From positions 1 to 36,636 of IMG/VR virus record IMGVR_UViG_3300031702_000022: a stretch of 36,636 nucleotides of DNA; one strand, given 5' to 3'. The stretch is from a virus. Below, one piece after another: positions 1 through 36,636 of this stretch; the first letter of the stretch is position 1; every line of letters starts with the position of its first letter. The notes beneath the pieces are model-generated. The model had not been told where the DNA came from. It saw only the letters and a program-made list of their open reading frames with translations, and did not search any database. A program made the translations under genes and the position numbers.

Positions 1-1492
1 AGTGCTTTGGGCAGTGGTTCGCTATCTCTGGGCTAACCATTGTCGCCCACCACTTGCAAGCCCTCGCACGTTGCCATCCTTGCGTCTCAAAGTCGAAGTA
101 GTCGTGTATCTCTTCAAGCCCGTGATGATATGTAACTCTTAGTGAGTTATTTTTGCTTCTGTGCGAGTAGTGATTCGAGTATGAGACCCTGCTTATATTT
201 ACTGTCTGGATATTCCTTTCGCCATCCATTAACTTACCTGTTGAAGCTTGAGTGCCGTGACTTGGCGTAGTATCACCACCAAACTCAATAAAGCAGAATG
301 GGCAGCTTTTCTCAAGATATTTAATCAGCGCTTCGCAACTGTGACAGATCTTGAATGGTGTGCGTTTTGCTTCCTTGCTTTGCTCTTTTGTTGGCGGAGG
401 CCCAATCATATCTACCGGGCCGAATCGCTCAACATTCTGACCGTAATCCAGAACCATAGCATCCGTCTTGCTTTCGTGCGTCCGAAGTAATCGACCAAGC
501 ATCTGCATCCACAAAGATGAAGATTGAGTTGCCCTCAGTATTATCGCCAAGTCTGCATTCTTTGCGTTAAAGCCTGTCGTTAATGTTCCGACAGAAATAA
601 TCCAGCGCAACTTAAAGTTTCTGAAATCATCTATTATTCTTTTTCGCTCATCGGTATCTGTCTCGCCAACAATAACTTCTGCAGTCTCACCGCGACTGAG
701 TAGCGCGTACCTTACTCTTTCAGCGTGATCGACCCCTGAAGCAAAGACAAGAATACTGTTTCTGTTTGACGCAAACTTCATTGCATCGTCTATTGCGGTA
801 TCAATAAGAAAATCATTGTTCATTAGTTCCTGCATCGCCTTCTCATCAAACTCACCTGTCGAGCTAACCTTGAGACCTGAAGTGTCGGCGTAGGTTGATG
901 TTGGTGGCGTCAACAATGGGCACAGAAAGCCCTCATCAAACAGAGTCTTCATTTCAATCTTGTAGACTATCTTGTCGCAGATCCAAGTACCCTCAAGGGT
1001 ACCAGTGTTGAGCTTCCACGGGGTCGCAGACATTGACACAATCCTAACGAATGGATTGTTTTTCTTTATGCCGTCTATGAATTTCTTGTACATTGATTTT
1101 TCTGATAGCGAAGCCCGGTGAACCTCATCAATAAATATCACTGATACGTTTTTAAATAAATCAGCCTGCTTATAAACAGATTGAATTCCACAAAAAACTA
1201 ATTCACCGTTATGGTTTTTCTGTCCGTAGGAGGCGCTGTACACAGATGTTTTAGCGTCAGGCCACTGTTCCAATAGCTCATCTTTATTCTGCCCTATCAG
1301 TGCCGTTATGTCGGTCAGAAATATCATTTGCTGATCAGACGCGAACTCATAAACACGCTTTGCTATTTCTGCCTGTATTAATGCCTTTCCACCAGCAGTA
1401 GGAATCCAGATTAATGGATTCCCACTATGGTCAAAAAGATATTCAATTACAGAATCAATTGCTTCTAATTGATAATATCTTGGTGTTAACAA
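1..1492 (-). CDS. Superfamily 2 DEAD/DEAH-type DNA helicase (3' end outside window)
   Basis: This is an ATP-dependent helicase or translocase, probably for phage recombination, repair or replication. I translated it from the minus strand: 497 codons without a stop, running off the window start. The TTG start at 1492 lies 5 nt after AGGAGG, and that site overlaps the end of the upstream nuclease gene. Visible motifs are a Q-motif-like N-terminus (TPRYYQLEAI), motif I IPTAGGKA, motif II FIDEVHRA, motif III SMSATPW, and motif VI QMLGRLLR. A probable zinc knuckle follows (CHSC...CPFC, about residue 380). In motif I the usual Ser/Thr after the lysine is Ala. The architecture recalls SSL2/T5 D10-like phage helicases (family knowledge). 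It is the last visible gene of the leftward module. Confidence 0.88.
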   Translation of the reverse strand, partial: MLTPRYYQLEAIDSVIEYLFDHSGNPLIWIPTAGGKALIQAEIAKRVYEFASDQQMIFLTDITALIGQNKDELLEQWPDAKTSVYSASYGQKNHNGELVFCGIQSVYKQADLFKNVSVIFIDEVHRASLSEKSMYKKFIDGIKKNNPFVRIVSMSATPWKLNTGTLEGTWICDKIVYKIEMKTLFDEGFLCPLLTPPTSTYADTSGLKVSSTGEFDEKAMQELMNNDFLIDTAIDDAMKFASNRNSILVFASGVDHAERVRYALLSRGETAEVIVGETDTDERKRIIDDFRNFKLRWIISVGTLTTGFNAKNADLAIILRATQSSSLWMQMLGRLLRTHESKTDAMVLDYGQNVERFGPVDMIGPPPTKEQSKEAKRTPFKICHSCEALIKYLEKSCPFCFIEFGGDTTPSHGTQASTGKLMDGERNIQTVNISRVSYSNHYSHRSKNNSLRVTYHHGLEEIHDYFDFETQGWQRARACKWWATMVSPEIANHCPKH

Positions 1493-1493
1493 A

Positions 1494-2489
1494 TCATCCT
1501 CCTAATTTATTAAACTCTAACCTAAAGTCGTTTGAATTTCGATTAACAAGCTCGGTGCCAGACTCGTTGCGATAGTGAACGTGTCCTTCGTCATCAAGAT
1601 CCACGACAAAGAATTCATGCACAAGCTCTGGATTGTATTTATGGCATTCCTTAAACTCAAGCATATTTTTTTCATTTAAATCCTCTTTACCTAATGCACA
1701 GGTAGCGCCCTCGGTTGTAAAAGTTACGTGTCCGCAATTTCTGCAGTTTGGCTTACCGATCTCTTTGCCTTTGCAAAAGTCATACGCTTCACACTTGCCA
1801 TTTTTCCATATGCACAGCGGCTTGTCAACAGCTAGTGACCATGCAGCCTGCGGCATCTTGTCAGTGGTGATGATGTGCTTGGCTCGACCGACTAGATGAT
1901 TAAAGTGTTCTTGGTCGAATGCGGTTTCCATTATAGCTGTTCTGTGATCGCCTTGTGAATTTATCTTTTCACGCGATCCGTGTGATGCCACTGTTGTTAT
2001 GTGTTTATGTATTCCGCTATAACCCATGTATCTAGTGGCTTGATCGTAATACCCTTTGCTCCACTTAAATAGAGCTGTCTCCTCGTCTTTGTCGATGAGC
2101 TTCTTGAGCTTCGTTAGCTTTGCATCACCCGTGCTTTTATGCTCCCAGAGGGCGTCATAGTCCGGTAGCTTCCCATCTATGTGTCCTCGATGCCAGTACA
2201 TGTCCTGAAGTGAAAACTGCTCACCGGTCTCGTCATGCGTTATTAGGTTTAGCCCTGAATCCTTCAATCTTTTTGCAACGGCATCTTCTGACAGGTGACC
2301 GTCTTCAAAATGTGAGGCGCTACTGTAGCTCACCCAAGGGTCGAAAGCATGCCTGAACTCAAGCCACGGCTTCCTGCCGCAATTCTCTTCACTGACTGAC
2401 ATCCCAAGATAGGTTCGTCTGTAGTTTGTCTTATTATATTCCTCCTCATAAGAAACCCACATTTTATCTAGTATATTCTGGTGCTTCAT
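1494..2489 (-). CDS. PD-(D/E)XK exonuclease, Cas4/RecB-like
   Basis: This 331-residue protein is probably a DNA exonuclease producing ssDNA for recombination. The nuclease core is visible: GHIDG (metal-binding Asp, about residue 103), then WEHKSTG (the ExK motif), then YYDQATRYMGY, which fits the QxxxY motif of RecB/Cas4-type nucleases. Four cysteines follow in the C-terminal third (CEAYDFC and CRNC), suggesting a zinc or iron-sulfur site. ATG at 2489 follows a purine-rich SD (AAGGGGAAAA). The gene overlaps the ribosome site of the helicase gene downstream and lies beside the SSB and Sak4-like genes, a typical phage single-strand-annealing recombination set. Family assignment rests on motifs only. 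Confidence 0.82.
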   Translation of the reverse strand: MKHQNILDKMWVSYEEEYNKTNYRRTYLGMSVSEENCGRKPWLEFRHAFDPWVSYSSASHFEDGHLSEDAVAKRLKDSGLNLITHDETGEQFSLQDMYWHRGHIDGKLPDYDALWEHKSTGDAKLTKLKKLIDKDEETALFKWSKGYYDQATRYMGYSGIHKHITTVASHGSREKINSQGDHRTAIMETAFDQEHFNHLVGRAKHIITTDKMPQAAWSLAVDKPLCIWKNGKCEAYDFCKGKEIGKPNCRNCGHVTFTTEGATCALGKEDLNEKNMLEFKECHKYNPELVHEFFVVDLDDEGHVHYRNESGTELVNRNSNDFRLEFNKLGG

Positions 2490-2509
2490 ATCTTTTCCCC
2501 TTAAACAAC

Positions 2510-2533
2510 AAAGGCCGCAATTAAGCGACCTTT
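2510..2533 (-). terminator. Hairpin terminator after the SSB gene
   Basis: On the minus strand AAAGGTCGC and GCGGCCTTT form a 9-bp stem (one G-T wobble) with a TTAATT loop. A broken T tract (GTTGTTT) follows. The opposite strand has a better T run, so it may work in both directions. Read-through would still feed the nuclease gene. Confidence 0.55.
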
Positions 2534-2549
2534 TTATTATTTGCTACAT

Positions 2550-3089
2550 CTATCGTCGAGCGAAAGCATTCCCTGCTTGGCTTGTTTGCGGAGCCATCCG
2601 TTGTGGTTGTGCTTGTCCCTGAGACTGTGCAGCGCCAGCTACAGGGGTCTTTTTGTATGAAGCGACCTTGGTGTCAGGCTCGCCATTGCTGTTGGTTCCC
2701 ATCTTGGTTTTTACTGTCAGCATCTTGCCGATCAGGTTAATTGGATCACCAGCTTGCTGTGGCGTAAGGTCTGCTGCAGAGCACAACTTACCGTAAGTCA
2801 GCTTACCGATATTCTTTACAACACCGCTCTTATCTGTCCAAGTCATCTCAGTTACTTGGTCGTCTCGGAAAAACATGAATGTATCAAACACTTTCTTGTT
2901 GTCGTACTGACCTCCACCGTATACTGACATGGTTACATTTACACCGAAGTTACCGGATGCAAACTGCTTGTATTCTGCGTTATCGACAATGACAGGGTAG
3001 TCTCCTACTGGAAGTGGTGCAAATGAACCTTGGTCTTGTTCATTCTGCTCGTAAATGTCTTCCATACCCAGATTTAAATTCATAGTCAT
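2550..3089 (-). CDS. DUF669-type single-stranded DNA-binding protein
   Basis: This 179-residue protein would coat ssDNA during replication and annealing. It has a beta-rich core (PLPVGDYPVIVDNAEYKQ at about 25-45, then GNFGVNVTMSVYGG and KKVFDTFMFF) that matches the phage DUF669 pattern. The C-terminus is flexible and rich in Gln, Pro and Ala, as in many SSBs. It ends in Arg-Arg rather than the acidic tip of bacterial SSB, so recruitment of host proteins through an SSB tip is unlikely. ATG at 3089 follows GAGGA. The gene has its own leftward promoter and is followed by a hairpin. Neighbouring nuclease and Sak4-like ATPase genes support a role in recombination. Confidence 0.75.
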   Translation of the reverse strand: MTMNLNLGMEDIYEQNEQDQGSFAPLPVGDYPVIVDNAEYKQFASGNFGVNVTMSVYGGGQYDNKKVFDTFMFFRDDQVTEMTWTDKSGVVKNIGKLTYGKLCSAADLTPQQAGDPINLIGKMLTVKTKMGTNSNGEPDTKVASYKKTPVAGAAQSQGQAQPQRMAPQTSQAGNAFARR

Positions 3090-3121
3090 TTTCTAATTCC
3101 TCGTTGTTGGTTGATGTAGAG

Positions 3122-3150
3122 ATATTACATTATGCAATATCTCCTGTCAA
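3122..3150 (-). promoter_or_regulatory. Leftward sigma-70-like promoter for the SSB gene
   Basis: On the minus strand TTGACA (3150-3145), a 17-nt spacer and TAATAT (3127-3122) lie just upstream of the SSB gene, in the gap after the Sak4-like gene. Confidence 0.7.
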
Positions 3151-3155
3151 GCTAA

Positions 3156-3947
3156 TTAATCTTTTTTATTCCAAAGATCAAGAATTGCATTACAGTCAAA
3201 AAGTAACTCATGTGGCAGTGATGGTTGAGACCGATTCTTAGCTAAGAACGCAGGCATCTCACTGGTGTACATGAATCGTTCGCCCTGACCAATTGCTTTG
3301 TTCTCCTTCGCTCCCATCTTCCCATCTATCTTTCGTACTATCTCACGAAACTTTGCAAAAATCAAGGCATCTGAATTCTTTTGTAGCAATCCAATTGCAT
3401 CTTTATGCAGCTCTGGCATGTAGCGATCGTAAGGCTCGTTATCAGGGTTACTGACAGTCTTAATCATTGAGTGTCCAATAAGCCATACGTTAGCATTAAG
3501 CTCGCTTCGTACTAATGAGATCTTGTCGTAAAACTCTTGCCAATATTTAAGTGCTCGCTTGTAACCACCACCGTAACCAAAGTCTTCGATGTTTGTTTTG
3601 ATGTGTCCCTTGTCATCACCAGCGGCACAAACGTCTCGGTGAATCAGAGGCTCAAGTGCAGATGCTGAGTCGATAATAATATTCTGAAATCCAGAATCCT
3701 TACCTTCGGTCAGTAGCATGTCCAGAATTCCCATTACCTCACCAAAGGCTTGAAGCTTTACACTTCCGTCTTCGAAGGTGTACTGAGCTACGTCAAGGTC
3801 TGCGGTTCCGTCTTCGATTGGCAAGAAAAATGCGTTTGGTAATGCGGCGCACTGAGTCGTCTTGCCGATACCCGGTACGCCGTAAAGCATGATGATCTTT
3901 TTATGATCCCGTGTACCCTTTTGTACTGCGCTAAAATCAAATGACAT
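3156..3947 (-). CDS. Sak4-like RecA-fold ATPase (phage recombination)
   Basis: This 263-residue P-loop NTPase has Walker A YGVPGIGKTT near the N-terminus and a Walker B-like strand NIIIDSAS, followed by the sensor-like segment VWLIGHSMIK. This is the layout of the AAA_24/Sak4 group, which promotes single-strand annealing or strand exchange together with a phage SSB. I chose the ATG at 3947 over an in-frame upstream ATG at 3986, because 3947 has AGGAGAGG at good spacing. The upstream ATG falls within the region just downstream of the promoter's -10 box. The gene lies between the SSB and primase genes and has its own strong promoter. Confidence 0.8.
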   Translation of the reverse strand: MSFDFSAVQKGTRDHKKIIMLYGVPGIGKTTQCAALPNAFFLPIEDGTADLDVAQYTFEDGSVKLQAFGEVMGILDMLLTEGKDSGFQNIIIDSASALEPLIHRDVCAAGDDKGHIKTNIEDFGYGGGYKRALKYWQEFYDKISLVRSELNANVWLIGHSMIKTVSNPDNEPYDRYMPELHKDAIGLLQKNSDALIFAKFREIVRKIDGKMGAKENKAIGQGERFMYTSEMPAFLAKNRSQPSLPHELLFDCNAILDLWNKKD

Positions 3948-3977
3948 ATTTTCCTCTCCTGTTTTGTTTATTTCGCT

Positions 3978-4005
3978 ATTATACATAGTTATTTATCTGT
4001 GTCAA
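3978..4005 (-). promoter_or_regulatory. Strong leftward sigma-70-like promoter for the Sak4-like gene
   Basis: On the minus strand TTGACA (4005-4000), a 16-nt spacer and a perfect TATAAT (3983-3978) lie about 31 nt before the chosen start codon. Confidence 0.75.
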
Positions 4006-4015
4006 CAATATTTAT

Positions 4016-6349
4016 TCAATCTTCTAAAAACTTTGTTGCCACCAATCTATGTGCCTTTCGACCTTTACCTTCTCCCTCTTCGATCAATGATACATCCTGT
4101 GACTCAAGAATCAAGTAATTAAATATTTCTTTTCGCATGTTGCTATCCGTAGACTTGAACGGGTGTAGCTTCATTAGATCCTTTTTCATTATTCCTTCAA
4201 ATCCCATTTTGGCAATAACATTGTAAGCATCGCGGTATCGCTTGTCAATGGAATTCTCAACCATCTCGAATTCAATGTATTCTATCAGTTGCTCAAAGCA
4301 AAAGTCAACAAGAGCAATGGAGAAATTAACACTATCCAAACCAACTGACAGGGCGTATGGGTCTTTTGACAGCTCCATCGTCAAAGAGATACGCATAGCC
4401 TTCTCGCGGTTACGTACGATCATCAACTCCAATCCATTCTTTCTCAGCTCTTTCTTTCGAGTCATAATATCGTCTTCATACGAGTCGAGTCTGTCAAACG
4501 CCTCAGCTGTAAACGGCAGGACGATAGGCTCCATTGGCTTGTCGTAATCGTTACGGCCTTGTGAATTCTTTCCTCGATTGTGGTGCAGTACTCTACGCTC
4601 GATCGTTTCAATCCATGACAGTATCTCTTGAGGTACAGCCCGAGACTTTGAATTCTTATTCATCTTCTGATCGCCTTCCTGAGCAAACATAACAATGAAT
4701 CGATTCAAGAAACCATCACTAATCATCATCTTAGTCATTGACTCTGACAATTTATGTGGCGTAGTCATACCAAGCAGGCTAACAGACGGTCTGTTGATCG
4801 TTAGTGAGTTCTGCTCATCACCAGTCAGCTTATTCTTTAAGATCTCACTCAGGCTCGTGAAGGAGTCTGACGAGTAGGTGCTATCCTGCTTACTGAAAAG
4901 CTCCATCCAAGCTTTAACCTCAGACAGTTTGTTCTCAGATACATTCTTAGATCCGATTATCTGCATCCAGTGAGCCATTTCGTCTTTAAAGAACAAAGCT
5001 CGTGGCTCGCTGTATAGCTCAGTGATGATTGCACTCTTGCCGGTAACTTCACCTTTGATAATACTGCCTTGGTTTGCAGCCTGTAATATCTTAGATACGA
5101 TTTTGTATGAGTGCTCCTTACCAGCGCCCGTCTCTGCAACGCTCATTGTGTAGACACTTGAGTAATTGTCAAAGTCAGTAGTGAAGTCACGACCGATAAC
5201 GACAGCACACATAGCCAATGAAGCATTCAGTGATGGCATGTAGAGCGGGTACTGAGCAGTAGAGAGCATATAGCTAACAGAGTCACCCATCACACCTTTG
5301 ATCTTTTGAAGCTCAGTAGGTATGTCGTTAAACTCGATGACCTTGCTCTCATCTTGCTTTTTCATTGAGAACTTCTCAGCGCGTCCCTCCTCGAACTTTC
5401 TTACGAATGCTGACAGGTCTATCTCATTACCGTAAGTCTGCTCCCAGCCGTTGTCATACGCCAGCTTGAAGATCGTACCTGCAGTTCTTGGCGTTGAAGT
5501 GTGGTTGGTGTTGGCAAAGGATGCCCACTTCTTTTCCATCGCTGTGCCGTCATGCTTTTGAGACTTATCACTCCACTCATCCCACAGCGCGTAGCCATTA
5601 TCAGAGTTTGAGGTCTCGTAAGACAGTGCCATGCCGATGTTAATCCACACGTCATAGTCAGTGTTCTCATCGTTTGGTATAGCCTCCAGAGCCTCGCGTA
5701 GCTCGTCTAGGTTTGATGATCCAGCCTCGTATGCCGAGTCCTTCACAACATCTGGTCGCTCGATAAGGTCTAGTAAGGCTTGAGGCGCATCGTCAATACC
5801 ACGGATGTTTGATTTATCGTGCTGAATCGCTTCGTATGAAAAGCCGCTCTTATGGAATGAACCACAGCCCACAACAAAGCTACCGGCAGACAGAAAGTCA
5901 ATACCTTTAATTTCTTTCAGGATCTTAACAGTCTTAATGTCTTTGGACTTCTTAAAGTAAAAGTGCTTACCGCCAGAACCCGTCTTAATGACAAAGTTAC
6001 ACTTGGTCTCAATGTCAAAGCCAAGCATTGCGTTCAGTTCTTCTATTGCGTTCTCGTTATTTCTTGGATCGAAGTCAACAACAATATCGTCAGCCGTTAA
6101 TACAATTCCGTAAGACTGAGCAAATATCTTCTGAGATATAAACGCCTCAATCTGATCCATAGATGGTAAGGGTGCCTTGCTCCAGCCTGTCATGCGCGGG
6201 TGCTTGTATTGGTTATTGCAATCTTCCATTCCGCACATGCAATTACCGTTTGAGTAAACCCCACGGATTGGCATTACATGATAACCGCAATCTGCGAAAT
6301 CAAGAAGCCACTCCTGCATGGTTTCATAGCTCCAATTCTTATCTATCAA
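4016..6349 (-). CDS. Primase-polymerase fused to a DUF3987-type ATPase/helicase
   Basis: This 777-residue replication protein has three parts. The N-terminal third is a prim-pol domain: GYHVMPIRG, a Cys cluster (CMCGMEDC), the acidic motif VVDFDPRN, the GSGGKHFYF motif and GIDFLSAGSFVVGCGS. A PriCT-2-like helical segment follows at about residues 215-300 (DYDVWINIGMALSYE, GYALWDEWSDKS). The C-terminal half is a DUF3987-like P-loop ATPase with Walker A AETGAGKEHSYK and a Walker B-like ALFFKDEMAHW. The gene starts at TTG 6349, supported by GGAGG seven nt upstream. It would prime DNA and probably unwind it. It is the only polymerase-like protein visible, so the main replicase is either outside the window or supplied by the host. 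Confidence 0.85.
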   Translation of the reverse strand: MIDKNWSYETMQEWLLDFADCGYHVMPIRGVYSNGNCMCGMEDCNNQYKHPRMTGWSKAPLPSMDQIEAFISQKIFAQSYGIVLTADDIVVDFDPRNNENAIEELNAMLGFDIETKCNFVIKTGSGGKHFYFKKSKDIKTVKILKEIKGIDFLSAGSFVVGCGSFHKSGFSYEAIQHDKSNIRGIDDAPQALLDLIERPDVVKDSAYEAGSSNLDELREALEAIPNDENTDYDVWINIGMALSYETSNSDNGYALWDEWSDKSQKHDGTAMEKKWASFANTNHTSTPRTAGTIFKLAYDNGWEQTYGNEIDLSAFVRKFEEGRAEKFSMKKQDESKVIEFNDIPTELQKIKGVMGDSVSYMLSTAQYPLYMPSLNASLAMCAVVIGRDFTTDFDNYSSVYTMSVAETGAGKEHSYKIVSKILQAANQGSIIKGEVTGKSAIITELYSEPRALFFKDEMAHWMQIIGSKNVSENKLSEVKAWMELFSKQDSTYSSDSFTSLSEILKNKLTGDEQNSLTINRPSVSLLGMTTPHKLSESMTKMMISDGFLNRFIVMFAQEGDQKMNKNSKSRAVPQEILSWIETIERRVLHHNRGKNSQGRNDYDKPMEPIVLPFTAEAFDRLDSYEDDIMTRKKELRKNGLELMIVRNREKAMRISLTMELSKDPYALSVGLDSVNFSIALVDFCFEQLIEYIEFEMVENSIDKRYRDAYNVIAKMGFEGIMKKDLMKLHPFKSTDSNMRKEIFNYLILESQDVSLIEEGEGKGRKAHRLVATKFLED

Positions 6350-6364
6350 AATGCAACCTCCAAG

Positions 6365-6904
6365 TTAATCATAAATACCTACAATTCTTTTTATTTCAGT
6401 CAAGTCTTTTGGGTGCCAGAGATTATATACTGGAACTCCGTAGTCATGCGCTATAGATACCGCTGTAGCAGTTCCACCTTTAACTTTTTTTATTCCTATC
6501 GGCTGAGCATAGCAAATCAGCACCTGAGATGGGTTATCTAGTCCAAACCCAAGAACTTGATATGCGTTTCTAGCATGAAGAGCCTTCACTCCTTGCTTTA
6601 GACTTTCCCATGCCGGATGGTGCATTGATGCAATGTACATGGCCTTGTCGTAATTGTAAAGGCTTTTTGCATTTAAGTGAGCACCGCACGCTGAAGTATG
6701 ACCATTAAACCCATCCCAAGGCAAATATATCTCAGTGTTTGCACCTGCCCCTACCTCGAATGCAGTGTCAGACCCAACAGCGGCACCTGAACGTACCACG
6801 TAGAGGTTTCTGGCCATCGCCTTAGCAATCATCTTCATCTCATTAAAGATACTGTCGGGGACTTCTCTAGCGCCTACCCCGGTGTAGTACTTAGGGCTAC
6901 TCAT
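6365..6904 (-). CDS. SLOG/DprA-like Rossmann-fold protein
   Basis: This 179-residue protein has features of the SLOG superfamily, which includes DprA and LOG proteins. They are YYTGVGAREVP at the N-terminus, VVRSGAAVGSDTAFE (Gly-rich nucleotide or ssDNA-binding turn), IYLPWDGFN, and GGTATAVSIAHDYGVPVYNL at the C-terminus. Phage members are usually annotated as DNA recombination-mediator A-like. Whether it binds ssDNA like DprA or a nucleotide ligand cannot be read here. Its start overlaps the stop of the upstream gene (ATGA), so translation is probably coupled. It belongs to the leftward operon driven from 7375. Confidence 0.7.
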   Translation of the reverse strand: MSSPKYYTGVGAREVPDSIFNEMKMIAKAMARNLYVVRSGAAVGSDTAFEVGAGANTEIYLPWDGFNGHTSACGAHLNAKSLYNYDKAMYIASMHHPAWESLKQGVKALHARNAYQVLGFGLDNPSQVLICYAQPIGIKKVKGGTATAVSIAHDYGVPVYNLWHPKDLTEIKRIVGIYD

Positions 6905-7110
6905 TTGTAGCTAAGTTTGATAATAGAGTCACCTTCATTGCTTTCTGCGTCGTCCAAACCGTGATGACGTGTATAGTTTTTGCTATATTCTATACACTTC
7001 AGCATTGTCTCCCATGATCCGTGGTAGTCACCGCCTTCAATCATTACGTCACAGTCACCGTGCTGCCACTGCAAACCTTGTAGTGCGCTTATTAGTTCAG
7101 ATGCCTTCAT
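6901..7110 (-). CDS. Small conserved-looking phage protein
   Basis: This 69-residue acidic protein was not recognised. The N-terminus MKASELISALQGLQ, then GDCDVMIEGGDYHG, resembles a common family of small phage and bacterial proteins. Those begin with a helix (xELIxxLxxL) followed by strands holding a D-x-x-V/I motif. It overlaps both neighbours by 4 nt (ATGA type), which supports it as a real gene. Confidence 0.6.
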   Translation of the reverse strand: MKASELISALQGLQWQHGDCDVMIEGGDYHGSWETMLKCIEYSKNYTRHHGLDDAESNEGDSIIKLSYK

Positions 7111-7310
7111 TGTAAACCTCCAATCTCTATAATCTTAGTTGACCCGCATACTGGGCAGTTGTACTCAGACATATCAATATCAGAGTAAGCATCGCAGGTC
7201 AAGCATTTTACACAAAAACCGTCTGGTGCGTTTACTGGCTTACTTGTCTCTGAGTGGAACCCAGAACCAGACCTTTGGGCGTGTTTTGCAATAAAGTTAT
7301 TTTTCATCAA
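7107..7310 (-). CDS. Small zinc-ribbon protein
   Basis: This 67-residue protein has a two-knuckle zinc ribbon (CVKCLTC at about 33-39 and CPVC at about 52-55) after a polar, His/Ser-rich N-terminus. It is the first gene of the leftward module, directly downstream of the 7375-7347 promoter, with AAGGAAAG as SD. A role as an early regulator or nucleic-acid-binding adaptor is possible but cannot be shown. Confidence 0.6.
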   Translation of the reverse strand: MMKNNFIAKHAQRSGSGFHSETSKPVNAPDGFCVKCLTCDAYSDIDMSEYNCPVCGSTKIIEIGGLQ

Positions 7311-7346
7311 TTCTTTCCTTTTTTTATAATGCTCTGTAGGCCACGA

Positions 7347-7375
7347 ACTATAAGGGTTTGAGCCTCTGAAGTCAA
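7347..7375 (-). promoter_or_regulatory. Leftward promoter of the replication module
   Basis: On the minus strand TTGACT (7375-7370), a 17-nt spacer and TATAGT (7352-7347) lie about 35 nt upstream of the first leftward gene. It is divergent from the promoter at 7646-7674. Confidence 0.75.
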
Positions 7376-7377
7376 TT

Positions 7378-7471
7378 AAAAGAAAAAAAGGAGAATAAGA
7401 AGGATTAATCCCCCTTGGTATTTAGCCCCTCTTTCAAAATCTCAGAGAAAAAATTCTCCTTTTTTTCTTTT
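7378..7471. repeat. 19-bp perfect inverted repeat, 56-nt loop
   Basis: The left arm at 7378-7396 is AAAAGAAAAAAAGGAGAAT, and the right arm at 7453-7471 is its exact reverse complement. The arms are purine or pyrimidine only apart from the last base pair. A closely related inverted repeat lies at 29958-30062. Confidence 0.85.
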
Positions 7472-7552
7472 TATTAGAATCAGGGAAGAACCAATAGAAT
7501 ATAAGTAGTATTATTATTAAAAGAATGTATATATTATAGTACTTGTAGCCGT

Positions 7553-7566
7553 AGTTAGCGCTAACT
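7553..7566. repeat. 14-bp perfect palindrome AGTTAGCGCTAACT
   Basis: This self-complementary 14-mer sits between the divergent promoters, about 80 nt upstream of the rightward -35. It is a candidate operator for a dimeric regulator. I see no second perfect copy in the window. Confidence 0.7.
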
Positions 7567-7645
7567 TACCACTTGGTTTTTACGTCTCAATAAAAAAGTA
7601 GATTTCTCTTTTAAATTGATATTAATTACTTTTAATTAAAACATC

Positions 7646-7674
7646 TTGACTTTACAGAAAGGCAGTGGTAGTAT
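7646..7674 (+). promoter_or_regulatory. Rightward promoter of the nucleotide-metabolism operon
   Basis: TTGACT (7646-7651), a 17-nt spacer and TAGTAT (7669-7674) lie about 30 nt before the RuvC-like gene. This mirrors the leftward promoter at 7375-7347. Confidence 0.72.
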
Positions 7675-7703
7675 CGCGTACATACACACATAAGGAGTCA
7701 AAA

Positions 7704-8213
7704 ATGATTTACGCATCCATAGACCCCGGCATCGACGGAGCTATTGCTTTCTTTGAAGACAAAGAGCTTCTCTTCGTCAGCTCGCTCTCATACCAGATTT
7801 ATGGAAAGAACAAGATACTGGAGTTGATCACCCACCTGAATGACATAAAGAATATCTTGGGATCAACCAAGAAGGTGGAGCGAGTAATTATTGAGCAGGT
7901 CGGTGCAATGAAGGGTCAGGGTGTTACTTCTATGTTCTCTTTTGGTGCAAGGTTCGGTGACGCATGCTCACTTGCTAATATGCTGACAAACGACATAGAG
8001 TTCATCACCCCACAGAAATGGAAGAAGGCGGTAGGTTTGATAGGTCAGGACAAAAAGCAGTCTGCCGTCATGGCTGCAAGACTCTACCCTAACCGGTCGG
8101 ATAGTTTTGTTGAGAAGAACAATCGATGCAAAGATGGATTCAAATACTACGATGGACGCGGTGATGCAGTAATGCTAGGATTGGCAGCTAACAAAATGGG
8201 AATGGTAAAATGA
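7704..8213 (+). CDS. RuvC-like Holliday junction resolvase
   Basis: This 169-residue RNase H-fold nuclease would resolve branched DNA before packaging. The N-terminal [14 protein letters not shown] carries the first catalytic Asp. [20 protein letters not shown] carries the conserved Glu and the RuvC signature region. [10 protein letters not shown] is conserved in phage and mitochondrial-type RuvC proteins, and the C-terminal [11 protein letters not shown] supplies the last Asp residues. ATG 7704 has AAGGAG six nt upstream. In-frame codons further upstream fall in the promoter and early leader and were not chosen. It overlaps thyA by 4 nt. Confidence 0.85.
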
Positions 8214-9061
8214 CGCACCAGTACATCGAACTCTGCAAAAGAATACTTGACGAGGGTGAATACATCTTCAATGAGCGCACAGGTAAAAATTGCCTTACGT
8301 TAATTAATGCCGACCTTGAGTACAATGTTGGGGCAGGTGAGTTTCCATTAGTGACGACAAGAAAGTCTTTCTATAAGTCTGCAATAGCTGAGATGATCGG
8401 TTACTTACGTGGTTACGACAACGCTGAGGACTTCAGGAACATAGGAACCAACACTTGGAATGCTAATGCAAACCTGAATGACGACTGGCTTAGTAACCCC
8501 ACCAGAAAAGGTGACGATGATATGGGTCGGGTCTACGGTGTGCAGGGTAGGTCTTGGATGAGGCCGGATGGTGACTCCATTGATCAGCTTGCTAAGTTAA
8601 TATCAAACCTCTCAAATGGTATTGATGATAGAGGCGAGATTCTTAGTTTCTATAATCCGGGTGAGTTTGATCTGGGCTGCTTACGACCTTGCATGCACAC
8701 TCATACATTCTCATTGGTCAATGGAACGCTTAACCTGACAAGCTACCAGCGCTCCTGTGACGCCCCTCTGGGCCTTGTGTTTAATATGATACAAGTATAC
8801 TTCCTGCTGGCGATCGTCGCTAGGATCACCGGTAACAAGCCCGGAATGGCATATCACAAGATAGTTAACGCTCATATGTATGAGGATCAAGTTGAGCTAA
8901 TGAAGATGCAAGTAGAGCGTGAAGTTAAGCCTGCTGCTAGGTTAATAATTAACCAAGAGATCAAAACACTGAACGATCTTGAGACGTGGGTCTCAATGGA
9001 CGACTTCTCTGTTGCAGATTACGAGCACCACAACCCAATCAAATACCCATTCTCAGTATAA
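8210..9061 (+). CDS. thyA: Thymidylate synthase (ThyA family)
   Basis: This 283-residue enzyme should methylate dUMP to dTMP with methylenetetrahydrofolate. The DHFR gene next door would recycle the folate. Visible landmarks are [20 protein letters not shown] (folate side and active-site Glu), [10 protein letters not shown] with the nucleophilic Cys, [17 protein letters not shown] with the Asn that selects dUMP over d[13 protein letters not shown], and a C-terminal NPIKYPFSV like the usual tail. The canonical PCH is PCM and GLPFN is GLVFN, so activity on a modified pyrimidine route (for example hydroxymethyl-dUMP) cannot be excluded. The Asn argues against dCMP hydroxymethylase. Starts at ATG overlapping the RuvC stop. 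Confidence 0.88.
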
Positions 9062-9074
9062 GGAAAATATATTT

Positions 9075-9563
9075 ATGATTAAGTTAATTGTCGCAGCGGA
9101 TCTAAACGGAGCGATAGGCATAAGAAATAAAATGCCGTGGCATCTACCTGCGGATTTGGCTAACTTTAAAAAATTGACGCTAGGCAAGAAAATAATAATG
9201 GGCAGGAAGACTTTCGAAAGTCTGCCCGGAATGCTTCCGGGTAGGGAGCATATAGTTATCACGAGGAATAAGAACTACAAAGCGAAAGACTGTGTTGTCG
9301 TTAACAGCTTGAAAGAGGCGATCTATCATGTTGGTTCGAGTGAGGCTTTTATTATTGGTGGCGGTGATATATACCGACAAGCGATGGATATGAAGGTGGT
9401 CAGCAAGGTTCACTTAACGATCGTACACACTGAGCTAAAGAGCGCAGATACATTCTTTGATTTAGATTTTACTGGCTTTGTTCTCGTTGACGGAATGAAG
9501 AATTACGCAGACAGTAAAAATAAATATGATTTCACTTTCCATGATTTTATTTCTTGCGATTAA
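9075..9563 (+). CDS. folA: Dihydrofolate reductase
   Basis: This 162-residue NADPH-dependent enzyme reduces the dihydrofolate made by thymidylate synthase. It has the classical motifs: LIVAADLNGAIGIRNKMPWHLPADL across the substrate and Met20 loop, KKIIMGRKTFESLP (NADPH site), IVITRN, and AFIIGGGDIYRQAM. The length is close to bacterial FolA. The start at 9075 follows thyA by 13 nt, with AAGGA overlapping the thyA end. Longer in-frame starts inside thyA give no recognisable sequence. The ThyA-FolA pair keeps dTMP synthesis running in the infected cell. Confidence 0.92.
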   Translation: MIKLIVAADLNGAIGIRNKMPWHLPADLANFKKLTLGKKIIMGRKTFESLPGMLPGREHIVITRNKNYKAKDCVVVNSLKEAIYHVGSSEAFIIGGGDIYRQAMDMKVVSKVHLTIVHTELKSADTFFDLDFTGFVLVDGMKNYADSKNKYDFTFHDFISCD

Positions 9564-9582
9564 ATAAATATGGTATTCTATA
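9554..9582 (+). promoter_or_regulatory. Possible weak promoter before the PhoH-like gene
   Basis: TTGCGA, 17 nt, TCTATA lie at the end of the DHFR gene and in the following gap. It is weak, and the gene may simply be read from the operon promoter. Confidence 0.3.
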
Positions 9583-9607
9583 GTCTCTATTAACGAGAGG
9601 TAGCTTT

Positions 9608-10297
9608 ATGAGTAAGAAGGCGCGTGTAACTAGAATTGAAGACTTCAAGCCTAAGTCTGGGATTGATACATGGGAATTATCTGACGAACAGAGAGACCTA
9701 AGAAGCATTATTAGGTCAAGCGATTTAACTCTTGTTACGGGTAAAGCTGGGGTTGGTAAGACAGCCGCTATTCTTTATACGTTTGCTGAAATCTACCTGA
9801 AGGATGTCACAAAAAATATTATTGTAATTAGAACCCCTGTCGAAGCTGGTATTGATAAGATCGGATTCTTGCCCGGTGATACACTTGAAAAGCTCGAACC
9901 TCACTTCGCACCCGCAAAGAAAATCCTTGAGCAGTTAATGGGCAAAGGGAAAGTTGAGTGTGATGTTGGTAAGCGAATCCATTTCAAGATCCCTAACTTC
10001 GTCCTAGGCGACACTTTTGACGATAGCCTTATCGTTATCAGTGAAGCACAACAGATGGCTCCAAACATGATTAAGCTCCTTCTAGAGCGGGTCGGTAAGG
10101 ATTCAATTGTTGTAGTTGAGGGTGATGAGACCCAGTTGTACACAACAGGTGGTAGCCGTAACGGTCTAACTCATGCTTTTGACTTATTTAAAAAGCATCC
10201 TCAGCCCGGTATTGACTTCTTTGAGTTTAGTAATAATACAAATATGCGCTCTGATTTTGTTGGTCGAGTGAATAAAGTATATGAACTAGACGACTAA
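9608..10297 (+). CDS. PhoH-like P-loop ATPase
   Basis: This 229-residue protein is of the PhoH family, common in marine and T4-like phages; its biochemical role is not settled (possibly an RNA helicase or nuclease-associated ATPase). It shows Walker A VTGKAGVGKTAA, then IVIRTPVEAG, GFLPGDTLEKLEPHFAP, NFVLGDTFDDSLIVI and VVEGDETQLYT, in family order. The usual DEAQN Walker B is SEAQQ here, so the first acidic residue is replaced by Ser. GAGAGG precedes ATG 9608. Immediately downstream lies the promoter/terminator element at 10299-10357. Confidence 0.82.
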   Translation: MSKKARVTRIEDFKPKSGIDTWELSDEQRDLRSIIRSSDLTLVTGKAGVGKTAAILYTFAEIYLKDVTKNIIVIRTPVEAGIDKIGFLPGDTLEKLEPHFAPAKKILEQLMGKGKVECDVGKRIHFKIPNFVLGDTFDDSLIVISEAQQMAPNMIKLLLERVGKDSIVVVEGDETQLYTTGGSRNGLTHAFDLFKKHPQPGIDFFEFSNNTNMRSDFVGRVNKVYELDD

Positions 10298-10298
10298 C

Positions 10299-10327
10299 TT
10301 GACAATCTGTTAATTTTATAAGATAAT
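10299..10327 (+). promoter_or_regulatory. Promoter of the clamp operon
   Basis: TTGACA (10299-10304), a 17-nt spacer and GATAAT (10322-10327) start right after the PhoH-like stop. The -10 box overlaps the 5' arm of the terminator hairpin that follows. Confidence 0.75.
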
Positions 10328-10357
10328 CTCCTTCAAATAAAGCAAGGGGATTTTTTT
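10325..10357 (+). terminator. Terminator/attenuator overlapping promoter and ribosome site
   Basis: AATCTCCTT (10325-10333) pairs with AAGGGGATT (10344-10352; one wobble), and seven T residues follow. The 3' arm contains AAGGGGA, the SD of the next gene. Transcripts from upstream would form the hairpin and terminate or hide the SD. Transcripts from the 10299 promoter should start at about 10334 and lack the 5' arm. Confidence 0.65.
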
Positions 10358-10831
10358 ATGTCTAAAAACAAAACAAAAGTAGAGGCTTTGGCGTTAGCAG
10401 ACGATCTGTGCGGTAAGCATAGTGCCCATACTTTACAACAATTAGCTTCAACTCTTTTCCAAAGAACGCTTGACACAAAGCAGCGTATAAAATGGATGTC
10501 TTCAGAAGATGACATGCTGGCAACATTCTTTTACTTAACGTCAAAAGAAGAGTTGTGTGAAGCATTATCTTGTGATATGGAGTCTCTGTATCGTCGCGCC
10601 AGACACCTCGGTGTGGTATCACCTTCGTTCGACACAATAACAGCTATTGACTTATCTGCTGCTGTTGATTTATTCTCTGCAGGTATCGACCAGCGTGAAG
10701 TTCTTTCTTTCTTTGGTATAGATTCAGTAACTGTACCGGTAAGATCACTAACGATGGCAGAGCATTCCGGCATCTATGCCTCACTCGAAGATGCTCCAAA
10801 CTACCAGATGGATTTATTTGATGAAGATTAA
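10358..10831 (+). CDS. Myb/SANT-like HTH protein with C-terminal beta-clamp-binding motif
   Basis: This 157-residue protein has no name I recognise. Residues about 46-86 (KWMSSEDDMLATFF, SKEELCEALSC, SLYRRARHLGV) fit a Myb/SANT-like helix-turn-helix: Trp, acidic pair, then a second helix ending RAxxLG. A second helical segment follows at about 100-130. The last nine residues are YQMDLFDED, and Q150-F154 matches the eubacterial clamp-binding consensus QL(S/D)LF. The next gene, overlapping by 11 nt, is the phage sliding clamp. Together these suggest a DNA-binding adaptor that docks on the clamp, perhaps as a replication factor or, like T4 gp33/gp55, a clamp-linked transcription factor. The motif and context are seen; the function is inferred. 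Confidence 0.75.
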   Translation: MSKNKTKVEALALADDLCGKHSAHTLQQLASTLFQRTLDTKQRIKWMSSEDDMLATFFYLTSKEELCEALSCDMESLYRRARHLGVVSPSFDTITAIDLSAAVDLFSAGIDQREVLSFFGIDSVTVPVRSLTMAEHSGIYASLEDAPNYQMDLFDED

Positions 10832-11915
10832 ACTAACAGCCTTAAATCTAAGGGAGGCACTGTCACAGGTGTCTAAGATGGTCTCTAAGGGGTCTCACAA
10901 TCCAATATTGACGCATGTGTTGCTTGAACTTAGTGATGGTTTTATTGAGTTCACTGGCAAAAACGATTCAATGCAGAAGACTGTGAAGATAGAATGCAAT
11001 GCTGATGTTGACTGCTTTGCTATAGCTATTGAGTTTACAAAGCTTTACAATCTATGCAAATCTTTGCAGGATGAGAAGATAGTCACAATATCTATTGAAG
11101 ACGAGAAGGCAAAGTTATCTTGTGGCAAAAGCAAGATAACATTATCAACGCTACCTGCTGCTGACTTCCCATCGTTTGAATCTGGAGAGATGAAACAAAT
11201 TGAAGTACCTATAGAAGAAATAATTACTGGTATTGACTATGTTGCATCATCTGCCGGAAAAGACCACCCACGCCGCTGCGTAAACTCTGTCGTGTTGGCA
11301 TCTGACGGTGTAACATTCGATGTGGTGGCTACCAGTGGTGCAAAGCTTTCTGTTTACTCTATAAAAAGTAACGTTGCACCAATGAGTATAATAATACCCA
11401 TAAAAAGCGTAGCTGCAGTAAAAGAAGGGCTTATGTCATGCCTCACTGCCGGATACTGCAATAATTCAATCGTAATAAAAGGCGACAACTCAATATTGTA
11501 CGTCTCTGTACTTGATGAGAAGTTCGTTCAATACAAAGCAGCCATACCGACTGGGGAGATAAGACATAAATTAACCTTCAGCAAGGAAAATATAGTTGAC
11601 AGCCTCGGTAGAATCAGTATTATAGCTGATGACCCCAAGACAAGTCGGTGCTCAATAGACTCAAAGGCCGGTGTCTCGGATGCAATAATAGTTGGGAAGT
11701 TATTGTCTGGCAGTGGAAACCAGATAACAGAATCATTTCCAATTGACAATGAATCAGAGTATGATCTATCAGTATCTTACAATCCACAGTATCTTCTTGA
11801 TTCAATTAACAAGATGGCGGAAGAGAAGGTTACTTGCAGTATTTACGGGGATAAGAAAATAATAGTTTTAAAAAGCGGAAACTTTACTAGCGTAATCACT
11901 CAAGTATTAATATAG
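10821..11915 (+). CDS. dnaN: DNA polymerase III beta sliding clamp homologue
   Basis: This 364-residue protein is almost the same length as bacterial DnaN (about 366). The N-terminus MKIKLTALNLREALSQVSKM and the following NPILTHVLLEL match the first clamp domain. STLPAADFPSFE is the DnaN hallmark, and FDVVATSGAKLSVYSI matches the TDGHRLA region. The C-terminal strand VITQVLI sits where the partner-binding cleft closes. A bacterial-type clamp ring in a phage would tether a polymerase or other partner to DNA. ATG 10821 was chosen because the protein begins at the conserved N-terminus. The gene overlaps the clamp-binding HTH gene by 11 nt, implying coupled translation. No clamp loader is visible. 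Confidence 0.9.
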   Translation: MKIKLTALNLREALSQVSKMVSKGSHNPILTHVLLELSDGFIEFTGKNDSMQKTVKIECNADVDCFAIAIEFTKLYNLCKSLQDEKIVTISIEDEKAKLSCGKSKITLSTLPAADFPSFESGEMKQIEVPIEEIITGIDYVASSAGKDHPRRCVNSVVLASDGVTFDVVATSGAKLSVYSIKSNVAPMSIIIPIKSVAAVKEGLMSCLTAGYCNNSIVIKGDNSILYVSVLDEKFVQYKAAIPTGEIRHKLTFSKENIVDSLGRISIIADDPKTSRCSIDSKAGVSDAIIVGKLLSGSGNQITESFPIDNESEYDLSVSYNPQYLLDSINKMAEEKVTCSIYGDKKIIVLKSGNFTSVITQVLI

Positions 11916-11926
11916 GGAATATTATT

Positions 11927-12505
11927 TTGGATATTGAAGTCTTAGAGCCATTTAACGATCAGAAAGTAATCAACAACTATACCTTTCACTTAGACGAGGA
12001 AATTAAAGAGCCAAGATATTACAGAATGCTAACTGAGGTAATGGCATCTGCCAGCAAGGATGATTCTGTTTCGCTTTACATTAATAGTCAAGGGGGTAGT
12101 GCTGACGGCATGAACACAATCATAACCAGCATCGCAATGTGCGAATGCGGGGTTACAGGGATACTTACAGGTGATGCATCTAGTGCGGCATCAGCAATAC
12201 TGTTAGCCTGTGACGAAGCTATGATTGCCGACATGGCGACAATGATGATCCATACCGCAGCATATGGTGCTGGTGGAAAGTCCACAGACGTTGCTTCAAT
12301 GGTTGAGCATACTCAAAAGTGGATCGCTGAGTTTATGGAAAGAACCTACGCAGATTTCTTGTATCCAGATGAGTTTGAAAAAGCAATTAACGGAAAAGAT
12401 GTATACCTTGATGCCCAGCAAATAGTCGAGCGTTTTGAGAATAGGGATAACATTCGCTTAAAAAAGATGGAGAGTGATCATTTAGAAGAGGAGATTATAC
12501 AATAA
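11927..12505 (+). CDS. ClpP-like serine protease
   Basis: This 192-residue protein has the ClpP/crotonase fold. NSQGGSADGM provides the oxyanion and Gly-rich strand. GDASSAASAILLACDE holds the catalytic Ser (about S86), MMIHTAAYG the His (H109), and GKDVYLDAQ the Asp (D148), so the triad looks complete. The C-terminal GLVD-type segment of cellular ClpP is replaced by a charged tail. The start is TTG 11927, with AGGGA upstream; no ATG alternative gives the full fold. Most phage ClpP-like proteins are head maturation proteases near the portal. This one lies between the clamp and a nuclease-like gene, so a DNA-metabolism or host-takeover substrate should be considered. No Clp ATPase is visible. 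Confidence 0.85.
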   Translation: MDIEVLEPFNDQKVINNYTFHLDEEIKEPRYYRMLTEVMASASKDDSVSLYINSQGGSADGMNTIITSIAMCECGVTGILTGDASSAASAILLACDEAMIADMATMMIHTAAYGAGGKSTDVASMVEHTQKWIAEFMERTYADFLYPDEFEKAINGKDVYLDAQQIVERFENRDNIRLKKMESDHLEEEIIQ

Positions 12506-14109
12506 TGCAAGTCTTGGATGATAATGACTTTATTGAAATACTTAGGTTGACCTACAATGAGGGTAGGTCTTCACGGGAGGTAGCCGAGATTATCGGCTGC
12601 TCAAAAACAACCATTGGTAGCTTCCTCCGTAGGGAGGGAGGCTACAATGAGTTCTGGGAGAAATACGATGACAAGCCTGTCGCAGCTGGCGAAACAAAAT
12701 CAAGACGCGATCAACTAAAAAAACTTAGCGGTAAAAGTTTTGTGATTACTTCTGCACAGAATAATACTTATGTTCACGATGGTTTTCTTAGTGCATTGAA
12801 AGTTTACGCAGAAAAGAATGACGCTGAAATTATTGTTGGTACGTTTCACTACAATAAGAACGCATACCAAAAAAGCGATTCTTACGACACAGAGTGCTGG
12901 TTTGATCCAAAGATTCGAGAGTACATTCTTGATGAGGATTGCGAGCTTGCAGAGTCCCTGATGTGGTGCGGAAGCCTAGACATTATACCTACTGCAGTAA
13001 ACCCAATGACTGGCTTACACAGCTACACAGGCTGCTCTAGCGGTATATTTCCACACGCAAAGGTGCAGCTAGAATCTCTCCCTACTGGAAAGTTTTCGCC
13101 TGCTAAAATAATGTACGCGACTGGTGCAGTGACTCAGTTAAATTACATCCAAAGGAAGGCTGGTCAGATTGCAGAGTTTCACCATGTGTTTGGTGCTCTG
13201 TCTGTGACTATTGATGACGATGGTGATTGGTTTGTCCGGCAGTTAATTGCAGACTCAGACACTGGCTCTTTCCATGATCTTAATTATTGCTACGATAGTG
13301 ATTCATTTAGTCTTACTGAGTCTATTGAGGCGATTAACTGGGGTGATGTTCACGCTGCAAAGCTTGACAGCTCAGTGGCTAACGCAAGCTGGCTAGATAA
13401 TGATTCTATGCTTGACAAGCTAAAGCCAAAACGACAATTCCTACATGATATTTTTGACATGGAGTATAGGAACCACCACAGTATTGGAAATCACTACTTC
13501 CGATATAAAATGTTTGTCAATCAAACTGAAAGCGTAAAAAAGGAAATAGAATTAACGTCAAATGTGATTGCGTCAATGGATCGTGATTTTTCAGAAATAA
13601 TTATCGTGCAAAGTAATCACGACTTAGCGTTAAAGAAATGGTTGTCTGAGCAGGACTATAGGAGCGACCCGGTAAACGCTGAGTTCTTTCTTGAGTTACA
13701 GCTTGCGTCTTATAAGGCGATCTCAGGTAATGACTCCTCCTTCGCCGTCTTTGAGTATGCGTGTAAGAGTTCAAACGAGGCGTTAAAGGACGTACTGTTT
13801 TTACGCGAAGATGAAAGCTATCAGATCGCTGGTGGTATTGAGTGTGGTCAGCATGGTCACAATGGCAATAATGGTGCTAGAGGTTCTGTGCGATCTTTAC
13901 AAATATCTGGCAGTAAGTCCAACTCAGGTCATACTCACTCTGCAACGATTAAAGATGGCGTGTATATAGCGGGTGTAAGCGGTAAGTTGGATATGGGGTA
14001 CAACATCGGTGGAAGTTCGTGGTCTAATTCACACATTGTAACGTACAGCAACGGCAAAAGAGCGATCATTACGTTGAGGGATGGCAAGTGGCGAGCTACA
14101 AATAAGTAG
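12505..14109 (+). CDS. HTH plus calcineurin-like metallophosphoesterase (possible T5 A1-like DNase)
   Basis: This 534-residue protein begins with a resolvase-type helix-turn-helix (about 10-45: EILRLTYNEGRSSREVAEII, then GCSKTTIGSFLRREGG). A mixed domain follows (ITSAQNNTYVHDGF at about 81-95). The C-terminal half carries metallophosphoesterase ligands in order: GDVH (280-283), an Asp near 315, GNHYF, SNHD (370-373), GQHGH (448-452) and GHTH (475-478). This suggests a metal-dependent nuclease or phosphodiesterase directed to DNA. From memory, phage T5 pre-early protein A1 has a similar metallophosphatase module and degrades host DNA; homology here is an inference. ATG overlaps the ClpP-like stop by 1 nt. 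Confidence 0.72.
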   Translation: MQVLDDNDFIEILRLTYNEGRSSREVAEIIGCSKTTIGSFLRREGGYNEFWEKYDDKPVAAGETKSRRDQLKKLSGKSFVITSAQNNTYVHDGFLSALKVYAEKNDAEIIVGTFHYNKNAYQKSDSYDTECWFDPKIREYILDEDCELAESLMWCGSLDIIPTAVNPMTGLHSYTGCSSGIFPHAKVQLESLPTGKFSPAKIMYATGAVTQLNYIQRKAGQIAEFHHVFGALSVTIDDDGDWFVRQLIADSDTGSFHDLNYCYDSDSFSLTESIEAINWGDVHAAKLDSSVANASWLDNDSMLDKLKPKRQFLHDIFDMEYRNHHSIGNHYFRYKMFVNQTESVKKEIELTSNVIASMDRDFSEIIIVQSNHDLALKKWLSEQDYRSDPVNAEFFLELQLASYKAISGNDSSFAVFEYACKSSNEALKDVLFLREDESYQIAGGIECGQHGHNGNNGARGSVRSLQISGSKSNSGHTHSATIKDGVYIAGVSGKLDMGYNIGGSSWSNSHIVTYSNGKRAIITLRDGKWRATNK

Positions 14110-14125
14110 TATCCAAATTCCTTTC

Positions 14126-14134
14126 TGTTATAAT
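14126..14134 (+). promoter_or_regulatory. Extended -10 box TGTTATAAT before the thioredoxin/RNR genes
   Basis: A TG-T-TATAAT box lies 17 nt after the preceding stop, with no recognisable -35. Transcripts would begin at or just inside the hairpin at 14138. It shares the form of the boxes before the packaging and head genes. Confidence 0.5.
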
Positions 14135-14137
14135 AAC

Positions 14138-14159
14138 AAACCCGGCTCTCGTCGGGTTT
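14138..14159 (+). terminator. Hairpin AAACCCG/CGGGTTT
   Basis: A 7-bp perfect stem with an 8-nt loop is followed by a weak T-rich stretch (TTTACTTCC). It may act as a leaky terminator or a 5' stabilising hairpin for the thioredoxin-nrdB-nrdA transcript. Confidence 0.5.
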
Positions 14160-14181
14160 ACTTCCTAAAAGGTATCAATAA

Positions 14182-14430
14182 GTGATAGAAACAATATTAT
14201 TCAGCGCATCTTGGTGTGGGCCATGCAAGGCACTAAAGAAATACGCGAAAGAGAATGACATTAGCTTTAATTCAGTATACGATATAGATACTGAAGAAGG
14301 CGCAGAGCTATCGGCATTGCACAATATTCGGGGAGTCCCAACAGTCATTACTTTAAATGACAGTACCGAAGTAAGCAGGTTTACTGGTATGAATTTTGAT
14401 AAACTATATGAAATTAAGGATCTAAAATGA
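14182..14430 (+). CDS. Thioredoxin-like redox protein
   Basis: This 82-residue protein has FSASWCGPCKALKKYA near the N-terminus (WCGPC active site) and RGVPTVITLND (the cis-Pro). It is shorter than cellular thioredoxin (about 105), as usual for phage versions. It would reduce the ribonucleotide reductase encoded immediately downstream, and overlaps nrdB by 4 nt (ATGA). The start is GTG 14182; AAAAGG precedes it. Confidence 0.88.
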   Translation: MIETILFSASWCGPCKALKKYAKENDISFNSVYDIDTEEGAELSALHNIRGVPTVITLNDSTEVSRFTGMNFDKLYEIKDLK

Positions 14431-15407
14431 CATCTATTTACGACCAGCCAGAAGGTTGGATTGTTGAGTACCCTCAGTTTGCTGATCTGGCTGATGAGCA
14501 AATGCACACGTTCTGGCCTTGGGATGAGCCGGAAGTTGAGAATGACATTCAAGACCTGCGAGTCTCAGCAACGGAAGCTGAAAAGAAATCAATTGTAGAT
14601 GTTCTTCGCCTGTTTACGCATTACGAGTTATTTGCTGGCGATGACTACTGGGCTGGCAGAATAATGAAAACCTTTAAGCGCCCTGAGATTCAGCGAATGG
14701 CTTCAATGTTCTCTGCTGTTGAGTTTAATTCTCATGCGCCATTCTACAATAAAATAAATGAGCTGCTGTACCTAGATAACGAAGAGTTTTACTCAAGCTG
14801 GAAAGAGTCTCCAGTACTCAGTAACCGAATGAGTTTTATAGGCAAAGCTGTTGGATCAAAAGACGACCTAATCAGCATTGGTGCATTTAGTTTCATTGAA
14901 GGTGCAGTGTTGTACAGCTCGTTTGCATTCTTAAAGCATTTTCAATCAGAAAAGTGCGGAAAGGATCTGATGAAAAACATCTGCCGAGGAGTTAACCTTA
15001 GCGTTGCAGATGAGAACGCGCACGCAGTCGGTGGTGCCTTACTGTACCGCGAGATACTGAAAGAACGTACCTCAGATGAGATCGCAGCAAGCATGAAGCT
15101 TATGCAAGAGATCGGTCGTGAAGTTTACGATCACGAGTGCGATATTATTGACATTATATTTTCTCACGGCGACATCAAAGGAATTACAAAGCAAAACTTA
15201 AAAGACTTTGTAGCGCACAGAGTAAACCTTTGCCTATCAAACCTTGACGCTGAAAAAATATTCGATGAAAGTAAGCTTGACGGCTTTATTGAATCTTGGT
15301 TCTATGAGAACATTAGCTCGGTACAGTTCCATGACTTCTTTACAGGTAATGGCAGCGAGTACAACATCAACTGGAAAGAAAACCGATTTGGAGACGTTTG
15401 GAAATGA
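14427..15407 (+). CDS. nrdB: Class I ribonucleotide reductase, beta (radical) subunit
   Basis: This 326-residue ferritin-like subunit would hold the di-metal centre and tyrosyl radical used to make dNTPs with NrdA. The helices show LFTHYELFAGDDYW (first acidic ligand), MFSAVEFNSHAPFYNKI (ligands and the putative radical Tyr four residues after His), FIEGAVLYSSFAF (Glu) and VADENAHAVGG (ENAH). In the first pair Glu is four, not three, residues before His, unlike the textbook ExxH. The C-terminal end (NRFGDVWK) is the probable NrdA-docking tail. It is flanked by the thioredoxin-like gene and nrdA with 4-nt overlaps. Confidence 0.92.
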   Translation: MTSIYDQPEGWIVEYPQFADLADEQMHTFWPWDEPEVENDIQDLRVSATEAEKKSIVDVLRLFTHYELFAGDDYWAGRIMKTFKRPEIQRMASMFSAVEFNSHAPFYNKINELLYLDNEEFYSSWKESPVLSNRMSFIGKAVGSKDDLISIGAFSFIEGAVLYSSFAFLKHFQSEKCGKDLMKNICRGVNLSVADENAHAVGGALLYREILKERTSDEIAASMKLMQEIGREVYDHECDIIDIIFSHGDIKGITKQNLKDFVAHRVNLCLSNLDAEKIFDESKLDGFIESWFYENISSVQFHDFFTGNGSEYNINWKENRFGDVWK

Positions 15408-17086
15408 GTGAATTTGAAGTAATTAGCGCAAAGCGTAAAAGACTGACGGAATCTGGTGAGGTGCCCGAGTGGTACACCACTCAAGGTCTGCTGATGTTTG
15501 AGCGTAAGTACGCATTTAACGGAGAAACAGTAAGAGAATCTTTCTTACGAGTGGCGAATCACTTGGGTGCATTAGTGCCTGAGATGGAAGGTGCTAAGCA
15601 GAAGTTTTTTGACCTGATGTGGAGCGGTAAGCTGGCCCCCAGTACGCCTGTTCTATGTAACGTTGGCACTGGTAGGGGTCATCCTGTTAGTTGCTCTGGC
15701 GGCTTCATGGGAGACTCTATAGACGAGTTCTATAAGAACCACCATGAGAATGCGATGCTTTCTAAGAAAGGCTACGGCACCTCATCTTACTTGGGTTCTA
15801 TCCGACCTCGCGGCGATAAAATATCAAGTGGTGGTGAAGCGGATGGTGTTATCCCTCAGTTTGACTCTGCTATAGATGTTGTGCGGAAAGTATCGCAAGG
15901 CAACAATCGTCGTGGTAATTGGGCTGGCTATTTGGAAGTTGATCACGAGGACTTTTACGAGTTGGCTGGATACGTCCAAAAGAATCCTGCAAGCGCTAAT
16001 GTGGGCTGGATATTTAAAGATGCTTTCATTGAGCGCCTAGTCGCTGGCGAGAAGGATGCTGTTGATCGCTTCAATAAGGTCTGTTACCTTCGCGCAAGAA
16101 GTGGTAAGGGATACATCTGGAAGTCTGACACTGCAAACAAGTTATCACCGCAGGCGATTAAGAATTCAGGCATTACGATTAAAGGTTCAAACCTATGCAG
16201 TGAAATTGCACTGCCACAGGATGCGGAGCACACCTTTAGTTGTGTTTTGTCCAGCATTAACTTACTGATGTGGGATAGCATTGAAGACGAAGACATTGAG
16301 TGGATGATTGTATTTTTGGATGCTGTTGTCACCGAGATGCTTAACTTAGCCAAGGGTCATTCTGGGTTTGAGAGAATAGTTCGGTTCACTGAGAAGTCCA
16401 GAGCATTGGGTCTTGGTACACTGGGTTTGCACTCTTACTTTCAGAGTAAGATGCTGCCATTCGATAGCTTTGACGCACGACTGCTGAACACGTCTATATA
16501 CTCACGAATTCAGAAGTGCGCCATCAGATCTTCACAGAATCTTGCCAAGGTATACGGTGAGCCTGAGTGGTGCAAAGGTACAGGTATGCGTAATGCTACC
16601 ACTATGGCCATAGCACCCAACACAAGCTCTGCACTGCTGTGTGGTGGCGTAAGTCAGAGTATTGAGCCATTGGTAACCAATGCCTTTAATCAGCCTACGG
16701 CAGCCGGTGAGATGACTCGAATGAATCCTCAGCTCGTAGAAACTTTAAAGGAAAAGGGCATCTTCAGTGTAGCGCTAATGAAGGATTTGGCGATGAACTT
16801 CAAAGGGTCTGTCCAGCATATGACTGAGCTTACTGACCACGAGAAGTTAGTATTCAGAACCGCATTTGAGATTGATCAAATGTCATTAGTGCAGATGGCA
16901 AGTTCGCGACAGAGATTCATTGATCAGGGTCAGTCACTCAACCTGTTCTTCTCTGAAGATGAAGTTGAGATAGCTAACGTCATTAAGGCGATACTGTTAG
17001 ATGAGTACATTAAAGGAGCTTACTACCAGCGATCTATGCGAGGTGCGACAGGAAGCACTGGTGATTGTTTAGCTTGCGAAGGTTAA
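15404..17086 (+). CDS. nrdA: Class I ribonucleotide reductase, alpha (catalytic) subunit
   Basis: This 560-residue subunit reduces ribonucleoside diphosphates. It shows STPVLCNVGTG, VSCSGGFMGDS (one redox Cys), KGYGTSSYLG, GSNLCSEIALP (the thiyl-radical Cys region), FSCVLSSINL (partner Cys), APNTSSALLCGGVSQSIEP and KGAYYQRSMRGATG. It ends in CLACEG, a C-terminal Cys pair re-reduced by thioredoxin. It is shorter than E. coli NrdA (about 760) and lacks an N-terminal ATP cone, so dATP feedback inhibition at that site should be absent. ATG 15404 overlaps the nrdB stop; an in-frame TTG at 15398 is possible but less likely. Confidence 0.93.
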   Translation: MSEFEVISAKRKRLTESGEVPEWYTTQGLLMFERKYAFNGETVRESFLRVANHLGALVPEMEGAKQKFFDLMWSGKLAPSTPVLCNVGTGRGHPVSCSGGFMGDSIDEFYKNHHENAMLSKKGYGTSSYLGSIRPRGDKISSGGEADGVIPQFDSAIDVVRKVSQGNNRRGNWAGYLEVDHEDFYELAGYVQKNPASANVGWIFKDAFIERLVAGEKDAVDRFNKVCYLRARSGKGYIWKSDTANKLSPQAIKNSGITIKGSNLCSEIALPQDAEHTFSCVLSSINLLMWDSIEDEDIEWMIVFLDAVVTEMLNLAKGHSGFERIVRFTEKSRALGLGTLGLHSYFQSKMLPFDSFDARLLNTSIYSRIQKCAIRSSQNLAKVYGEPEWCKGTGMRNATTMAIAPNTSSALLCGGVSQSIEPLVTNAFNQPTAAGEMTRMNPQLVETLKEKGIFSVALMKDLAMNFKGSVQHMTELTDHEKLVFRTAFEIDQMSLVQMASSRQRFIDQGQSLNLFFSEDEVEIANVIKAILLDEYIKGAYYQRSMRGATGSTGDCLACEG

Positions 17087-17093
17087 AAACTTG

Positions 17094-17122
17094 TTGACTT
17101 GAAACAAAGCCCACTATATAGT
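17094..17122 (+). promoter_or_regulatory. Promoter embedded in the nrdA terminator
   Basis: TTGACT (17094-17099), a 17-nt spacer and TATAGT (17117-17122). The -10 box lies inside the terminator palindrome. It would drive the 17151 gene. Confidence 0.6.
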
Positions 17123-17131
17123 GGGTTTTTT
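17110..17131 (+). terminator. Terminator after nrdA
   Basis: The perfect 16-nt palindrome CCCACTATATAGTGGG (17110-17125) is followed by six T residues. It ends the trx-nrdB-nrdA transcript. Confidence 0.8.
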
Positions 17132-17150
17132 AACGCAAACAGGAGTTGTT

Positions 17151-17546
17151 ATGAAAGACGATTTAGGATTTTTAGTTGGTCAAGTAATAAAGGATATAAA
17201 AGGTCTGGAAAAATGGTCTGAAGAGGTGGAGATAAACACTGAGGATGGGCACTCTTATGTTTTTTATCACGAGCAGAATTGCTGCGAGAATGTATCCCTA
17301 GAGGATTTTGACGGTGACAAGCAAGACATTGTTGGTGGAATTGTTATTTCCGCAGATAAAGTAAGTAGTTCAGAATCAGAAAACTACACGAAATATGAGG
17401 ACGAAGATAATGAGTGGACATTTTACAAAATAGAAACAACCAAAGGAGGGTTGTGGATGCGCTGGTTTGGTAGCTCAAACGGATACTACGGAACTAGTGT
17501 ACATTGCTGGATGAAATCAGCAATTGATAACAAACCCACGCCATAG
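17151..17546 (+). CDS. Conserved phage protein, DUF7448-like
   Basis: This 131-residue acidic protein of unknown role has the conserved pattern SYVFYHEQNCCENVSLEDF, then DIVGG, WTFYKIETTKGGLWMRW and SNGYYGTSVH. I associate this pattern with the phage family DUF7448. ATG 17151 follows AGGAG by five nt. An earlier GTG lies within the terminator and is rejected. It has its own promoter and terminator. Confidence 0.72.
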   Translation: MKDDLGFLVGQVIKDIKGLEKWSEEVEINTEDGHSYVFYHEQNCCENVSLEDFDGDKQDIVGGIVISADKVSSSESENYTKYEDEDNEWTFYKIETTKGGLWMRWFGSSNGYYGTSVHCWMKSAIDNKPTP

Positions 17547-17557
17547 TGTGTTTTTTT
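17533..17557 (+). terminator. Imperfect terminator after the DUF7448-like gene
   Basis: AACCCAC (17533-17539) and GTGTGTT (17546-17552) pair with one mismatch, then a T run to 17557. Its core CCCACGCCATAGTGTG looks like a decayed copy of the palindrome at 17110-17125. Confidence 0.5.
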
Positions 17558-17562
17558 ATATG

Positions 17563-17571
17563 TGATAAAAT
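17563..17571 (+). promoter_or_regulatory. Possible extended -10 (TGATAAAAT)
   Basis: A TG-A-TAAAAT box without a clear -35 lies about 30 nt before the 17602 gene. It is weak. Confidence 0.3.
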
Positions 17572-17601
17572 GTTTACATGTTTCAACTATAGAATAGCTA
17601 T

Positions 17602-17868
17602 ATGAAAGATTTGAACCTAAGTCATTACCCTAGATCGGGTGACGATGCCGATATTGCAGCGATCAACACTGAGAATGATCTCAAGTTGGCGCTGTACAGG
17701 CACAAGATAGATCAGCATAACGATGAAATGCTGGCTACGGGCTTCTGTGCTTTCTGCCAAGCGCCTGTAGACTCCGGCAAATTCTGCCCTGCTGACATAG
17801 AATACGATTACTCGTGCGCTGTTGAATTCCAAAAAGAAAAAGACGCAGCAAAGAGAAACGGACGATAA
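17602..17868 (+). CDS. Small Cys-rich protein, possible zinc finger
   Basis: This 88-residue protein was not recognised. The first half is polar and helical (DADIAAINTENDLKLALYRH). The second has CAFC, then FCPADI and SC, spaced like a C4 zinc finger with an A-P-V-D turn, as in DksA/TraR-like small zinc proteins. A short DksA/TraR-like regulator is possible but unproven. It lies just before the tRNA genes. Confidence 0.55.
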   Translation: MKDLNLSHYPRSGDDADIAAINTENDLKLALYRHKIDQHNDEMLATGFCAFCQAPVDSGKFCPADIEYDYSCAVEFQKEKDAAKRNGR

Positions 17869-17903
17869 AAACCTAATATTGACAAACCATATGATATAAT
17901 TAC

Positions 17904-17931
17904 TTGACATAGGTAGTTATTGCTGTACTAT
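17904..17931 (+). promoter_or_regulatory. tRNA promoter
   Basis: TTGACA (17904-17909), a 16-nt spacer and TACTAT (17926-17931) lie 19 nt before the first tRNA. A separate TGATATAAT box is at 17892-17900. Confidence 0.65.
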
Positions 17932-17950
17932 CTCTCTCGTAGATTCGTAA

Positions 17951-18027
17951 GGGCCTTTAGCTCAGTTGGTTAGAGCATACGACTCATAATCGTCAGGCCC
18001 CCAGTTCGAGTCTGGGAAGGCCCACCA
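17951..18027 (+). tRNA. tRNA with CAU anticodon (Met, or Ile2 if lysidine-modified)
   Basis: This is a 77-nt cloverleaf with acceptor GGGCCTT/AAGGCCC, D-arm GCTC...GAGC, anticodon loop CTCATAA, T-arm CCCAG-TTCGAGT-CTGGG and an encoded CCA. The anticodon arm CGACTCATAATCG and the acceptor resemble bacterial tRNA-Ile2(CAU) more than elongator Met, so it may read AUA after lysidine modification by host TilS. No variable-arm anomalies. Confidence 0.92.
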
Positions 18028-18043
18028 AATTTACAAAGGATAA

Positions 18044-18120
18044 GCGTCTATAGCTCAACTGGATAGAGCACTCCCCTTCTAAGGGAGTGGTTGCAGATTC
18101 GATTTCTGCTAGGCGCACCA
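18044..18120 (+). tRNA. tRNA-Arg (UCU anticodon)
   Basis: This is a 77-nt cloverleaf with acceptor GCGTCTA/TAGGCGC (one G-T pair), anticodon stem CTCCC/GGGAG around loop CTTCTAA, T-arm TTCGATT and an encoded CCA. It reads AGA, rare in enterobacteria-like hosts and common in this AT-rich phage. Confidence 0.94.
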
Positions 18121-18164
18121 ATTAATACTTTCAGGAGCTTATGTAATACATTAAAGGCTTTTGA

Positions 18165-18326
18165 ATGGACGGCTACAGTTTTATTGAATTAGTTTCTGCG
18201 TTATGGCCGATATTAGCTGGGTTCGTGGGCTTAATATTTTGGCTAGCAAAGAGCTATGCCGACATCGAAACTTTAAAGGAAAAGGTAAGAGTGCTGTACG
18301 ATCTATACAATAAGCAGGATAAGTAA
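18165..18326 (+). CDS. Small single-pass membrane protein
   Basis: This 53-residue protein has an N-terminal transmembrane segment (about 8-28: LVSALWPILAGFVGLIFWLA), then a charged helix (DIETLKEKVRVLYDLYNKQ) with heptad character. ATG 18165 follows AAAGG. It could be a holin-like or membrane-anchor protein. No lysis gene is adjacent; the nearest cell-wall hydrolase is about 3.8 kb downstream. Confidence 0.6.
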   Translation: MDGYSFIELVSALWPILAGFVGLIFWLAKSYADIETLKEKVRVLYDLYNKQDK

Positions 18327-18336
18327 TCAGAGAGAT

Positions 18337-18365
18337 TTGACATTGTTAATTATTAAGTATAGAAT
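18337..18365 (+). promoter_or_regulatory. Promoter overlapping a terminator
   Basis: TTGACA (18337-18342), a 17-nt spacer and TAGAAT (18360-18365). The last three bases of the -10 are the first bases of the terminator 5' arm. Confidence 0.65.
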
Positions 18366-18396
18366 CCATTAGTCAGAAATGATTAGTGGATTTTTT
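18363..18396 (+). terminator. Terminator after the tRNA/membrane-protein unit
   Basis: AATCCATTA (18363-18371) pairs with TAGTGGATT (18384-18392; one wobble), and T residues continue to 18396. Confidence 0.7.
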
Positions 18397-18429
18397 ATTA
18401 AACAATGATTAACACTGGAGGTAATAAAG

Positions 18430-18675
18430 TTGAGTAAAGCATGTGAGAATTGCTCTAACGCTCGAAAGCTGGTAAACTCAAACAGACCAAATCAGGTTGC
18501 GTGTAGACTTGGCAGGATAGAGACTCACGAGGAAACTCTTATTGAGTTACTTGAAGTAAAAGATTACAGCATGTACTTCAAGCATTCAAAACCTGAGAGC
18601 AAAAAGCGCGGTGTAATGTGTAGGGGTATACTTGTTCCACGAGACTTTAGCTGCAAGGAATATAAGGAGGATTGA
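18430..18675 (+). CDS. Cys-rich small protein
   Basis: This 81-residue protein starts at TTG 18430, well supported by GGAGG eight nt upstream. It has five cysteines: ACENC at the N-terminus, ACRLG at 25, MCRG at 64 and SCKEY near the end, so metal binding is likely. Unrecognised. It is the first gene of a tightly packed run to 20318. Confidence 0.6.
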   Translation: MSKACENCSNARKLVNSNRPNQVACRLGRIETHEETLIELLEVKDYSMYFKHSKPESKKRGVMCRGILVPRDFSCKEYKED

Positions 18676-18676
18676 C

Positions 18677-18898
18677 ATGAATAAAATTAAAACGTATGAG
18701 TTCTTTGAGGCAAAAAGCTACGAACCGGTTCTTCATAATAAGTTTATCTTTGTAAGTCGAATCAATGATAATTTGCACGTTGATACTTACAGTGAACTTG
18801 ATGGTGATTGGGTATTTTCTGAAGTAAGAAACAAGAAGAACCAATTACACTCTGAAGGATTTAAAGAAGTTAAACTTGAAAGTCTAAAAGGTATTTAA
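18677..18898 (+). CDS. Small hypothetical protein
   Basis: This 73-residue, beta-rich protein (FIFVSRINDNLHVDTYSELDG) was not recognised. ATG 18677 has AAGGAGG six nt upstream, which rules out the longer in-frame TTG start inside the previous gene. Confidence 0.6.
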   Translation: MNKIKTYEFFEAKSYEPVLHNKFIFVSRINDNLHVDTYSELDGDWVFSEVRNKKNQLHSEGFKEVKLESLKGI

Positions 18899-19129
18899 AT
18901 GAACGCTCAAGAATTTAAGGAAAAGGCAATAAACTTTAACAACGCCTTGACTGGATTTGGGCTTTACTGCCACGTATCCCATGATCGCAATGGGACGTGG
19001 TTTAGTTTCCAATACAGAGGTCAGGTTATGTACATATATAACTCTGAAGAATTGGGGCCAGTGCATTGCCATAACTTAGATTTAAATACTAGAATGAAAG
19101 AATCAAATAAATATGTAGGTGATGAATAA
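18899..19129 (+). CDS. Small hypothetical protein
   Basis: This 76-residue protein was not recognised. The N-terminal helix MNAQEFKEKAINFNNAL is followed by strands (YCHVSHDRNGTWFSFQYRG). It begins one base after the preceding stop and overlaps the next start by one base. Confidence 0.55.
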   Translation: MNAQEFKEKAINFNNALTGFGLYCHVSHDRNGTWFSFQYRGQVMYIYNSEELGPVHCHNLDLNTRMKESNKYVGDE

Positions 19130-19374
19130 TGATTAAATTAATTTTAAGTCTTGTTTTTTCATTGATTTTTATTTGTTTAATATTAATTTCTATTCCGTTT
19201 ACACTTATTTTAAGTTTGTGTATTTCTCCGTTTTACCCTTATTTTATAGGCTTATATTGCAAGGCACTAGAAAGACATAATAGATTAAATCCGAATAATG
19301 TTTACAGTAATAAAATTTTATCTAAAAAATTATTTAACAAAACCAATAAACTTATGAAAAAAAACAGGAAATAA
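19129..19374 (+). CDS. Small membrane protein
   Basis: This 81-residue protein is strongly hydrophobic over residues 3-45 (two transmembrane passes with a short turn near Pro), followed by a very basic C-terminal tail (KKLFNKTNKLMKKNRK). It is probably an inner-membrane protein with a cytoplasmic basic tail. Unrecognised; more AT-rich than its neighbours. Confidence 0.55.
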   Translation: MIKLILSLVFSLIFICLILISIPFTLILSLCISPFYPYFIGLYCKALERHNRLNPNNVYSNKILSKKLFNKTNKLMKKNRK

Positions 19375-19376
19375 AA

Positions 19377-19577
19377 ATGAATATGAAATTCTTAGGGTTG
19401 ATTTTTTTAATTATTTATTCGCTCGCTGCATTCGGATGGTGTATGAATTTATATAAACTTTCTAAACTCGATCTTGCATCCCCGTATAAAGCTGAAGTCG
19501 TTCGCCTTATCGGCATTACTCCATTGGGTGCTGTGATCGGATGGATGGAATTAAAAGAGGAGGAAAAGCATGATTGA
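19377..19577 (+). CDS. Small membrane protein
   Basis: This 66-residue protein has an N-terminal transmembrane segment (KFLGLIFLIIYSLAAFGWC) and a second weak hydrophobic stretch (LIGITPLGAVIGWM), ending in an acidic tail. Its end overlaps the next gene by 8 nt. Confidence 0.55.
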   Translation: MNMKFLGLIFLIIYSLAAFGWCMNLYKLSKLDLASPYKAEVVRLIGITPLGAVIGWMELKEEEKHD

Positions 19578-19842
19578 AATTGGTGACAAATACCGACTAT
19601 CATCTGATAAATATCAGTTCATATTAGGTACGGCATCCAAGGGTACGCGCAAAGATACAGGTGAGGAGTTTGTATCGTTTTCAGACTCTTACTACCCGAC
19701 GATAAAGCAGGTGATAAATAAAATCACGAGCGACAATTTAATGACTGGGTTGAATGAATATTCAGACTTAAAAGAATTGGTTTTATTTATGAAACAATCT
19801 CAAGCAGAAATGGTTGAGTTACTGAAAGGGGTAAAAAGATGA
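19570..19842 (+). CDS. Small phage protein, possibly DUF5405-like
   Basis: This 90-residue protein opens with IEIGDKYRLSSDKYQFIL, then an insertion and YYPTIKQVINKI. This recalls small phage proteins of the DUF5405 type (from memory, low certainty). The C-terminus is helical. It overlaps neighbours on both sides (8 and 4 nt). Confidence 0.55.
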   Translation: MIEIGDKYRLSSDKYQFILGTASKGTRKDTGEEFVSFSDSYYPTIKQVINKITSDNLMTGLNEYSDLKELVLFMKQSQAEMVELLKGVKR

Positions 19843-20144
19843 GCGCTGAAGAAAGTCAGCAGTATGACGCATGGAAATCAAATGCAGTTAAGGAATTAAC
19901 AGCGTGCTTTGATAATTTTGAATTTGTTAAGCTGAACTCATTGTGCAGATGGTATTTGATGGATAACCGCATCGCTGTTCCATTCTTGAAATGGCTGTAC
20001 AATTACCACCTCGACATGGAACTCTTTATTGCAATAGTAAATAAAGATAAAACAAATTGTGATTTTGAACCGCTTATTAGCGTTTACGTTGATATGTTCT
20101 TTAAGAAACAGCACTTCAATAAAATTAAATCAAAAAGAGGATAA
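19839..20144 (+). CDS. Hypothetical helical protein
   Basis: This 101-residue, all-helical-looking protein (AWKSNAVKELTACFDNFEF, LCRWYLMDNRIAVPFLKWLY) was not recognised. It overlaps the previous gene by 4 nt (ATGA type). Confidence 0.5.
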   Translation: MSAEESQQYDAWKSNAVKELTACFDNFEFVKLNSLCRWYLMDNRIAVPFLKWLYNYHLDMELFIAIVNKDKTNCDFEPLISVYVDMFFKKQHFNKIKSKRG

Positions 20145-20147
20145 TAT

Positions 20148-20318
20148 ATGAATTACATTTCGCAAGAAACATTAGATGACCAAACACTGCCAGAGTTTAG
20201 CATTGGTGATGCCGTTTATAAAGGCCGAGAGCCATTATACCAAATATTAAATGTTGGTGGTGAGCCTCAGTACGTTAAAATCGTGAAGGGTATCCCATTC
20301 GTCAAGATTAAATCCTAA
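20148..20318 (+). CDS. Very small hypothetical protein
   Basis: This 56-residue protein (starts MNYISQETLDD, ends FVKIKS) has a strand-rich centre, LPEFSIGDAVYKG. AGAGGATA precedes the ATG, three bases after the preceding stop. The tight spacing supports it. Confidence 0.5.
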   Translation: MNYISQETLDDQTLPEFSIGDAVYKGREPLYQILNVGGEPQYVKIVKGIPFVKIKS

Positions 20319-20341
20319 GTAATAAACTTCACTATTAACTG

Positions 20342-20370
20342 TTGACAAGGCAGTTAGTAGTGGAGATAAT
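20342..20370 (+). promoter_or_regulatory. Strong sigma-70-like promoter
   Basis: TTGACA (20342-20347), a 17-nt spacer and GATAAT (20365-20370) lie 32 nt before the 20403 gene. Confidence 0.75.
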
Positions 20371-20402
20371 GGCCTCACCAAACACACACAGAGGCAGTAA
20401 CC

Positions 20403-20654
20403 ATGAAAACATTACCTTTTGACGAACGAATAGAGTGGCTTGAGAACCACTTTGCACACTTTATTCTTAACAATGACTGGAATGCCATTGATGAGTATGT
20501 GAGTGAGTGCGATGAGCTTGTCGGTTTGTCTTTTCAAGACTGGCTAGTGGATGATTGTGAGATTGAAATGGCTAGTGATATTGAAGCTGGGCTTAATCTT
20601 GGACGCCATGCTGATAAAGCTGCCGCTGATTACATTGATCACTTTATGTTATAA
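20403..20654 (+). CDS. Small acidic protein
   Basis: This 83-residue, strongly acidic protein (ERIEWLENHFAHFIL, DEYVSECDELVG) ends DYIDHFML. Unrecognised. It has its own strong promoter, and its stop codon lies inside the TATAAT box before the TerS-like gene. Small acidic early proteins of phages are often host inhibitors; that is only a possibility. Confidence 0.55.
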   Translation: MKTLPFDERIEWLENHFAHFILNNDWNAIDEYVSECDELVGLSFQDWLVDDCEIEMASDIEAGLNLGRHADKAAADYIDHFML

Positions 20655-20655
20655 T
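20647..20655 (+). promoter_or_regulatory. Extended -10 box TGTTATAAT before the TerS-like gene
   Basis: A TG-T-TATAAT box without a recognisable -35 overlaps the end of the preceding gene. It is identical to the box before the scaffold-like gene. Confidence 0.5.
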
Positions 20656-20684
20656 TGGGTAAATAGTAAAAAAAGAGCTTTAAG

Positions 20685-21089
20685 ATGCGACCTAAGAAAA
20701 CAATTGGAGAGCTACCAGAGGGATGGTATGAGACTATTGTCTCCCTTGGATCTCAAGGTAAAACACAATTGTCTATACACAAAGCCCTTGGAATCTCACA
20801 GAGCTTATTTGAGCGATTCAGAGATGAAGAGCCGGAATTTAAGCAGGCAGTAAAGGAGTTCCGAATGGAATCCTCACTGTTCTGGACTGACCTTGCCCGA
20901 GCCTATGCGCTGGGTGACCCTGACGTTATTAATCAATTCAGTAACTTCAACGCACTAAAATACAACATCCTCAACCGTCCCCATATCGGCTGGACTGACA
21001 AGCAGGTAGTTGAGCAGGAAACCGTTGTGACTGTCTCAGAGAGCGCTACAGACCTGTTTCATAAGATGATGAACGCTGATAAGAAGTAA
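20685..21089 (+). CDS. Terminase small subunit-like HTH protein
   Basis: This 134-residue protein is probably the DNA-recognition subunit of the packaging motor. GKTQLSIHKALGIS and LFERFRDEEPEFKQAVKEFR form an HTH followed by the PEF-containing helix seen in phage TerS proteins. LFWTDLARAYALG and LKYNILNRPHIGWTDKQ match the later helical part. It lies about 12 kb from the large subunit gene, whereas the pair is usually adjacent. It is followed by a strong terminator. A different HTH protein is possible. Confidence 0.62.
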   Translation: MRPKKTIGELPEGWYETIVSLGSQGKTQLSIHKALGISQSLFERFRDEEPEFKQAVKEFRMESSLFWTDLARAYALGDPDVINQFSNFNALKYNILNRPHIGWTDKQVVEQETVVTVSESATDLFHKMMNADKK

Positions 21090-21105
21090 GTAAAAGATCT
21101 GATAC

Positions 21106-21127
21106 AAAGGGGCTTAGGCCCCTTTTT
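21106..21127 (+). terminator. Strong terminator after the TerS-like gene
   Basis: AAAGGGGC (to 21113), loop TTAG, then GCCCC (21118-21122) running into a T tract. Confidence 0.85.
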
Positions 21128-21157
21128 TGTTGCCTGAAATAAAGTTTAAATAAAGTG

Positions 21158-21186
21158 TTGCATTGTCATTTGGTTCATGGCATTAT
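21158..21186 (+). promoter_or_regulatory. Sigma-70-like promoter
   Basis: TTGCAT (21158-21163), a 17-nt spacer and CATTAT (21181-21186) lie before the 21230 gene. Confidence 0.55.
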
Positions 21187-21229
21187 TCCCTTATCGAAAC
21201 AACACAACACAGCAAATCAGGAGAAACAC

Positions 21230-21508
21230 ATGAAGACAATGAACTCTAACGAAGTAAACGAGATCCTCGCCCCGCTGCGTAAGTCTGGCAAGATGTTCTC
21301 TGTCACCTTCATCAAGAAGGACGACACTGAGCGCACCTTCTCTGGTGTACGCTTCGGCGTTAAGAAGCACCTACGCGGTGGTGTATCCACTATCGCTGGC
21401 AAGGCTGACCTAGTGGGTGTCTGGGGTAAGGATGAGTCTTACAAGTGTTTCTCTAATGAGCGCGTCTTGTCGATCCGAGCATCAGGATCTGAAATAGCAG
21501 CCGAATAA
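21230..21508 (+). CDS. Small beta-barrel phage protein (SH3-like)
   Basis: This 92-residue protein, with KMFSVTFIKKDDTERTFSG, GVKKHLRGG, LVGVWG and NERVLSIRASG, resembles the small phage proteins often annotated as SH3 beta-barrel fold-containing. ATG 21230 follows AGGAG. Longer in-frame starts fall in the promoter. Codon choice is more regular and GC-richer than its neighbours, suggesting high expression. Confidence 0.6.
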   Translation: MKTMNSNEVNEILAPLRKSGKMFSVTFIKKDDTERTFSGVRFGVKKHLRGGVSTIAGKADLVGVWGKDESYKCFSNERVLSIRASGSEIAAE

Positions 21509-21515
21509 GGCTGCT
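21496..21515 (+). terminator. Weak hairpin AGCAGCC/GGCTGCT
   Basis: A 7-bp stem has the stop codon of the preceding gene in its 6-nt loop. There is no T tract, so pausing or partial attenuation is more likely than full termination. Confidence 0.35.
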
Positions 21516-21535
21516 CCACCCGGTAGGAGATTGAG

Positions 21536-21802
21536 ATGAAAGTACTTAGGTCTATAGAGATACACGAAGAGGACGACGGCATGGCAAGTGCTGCTGGTGT
21601 CTATGTCTTACGTGGTGAGTCTGTGCATGAGTCTGGGTTCACTGGGCCTGAGTATTACGAAGTCGTGCCAACATCACCATATTGGTTAGTTAAAAAGGAA
21701 GCTGCTAGGATAGCTTTAAGGTATGGCGTACCAATTGTTGATTGCATTGTGTTAAACGCTGGCGTACCATTGTCAGAATCATTCGCTAAGATGGAGAAAT
21801 AA
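21536..21802 (+). CDS. Small hypothetical protein
   Basis: This 88-residue protein was not recognised. AGGAG lies eight nt before the ATG. The C-terminal half is helical (KKEAARIALRYGVPIVDC). Confidence 0.5.
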   Translation: MKVLRSIEIHEEDDGMASAAGVYVLRGESVHESGFTGPEYYEVVPTSPYWLVKKEAARIALRYGVPIVDCIVLNAGVPLSESFAKMEK

Positions 21803-21803
21803 T

Positions 21804-22016
21804 ATGAAAGCTTTAATTGATGACATTACTGGCTACTTATTTGAGTATCGACAGTCGCGCAGTGCAAACTATCGGTCAATGGCAATAGCTCGCCGGTTCA
21901 ATCTTGAGAAGCCGGTCATAACTGAAGAGCAGGCATGTGCAGTATTCTATCTGCTTGGTGATGATCCTGTTCAGCCGATCATTATTGATATAGATCGAGG
22001 TCTGTATGATAAATAA
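21804..22016 (+). CDS. Small hypothetical protein
   Basis: This 70-residue protein was not recognised. It has a basic middle (RQSRSANYRSMAIARRF) and an acidic end. It overlaps the following hydrolase gene by 11 nt. Confidence 0.5.
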   Translation: MKALIDDITGYLFEYRQSRSANYRSMAIARRFNLEKPVITEEQACAVFYLLGDDPVQPIIIDIDRGLYDK

Positions 22017-22518
22017 GCTGCTGTTAGCGCTGACCTTGGTGTCAACGGCATCGTTCGGGTATGATTGGACTGATGTAATTGATGTGCCAGATCACTACAT
22101 TAGAGATGTCTCATCTTCAGAGCTTACAGAGATGGAATGTCTAGCCCTAAACATCTATCACGAGTCAAGAGGTGAGGGTATTCTAGGTCGAAAGCTTGTA
22201 GCTCAGGTCACAATGAATAGAATGAGGCACCCCAGCTTCCCTGACACGCTCTGTGAGGTCGTGAGAGACCCTAGTCAGTTTAGCTGGACGAACGATGGCA
22301 GTACAGATCACCCTTACAACAGAGAGGCTTATGAGATCTCATACTTGATTGCCGTTGCGTATGTTGAGTTTGACTTCCATATCAAAATGAAATACTCTTC
22401 GCTGGTGCTTAACTATCACAACTTAGATGTTGAGCCGGGATGGCATGATCTAACCCCGGTATTGATTCAGGGCTACCATAAGTTTTATGTGAGGAAAAGG
22501 GACATTAATGAGCAATGA
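22006..22518 (+). CDS. Secreted cell-wall hydrolase, SleB type (endolysin)
   Basis: This 170-residue protein has an N-terminal signal peptide (INKLLLALTLVSTASFG). The Hydrolase_2 (SleB) domain follows: MECLALNIYHESRGEG with the probable catalytic Glu at about 53, VAQVTMNRMRHPSFP, CEVVRDPSQFSW and VLNYHN. It should cleave peptidoglycan from the periplasm, so it is the best candidate for the lysis enzyme, exported by Sec rather than by a classical holin. No spanin is evident nearby. It overlaps the next small gene by 4 nt. Confidence 0.85.
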   Translation: MINKLLLALTLVSTASFGYDWTDVIDVPDHYIRDVSSSELTEMECLALNIYHESRGEGILGRKLVAQVTMNRMRHPSFPDTLCEVVRDPSQFSWTNDGSTDHPYNREAYEISYLIAVAYVEFDFHIKMKYSSLVLNYHNLDVEPGWHDLTPVLIQGYHKFYVRKRDINEQ

Positions 22519-22682
22519 CTAAATTAGATGAATTAAAGTTAGCGGTTGACGAAGCCGTAGAGGCTCGTCACAAAGCAGTGGACGATGAGTGTACCGAAGC
22601 GTGGCAGGTGGCTTGGGAGGCGTGGAGAATAGCTCACGATCTGTATATGAGCGAGTATTTCAGACTAAAAAAAGAGGATTGA
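22515..22682 (+). CDS. Very small coiled-coil protein
   Basis: This 55-residue helical protein (MTKLDELKLAVDEAVEARHK, then WQVAWEAWRIAHDLY) overlaps the hydrolase stop (ATGA). It resembles the 22992 gene product in its opening MxKLxxLK and Trp-spaced helix, suggesting a local duplication. Confidence 0.6.
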   Translation: MTKLDELKLAVDEAVEARHKAVDDECTEAWQVAWEAWRIAHDLYMSEYFRLKKED

Positions 22683-22991
22683 ATGATGTTATTTAAAGAT
22701 GAACAAATAATGTGGTTTCCAGAAAAAGAAAACTTAATTGGCCGACTGGCAAATAAGTCGGAAAGAGAGATAGACTTAGAAATGCGTGACTCTGAAGTAA
22801 TTATTCTCAGATTGCGAGATAAGCCAAAAGCGCCAGCAATAGGGCGGATTTTAATGCCTGTCATTATGATTTTCTTCCTTATTTTAATGTTTATAAAGTG
22901 GGTTATTACAGGGGAAAAGTATCTTGATTCTTGGTGTAAGAAGTTTAAATTCTTAGATTCCTTGAGTGAGTTTGCCGGGCTTAAGGATTGA
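22683..22991 (+). CDS. Membrane protein, unknown
   Basis: This 102-residue protein has a polar N-terminal half and one clear transmembrane segment (ILMPVIMIFFLILMFIKWV, about 56-75), then a basic tail. It lies one base after the previous gene and just after the endolysin, so a role as holin or in lysis is possible on position only. Confidence 0.55.
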   Translation: MMLFKDEQIMWFPEKENLIGRLANKSEREIDLEMRDSEVIILRLRDKPKAPAIGRILMPVIMIFFLILMFIKWVITGEKYLDSWCKKFKFLDSLSEFAGLKD

Positions 22992-23213
22992 ATGATGAGT
23001 AAATTAGCAGATCTGAAGATTAAGCTAAACAATGCTTACACTATATCAAATGAAGCATACGATGAGATGGACTTGGCTTGGGGTGTTTTGCGACCTCGCG
23101 ATACTCAAGGTGATGCTTACGATGACTGGTGTGAGGCTAAGGCTAAGTGGGATGACTCCTACGACCTGTGCAGTGAGCTTCAGGCTGAGTATGATAAAGA
23201 ATTAGAGAAATGA
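22992..23213 (+). CDS. Small coiled-coil protein
   Basis: This 73-residue acidic helical protein (MSKLADLKIKLNNAYTISNE, DDWCEAKAKWDDSYDLC) is probably a diverged paralogue of the 22515 gene product. Two tandem ATG codons are present and either may be used. Confidence 0.55.
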   Translation: MMSKLADLKIKLNNAYTISNEAYDEMDLAWGVLRPRDTQGDAYDDWCEAKAKWDDSYDLCSELQAEYDKELEK

Positions 23214-23224
23214 GAAAATAATGC

Positions 23225-23253
23225 TTGCGTTCTTTTTATGGCAGAAGTATGAT
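23225..23253 (+). promoter_or_regulatory. Sigma-70-like promoter
   Basis: TTGCGT (23225-23230), a 17-nt spacer and TATGAT (23248-23253). The -35 lies in the sequence AAAATAATGCTTGC, which recurs at the 23665 promoter. Confidence 0.55.
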
Positions 23254-23287
23254 TTACTTACTTTCAAAAAGACAAGAGGAATTAGAC

Positions 23288-23647
23288 ATGACAAGCTTAA
23301 CTAAAGAACAGATTGAAATTATATTAGACGAAGCAGAGCACGCAGCTTATGAAGCTGCTGGCAATATGTACCGAAATAATTTTAACAGTAAAGACGGTGG
23401 CATGTGCGGATTTGCTTGGGTGACTATAACTGGGTTTAATGGTTATAAAATTAAAGGCAATACAAAGATGGGTCGTACCATGAAGATGGCTGGTGTCAAG
23501 CAAAACTATCGTCGATCATTTGAAGTGTGGAATCCTAGTAATTTCCCAGTTCAAAGCATTGACATCTTATATGAAGGTGCATTGGCTTATTCAAAAGTGC
23601 TGAAGCGTCACGGGTTTGAAGCGGATGCAGGAAGCAGATTCGATTAA
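23288..23647 (+). CDS. Conserved-looking phage protein
   Basis: This 119-residue protein has an N-terminal helix (TKEQIEIILDEAEHAAYEAA), then GGMCGFAWVTI, GNTKMGRTMKMAGV, SFEVWNPSNFPVQSID and an ending GFEADAGSRFD. I have seen similar hypothetical phage proteins but know no function. ATG 23288 follows AGAGGA. The longer in-frame start overlaps the promoter and is rejected. Confidence 0.6.
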   Translation: MTSLTKEQIEIILDEAEHAAYEAAGNMYRNNFNSKDGGMCGFAWVTITGFNGYKIKGNTKMGRTMKMAGVKQNYRRSFEVWNPSNFPVQSIDILYEGALAYSKVLKRHGFEADAGSRFD

Positions 23648-23664
23648 TAAAAGTAAAATAATGC

Positions 23665-23693
23665 TTGCACTCGTAACTGGGTGCCAGTACTAT
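23665..23693 (+). promoter_or_regulatory. Sigma-70-like promoter
   Basis: TTGCAC (23665-23670), a 17-nt spacer and TACTAT (23688-23693), 41 nt before the 23735 gene. Confidence 0.6.
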
Positions 23694-23734
23694 CACTGTA
23701 TTGAAACGAAACAGCAAGCCAACGGAGAAATACA

Positions 23735-24091
23735 ATGAAATTATCAATGTACAGCAACACGGCAACATCGAACCTTATACGCTACGGTGTTAGTCTTTCT
23801 GATCTTGGTGATGATCTATCCTTGGCTTGTGGCGATGCGGCCTACAGCGCTTGCATTCTTGCTGGTGATTGCCTTTCGATAATAGAGCAGTATGAGAACA
23901 GTGTAACCGGAGAACACCAGAACCAAGACAAAAAAGAGTATTTGCCTTCTGATTGGCTATCTGCTTTAAAATCACACGCCTACTCTATTGCGTTTGAAGT
24001 TATTCAAAATCAAACTTTAGAGGCACTGGAAGAATACGAAGCAGCAACTAAAGCAGCATACAAATTAGCAACTTCTAAAGGGGAATCATAA
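23735..24091 (+). CDS. Hypothetical helical protein
   Basis: This 118-residue protein was not recognised. It is rich in Ala, Ser, Tyr and Leu, with helices LACGDAAYSACILAGDCL and EALEEYEAATKAAYKLA. GGAG precedes the ATG. Its stop overlaps the next start by one base. Confidence 0.5.
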   Translation: MKLSMYSNTATSNLIRYGVSLSDLGDDLSLACGDAAYSACILAGDCLSIIEQYENSVTGEHQNQDKKEYLPSDWLSALKSHAYSIAFEVIQNQTLEALEEYEAATKAAYKLATSKGES

Positions 24092-24315
24092 TGACTTACT
24101 TAACAGATGCACAGATCGAAGAGATGGCCGAGACGGCCCTAAGCTCTTATGAGATGGCATGCTCTTGGGGGCCTGCTACTCAAGCAGCTCTTGAGCACTC
24201 ACTTGACGAGTTTGGCATCAAGCCAAGCAAGTCAGCAGTGCTACTAAGCGTTAAGCTCGCCAAGCTTAAATGGCATGCCATATCAATCAAAACCAAATCA
24301 ATACTGGAGTCTTAA
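24091..24315 (+). CDS. Small hypothetical protein
   Basis: This 74-residue helical protein (TDAQIEEMAETALSSYEMAC) was not recognised. It is translated in a row with the gene before it. Confidence 0.5.
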   Translation: MTYLTDAQIEEMAETALSSYEMACSWGPATQAALEHSLDEFGIKPSKSAVLLSVKLAKLKWHAISIKTKSILES

Positions 24316-24316
24316 T

Positions 24317-24748
24317 ATGATTAAGCTAACGCTATCCGAAGCTCTTGAAATGCTGCAAAATACAGAGCTTTGGACTGTAACTAAAACATTTCAGGTGTTT
24401 GACGTAGCACCGAGAATGCAAGAGATATTCTGTGATGACCATTCCACCCATGAAGAGATCATGCAGGTATTTGGTGAGGGTGAAGTGTTGGCGGTCAATG
24501 GTGATATTAAGATCCGATACACAGAGTCATGGTCTTATGATCAGGATGATAAAGACTCGCTCCATATGGAGATGCTGGACAGTGATGCATTGCAGATTGA
24601 AGGTGCCGAGCTGGTTGATGAAGATGGCGACAGTCTAAACTTCTCACAAGAAATGTGGCACGAATGGTATAACCTGCCAAAGGTGTTCTATGATGTGGAT
24701 TACAGCTCAGTAATGGAATCAAACCTATGGTTTTTAAATAAGTGTTGA
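24317..24748 (+). CDS. Hypothetical acidic protein
   Basis: This 143-residue, strongly acidic protein (WSYDQDDKDSLHMEMLDSDA, LVDEDGDSLNF) was not recognised. ATG 24317 has GGAG and follows the previous stop by one base. The longer in-frame start lies inside the preceding gene. Its high negative charge could suggest DNA mimicry, but nothing specific supports that. Confidence 0.5.
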   Translation: MIKLTLSEALEMLQNTELWTVTKTFQVFDVAPRMQEIFCDDHSTHEEIMQVFGEGEVLAVNGDIKIRYTESWSYDQDDKDSLHMEMLDSDALQIEGAELVDEDGDSLNFSQEMWHEWYNLPKVFYDVDYSSVMESNLWFLNKC

Positions 24749-24773
24749 CATGGTGCTGGACTGGGCTTAATAT
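24745..24773 (+). promoter_or_regulatory. Sigma-70-like promoter
   Basis: TTGACA (24745-24750), a 17-nt spacer and TAATAT (24768-24773). The -35 overlaps the stop codon of the preceding gene. Confidence 0.7.
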
Positions 24774-24806
24774 GGGTCAACTTCAACAAAGCAAGAGGAA
24801 AGCATC

Positions 24807-25010
24807 ATGAATAAGCAAAACTGGTTTGAAACATTGAACGCAGCACTAGAGTCAGAAGGTCTTGTATCAAGCTGGACTTCAACAGGCTCTATGAGCTACG
24901 GAGAAGCGCTGCGTTACACGTTTGAAGATGGCTCTCGCAATGGTCGCCAAGTTTGCTTGTATCGCTCAGACAGTGGCTTATATGAGCGCCCTGTTCATTA
25001 CCCGCGATAA
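24807..25010 (+). CDS. Small hypothetical protein
   Basis: This 67-residue protein (NWFETLNAALESEGLVSSW, RNGRQVCLYRSDSG) was not recognised. AGAGGA precedes the ATG. It is a single-gene unit between two promoters. Confidence 0.5.
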   Translation: MNKQNWFETLNAALESEGLVSSWTSTGSMSYGEALRYTFEDGSRNGRQVCLYRSDSGLYERPVHYPR

Positions 25011-25013
25011 TTC

Positions 25014-25041
25014 TTGACATTGATTCCCGCCTCCTTATAAT
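25014..25041 (+). promoter_or_regulatory. Strong promoter with -10 inside a hairpin
   Basis: TTGACA (25014-25019), a 16-nt spacer and TATAAT (25036-25041). The -10 box lies in the loop of the inverted repeat GCCTCC/GGAGGC (25029-25034 and 25042-25047), a possible operator. Confidence 0.75.
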
Positions 25042-25047
25042 GGAGGC
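25029..25047. repeat. Inverted repeat GCCTCC-N7-GGAGGC around a -10 box
   Basis: Six-bp perfect arms flank TTATAAT. No T tract follows, so it is more likely an operator or weak hairpin than a terminator. Confidence 0.6.
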
Positions 25048-25071
25048 ATAACCCATAAATAGGAACTATCA

Positions 25072-25260
25072 ATGAGACTTTCAAAGACATCAGCAGTAGG
25101 CATCTTCAAAGAAGAGATTGAGGCGTATAAGATCAGCAGTGGTAATACAGTGACAAAGGATACCCTGATTGAGGCGTGGGATAACTACACAAAAAGACTA
25201 TACATTGATTGTTTTTTGACAAAAAGACAGTATAATACATGGGTAAATCCTTTTAAATAG
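25072..25260 (+). CDS. Small hypothetical protein
   Basis: This 62-residue basic helical protein (LSKTSAVGIFKEEIEAYKI, WDNYTKRLYIDCFL) was not recognised. AGGAA precedes the ATG, and it lies just downstream of a strong promoter. Confidence 0.5.
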   Translation: MRLSKTSAVGIFKEEIEAYKISSGNTVTKDTLIEAWDNYTKRLYIDCFLTKRQYNTWVNPFK

Positions 25261-25276
25261 ATCACAGGAGAATATT

Positions 25277-25438
25277 ATGGCAAAGTACATTATTAAATGG
25301 ATAGATGACGACCATAAGAAAAAAGACTTTATAGTTGAGGCTGATTCTGTAATATCAGCAGAGGTAATATGGGATGCTGACCCTGAGGTGATGTTTCATT
25401 GGACGGCTGAAGTTCTGTCGATCAAAGAGATTGAATGA
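25277..25438 (+). CDS. Very small hypothetical protein
   Basis: This 53-residue protein begins MAKYIIKWIDDDHKKKDF and ends VLSIKEIE. AGGAG lies five nt before the ATG. It has a compact beta-alpha-beta-like pattern and was not recognised. Confidence 0.55.
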   Translation: MAKYIIKWIDDDHKKKDFIVEADSVISAEVIWDADPEVMFHWTAEVLSIKEIE

Positions 25439-25460
25439 ATTAATAACTAAGGAAAAGATA

Positions 25461-25958
25461 ATGAAAGACACAACATTAGAAATGTTTTGCAACTACCTAG
25501 AGATGTCTGGTCTGGGGCAGATCTACAATTCAGCATTCAATTCCAGCAAGCATCGTGATGACTTCTTTAGTCAAGTGGGGCCTATTGACTGGCTCAATGA
25601 CATGCCTCTGACGAGCCTGACGAACCTAGAATGCACTAAGGTGATATACGCCAAGGCTGCGTGGCTGGAGCTTGTGTGCGCCAATGTATGGGCTGCTGAG
25701 GAGTGCAAAATCAAAGTACCAGAGGCCAATCGAACTCAGCGCACGCACTACCATGTTGAGATAATACCGGACGTATGGGTCGATGTTTATGACGTTATTG
25801 ACGCATGGGGATTAGCTAACCCGGCATATCAGCATTTGATTAAGAAAGCGCTGAAGCCGGGCAATAGGGGCCACAAAGACATGATGACTGATGCGCAGGA
25901 CATCATCGATAGCGCTATTCGCGGAAAGGAATTAATTGAGAAGGGCGGTGATTTATGA
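25461..25958 (+). CDS. Phage protein with DUF3310-like C-terminal region
   Basis: This 165-residue protein has a C-terminal half (VDVYDVIDAWGLANPAYQHL, KPGNRGHKD, DAQDIIDSAI) that follows the pattern of the DUF3310 (SaV-like) phage proteins: an xDVIDAWGL helix, a basic K/R-G turn, and a final helix. The N-terminal half is helical and unfamiliar. ATG 25461 follows AAGGA. Confidence 0.55.
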   Translation: MKDTTLEMFCNYLEMSGLGQIYNSAFNSSKHRDDFFSQVGPIDWLNDMPLTSLTNLECTKVIYAKAAWLELVCANVWAAEECKIKVPEANRTQRTHYHVEIIPDVWVDVYDVIDAWGLANPAYQHLIKKALKPGNRGHKDMMTDAQDIIDSAIRGKELIEKGGDL

Positions 25959-26218
25959 GTGAAATTAACAATGAAACGGATGTCGACGTCACTGATGTCG
26001 TCGACATAAGCAGAGAAGCGTTTTGCACAGTGAACGAAAGTGCAGTGCAAGAAGGCACAATAACATTCAGAAAGATAGAGTATAGCGAGTGGAGATGTCT
26101 CATGTTTGCTAGCACGTATTTTATACCACTAAAGGGTGATGAGCCTAACTGGTTTTGGCGCTGGACTCAGCATCTCATACTGGGTCATAAATGGATAAAG
26201 GAGAAAAGGCACGATTGA
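25955..26218 (+). CDS. Small hypothetical protein
   Basis: This 87-residue protein has an acidic N-terminus (EINNETDVDVTDVVDISRE) and a Trp-rich, amphipathic C-terminus (NWFWRWTQHLILGHKW). It may be membrane-associated. It overlaps the previous gene by 4 nt. Confidence 0.5.
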   Translation: MSEINNETDVDVTDVVDISREAFCTVNESAVQEGTITFRKIEYSEWRCLMFASTYFIPLKGDEPNWFWRWTQHLILGHKWIKEKRHD

Positions 26219-26278
26219 TTTCTATAGAGAATAAGAAGTTGGTGTGCAATTTTATAAATAATAAATAGGAAACAAATC

Positions 26279-26338
26279 ATGATTATGAACGAAGATGCAG
26301 AGGCATACCGAAAAGCAGCAGGGTGGGTGGTATCTTAG
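26279..26338 (+). CDS. Possible 19-codon mini-gene or gene remnant
   Basis: MIMNEDAEAYRKAAGWVVS, then a stop. An AGGAAA sequence precedes the ATG. It lies directly before a terminator and may be a remnant truncated by a stop, or a leader. Confidence 0.25.
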   Translation: MIMNEDAEAYRKAAGWVVS

Positions 26339-26358
26339 AGTAAACACTTTTAACACGG

Positions 26359-26398
26359 CCCTCGCCACTTTTTCTACGGAATTACGCGGGGGTTTTTT
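26359..26398 (+). terminator. Terminator before denV
   Basis: CCCTCGC (26359-26365) pairs with GCGGGGG (26386-26392; one wobble) across a 20-nt loop, followed by six T residues. Confidence 0.65.
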
Positions 26399-26407
26399 AC
26401 ATTATAG

Positions 26408-26437
26408 TTGACATGTAGCCCACCCAGCTGATAGTAT
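26408..26437 (+). promoter_or_regulatory. denV promoter
   Basis: TTGACA (26408-26413), an 18-nt spacer and TAGTAT (26432-26437), 36 nt before denV. Confidence 0.65.
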
Positions 26438-26472
26438 ATGCCCATAGATTGATAAGCCCACTAGGAGATCGC

Positions 26473-26943
26473 ATGACACGTATAAACACTATTGATGTAA
26501 AGCTATTGGCAGACCAGCATTTGATGGCGGAGTATCGTGAGCTACCTATGGTTAGCTCTGCATTGCGACGATCCCTTGCGGGTAAGAGTGCTGGTAATAA
26601 CGTGTTGTCAAGAATACCAAAGCAGTACACCCTAAATAAAGGCCATGTCCTATTCTTTTACAATAAAGGTAAGTTCTTATCCAATCGATACAATCAACTG
26701 ATTGAAGAGCTATATGATCGTGGTTACAGCATCACACCTAGTGATAGGGATGTATCGTTTGACGTGCACTTTGACCGACCTTCATTCGGCAATGACTGGT
26801 CTGCCTGTGATGCGGATCATGTCATCAACTGTGATCGTATATTGCAGCGTATCAGTGAAAAGCCCAACTGGTACAAGATGAAGGGTCGTGTGATCAGTGA
26901 GGGTGATTACATTGACATGATCAAGGCTCGATATTATAAGTGA
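26473..26943 (+). CDS. denV: Pyrimidine-dimer DNA glycosylase / AP lyase (T4 endonuclease V type)
   Basis: This 156-residue repair enzyme nicks DNA at UV-induced cyclobutane dimers. The N-terminus MTRINTIDVKLLADQHLMAE, then YRELP, is nearly that of T4 DenV. Thr2 is the catalytic amine after Met removal, and Arg3, His16, Arg22 and Glu23 are kept. Arg26 of T4 is Met here. KGHVLFFYNKGKFLSNRY, ELYDRGY and the end motif KPNWYKMKGRVI also match. It is slightly longer than T4 DenV (138). ATG 26473 follows TAGGAG, which fixes the N-terminus required for catalysis. It has its own promoter and terminator, which fits acquisition as a single-gene cassette. UV exposure in surface water is a plausible selective reason. 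Confidence 0.95.
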   Translation: MTRINTIDVKLLADQHLMAEYRELPMVSSALRRSLAGKSAGNNVLSRIPKQYTLNKGHVLFFYNKGKFLSNRYNQLIEELYDRGYSITPSDRDVSFDVHFDRPSFGNDWSACDADHVINCDRILQRISEKPNWYKMKGRVISEGDYIDMIKARYYK

Positions 26944-26968
26944 TGTGCGCATAAATAGTTGGCGTAAA

Positions 26969-27152
26969 TTTTAAAGGAAAAGTACTTTTTTAAAGGAAAA
27001 GTAACTTTCTATAAATTTAAAGGAAAAGTACTTTTTTAAAGGAAAAGTAACTTTCTATAAATTTAAAGGAAAAGTACTTTTTTAAAGGAAAAGCAGATTT
27101 GTAAAAATTTAAAGGAAAAGCAGTTTTTTATAGGAAAAGCAACTTTCTATAA
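26969..27152. repeat. Tandem array: four 46-bp units, each with two AAAGGAAAAG boxes
   Basis: AAAGGAAAAG boxes begin at 26973, 26992, 27019, 27038, 27065, 27084 and 27111, with a variant at 27130. Spacing alternates 19 and 27, giving an exact 46-bp period. The first two and a half units are nearly identical; the rest diverge (GTA to GCA after the box). Confidence 0.9.
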
Positions 27153-27175
27153 ATGTAAAAACATTCCATTTTCTC

Positions 27176-27216
27176 AAAAATTAATATTTTCTGTCAAAAA
27201 ATTAATATTTTCTGTC
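27176..27216. repeat. Two 21-bp direct repeats
   Basis: AAAAATTAATATTTTCTGTC occurs at 27176-27195 and 27197-27216, immediately after the 46-bp array. Confidence 0.85.
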
Positions 27217-27272
27217 AGAAAATAATCTGAAAAAAATCCAGAAGTCCAATACTTTTTAGCTATATTAAAACC

Positions 27273-27305
27273 CTTTTTAATAACTTTTTTGACAGTTATT
27301 AAAAG
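27273..27305. repeat. AT-rich inverted repeat
   Basis: CTTTTTAATAACT (27273-27285) and AGTTATTAAAAG (27294-27305) are complementary over 12 bases with one extra T in the left arm. The loop is 8 nt. Confidence 0.7.
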
Positions 27306-27362
27306 TGATTTTAATATGCTTTTTTATTCTAAAATATTGCTTGCAATTACTGTTAGGCGTTT

Positions 27363-27389
27363 TAAGCGCTTTTACTGGCTACCCTTGCC
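27363..27389 (+). repeat. Direct repeat copy 1 (TAAGCGCTTTTA...GCTACC)
   Basis: TAAGCGCTTTTACTGGCTAC, then CCTTGCC, resembles 28493-28518 (TAAGCGCTTTTATTGCTACC, then GTGCCC). One copy precedes each of the next gene groups (27592 and 28667). Confidence 0.55.
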
Positions 27390-27522
27390 TAGTGGGTTGG
27401 TATGGTGTCGATCGTTCCACCTTGCTGTTTTTAGTGTTTTTTTGCTACGTATAAGGAGTAAGGACGCCAAAAATCATGCCAACTATTGCCAGAAAATAAA
27501 TTAATTTATTTTAATAAATTGC

Positions 27523-27551
27523 TTGTGCCCGTCTGTTTTTATCGATATAGT
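27523..27551 (+). promoter_or_regulatory. Sigma-70-like promoter
   Basis: TTGTGC (27523-27528), a 17-nt spacer and TATAGT (27546-27551), 40 nt before the 27592 gene. Confidence 0.5.
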
Positions 27552-27591
27552 TACCTTATCGAAATCAAACAAACAAACAAGGCAGGAAATT

Positions 27592-28329
27592 ATGAGAATC
27601 AAAAAACCTTTAGGCGTAGTCGTATATGACGGACCGTCAATGTTAGACGGTCAACCGATTATTGTAGTGGCTACCCTTGAAAGTTCAAACGCCAAAACGG
27701 GCAACATGGTTCAGACGTGGATACTGGCAAAAAATACTAATCCGGTCGAAGCGATCAAAACAGGATTAGACCTTTCAACTTGTGGTTCGTGCGTCCATAG
27801 ACGATACCTAGGCGGCGCGTGCTATGTTAACGTTGGTCAAGCCCCTCTTTCTATATTTAAGACTTTTCAGGCGGGAAAATACCCAATTGATTCCAAGGAT
27901 ATGGACCAGTTTTTTAAAGGCCGATCGATCCGGTTTGGTTCCTACGGTGACCCGGCGGCTGTTCCTGTTAGCGTTTGGAAGCGTTTAAAATCACTAGCGC
28001 ACGCTACCACTGGTTACACCCATCAGGCTGGGCACAAGAATTTTAACCCTGATATTTTAAAATATTGTATGCTTTCTGCCGATACTCCGCGCCAAGCAAT
28101 GGCGGCGCACAAAAAGGGAATCCGGACTTTCAGAGTCAAAACCCCAGAAAGTGATTTTTTGCCCAATGAGATTGAATGCCTTTCGGATTCTAAGGGCTTA
28201 AGCTGTATACAGTGCAAAAAATGCAACGGCGCAACCAAAGGTAAAAACATTGCTATAAATATTCACGGCAAGCTAAAAGGCCGATACACCAAAAAATACA
28301 GTGCCGCTAATATTATCGCCGTAGGGTAA
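27592..28329 (+). CDS. Conserved Cys-motif phage protein (CGxCxHR / YGDPAAVP / TGYTH family)
   Basis: This 245-residue protein belongs to a family I recognise from many phages and environmental sequences but whose role I do not know. It shows GVVVYDGPSMLDGQPIIVVA, DLSTCGSCVHRR, ACYVNVGQAPLSIF, IRFGSYGDPAAVPVSVWKRL, TGYTHQAG, SADTPRQA and, near the end, CIQCKKCNG. Two Cys clusters suggest metal or Fe-S binding. ATG 27592 follows AGGA; the longer in-frame start lies in the promoter. It is the first gene to the right of the iteron-like array, so an initiator-type role is conceivable but not supported by a motif. Confidence 0.65.
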   Translation: MRIKKPLGVVVYDGPSMLDGQPIIVVATLESSNAKTGNMVQTWILAKNTNPVEAIKTGLDLSTCGSCVHRRYLGGACYVNVGQAPLSIFKTFQAGKYPIDSKDMDQFFKGRSIRFGSYGDPAAVPVSVWKRLKSLAHATTGYTHQAGHKNFNPDILKYCMLSADTPRQAMAAHKKGIRTFRVKTPESDFLPNEIECLSDSKGLSCIQCKKCNGATKGKNIAINIHGKLKGRYTKKYSAANIIAVG

Positions 28330-28333
28330 AATC

Positions 28334-28450
28334 ATGAAGTTATTTTTAACTGGTTTTTTAATAGTGTTTGGGATACTTAATCCGACACTCGCCTTTTTCG
28401 CCATTGTCGTTATTGTCTGTTTTATTGGGATAATGACAGGACACCTTTAG
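28334..28450 (+). CDS. Very small membrane protein
   Basis: This 38-residue protein is almost entirely hydrophobic (LFLTGFLIVFGILNPTLAFF, then AIVVIVCFIGIM), two short passes or one long one. ATG 28334 lies four bases after the preceding stop. Unrecognised. Confidence 0.45.
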   Translation: MKLFLTGFLIVFGILNPTLAFFAIVVIVCFIGIMTGHL

Positions 28451-28666
28451 GTCAATTTGACTATAGCGCCTATAGCCTCTTTAATGGCCTTGTAAGCGCT
28501 TTTATTGCTACCGTGCCCGATTGTACGTCTTAAGCCCAAACACGCGAGACCTGTATAGGTATACAGGGATCTTTACACTGTAACCAGTGGTTTATACAGT
28601 AGTATTATTTTCGGTAGCGTGACATAATGGCCCCTCAATTAAGCAATCAACCAGAAGGCGCAAAAA
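28451..28666. promoter_or_regulatory. Gap with operator-like palindrome and possible promoters
   Basis: No supported gene. It holds the second TAAGCGCTTTTA repeat (28493-28504), the palindrome at 28550-28567, CACTG/CAGTG arms, TTTACA-N17-TACAGT and a TGACATAAT extended -10 just before the 28667 mini-gene. Confidence 0.4.
28550..28567. repeat. Perfect inverted repeat CCTGTATA-GG-TATACAGG
   Basis: Eight-bp perfect arms with a 2-nt centre, typical of a dimeric repressor operator. It lies upstream of the TTTACA/TACAGT promoter-like pair. Confidence 0.75.
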
Positions 28667-28756
28667 ATGAGAATTTTAAAAGATAGCGTTTTGAGCTTAT
28701 TGATGGGGGTGGCGCTGGCTTCTCCTTTTTACTTGTATCTTATGGGATGGTTGTAA
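28667..28756 (+). CDS. Possible 29-residue membrane peptide
   Basis: MRILKDSVLSLLMGVALASP, then FYLYLMGWL, is a single hydrophobic helix. GAAGGCG precedes the ATG. Support is limited to the membrane pattern and the preceding TGACATAAT box. Confidence 0.35.
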   Translation: MRILKDSVLSLLMGVALASPFYLYLMGWL

Positions 28757-28820
28757 ACAATTGTCTACACTGTAGTCGTTTTTCGTAGGACGATAAATTA
28801 CACTTTTAAGGCGGCACAAT

Positions 28821-29093
28821 ATGCGAAACATACTTGACACTAAATACATTCACTCTTTTTGCAACCCTCGCTTAGGGTTAAATACTCACTACTTTGATAT
28901 CAGCCTAATTGATCCCGATACTACCGACAATGACTTATATAAGCTCGAGGCCGGCGTATATGGCCTAGTGTGGAACGATAACATTAACATGTATAAGTTA
29001 ATAGATAACGACGGCGACACCGTCACAAGCCCAGATAGCCACGTACTAGCCATGATCGATCATTGCGCACGGTACGCCGAAGAATATCTTTAA
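28821..29093 (+). CDS. Small acidic hypothetical protein
   Basis: This 90-residue protein (FDISLIDPDTTDNDLYKLEA, GVYGLVWNDNINMYKLIDND) is rich in Asp and Tyr and was not recognised. AAGGCGG precedes the ATG. It is followed by a strong terminator, and upstream there is a small palindrome CTACACTGTAG. Confidence 0.55.
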   Translation: MRNILDTKYIHSFCNPRLGLNTHYFDISLIDPDTTDNDLYKLEAGVYGLVWNDNINMYKLIDNDGDTVTSPDSHVLAMIDHCARYAEEYL

Positions 29094-29115
29094 GGCATAC
29101 GCGTCAATTAATTGA

Positions 29116-29140
29116 CCCCACTATGATGGGGCTTTTTTTT
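29116..29140 (+). terminator. Strong terminator
   Basis: CCCCA (29116-29120), loop CTATGA, TGGGG (29127-29131), then C and eight T residues. Confidence 0.85.
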
Positions 29141-29179
29141 GCCTGTAATTTATGGTGGCATGATAGTTGCAAGGATACC

Positions 29180-29280
29180 CTTATGCCTTTTAGTTATAGT
29201 CATCATATGATTTGGTTATATCATAAAAGACTAATATAGCTTATGCCTTTTAGTTATACCCTTATGCGATTTGGTTATAT
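29180..29280. repeat. Duplicated module CTTATGCCTTTTAGTTATA ... GATTTGGTTATAT
   Basis: CTTATGCCTTTTAGTTATA occurs at 29180-29198 and 29240-29258, each followed after about 10 nt by GATTTGGTTATAT (29209-29221 and 29268-29280). More ATTTGGTTAT copies lie at 29442 and 29503. Confidence 0.8.
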
Positions 29281-29957
29281 GGTACGGCTTGGCACAGTAC
29301 TTGCTAGGCAATAGGCTTAGACTATGATACCGATAGGCAGGCCCTATGTTAGGGTGATTGTAAAGATTGTGTAAAGGCTATTGACTGAACCCCGATTGTA
29401 TGATGGGGCACGCTTATTCTTTTTAAGCCTATCAATAGATCATTTGGTTATATGTAAGGGAAGTGTAAAGGCTATAGACAAGGGCCACGAATTGTGCTAG
29501 TGATTTGGTTATTCCAAAAGAGTCTAAGGATAGACCCAAAAGGCATAAGGCACCCCCCTCACACCCCAAGATCAAAGGCAGGACCAAGCAGCCCCTCCCA
29601 CTGAATAAATTTTTACTATTTTTGAAAAAGCCCTTTTTCCCCTCTACCCTCCCCCATAAATTTTTTTTACTATTTTTACAATCTCGGTAAACCCTCCTAG
29701 ATCGACCTGTGAGAGATCTTACTCGTATCCGTCATGGTTATCTACCAAAGCCCTTAAATCCTCTCTGAGACGCTCTCAGGTGTCTTCATAATCAAACCTC
29801 CACAGTGTTTACCCCTCATCACCATATCACTAGCAATACCCCCTCATCAAGCTATTTCTATTAAAAAGAATAAAAAGGAATAAAAAAGTAAATTCTCCTT
29901 TTTTAATGCTGCTCTACAGCCCTACTCCCACGTACCTCTCAGCGTTTGGACGCATTA

Positions 29958-30062
29958 AAAAGAAAAAAAGGAGAAATTCGGCCTAAAGGTTTCTTACTAA
30001 ACCCCCTAAACCACTACTTTTAAATCTGAACCCACCCAAGAAAATTCTCCTTTTTTACTTTT
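29958..30062. repeat. 18-bp inverted repeat related to the one at 7378-7471
   Basis: The left arm AAAAGAAAAAAAGGAGAA (29958-29975) and the right arm TTCTCCTTTTTTACTTTT (30045-30062) pair with one mismatch. A third half-copy, TTCTCCTTTTTTAAT, starts at 29893. Confidence 0.75.
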
Positions 30063-30405
30063 AATTGGGTTATTTATTTTTTGGACATGTTGGTGATTAA
30101 ATTCAAAGGTTTTTTATTTGACCTCTAAAACCTCTTAGGTCTTGCTATCACTGTCTCTTAATAGTATAGGGAGTATTACTAATAGAGATTTATATATATT
30201 TTATTATATAAGTCCAGTACATAATGACCACTCAATAAAAAATGAGATTTCCCTTTTTAATTACTTTTAATTAGATTTAAATAGCAATATTACCTGTTGT
30301 TAGCCTAAATAGCTACGAATGGTTACCAAATAACCACAAAATGATCAAAAAGGTGTATTTAATATGAAATAATAATCACACATAAATAGTTTTCTTTATG
30401 CTTAT

Positions 30406-30433
30406 TTGACTTATCAGAAGTTTATGCTAAAGT
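30406..30433 (+). promoter_or_regulatory. Promoter for the HNH-like gene
   Basis: TTGACT (30406-30411), a 16-nt spacer and TAAAGT (30428-30433) preceded by TGC (extended -10). It leaves a roughly 80-nt leader. Confidence 0.55.
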
Positions 30434-30521
30434 ACAGCACGTTCTCATTTTAATTATTAACCGCTGAGGACTTAACGATACATAATATAACCTTAAATCA
30501 AGTACAAAGGATAAATAAGAT

Positions 30522-31430
30522 ATGACTATATTTACGAACCAGAGCCAACTTAACCAATATCTCGCCTCAATTCAAGCAAGCAAGAACTTCAGCTTCGATT
30601 TTTACAAGAAACTATTGTCTGATAATGAGCAACTACTGTGCAAGGACTGCTCAGTTGATGACTATAGAAGCCAGAATCGATCTGCTGAAATAAAGACCAT
30701 GATCTATGATGGATGCACATTGCATATATCTGAGTGTGGTGACATCTACTCTAATGATGGAGTAATGAAGCACTACAAGCGATCTGGGCACTATACTGTG
30801 AAGCTTAACGGTAAGTACGTCCTCGTTGCTAAGTTAATGCTGATGGCGTTCTCTGATATTAAGAAGCCCTTGTCTGTACTATATAAGTCCGGCATTCCAG
30901 AGATACTGTGTGTGCGAAACCTAGAATACAAGCATGCGTACCACAAGACACCACTAGTACACAGTGATTTCGTGTTTGCAAACAGCGAAGAGCTATCCGG
31001 GTACGCGTGGTCGTACGGTATAGAGAGTAATGACCAGCTACTAAAGCACCTAGGCACCTCTGAAGATAATCTCTTGGGAAGCCTTACTGTTAAGCGTCAG
31101 GAGCATGAGCCGGGTTCAGTTACGTGGAGAGAGGTTGACTATAACGGCGTGAGCCTGCTAGTTAATCAATACGGTGCTGTTAAGAAGGATAAGATTGAGC
31201 GGATTATCAATAAGCCCATCGCTACGTGCTTCATTAAAGGCAGGTTAACGGTTACAGTGCTGATTCCCGGTCGCAAGAAAATGCGCATCAGTGTTGTTTC
31301 TCTTATGATGCGGGCCTTTCACGGCGTTACGCGGTCAAAGATCCACGTTGAGTACCTTGATGGTAACCCCCGCAATACCGTCCTGCGAAACATTCAACTA
31401 ATAGAGAACCGGTACAGCGCAAAGAGCTAA
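30522..31430 (+). CDS. Duplicated, degenerate HNH-like DNA-binding protein
   Basis: This 302-residue protein is built of two similar halves. Residues about 57-137 (YDGCTLHISECGDIYSNDG, KLMLMAFSDIKKPLSVLY, VRNLEY) and about 202-297 (VDYNGVSLLVNQYGAVKKD, VSLMMRAFHGV, HVEYLDGNPRNTVLRNIQLI) both follow the phage homing-type HNH layout: LxxxAF, then VxHxDGxxxNNxxxNL. In both copies the catalytic His is Tyr, and in the first the DG is SG. It probably binds DNA without cutting, or cuts by other residues. It lies alone after a long leader and before a two-way terminator. A role as a phage regulator derived from a homing nuclease is inferred. Confidence 0.6.
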   Translation: MTIFTNQSQLNQYLASIQASKNFSFDFYKKLLSDNEQLLCKDCSVDDYRSQNRSAEIKTMIYDGCTLHISECGDIYSNDGVMKHYKRSGHYTVKLNGKYVLVAKLMLMAFSDIKKPLSVLYKSGIPEILCVRNLEYKHAYHKTPLVHSDFVFANSEELSGYAWSYGIESNDQLLKHLGTSEDNLLGSLTVKRQEHEPGSVTWREVDYNGVSLLVNQYGAVKKDKIERIINKPIATCFIKGRLTVTVLIPGRKKMRISVVSLMMRAFHGVTRSKIHVEYLDGNPRNTVLRNIQLIENRYSAKS

Positions 31431-31435
31431 GACAT

Positions 31436-31465
31436 AAAAAACCCCCAATTAAGGGGGTTTTTTTT
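31436..31465. terminator. Bidirectional terminator between convergent genes
   Basis: AAAAAACCCCC, loop AATTAA, then GGGGG and eight T residues. A-tracts and T-tracts on both sides fit termination in both directions. The leftward gene's stop codon is at 31464-31466. Confidence 0.9.
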
Positions 31466-31772
31466 ACTTACGAGTTAGTGACCTGAATACGTAATTCCTT
31501 ATATCGTTGGACTGTGCTAGGGCATCATCGTAAGCCATCAGTGCCAACTCCTTTTCAAACTCACACGTCATCAGGTTATCGTCAAAGTAACCGATCCTCT
31601 CCATCCACACATCATCAATCGTATCCATAAGGTCAATGCGTGCGTTCTCAAGCTTTGCTACTGCGTCTGCGACAATAACAGGCAACGCGCCACTACTAAC
31701 AGTCAGCACGTATTCTTCCAATGCTCGAAAGTACTTCTCTTTTTCAGTCAAAATGCGTCTCCTAGGTCTCAT
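31464..31772 (-). CDS. Hypothetical helical protein
   Basis: This 102-residue protein has a basic N-terminus (MRPRRRILTEKEKYFRALEE) and a helical body with acidic patches. Unrecognised. It starts one base after the preceding leftward gene's stop. Confidence 0.55.
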   Translation of the reverse strand: MRPRRRILTEKEKYFRALEEYVLTVSSGALPVIVADAVAKLENARIDLMDTIDDVWMERIGYFDDNLMTCEFEKELALMAYDDALAQSNDIRNYVFRSLTRK

Positions 31773-32000
31773 TTATTGGGATATGGTGGCTTTATACACG
31801 CCGTGTGTCATATCTGTGAAGGTTATAGACCCATTGTACTTCGCTGATGCGATGTATTCAAGCCTAATCTCATCAGAAACCTTCACACCCATACTATATC
31901 GCGCTTTTATGCTGCGCCTATCCGCTCCGTGCCTCTCTGCCTCTGCTATTGAATAAAAGAATCGTGCAAGATCATCTGCTGTTTCGATGTAGTCATCCAT
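31773..32000 (-). CDS. Small hypothetical protein
   Basis: This 75-residue protein (DDLARFFYSIAEAERHGADR) was not recognised. The helical N-terminus and strand-rich C-terminus (YNGSITFTDMTHGVYKA) suggest a small alpha/beta fold. It lies downstream of the leftward terminator at 32036-32011, so either read-through or an unseen promoter expresses it. Confidence 0.5.
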   Translation of the reverse strand: MDDYIETADDLARFFYSIAEAERHGADRRSIKARYSMGVKVSDEIRLEYIASAKYNGSITFTDMTHGVYKATISQ

Positions 32001-32010
32001 AATTATTCCT

Positions 32011-32036
32011 CAATAAAAAGCCCACTTTCGTGGGCT
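32011..32036 (-). terminator. Leftward terminator after the MazG-like gene
   Basis: On the minus strand AGCCCAC-GAAA-GTGGGCT (32036-32019) has 7-bp perfect arms and a GNRA-type loop, followed by TTTTATTG. Confidence 0.8.
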
Positions 32037-32041
32037 GTTGG

Positions 32042-32437
32042 TTAGATCTTTTTGCCATCGCCTTTCAAGCGATTCTCTATCTTGTGATCAGCCCTACTTC
32101 GATTGTAGTTCATTTTCTCAACGAGCGCGGCACCTACATCTAGGTTGAATCCACCCGCGTAATCAAACACCCTGATCAGCACATCGGCAAGCTCAACCTC
32201 CTCAGACTTACGCGTTGTAATGTGATCGTCCATGCTGTTCTTGCGAACGCCCTCAAGCACCTCTGACACCTCAGAGTGGATCAGTGCAAGCATCTCACCC
32301 TTGTTGCGCTCTAGCGGCTTACCCGTCTTAATGTCAGTCCACCAGCCTGCGTGTTTAGCGCGACCGTGGCATTCCTCTACTAGATAATTAGTAAAGACCG
32401 CGAATGCCTCTTCAACCGGCTTATTGTAATCGCTCAT
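32042..32437 (-). CDS. MazG-like nucleotide pyrophosphohydrolase
   Basis: This 131-residue protein would hydrolyse (d)NTPs or an alarmone-like nucleotide. The metal-binding pattern is clear: HSEVSEVLEGVRKN (ExxE), then EEVELADVLIRVFDYAG (ExxD), then VEKMNYNRSRADHK. This is the single-domain phage MazG layout. Phage MazG proteins have been proposed to change host (p)ppGpp or clean dNTP pools; which applies here is unknown. It overlaps the upstream gene by 4 nt and is followed by a terminator. Confidence 0.82.
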   Translation of the reverse strand: MSDYNKPVEEAFAVFTNYLVEECHGRAKHAGWWTDIKTGKPLERNKGEMLALIHSEVSEVLEGVRKNSMDDHITTRKSEEVELADVLIRVFDYAGGFNLDVGAALVEKMNYNRSRADHKIENRLKGDGKKI

Positions 32438-32853
32438 TGGCTATCTCCCCATGAGTAGTCGTAGATTGAGTCAACAGTCCGCAATGAATCCTGATAATCG
32501 TACATAAAGTCACCATTAGCATTAGCCAAGAATGTAATTGGTGCTTCGTTGTCTGGTGTATTCATCCACTCGCCTTTACTCCATTCAGGCTCAGATACAA
32601 AGGCATGAATCATACCGTCACCGTCAGTTGCCATATAGTTATAAAGGTCAGAGTCAAACAAACCAATGTAAGTAGAGTAAACCTCCAAGATATGGTCACG
32701 CTCCTCAGAGAACGGCACCATAGGGATTGGCTCTACAACCTCAGCTTCAGTGGTTTTGTTTAGCTTTGCGATACCATCAAAAAACTCGGCAACGTTAAGG
32801 TACTCTCCATCAAGCTCGATATTGAAGTCCTTAGACTCGTATGTAATTTTCAT
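32434..32853 (-). CDS. Hypothetical acidic protein
   Basis: This 139-residue, strongly acidic protein (MKITYESKDFNIELDGEYLN, ending YDYSWGDSQ) was not recognised. The start at 32853 has AAGGAGA; a longer in-frame start lies further upstream in the leader. It is the first gene of the leftward unit that includes the MazG-like gene. Confidence 0.55.
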   Translation of the reverse strand: MKITYESKDFNIELDGEYLNVAEFFDGIAKLNKTTEAEVVEPIPMVPFSEERDHILEVYSTYIGLFDSDLYNYMATDGDGMIHAFVSEPEWSKGEWMNTPDNEAPITFLANANGDFMYDYQDSLRTVDSIYDYSWGDSQ

Positions 32854-32881
32854 CTTTCTCTCCTTCGCTGTAAGAGTGGCT

Positions 32882-32910
32882 ATAATAACCACCTCAAAAT
32901 AAGAAGTCAA
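32882..32910 (-). promoter_or_regulatory. Leftward promoter of the MazG unit
   Basis: On the minus strand TTGACT (32910-32905), a 17-nt spacer and TATTAT (32887-32882). Its -35 touches the AACACTAAGTGTT palindrome shared with the terL promoter. Confidence 0.65.
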
Positions 32911-32926
32911 CACTAAGTGTTACAAT
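32909..32926 (+). promoter_or_regulatory. Palindrome and extended -10 box before terL
   Basis: The palindrome AACACTAAGTGTT (32909-32921) overlaps TG-T-TACAAT (32918-32926). No good -35 is present for rightward transcription. It sits between divergent units and could couple their control. Confidence 0.5.
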
Positions 32927-32947
32927 AAGCGCCCACACGGAGGTTTT

Positions 32948-34414
32948 ATGCCAAGACAATACCCTACACCAGAAGAACAAACGATAATTAGCACGATGTT
33001 CTCTGATAAATCAGAGAGTTGGCTTGCTACGCGACAGTTTATCCACTCAGAGCCCCTGAAGGCCCTTGATGTGCTGGGCGCTCTGGCAAGCAAAGACCCA
33101 AAGTTCCTTGATATTCTTCACGACTTCGACCTGTGGGCCAGACCTGAGCAGTTCATGGACTGGGGTGACTGGGATACCGTAATGCTTCTGTGTGGGCGGG
33201 GTTTTGGTAAGAGCTGGTTCGCATCCAACTATATTATTGACCAAGCCAAGAAGTCAAAGATACGTATCGCCCTGTGGGCATCCGACCTGAAGTCTGCCAA
33301 GCGTGTTAACTGGCTAGGGTCATCCGGTATCATCCAGAACATGCACCCTAACGACCTAAGAGACTCTGACTTTAACAAGACGGACTTGACCATTACATTC
33401 CCCAATGGAAGCACCGTTGTGACCTACACGGCAGAGTCTTTCGAGCGATCACGGGGTGACTCAGTGCATATGTGCGTCCTCGATGAGCTGGCGGCTTGGT
33501 CATACGGCCCACAAGCCCTAGAGGCAGCTCGACTTATTATGCGATTGGGTGAAAAGCCCAAGATGCTCATCACTACCACACCTAGATCGCTGGCTATGAT
33601 TAAAGACATTGCCGTGGACAGTGACGTGAAGCTAATCAAAGGTGTCACTACAGATAACTATTATTTGCCAGAGTCTTATGCCGAGACGCTGCAAAAGAAG
33701 CTCACAGAGCGCATGTGGCGGCAGGAAGGTCTCGCTGAGATCTTAGATGACAACCTATACGCCATGTTTCAGATGAGCGACATAATGAACAACAGGATTA
33801 CGGGTGACTTTGACTTCTCTACACTAAAGAAACTCGTGATTGCAATAGACCCGGCTGTTACCTCGAATGAGAACTCGGATTTGACCGGCATCATGGTCTG
33901 CGGCATGGGTTATGACGGTAAGTATTACGTTATTGAAGACTCCTCTATGGAGATGGCATCCCCTGAGAAGTGGAGCAGTCGTGTCGTGTCTTTGTATAGA
34001 AAGTACAACCAGCACGAGTGCCCAGTCGCTATCGTGGCTGAGAAGAACCAAGGCGGCGACCTAATCACTTCTGTGATACGCAATGCAGCCCGAAACATCA
34101 GAGACATGATTTTGCCACCCGTAACGCTGGTTCACGCATCACGAGGCAAGGAAGTGCGAGCTGAGCCTACCTCTGCACTGTATGAGCAGCAGCAAGTCTG
34201 TCACGTTGGTGCGTTTGAGGATCTTGAGTTGCAAATGACCGAATGGAACCCCACAGACAAGAACACTAAATCACCTGATAGGCTAGACGCTCTTGTGTGG
34301 GCTATTACGTCACTTTCTAAAGGCATGTCTGGCACAATAACATCTGGATATGGTGGCTATAATGAGCCGGGTATGGATAGGACTGCAATTAATCCTTACT
34401 GCGGGTATAAGTGA
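32948..34414 (+). CDS. terL: Terminase large subunit
   Basis: This 488-residue protein is the DNA-packaging motor ATPase and nuclease. The ATPase half has LLCGRGFGKSW (Walker A, about 80-90), SDLKSAKR, MCVLDELAAW (Walker B with catalytic Glu) and MLITTTPRS (coupling motif). The nuclease half has VIAIDPAVT (first Asp), IVAEKNQGG and SPDRLDALVWAITSL (last Asp). The length is normal for the family. ATG follows CGGAGG. The CsrA-like and portal genes follow directly; the TerS-like gene is about 12 kb upstream. Confidence 0.95.
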   Translation: MPRQYPTPEEQTIISTMFSDKSESWLATRQFIHSEPLKALDVLGALASKDPKFLDILHDFDLWARPEQFMDWGDWDTVMLLCGRGFGKSWFASNYIIDQAKKSKIRIALWASDLKSAKRVNWLGSSGIIQNMHPNDLRDSDFNKTDLTITFPNGSTVVTYTAESFERSRGDSVHMCVLDELAAWSYGPQALEAARLIMRLGEKPKMLITTTPRSLAMIKDIAVDSDVKLIKGVTTDNYYLPESYAETLQKKLTERMWRQEGLAEILDDNLYAMFQMSDIMNNRITGDFDFSTLKKLVIAIDPAVTSNENSDLTGIMVCGMGYDGKYYVIEDSSMEMASPEKWSSRVVSLYRKYNQHECPVAIVAEKNQGGDLITSVIRNAARNIRDMILPPVTLVHASRGKEVRAEPTSALYEQQQVCHVGAFEDLELQMTEWNPTDKNTKSPDRLDALVWAITSLSKGMSGTITSGYGGYNEPGMDRTAINPYCGYK

Positions 34415-34420
34415 TATAAT
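34412..34420 (+). promoter_or_regulatory. Extended -10 box TGATATAAT before the CsrA-like/portal genes
   Basis: TG-A-TATAAT overlaps the terL stop codon. No recognisable -35. About 24 nt before the CsrA-like start. Confidence 0.5.
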
Positions 34421-34443
34421 GATCTAAATTAAAGGAGAATAAT

Positions 34444-34773
34444 ATGTTATCACTGAGAAGACGACCAGAAACAGAAGGATCATCTGACGAATCGATTATT
34501 GACATAAAATTTAAAGATGAAGTTGTTACTATTACCCTGAATAAGATTCAAGGTAGCCTTTCTATTTGGAAGGTTGTTTCAACTGACTGGGGTTCAGAAA
34601 AGTACCCTCCACTAATAGTTGCACTAGCAAATAACCAAGCTTTAACAGTTAATGACTGGCTAAAGATATACGGATCAAAAATAACCGAGGATGGACAGGC
34701 TGTTATGCACCTATCTGCTCCGCGAGAAGTAATAATAGAACGACGGGATAGAGCATCATACAATGATAATTAA
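34444..34773 (+). CDS. CsrA-like RNA-binding protein with an internal insertion
   Basis: This 109-residue protein matches CsrA at both ends. Residues 1-7 (MLSLRRR) keep Leu4, Arg6 and Arg7 of CsrA (MLILTRR). Residues 21-37 (IKFKDEVVTITLNKIQG) align with its second and third strands. Residues 84-103 (GQAVMHLSAPREVIIERRDR) align with [20 protein letters not shown], keeping the RNA-contacting Arg44 as Arg100. Between lie about 46 extra residues (38-83, containing SLSIWKVVSTDWGSEKYPPL). Cellular CsrA is about 61 residues. A dimer binding GGA motifs in mRNA leaders is expected. It has AGGAG before the ATG and overlaps the portal gene by 11 nt, so it may tune late mRNA or host mRNAs. Confidence 0.75.
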   Translation: MLSLRRRPETEGSSDESIIDIKFKDEVVTITLNKIQGSLSIWKVVSTDWGSEKYPPLIVALANNQALTVNDWLKIYGSKITEDGQAVMHLSAPREVIIERRDRASYNDN

Positions 34774-36307
34774 TAGCGGATTAAACGCAACACATGGTAT
34801 TAGGTCGCAGTACTTTAGTGATCAATATTCAAAAAATAGAATTGTAAGAGATCTTGTTGTCGGACTAACTGCCCTGCGCGGAACGAAAGATATTGTATCT
34901 AGTGTATCTGCCGAGACACCTTATTTACCTAAATTCCCAAATGAACCCGATGAGTTTTATATTCTTCGAGTCGCACGTACCTACCTGACGAACTATTTTA
35001 AACGAGCCATCACGTCAGACTCCGGTAAGATACTTGCAAATAACGTAATGATTTCAATTGACGGTTCCACCAACGACGAGATTCCAGAGCCTTTTAATGG
35101 CTGGGTTCAGAACATGAACCTTGCTGGCGACAATCTCACGATGGTAACTCAGTCACAGCTTCAAGCGGGCATGCTCAAGGGTGTTTCCTTGGCTATGATC
35201 GACTTCGATGCAGGACTTAACCGACCTTACCTAAGATCAATTGATGTTGACTCTGTTATTGCATTTAAGAGCGATGCACGAACCGGTAAATTAAGCTACA
35301 TTAAGTTTTTCTTTGACTACGTATCTGATAGTGAAGAAGACTACAACACAGAATCATCAATATTTGAATTAACTCCAACTACATGGACTATTAGCGATTC
35401 AAACAATGAAGTTTTGGAAACTGGCGATATTATCCGCTACCGAAACGGCAAGACGCGAATCACTGATGAAATTCCAGTTGTTGAGTTCTATACAAATAAA
35501 CTTGGAAAGATGAAAGCAGAAAGCCCTTACCAGACCTTGGCAGAGCTGACTATTGAGCACTTTCAAGTTTACAGTGACATTAAGAACATGATGTTCTACG
35601 CACTGACCCCTATCCTGACTGCCAAGAACGTGCCTGCTGACTTTACCATTGAAATGATGGCATCTTACATGATGGTTCGCATGCCAGAGACTGGTGAGAA
35701 GTCCCCAGAGCTTGACTGGACTCAGGTAGACTCTGCAGCAATACAAGAAGGCCAGAAGCAGCTTGAAGGCATCGAGAGACGCATCAGCACCTTCACTATT
35801 GACGCTAACGCACTGCGACCCGGCGCACAGACGGCTACGCAAACATCAATAGAAAGCCAAGGCTCGAACGCAGCTCTGAGATCTTTTGCGGTTGCTCTGT
35901 CTGAGCATGTGCAAAACATTCTTGAAGTAATGATGAGCTACACGCTAGAGTCTGATAAAAAGATTAAAGGTTATATCGCTCCAGAGTTCAACTCAATGGA
36001 ATCCGATAAGGAAATGCGAGTCCTTATGGAAATGCGACGAAACTTGGATCTATCATCACTTAACATTGTTGATGCAGCTATCCAGCGCAAGTTACTTCCA
36101 CCAGACTTCGATAAAGCAGCAAACGCAGAGGGCTTGATTAAAGAGCTTGATGAAATGCTCAAGTACGAGAGCGCAAAAGCATCCTTTAATAGTGCGCCAG
36201 AAACTGCGCCAACTAATATGCCTGACGACCTTAACGGAGATGTCCCTGACGGGCTTCTGGCGGGTAACGGAGAAGAGCAAATCACAGATAAACCACGGGA
36301 CGCATAG
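34763..36307 (+). CDS. Portal protein (DUF4055 type)
   Basis: This 514-residue protein should form the dodecameric ring through which DNA enters the head. The N-terminal part (DEFYILRVARTYLTNYFKRA, then SDSGKILANNV) and the central PVVEFYTNKLG, SPYQTLAELTIEHFQVYSDI and LTAKNVP regions follow the DUF4055 portal pattern. TATQTSIESQGSNAALRSFA and LSEHVQNILEVMMSY fit the helical stem/wing. The C-terminus is acidic and disordered. Position directly after terL supports the call. It overlaps the CsrA-like gene by 11 nt, so translation is probably coupled. Confidence 0.85.
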   Translation: MIINSGLNATHGIRSQYFSDQYSKNRIVRDLVVGLTALRGTKDIVSSVSAETPYLPKFPNEPDEFYILRVARTYLTNYFKRAITSDSGKILANNVMISIDGSTNDEIPEPFNGWVQNMNLAGDNLTMVTQSQLQAGMLKGVSLAMIDFDAGLNRPYLRSIDVDSVIAFKSDARTGKLSYIKFFFDYVSDSEEDYNTESSIFELTPTTWTISDSNNEVLETGDIIRYRNGKTRITDEIPVVEFYTNKLGKMKAESPYQTLAELTIEHFQVYSDIKNMMFYALTPILTAKNVPADFTIEMMASYMMVRMPETGEKSPELDWTQVDSAAIQEGQKQLEGIERRISTFTIDANALRPGAQTATQTSIESQGSNAALRSFAVALSEHVQNILEVMMSYTLESDKKIKGYIAPEFNSMESDKEMRVLMEMRRNLDLSSLNIVDAAIQRKLLPPDFDKAANAEGLIKELDEMLKYESAKASFNSAPETAPTNMPDDLNGDVPDGLLAGNGEEQITDKPRDA

Positions 36308-36312
36308 TCCTG

Positions 36313-36321
36313 TGTTATAAT
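36313..36321 (+). promoter_or_regulatory. Extended -10 box TGTTATAAT before the scaffold-like gene
   Basis: TG-T-TATAAT without a recognisable -35, six nt after the portal stop. The following CCACCCACGGAG resembles the terL leader GCCCACACGGAG. Confidence 0.5.
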
Positions 36322-36337
36322 TTCCACCCACGGAGCT

Positions 36338-36367
36338 ATGGAGAAACTCTTCATACGCAAGGCGTAA
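36338..36367 (+). CDS. Possible 9-residue leader peptide
   Basis: MEKLFIRKA, then a stop. CGGAG lies just upstream of the ATG, and two GGA motifs flank it (ACGGAG and ATGGAG). It may be a leader controlling the scaffold-like gene 20 nt downstream, or chance. Confidence 0.3.
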   Translation: MEKLFIRKA

Positions 36368-36386
36368 ACGAGAAAGGTAACTAACA

Positions 36387-36636
36387 ATGAGCATTGATTT
36401 TAACGACCCAGAAGTACAACGAGCAATTCAAGAACGAGCAACAGAAGTAGCCCAAAGCATTATCTCCGACAAGTATGTTCCGGTCGAAGATATTAACGGC
36501 CTTAAAGCGAAAAATACAGAGCTTCTTGGAAAGATTGTAAAAAACAAGGAAAAGTATGGCGACCTAAATGAGAATGATTTGTCGGAATTAGTCCGAGTAA
36601 AATCAGCTCGTGAGCATGATCAGTTTATTGACATGA
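36387..36636 (+). CDS. Probable scaffold/head assembly protein (5' part only)
   Basis: Only the first 83 codons are in the window. The sequence is highly charged and helical (VQRAIQERATEVAQSIISDK, then INGLKAKNTELLGKIVKNKE), like N-terminal parts of phage scaffolding proteins with the LKxKNxELL pattern. Its position after the portal agrees. AAAGG precedes the ATG. The protein runs off the window end. Confidence 0.6.
   Translation, partial: MSIDFNDPEVQRAIQERATEVAQSIISDKYVPVEDINGLKAKNTELLGKIVKNKEKYGDLNENDLSELVRVKSAREHDQFIDM

Follow-up and report, generated by a model that had tools for sequence, protein, structure and literature searches.

Phage pac and cos sites usually lie beside or inside the terminase genes, a position that is not strictly defining, and the iteron origins of lambda and of plasmids consist of direct repeats followed by an AT-rich stretch, with near-regular spacing and the initiator gene adjoining. 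There is little understanding of how the terminase small subunit (TerS) chooses phage DNA, and beyond lambda, P22 and SPP1 its recognition sites are known in few cases. Known TerS sites extend from the simple 22-bp site of P22 to the multiple sites of SPP1 and lambda (PMC4669245). Lambda cosB holds three of them (R3, R2 and R1) in ~120 bp (PMC4737164, PMC4669245), and SF6 TerS binds pac DNA nearly regardless of sequence (PMC4737164). Here we describe a row of short repeats that is probably a docking site of a known general kind.

The DNA that we analysed (the window) is a linear 36,636-bp record, a fragment of the genome of an uncultured phage; IMG/VR record 3300031659_000078 is 100% identical to it across the 14.5 kb compared. 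On its left lie minus-strand genes for a helicase, a Cas4-like exonuclease, a ssDNA-binding protein, Sak4, primase and DprA. These are followed on the plus strand by genes for resolvase, thymidylate synthase, DHFR, PhoH, a sliding clamp and a ClpP-like protease, then by those for an A1-type DNA transfer protein and ribonucleotide reductase, two tRNAs and many small ORFs, and on the right by a denV-like glycosylase gene, the array, a phrog_2554 gene, an HNH gene and the genes for the terminase large subunit (TerL) and the portal. The features concerned are these:

20685-21089, plus strand: gene for the terminase small subunit (TerS), the proposed array-binding protein (phrog_309 family, structural match to Sf6 TerS)
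26473-26943, plus strand: gene for a pyrimidine dimer DNA glycosylase (denV-like), upstream of the array (Pfam PF03013, E 7e-15; phrog_1183, E 2e-43)
26955-26963, unstranded: left arm, ATAGTTGGC, of a 9-bp inverted repeat; left bound of the conserved noncoding block
26970-27139, plus strand: direct-repeat array of eight TTTAAAGGAAAAG boxes, seven perfect and one with one mismatch
27176-27196 and 27197-27217, unstranded: two identical 21-bp repeats, AAAAATTAATATTTTCTGTCA, the second running into the operator-like palindrome TTTTCTGTCAGAAAA
27262-27285 and 27294-27317, unstranded: AT-only 24-nt inverted repeat (88%) with 11 perfect pairs inside, partly broken in the close relative
27289-27317, plus strand: sigma70-like promoter, TTGACA-17-TAATAT, ~158 bp past the last box
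27478-27486, unstranded: right arm, GCCAACTAT, of the 9-bp inverted repeat, where similarity to the close relative stops
27592-28329, plus strand: phrog_2554 gene, function not assigned, not a fixed neighbour of the array
32948-34414, plus strand: gene for TerL (PF17289, PF03237)

The preliminary description had reported repeated boxes at 19/27 spacing, and these were borne out. Perfect boxes start at 26970, 26989, 27016, 27035, 27062, 27081 and 27108, and the eighth, with its mismatch, at 27127, giving steps of 19, 27, 19, 27, 19, 27 and 19. All are asymmetric 13-bp direct repeats on the plus strand, irregularly spaced. TRF found a period of 46 (~26966-27159; 4.2 copies, 90% matches, score 311). 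Self-identity at this period was 0.95 over 100 positions and at most 0.55 in 300 Markov shuffles, and the 10-mer box was counted seven times in the array compared with at most once in any of 300 shuffles. The two 21-bp repeats said to follow the boxes are present, as identical copies. The gap was also rightly called AT-rich and gene-free: its GC content is 0.19-0.23 (~21%) compared with 0.42 for the window, and the sole ORF overlapping its end (27289-27504) was ruled out as a gene, because in the close relative the fourth codon, counted from its ATG, is a stop. What had been given as a '12-bp inverted repeat' is present as an inverted repeat, but with 11 perfect pairs within the longer 24-nt element.

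Operator-like palindromic sites, CTGTCAAAAAA and TTTTCTGTCAGAAAA, lie 21 bp apart at 27188-27223 and recur at 27285-27296, over the -35 element of the promoter. The 9-bp inverted repeat ATAGTTGGC/GCCAACTAT has just two copies in the window, which enclose the conserved block. Two further perfect boxes lie inside genes (16744-16756 and 18272-18284) and are kept in the close relative; both fall within an identical 19-mer, GAAACTTTAAAGGAAAAGG, coding for ETLKEK, and are unlikely to be due to chance.

The locus shares with lambda and plasmid iteron origins the succession of direct repeats and AT-rich stretch, but its spacing is irregular (19/27, or 51-63 in a far relative) rather than near-regular, and no recognised initiator adjoins it. 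It resembles lambda cosB in its several asymmetric sites, which in cosB are TerS sites in ~120 bp (PMC4669245); cosB, however, has three sites of mixed orientation and an IHF site beside cosN, whereas here 4-8 boxes stand on the same strand, cosN was not found and the terminase genes are distant. With the pac site of Bacillus phage SPP1/SF6 it has direct repeats in common, which there mark the packaging start and go with an HTH-ring TerS, but in SPP1 the TerS gene and pac overlap, and binding of SF6 TerS depended little on the repeats of that pac (PMC4737164). The origin iterons of PLE satellites (RepA_N) are also short repeats in a noncoding region (PMC7145576, PMC8263062), but they are three ~30-bp semi-palindromic iterons accompanied by a known RepA, unlike the asymmetric 13-bp boxes of the window, where RepA was not found.

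A close relative, IMGVR 3300022200_004124 (G001; 12.9 kb, 91% identical), carries the same block at the same place, with seven boxes at steps of 19, 27, 27, 19, 27 and 19. Since the alternation of steps is broken there, the repeating unit is the box rather than a fixed 46-mer; the 46-bp unit with two boxes of the preliminary description survives as a period in the window and was ruled out as the functional unit. Unit number, which had been put forward for comparison among related phages, proved to differ, with eight boxes in the window, seven in G001 and four in the far relative. The idea of recent expansion is consistent with the difference of one box (7 versus 8), but the array itself was already in both lineages. 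It does precede a conserved-family gene, phrog_2554 at 27592, but in G001 the homologue of that gene (59%) lies farther from the array and other sequence comes first. Some pairs of the inverted repeat at 27262-27317 are broken in G001, which ruled out a conserved hairpin terminator, and the TTGACA-17-TAATAT promoter is kept.

As a yardstick we used the fourfold-degenerate sites of the window and G001 (23 gene comparisons, 949 sites), which were 81.9% identical, with 172 of 949 differing. The array (26972-27160) was 98.2% identical (167/170, plus one 19-nt gap), and the contrast of 3/170 with 172/949 differing sites (Fisher p = 3e-10) indicated strong purifying selection on it. Identity was 96.3% over 27161-27240, 92.2% over 27241-27330 and 86.6% over 27331-27487, the last being indistinguishable from fourfold sites (p = 0.17); from this region-by-region divergence we concluded that both the boxes and the 21-bp repeats are targets of selection. 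Local recombination does not explain the low divergence of the array, because 11 of 56 fourfold sites are changed in denV. Judged by these sequence comparisons, the array is a genuine control site under strong purifying selection, and the row of boxes is probably a docking site for several copies of one phage DNA-binding protein.

Searches of phage and plasmid DNA collections with the array region gave no match, and no array follows denV in the denV relatives elsewhere. Scans of viral contigs for box pair and triple patterns returned coding repeats, the close relative and one unrelated noncoding array. The latter, at ~6140-6640 of the unrelated viral contig 3300028175_000030 (L152), is a different noncoding tandem array, TATATGGTTTTCGGAAAAGCAATCCTTTTTT.

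The far relative is represented by two records, IMGVR 3300008007_000039 (G012; 35.7 kb) and 3300008009_000018 (G017; 41.3 kb), which overlap with one mismatch in 6.7 kb and were joined as a coordinate frame of 70 kb, syntenic with the window. Identities to the window are 61% for primase, 62% for A1, 57% for TerS, 30% for denV, 55% for TerL and 65% for the portal. We found four boxes (TTTTGGGGAAAAG, TTTTGGGTAAAAG, TTTTGGGAAAAAG and TTTTTTCGGGGAAAAG), 51-63 bp apart, where denV ends and just beyond. The motif TTTTGGG(G/T/A)AAAAG, which was written after the boxes were seen, matches just these four in the ~70-kb frame. Local alignment of the window block with all G012 windows was best at this place, by a narrow margin (score 20; best elsewhere 18.8, mean 12). 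Because the motif was defined after the boxes had been seen, the evidence that they are the homologous site is good but not conclusive. The AT-rich stretch that follows the boxes in the window and G001 is absent from this place in the far relative. At 42.1-44.2 kb of the joined frame, within the 2.3 kb upstream of the array, there are six extra same-strand GG(T)AAAAG cores compared with 0.9 expected.

Gene 20685-21089 encodes 134 aa that are 100% identical in G001. Alone, it matched TerS PHROGs weakly (E 0.003-0.02); in its family, five of six members matched phrog_309 (best E 1.2e-20), and it matches the annotated TerS of Pseudomonas phage AH02 and Acinetobacter phage Silvergun. For its AlphaFold model (mean pLDDT 75, with higher values over residues 1-60, an apparent HTH domain), Sf6 TerS was the top match both in Foldseek, with prob 0.95 but E 0.14, and in VIA-align (Z 6.4; next unrelated 4.8). 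The single matches are modest yet in agreement, and we identify the gene as TerS. Its relatives were not found in bacterial genomes, and the distant TerS relatives L166-L169 lack the box cluster. The TerS gene stands 12 kb upstream of the TerL gene, an unusual separation that also occurs in the far relative.

The array and this TerS co-occur in three of three phages (the window, the close relative and the far relative). Another genome, G010 (104 kb), has most of the replication genes in common with the window, the identities being 65% for primase, 57% for helicase and 63% for Sak4, alongside A1 (63%), portal (66%) and TerL (43%), and lacks a TerS of this family, a denV match and a similar noncoding array. 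TerS and denV were the only window ORFs tested that are common to the far relative but not G010, and this phyletic pattern favours TerS over the replication proteins as the partner of the array. The absences from G010 are weak evidence and possibly an assembly gap, because this linear record has its ends just where TerS and the array should lie. In Aeromonas phage phiA005 (TerL 50%), neither the array nor a detectable homologue of this TerS is present.

The reading that we slightly favour, with a probability of roughly 0.35, is that the array is a TerS docking array at which DNA packaging would start. TerS, a helix-turn-helix protein of the ring-forming kind, would dock on the boxes in several copies, with the DNA wound along the ring, which would let multiple HTHs contact multiple boxes. 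TerL would then be recruited and packaging begin at the array or close to it, making the array a pac or cosB-like site, placed between the genes for TerS and TerL. We infer that several copies of one protein bind the array and, with less certainty, that this protein is TerS and the process the start of packaging. At 23 bp on average, the spacing would suit a ring wrap in which HTHs are ~11 bp apart, as a matter of arithmetic and not of evidence. The box cluster occurs once per genome and not at many promoters, a pattern more in keeping with a function at one locus than with a general regulator. As the array lies ~6 kb from the TerS gene and ~6 kb from the TerL gene, neither in nor beside them, we claim no more than a possible pac-like function. 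A cut site was not found, and the contig ends near the array, taken as a guide to genome ends, do not coincide. A strongly constrained box array would also contrast with the near lack of sequence preference of SF6 TerS on pac DNA (PMC4737164), a point against the packaging reading. It is doubtful that the locus represents a packaging start of new layout, with 4-8 short same-strand boxes, a ring-shaped TerS, an intergenic position several kb from both terminase genes and extra same-strand boxes in nearby genes. The naturally varying box number (8, 7 or 4), paired with TerS variants, would make TerS recognition directly testable.

A replication origin is the rival that survives best, and we consider it rather unlikely. 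The boxes would be iterons for a phage initiator, the AT-rich 21-bp repeats would melt and replication would start at the array. Such a site would account for the arrangement in which direct repeats are followed by AT-rich repeats (~20% GC) and an inverted repeat, for the strong constraint on boxes and 21-bp repeats, and for the tolerance of 7 or 8 boxes. However, no known initiator gene adjoins the array and none was recognised by Pfam or PHROGs among the genes scanned, many small ORFs being unassigned; the AT-rich part is absent in the far relative, which may use another place; and G010, which may be incomplete there, has homologous replication genes without the noncoding array. Of the iteron-like site or origin first proposed, a functional cis site stands (conserved place, constraint above synonymous sites), but origin is not the best supported reading. 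The GC-skew switch looked for at the array did not appear: the cumulative minimum is at ~7.8 kb and the maximum at ~29.5 kb, with nothing origin-like at 27 kb, a weak test on a fragment because skew is dominated by gene direction. As to the partition-like site also suggested, no ParA/ParB-type partner genes were seen among the subset of proteins scanned in this fragment. If the array were an origin, it would be the first for this uncultured phage group; under either reading, a functional noncoding site was found through constraint.

Two further elements bear on the origin:

~7374-7645: element A, noncoding and AT-rich, between divergent replication operons
~29855-30290: element B, noncoding and AT-rich

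These accompany the replication genes in all three genomes (the window, the far relative and G010) with origin-like anatomy, which argues against the array as the origin. The best genome-wide match of A is B in each of the three, with scores of 66 in the window, 96.5 in the far relative and 83 in G010, compared with 49.5, 34.5 and ~31 for the best match other than B. Common to both elements are AAAAAGGA(G) boxes and stretches made up of A/T alone; in G010 there are also palindromes, for example TCGAACACTGTTCGA. The A/B pair may fit an origin better than the array does, as candidate twin origins or paired control regions. A and B also have inverted AAAAAGGAGAA boxes in common. In the window the runner-up match of A (49.5) is the array region, which may reflect just shared AT-richness.

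We regard transcription control as more unlikely still. A phage regulator on the array, perhaps also on the TTTTCTGTCAGAAAA palindrome, would switch the promoter at 27289-27317 together with the small genes that follow. The conserved TTGACA-17-TAATAT downstream of the array and the operator-like palindrome between them are consistent with this idea, as is the distance from last box to TTGACA, 158 bp in the window and 155 bp in the far relative; this comparison of distances was made post hoc, and TTGACA occurs often in that region of the far relative. Against a regulator, box clusters occur at no other promoter and the downstream genes differ among relatives.

An RNA element is improbable. The array would lie in the 3' part of the denV transcript, where, for example, its eight GGA motifs would soak up a CsrA/RsmA-type protein. 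Each window box does contain GGA, a conserved promoter stands ahead of denV and the MFE z-score is -2.5, but the fold arises mainly from A/T-rich linkers pairing repeat to repeat, the far-relative box GGGTAAAAG has no GGA and no Rfam match was found. Some other function is marginally less probable than this. Least probable of all is a mobile or exchanged module spanning 26955-27486 between ATAGTTGGC and GCCAACTAT, whose inverted arms are kept in both relatives and at whose right arm similarity stops, but which occupies the same place in both phages, shows no target duplication and has no other copy in the phage or plasmid collections.

Outside the array, the gene-free stretch at 29175-29550 of the window contains scattered TTTGGTTATA and CTTATGCCTTTTAGTTATA repeats, which are partly kept in the close relative.

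Follow-up and report, generated by a model that had tools for sequence, protein, structure and literature searches.

Related phage families and radical SAM enzymes

PHROG 2554 is a catalogued phage protein family that is annotated as unknown function. Its profile comprises 529 positions, some 280 of which, at the N-terminus, are absent from the 245 aa protein described here, and it also takes in the DUF7227-type protein of phage PAK_P1 as well as gene 1 of phage P-SSP7, which is likewise of the DUF7227 type. DUF7227 (PF23872) proteins share with the family a three-cysteine site, a four-cysteine site and the KTG, GD, YTH and HG motifs, but their first site starts with CX3C instead of CX2C and in comparison their N-terminus is shorter. 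GP88 (PF17338, PHROG 1392) has the same order of motifs, the same three plus four cysteines and, like the family, occurs at the genome ends of Roseobacter phages; it differs in the spacing of the first cysteine site and has no direct Pfam match to the family. A further family that aligns with GP88 is DUF5131 (PF07505, Gp37/Gp68), which we take to be radical-SAM-like.

The radical SAM layout is characterised by a cysteine loop after strand 1 and a GGEP motif after strand 2, and a plan of three plus four cysteines resembles those radical SAM enzymes that carry an auxiliary cluster. CX2CX2C in combination with a distant cysteine is the usual signature of a [4Fe-4S] cluster and not of zinc.

Among the papers listed under DUF7227, GP88/PF17338, PHROG 2554/1392, Gp37Gp68 or P-SSP7 with radical SAM, none describes the family. 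The excerpt of a transcription study of pelagiphage HTVC027P, which has a GP88 gene, names no such gene (PMC12753301), and that of a further paper concerns other genes (PMC11797047). Since the family itself is already catalogued as PHROG 2554, with DUF7227 nearby, what is new here is confined to the proposed fold, the proposed chemistry and the union with GP88.

A PHROG 2554 gene in a viral contig

The gene under study is located in the window, a stretch of 36,636 nucleotides from a virus (IMG/VR record IMGVR_UViG_3300031702_000022; Table 1). Its reading frame is uninterrupted from ATG to TAA and is preceded, just 5' of the ATG, by the purine-rich, ribosome-site-like sequence aggcaggaaatt; on the antisense strand the directly opposite frame is interrupted by stop codons. 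The product is a small protein with a basic C-terminal tail, and the motifs CGSCVHR, ACYVNVGQAPL, RFGSYGDPAAVP, TGYTH and CIQCKKC that had been read from the DNA in the original prediction are all found as written in its translation.

By profile the protein belongs to PHROG 2554, which it matches over residues 7-231 (E 1.3e-69). Pfam DUF7227 gives 14.4 bits (E 0.029), short of the gathering cut-off of 27 bits, and matches 19 of 22 family members at E <= 1, with a best E-value of 2.8e-4. The radical SAM models of Pfam match neither the 245 aa protein nor any of the 22 members at E <= 1, and the same two sets give no match to DUF5131 or to the zinc families. GP88 has no match at E <= 1 for the protein and is not among the five families matched by the 22 members. 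NCBIfam returned nothing for the protein, for one GP88 protein or for one DUF7227 piece, and a sequence search of solved structures with the protein gave nothing convincing (best E 0.46 and 0.27). The Pfam, NCBIfam and solved-structure searches thus gave no clear match to a characterised family, the outcome that would have spoken against the earlier claim of a Cys-cluster phage family encoding an enzyme or a metal-binding protein; that claim is supported.

Table 1 Position of the gene, its motifs and the neighbouring repeat array in the window
Feature	Position	Strand	Basis or remark
PHROG 2554-family gene, predicted two-cluster Fe-S radical-SAM-like barrel	27592..28329	+	245 aa; PHROG profile, alignment, model
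Strand 1 of putative barrel, residues 40-46	27709..27729	+	DSSP on model
First Cys site, C64-x2-C67-x9-C77-Y78	27781..27825	+	three Cys and Tyr in 84/84 rows
R114-x-G116-x-Y118-G119-D120-P121...P125	27931..27966	+	end of strand 2, position of radical SAM GGEP
TGYTHQ, residues 140-145	28009..28026	+	end of strand 3; H144 invariant
S162-A-D164	28075..28083	+	end of strand 4
Second Cys site, C196-x8-C205-x2-C208-x2-C211	28177..28224	+	between strands 5 and 6; candidate auxiliary [4Fe-4S] cluster
Array of four in-register 46-bp direct repeats	26967..27150	.	repeat search; context, no family feature

Predicted structure and nearest folds

Fold prediction, which had been proposed earlier as a check, gave a confident AlphaFold2 model (pLDDT 95.5, pTM 0.92) whose nearest solved folds are radical SAM enzymes, at weak scores. 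DSSP places the later strands at residues 40-46, 112-118, 138-143, 160-163, 179-183 and 219-223 with helices in between, an order that fits a partial (β/α)6 barrel, although the fold matches are weak, with a best Z of 4.2 for this model and 6.1 for the model of GP88. The three-Cys site is placed in the model between strand 1 and a long helix formed by residues 84-93. In the model strand 1 is followed by a cysteine loop, as in radical SAM enzymes, and strand 2 by a motif of the GxxGD type at the place where those enzymes have GGEP. The predicted arrangement of the motifs resembles that of radical SAM enzymes in which an auxiliary cluster is present.

In Foldseek searches of the PDB neither the family model nor the GP88 model (pLDDT 92.9) had a match at E <= 0.001. 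Among viral models, the same program recovered named DUF7227 proteins (E 2.7e-7 and 1.7e-3, both with a probability of 1.00) and, from a haloarchaeal virus, a GP88 protein (E 1.4e-3, probability 1.00).

VIA-align was used to align the family model with 995 chains, 18 of which reach a Z of at least 2. Radical SAM enzymes fill rows 1, 2, 3, 5 and 6, that is five of the top six, a count that carries no base rate for radical SAM chains. The first row is the PFL activase 3cb8 (Z 4.2, rmsd 4.3, 144 residues aligned); further matches are PFL activase 3c8f (Z 3.9, rmsd 5.2, 149 aligned), the viperin-like enzyme 9dgw (Z 3.6, rmsd 5.1, 142 aligned) as well as a thioether-forming sactipeptide enzyme and PqqE (5why and 6c8v, Z 2.4 each). 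The GP88 model is headed by spore photoproduct lyase (Z 6.1, rmsd 3.8, 148 aligned), followed in rows 2-4 by viperin-like enzymes (5.4 and 5.4) and BtrN (5.0); judged by their titles, ten of its first 13 rows are radical SAM enzymes, and five of 998 chains reach a Z of at least 5. PFL activase, viperin, spore photoproduct lyase and BtrN are therefore the nearest solved folds of one or the other model, but with Z at 4-6 they fall short of 7-8, the best values that this tool typically returns even for models without a clear match, and the comparison points only weakly to radical SAM folds, as nearest and not as strong matches.

Profile comparisons between the families

Profiles were prepared from nine DUF7227-type sequences, 18 GP88 rows, 13 DUF5131 sequences, 24 MoaA sequences, 24 of the NrdG2/QueE type and six spore photoproduct lyase (SPL) sequences, the last from eight loci. 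The NrdG2/QueE, MoaA, DUF5131 and SPL profiles come from sets that were chosen as a whole by a Cys-motif rule and length. In hhalign the family profile aligns with DUF7227 at a probability of 97.0% over 194 columns (E 1.1e-10; the profiles are shallow and such pairwise E-values are not equivalent to database E-values), DUF7227 with GP88 at 86.8% over 174 columns, and GP88 with DUF5131 at 91.5% over 102 columns. The direct comparison of the family with GP88 gives 83.3% over only 64 columns around the second Cys site. A locus that was reached by the DUF7227 model is itself GP88 (E 4e-23) and also matches DUF7227 (3.1e-6).

As far as the profiles can follow it, the chain from the family through DUF7227 and GP88 ends at DUF5131. 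The latter scores 0.5, 0.6 and 1.0% against MoaA, NrdG2/QueE and SPL, respectively, while the family has no direct profile match to DUF5131 (0.6%), MoaA (0.2%) or NrdG2/QueE (0.1%), and the SPL profile remains at 0.2-0.4% with the three phage families. The only other sign toward radical SAM is the alignment of DUF7227 with NrdG2/QueE at 19.6%. MoaA and NrdG2/QueE, the positive control, align at 98.9%, and SPL reaches 59.4% with MoaA and 34.5% with NrdG2/QueE. Reversed-profile controls of all 15 pairs range from 0.1 to 2.5%; in the pairs DUF7227 with MoaA and GP88 with MoaA the reversed control scores above the true profile (2.5 vs 1.0% and 1.8 vs 0.1%). Direct profile homology of the family to radical SAM families was consequently rejected, the Pfam, NCBIfam and hhalign comparisons all being negative.

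Cysteine sites and the nature of the metal

Conservation was assessed in an alignment of 84 rows, composed of the window protein and 83 loci less than 80% identical. The latter remained of 127 loci once members at least 80% identical to one already kept had been dropped; L032-L037 and two low-scoring partial loci are excluded. Cysteines 64, 67, 77, 196, 205, 208 and 211 are present in every row and belong to 20 invariant columns that also include H144, H225, R114, G116, Y118, G119, P121 and P125. The members were gathered partly with the patterns NAKTGNM, G[TAS]YGDP, close variants and six stretches including CIQCKKCN, and because these served as search patterns the alignment overstates the conservation of the NAKTGNM, G[TAS]YGDP and CIQCKKCN-type motifs; none of the search patterns included the first-site cysteines.

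In the first site the C64-C67 spacing is constant, whereas the gap between Cys67 and Cys77 varies from 6 to 48 residues and is nine in 62 of the 84 rows. All rows accordingly read CX2C, 6-48 residues and then CY, and the radical SAM motif CX3CX2C is not found in them. The C205-x2-C208-x2-C211 spacing of the second site is fixed throughout the alignment. In the GxYGDP motif D120 is found in 83 of 84 rows and the remainder is invariant, in wording that differs from GGEP. The pattern of three plus four cysteines recurs in all nine DUF7227-type sequences, where the first site reads CX3CX5-6CY, and in GP88 all 18 rows agree in seven Cys columns, with a first site of the form C...CX2CYA.

In the choice between zinc and Fe-S that was raised in the original prediction, the cysteine pattern, three and then four with CX2CX2C, together with the nearest folds points to Fe-S as the probable metal centre. 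A zinc-ribbon or simple DNA-binding reading is not favoured and is retained as a rival in the shape of a structural metal protein, with two zinc sites or one zinc and one Fe-S site, that would bind nucleic acid or a host protein without radical chemistry. The basic C-terminal tail, the small size of the protein and the negative direct profile comparison with radical SAM families would all suit such a protein, but we regard it as unlikely, since CX2CX2C with a distant cysteine is usual for [4Fe-4S] and not for zinc, the first site offers three cysteines and not four, the invariant Arg, His, Ser and Gly and the nearly invariant Asp at the strand ends look like an active site, and the nearest folds are those of radical SAM enzymes.

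Still less probable is an Fe-S enzyme that uses the same barrel without SAM, for instance an Fe-S-dependent lyase or redox protein. The non-canonical first Cys site and the lack of a direct radical SAM profile match agree with it, but the GDP motif occupies the position at which radical SAM enzymes hold SAM, and the plan of three plus four cysteines is like that of radical SAM enzymes that also possess an auxiliary cluster. Taken jointly, a zinc protein or an Fe-S protein that does not use SAM has a real, if minor, chance of being the correct answer.

Proposed radical chemistry

The reading that we consider fairly probable is that the gene product is an Fe-S enzyme, divergent but radical-SAM-like, from a superfamily carried by phages and comprised of PHROG 2554 including the DUF7227-type proteins, with GP88/PHROG 1392 as its sister. 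Within it the fold and the Fe-S part are likely; the target and the role of the enzyme are a guess that is offered tentatively. The protein would work like a radical SAM enzyme without being one by membership, because it lacks CX3CX2C and has no match among radical SAM profiles. With the motif missing and all direct profile comparisons negative, it should not, on present evidence, be filed as a member of a radical SAM family.

In the proposed mechanism Cys64, Cys67 and Cys77 would hold a [4Fe-4S] cluster with one iron open for SAM, and the GDP loop at strand 2 would stand in for GGEP in holding SAM. Cys196, Cys205, Cys208 and Cys211 would provide all the ligands of an auxiliary [4Fe-4S] cluster. 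Reductive cleavage of SAM would then yield a 5'-deoxyadenosyl radical, which may modify a target that occurs in hosts of very different kinds, most likely a nucleotide, a nucleic acid or a component of translation. The enzyme would act early in infection, in host takeover or in the evasion of defence.

It is possible, if rather doubtful, that PHROG 2554/DUF7227 and GP88 together constitute a virus-specific branch of radical SAM chemistry, in which the three-Cys site is non-canonical and stretchable and the auxiliary cluster is built in, and that as infection begins these proteins are delivered in order to rewrite a molecule common to mycobacteria, enterobacteria, cyanobacteria, SAR11 and haloarchaea. 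The proposal offers a concrete and testable chemistry for a widespread phage family without an assigned function, and makes the family a testable candidate tool for host takeover. If it is true, an oxygen-sensitive radical enzyme is carried by phages whose hosts differ widely, perhaps for use in the opening phase of infection; its target would be a weak point common to these hosts, and the range of radical SAM Cys motifs would be widened.

Genomic position and timing

The surroundings of the gene were compared in 131 loci, many of them short and some duplicated (L065 is the L007 contig and L098 the L016 contig). A terminase large subunit gene, whose representatives match PHROG 38, is located within 3.5 kb in 61 of the 131, upstream in 60 and downstream in one. 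Of the 44 loci with a type one terminase, 43 have it upstream and 43 have it on the strand opposite to the family gene; in all 17 loci with type two it lies upstream and shares the strand of the family gene. Primase/helicase genes follow downstream on the same strand in 16 of the 131 loci. In the window the terminase gene (32948) is downstream of the family gene on the same strand and not upstream.

The gene lies within 3.6 kb of the record end in all 39 of a set of hand-selected phage records, 38 of which come from the 60 rows of one listing and one from a second listing; 36 are from Mycobacterium or Gordonia phages, many of them alike, a linear topology was seen for six, and the row of phage LUZ100 is a remnant. 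Left out of this count are 22 rows of Yersinia and Pseudoalteromonas phages, of the Klebsiella/Proteus/Raoultella type, of Rhodobacter RcXuper, of Roseobacter DSS3P8 and of Microcystis phages, as well as the rest of the second listing, records in which the gene is often away from the end or the start of the record is possibly arbitrary. Roseobacter phage CRP-4 has GP88 as gene 1 and CRP-125 has it as its last gene, a place that in CRP-118 is taken by a member of PHROG 2554, as though either type could replace the other in Roseobacter phages. CRP-118 and CRP-125 are assigned to the Autographiviridae and CRP-4 to the Zobellviridae; GP88-type proteins are also encoded at or next to the genome end in CRP-171 and CRP-113.

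Proximity to the terminase gene or to the genome end suggests an early role. The remnant in Pseudomonas phage LUZ100 (L033, 843-983), which corresponds only to query residues 8-54, lies in the early region, where it is preceded by two host promoters, P1 and P2, and where terminator T1 separates P2 from most of its frame. The LUZ100 study attributes P1-P3 to early genes and connects the region with host takeover (PMC10134795). The description as early is not valid everywhere, because the homologue in Ma-LMM01, ORF 072, falls outside the published early class of gp054-gp063 (PMC5780444), assuming that the gp numbering is the same.

Distribution of the family

Homologues of the 245 aa protein are present in 148 of 50,697 phage records and cover at least 80% of the query in 147 of them; identity to the query is below 60% at the best place in all 148. 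The phages with relatives infect Mycobacterium (61 records), Klebsiella (29), Gordonia (28), Microcystis (8) and Roseobacter (4), among others, and in the rows inspected (40 and 60 of the 148, overlapping) the annotation is mostly 'hypothetical protein'. A DUF7227 query matches 186 records, which may overlap with these 148. In viral contigs, among the matches listed, a relative is encoded in 575 of 599 pattern-matched stretches, the best 80 of which were kept.

Scattered copies occur elsewhere, in 19 loci among species genomes and in six of 72,556 plasmid records. A bacterial home of the family was considered and rejected: a single one of 289 genomes of one class was positive, and this was the genome that had seeded the search. 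The Pfam DUF7227 model matched none of 274 genomes, in a scan whose controls were silent as well and which therefore does not indicate absence.

In three Klebsiella phages (OY978784.1, OY979426.1 and OY978796.1) the family match overlaps the annotations tail sheath, baseplate and tail fibre, unlike in other Klebsiella phages, which have a hypothetical protein at this place; the annotation coordinates have perhaps been shifted. In a Deltaproteobacteria MAG (L132, 9824-12007) the family domain is contained in an open frame of 728 aa, the C-terminal part of which extends beyond the domain by about 380 aa and has no Pfam match at E <= 0.01. The DUF7227 gene of Pseudomonas phage PAK_P2 (58392-59053, L254/L255) extends across two overlapping frames, and PAK_P1 has one annotated CDS; the PAK_P2 arrangement may be a natural split, frameshifting or a sequencing error.

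Sequence context in the window

Between the repeat array and the gene there are a perfect tandem pair of 21-bp units (27176-27217) and a 24-bp inverted repeat (27262-27317), and the whole interval 26967-27317 is AT-rich and lies at the cumulative GC skew peak. The gene had been described as the first one after the array, which holds for substantial ORFs, but a 71 aa ORF with a TTG start (27289-27504) intervenes. The promoter of its own that had been attributed to it is not borne out, as the six sigma-70-like sites in 2 kb compare with 5.4 +/- 1.9 in shuffled sequences and are thus at chance level; the best upstream site is at 27289-27317. Nor did the neighbourhood comparison uphold the array as a feature of the family, only one small ORF neighbouring the gene in the window having a homologue near the gene, in one of 131 loci.

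Just before the array, 26449-26943 encodes a pyrimidine dimer DNA glycosylase of the T4 endonuclease V type (PF03013, E 8e-15); as far as the 131 loci show, its link with the gene is not a feature of the family. A DNA-repair enzyme that would act on UV lesions in the manner of spore photoproduct lyase, together with the adjoining glycosylase, is hardly probable, for although this neighbour and the best fold match of the GP88 model lend themselves to it, no glycosylase homologue lies close to the family gene in the 131 other loci (flanks often short), members of the family are spread over phages whose hosts differ widely, and a common fold shows no function.

Elsewhere in the window, 12505-14109 matches PHROG 1745, 'DNA transfer protein' (E 3.6e-188), and the N-terminus of its product shows, below the Pfam cut-off, a weak sigma-70 region 4-like helix-turn-helix.
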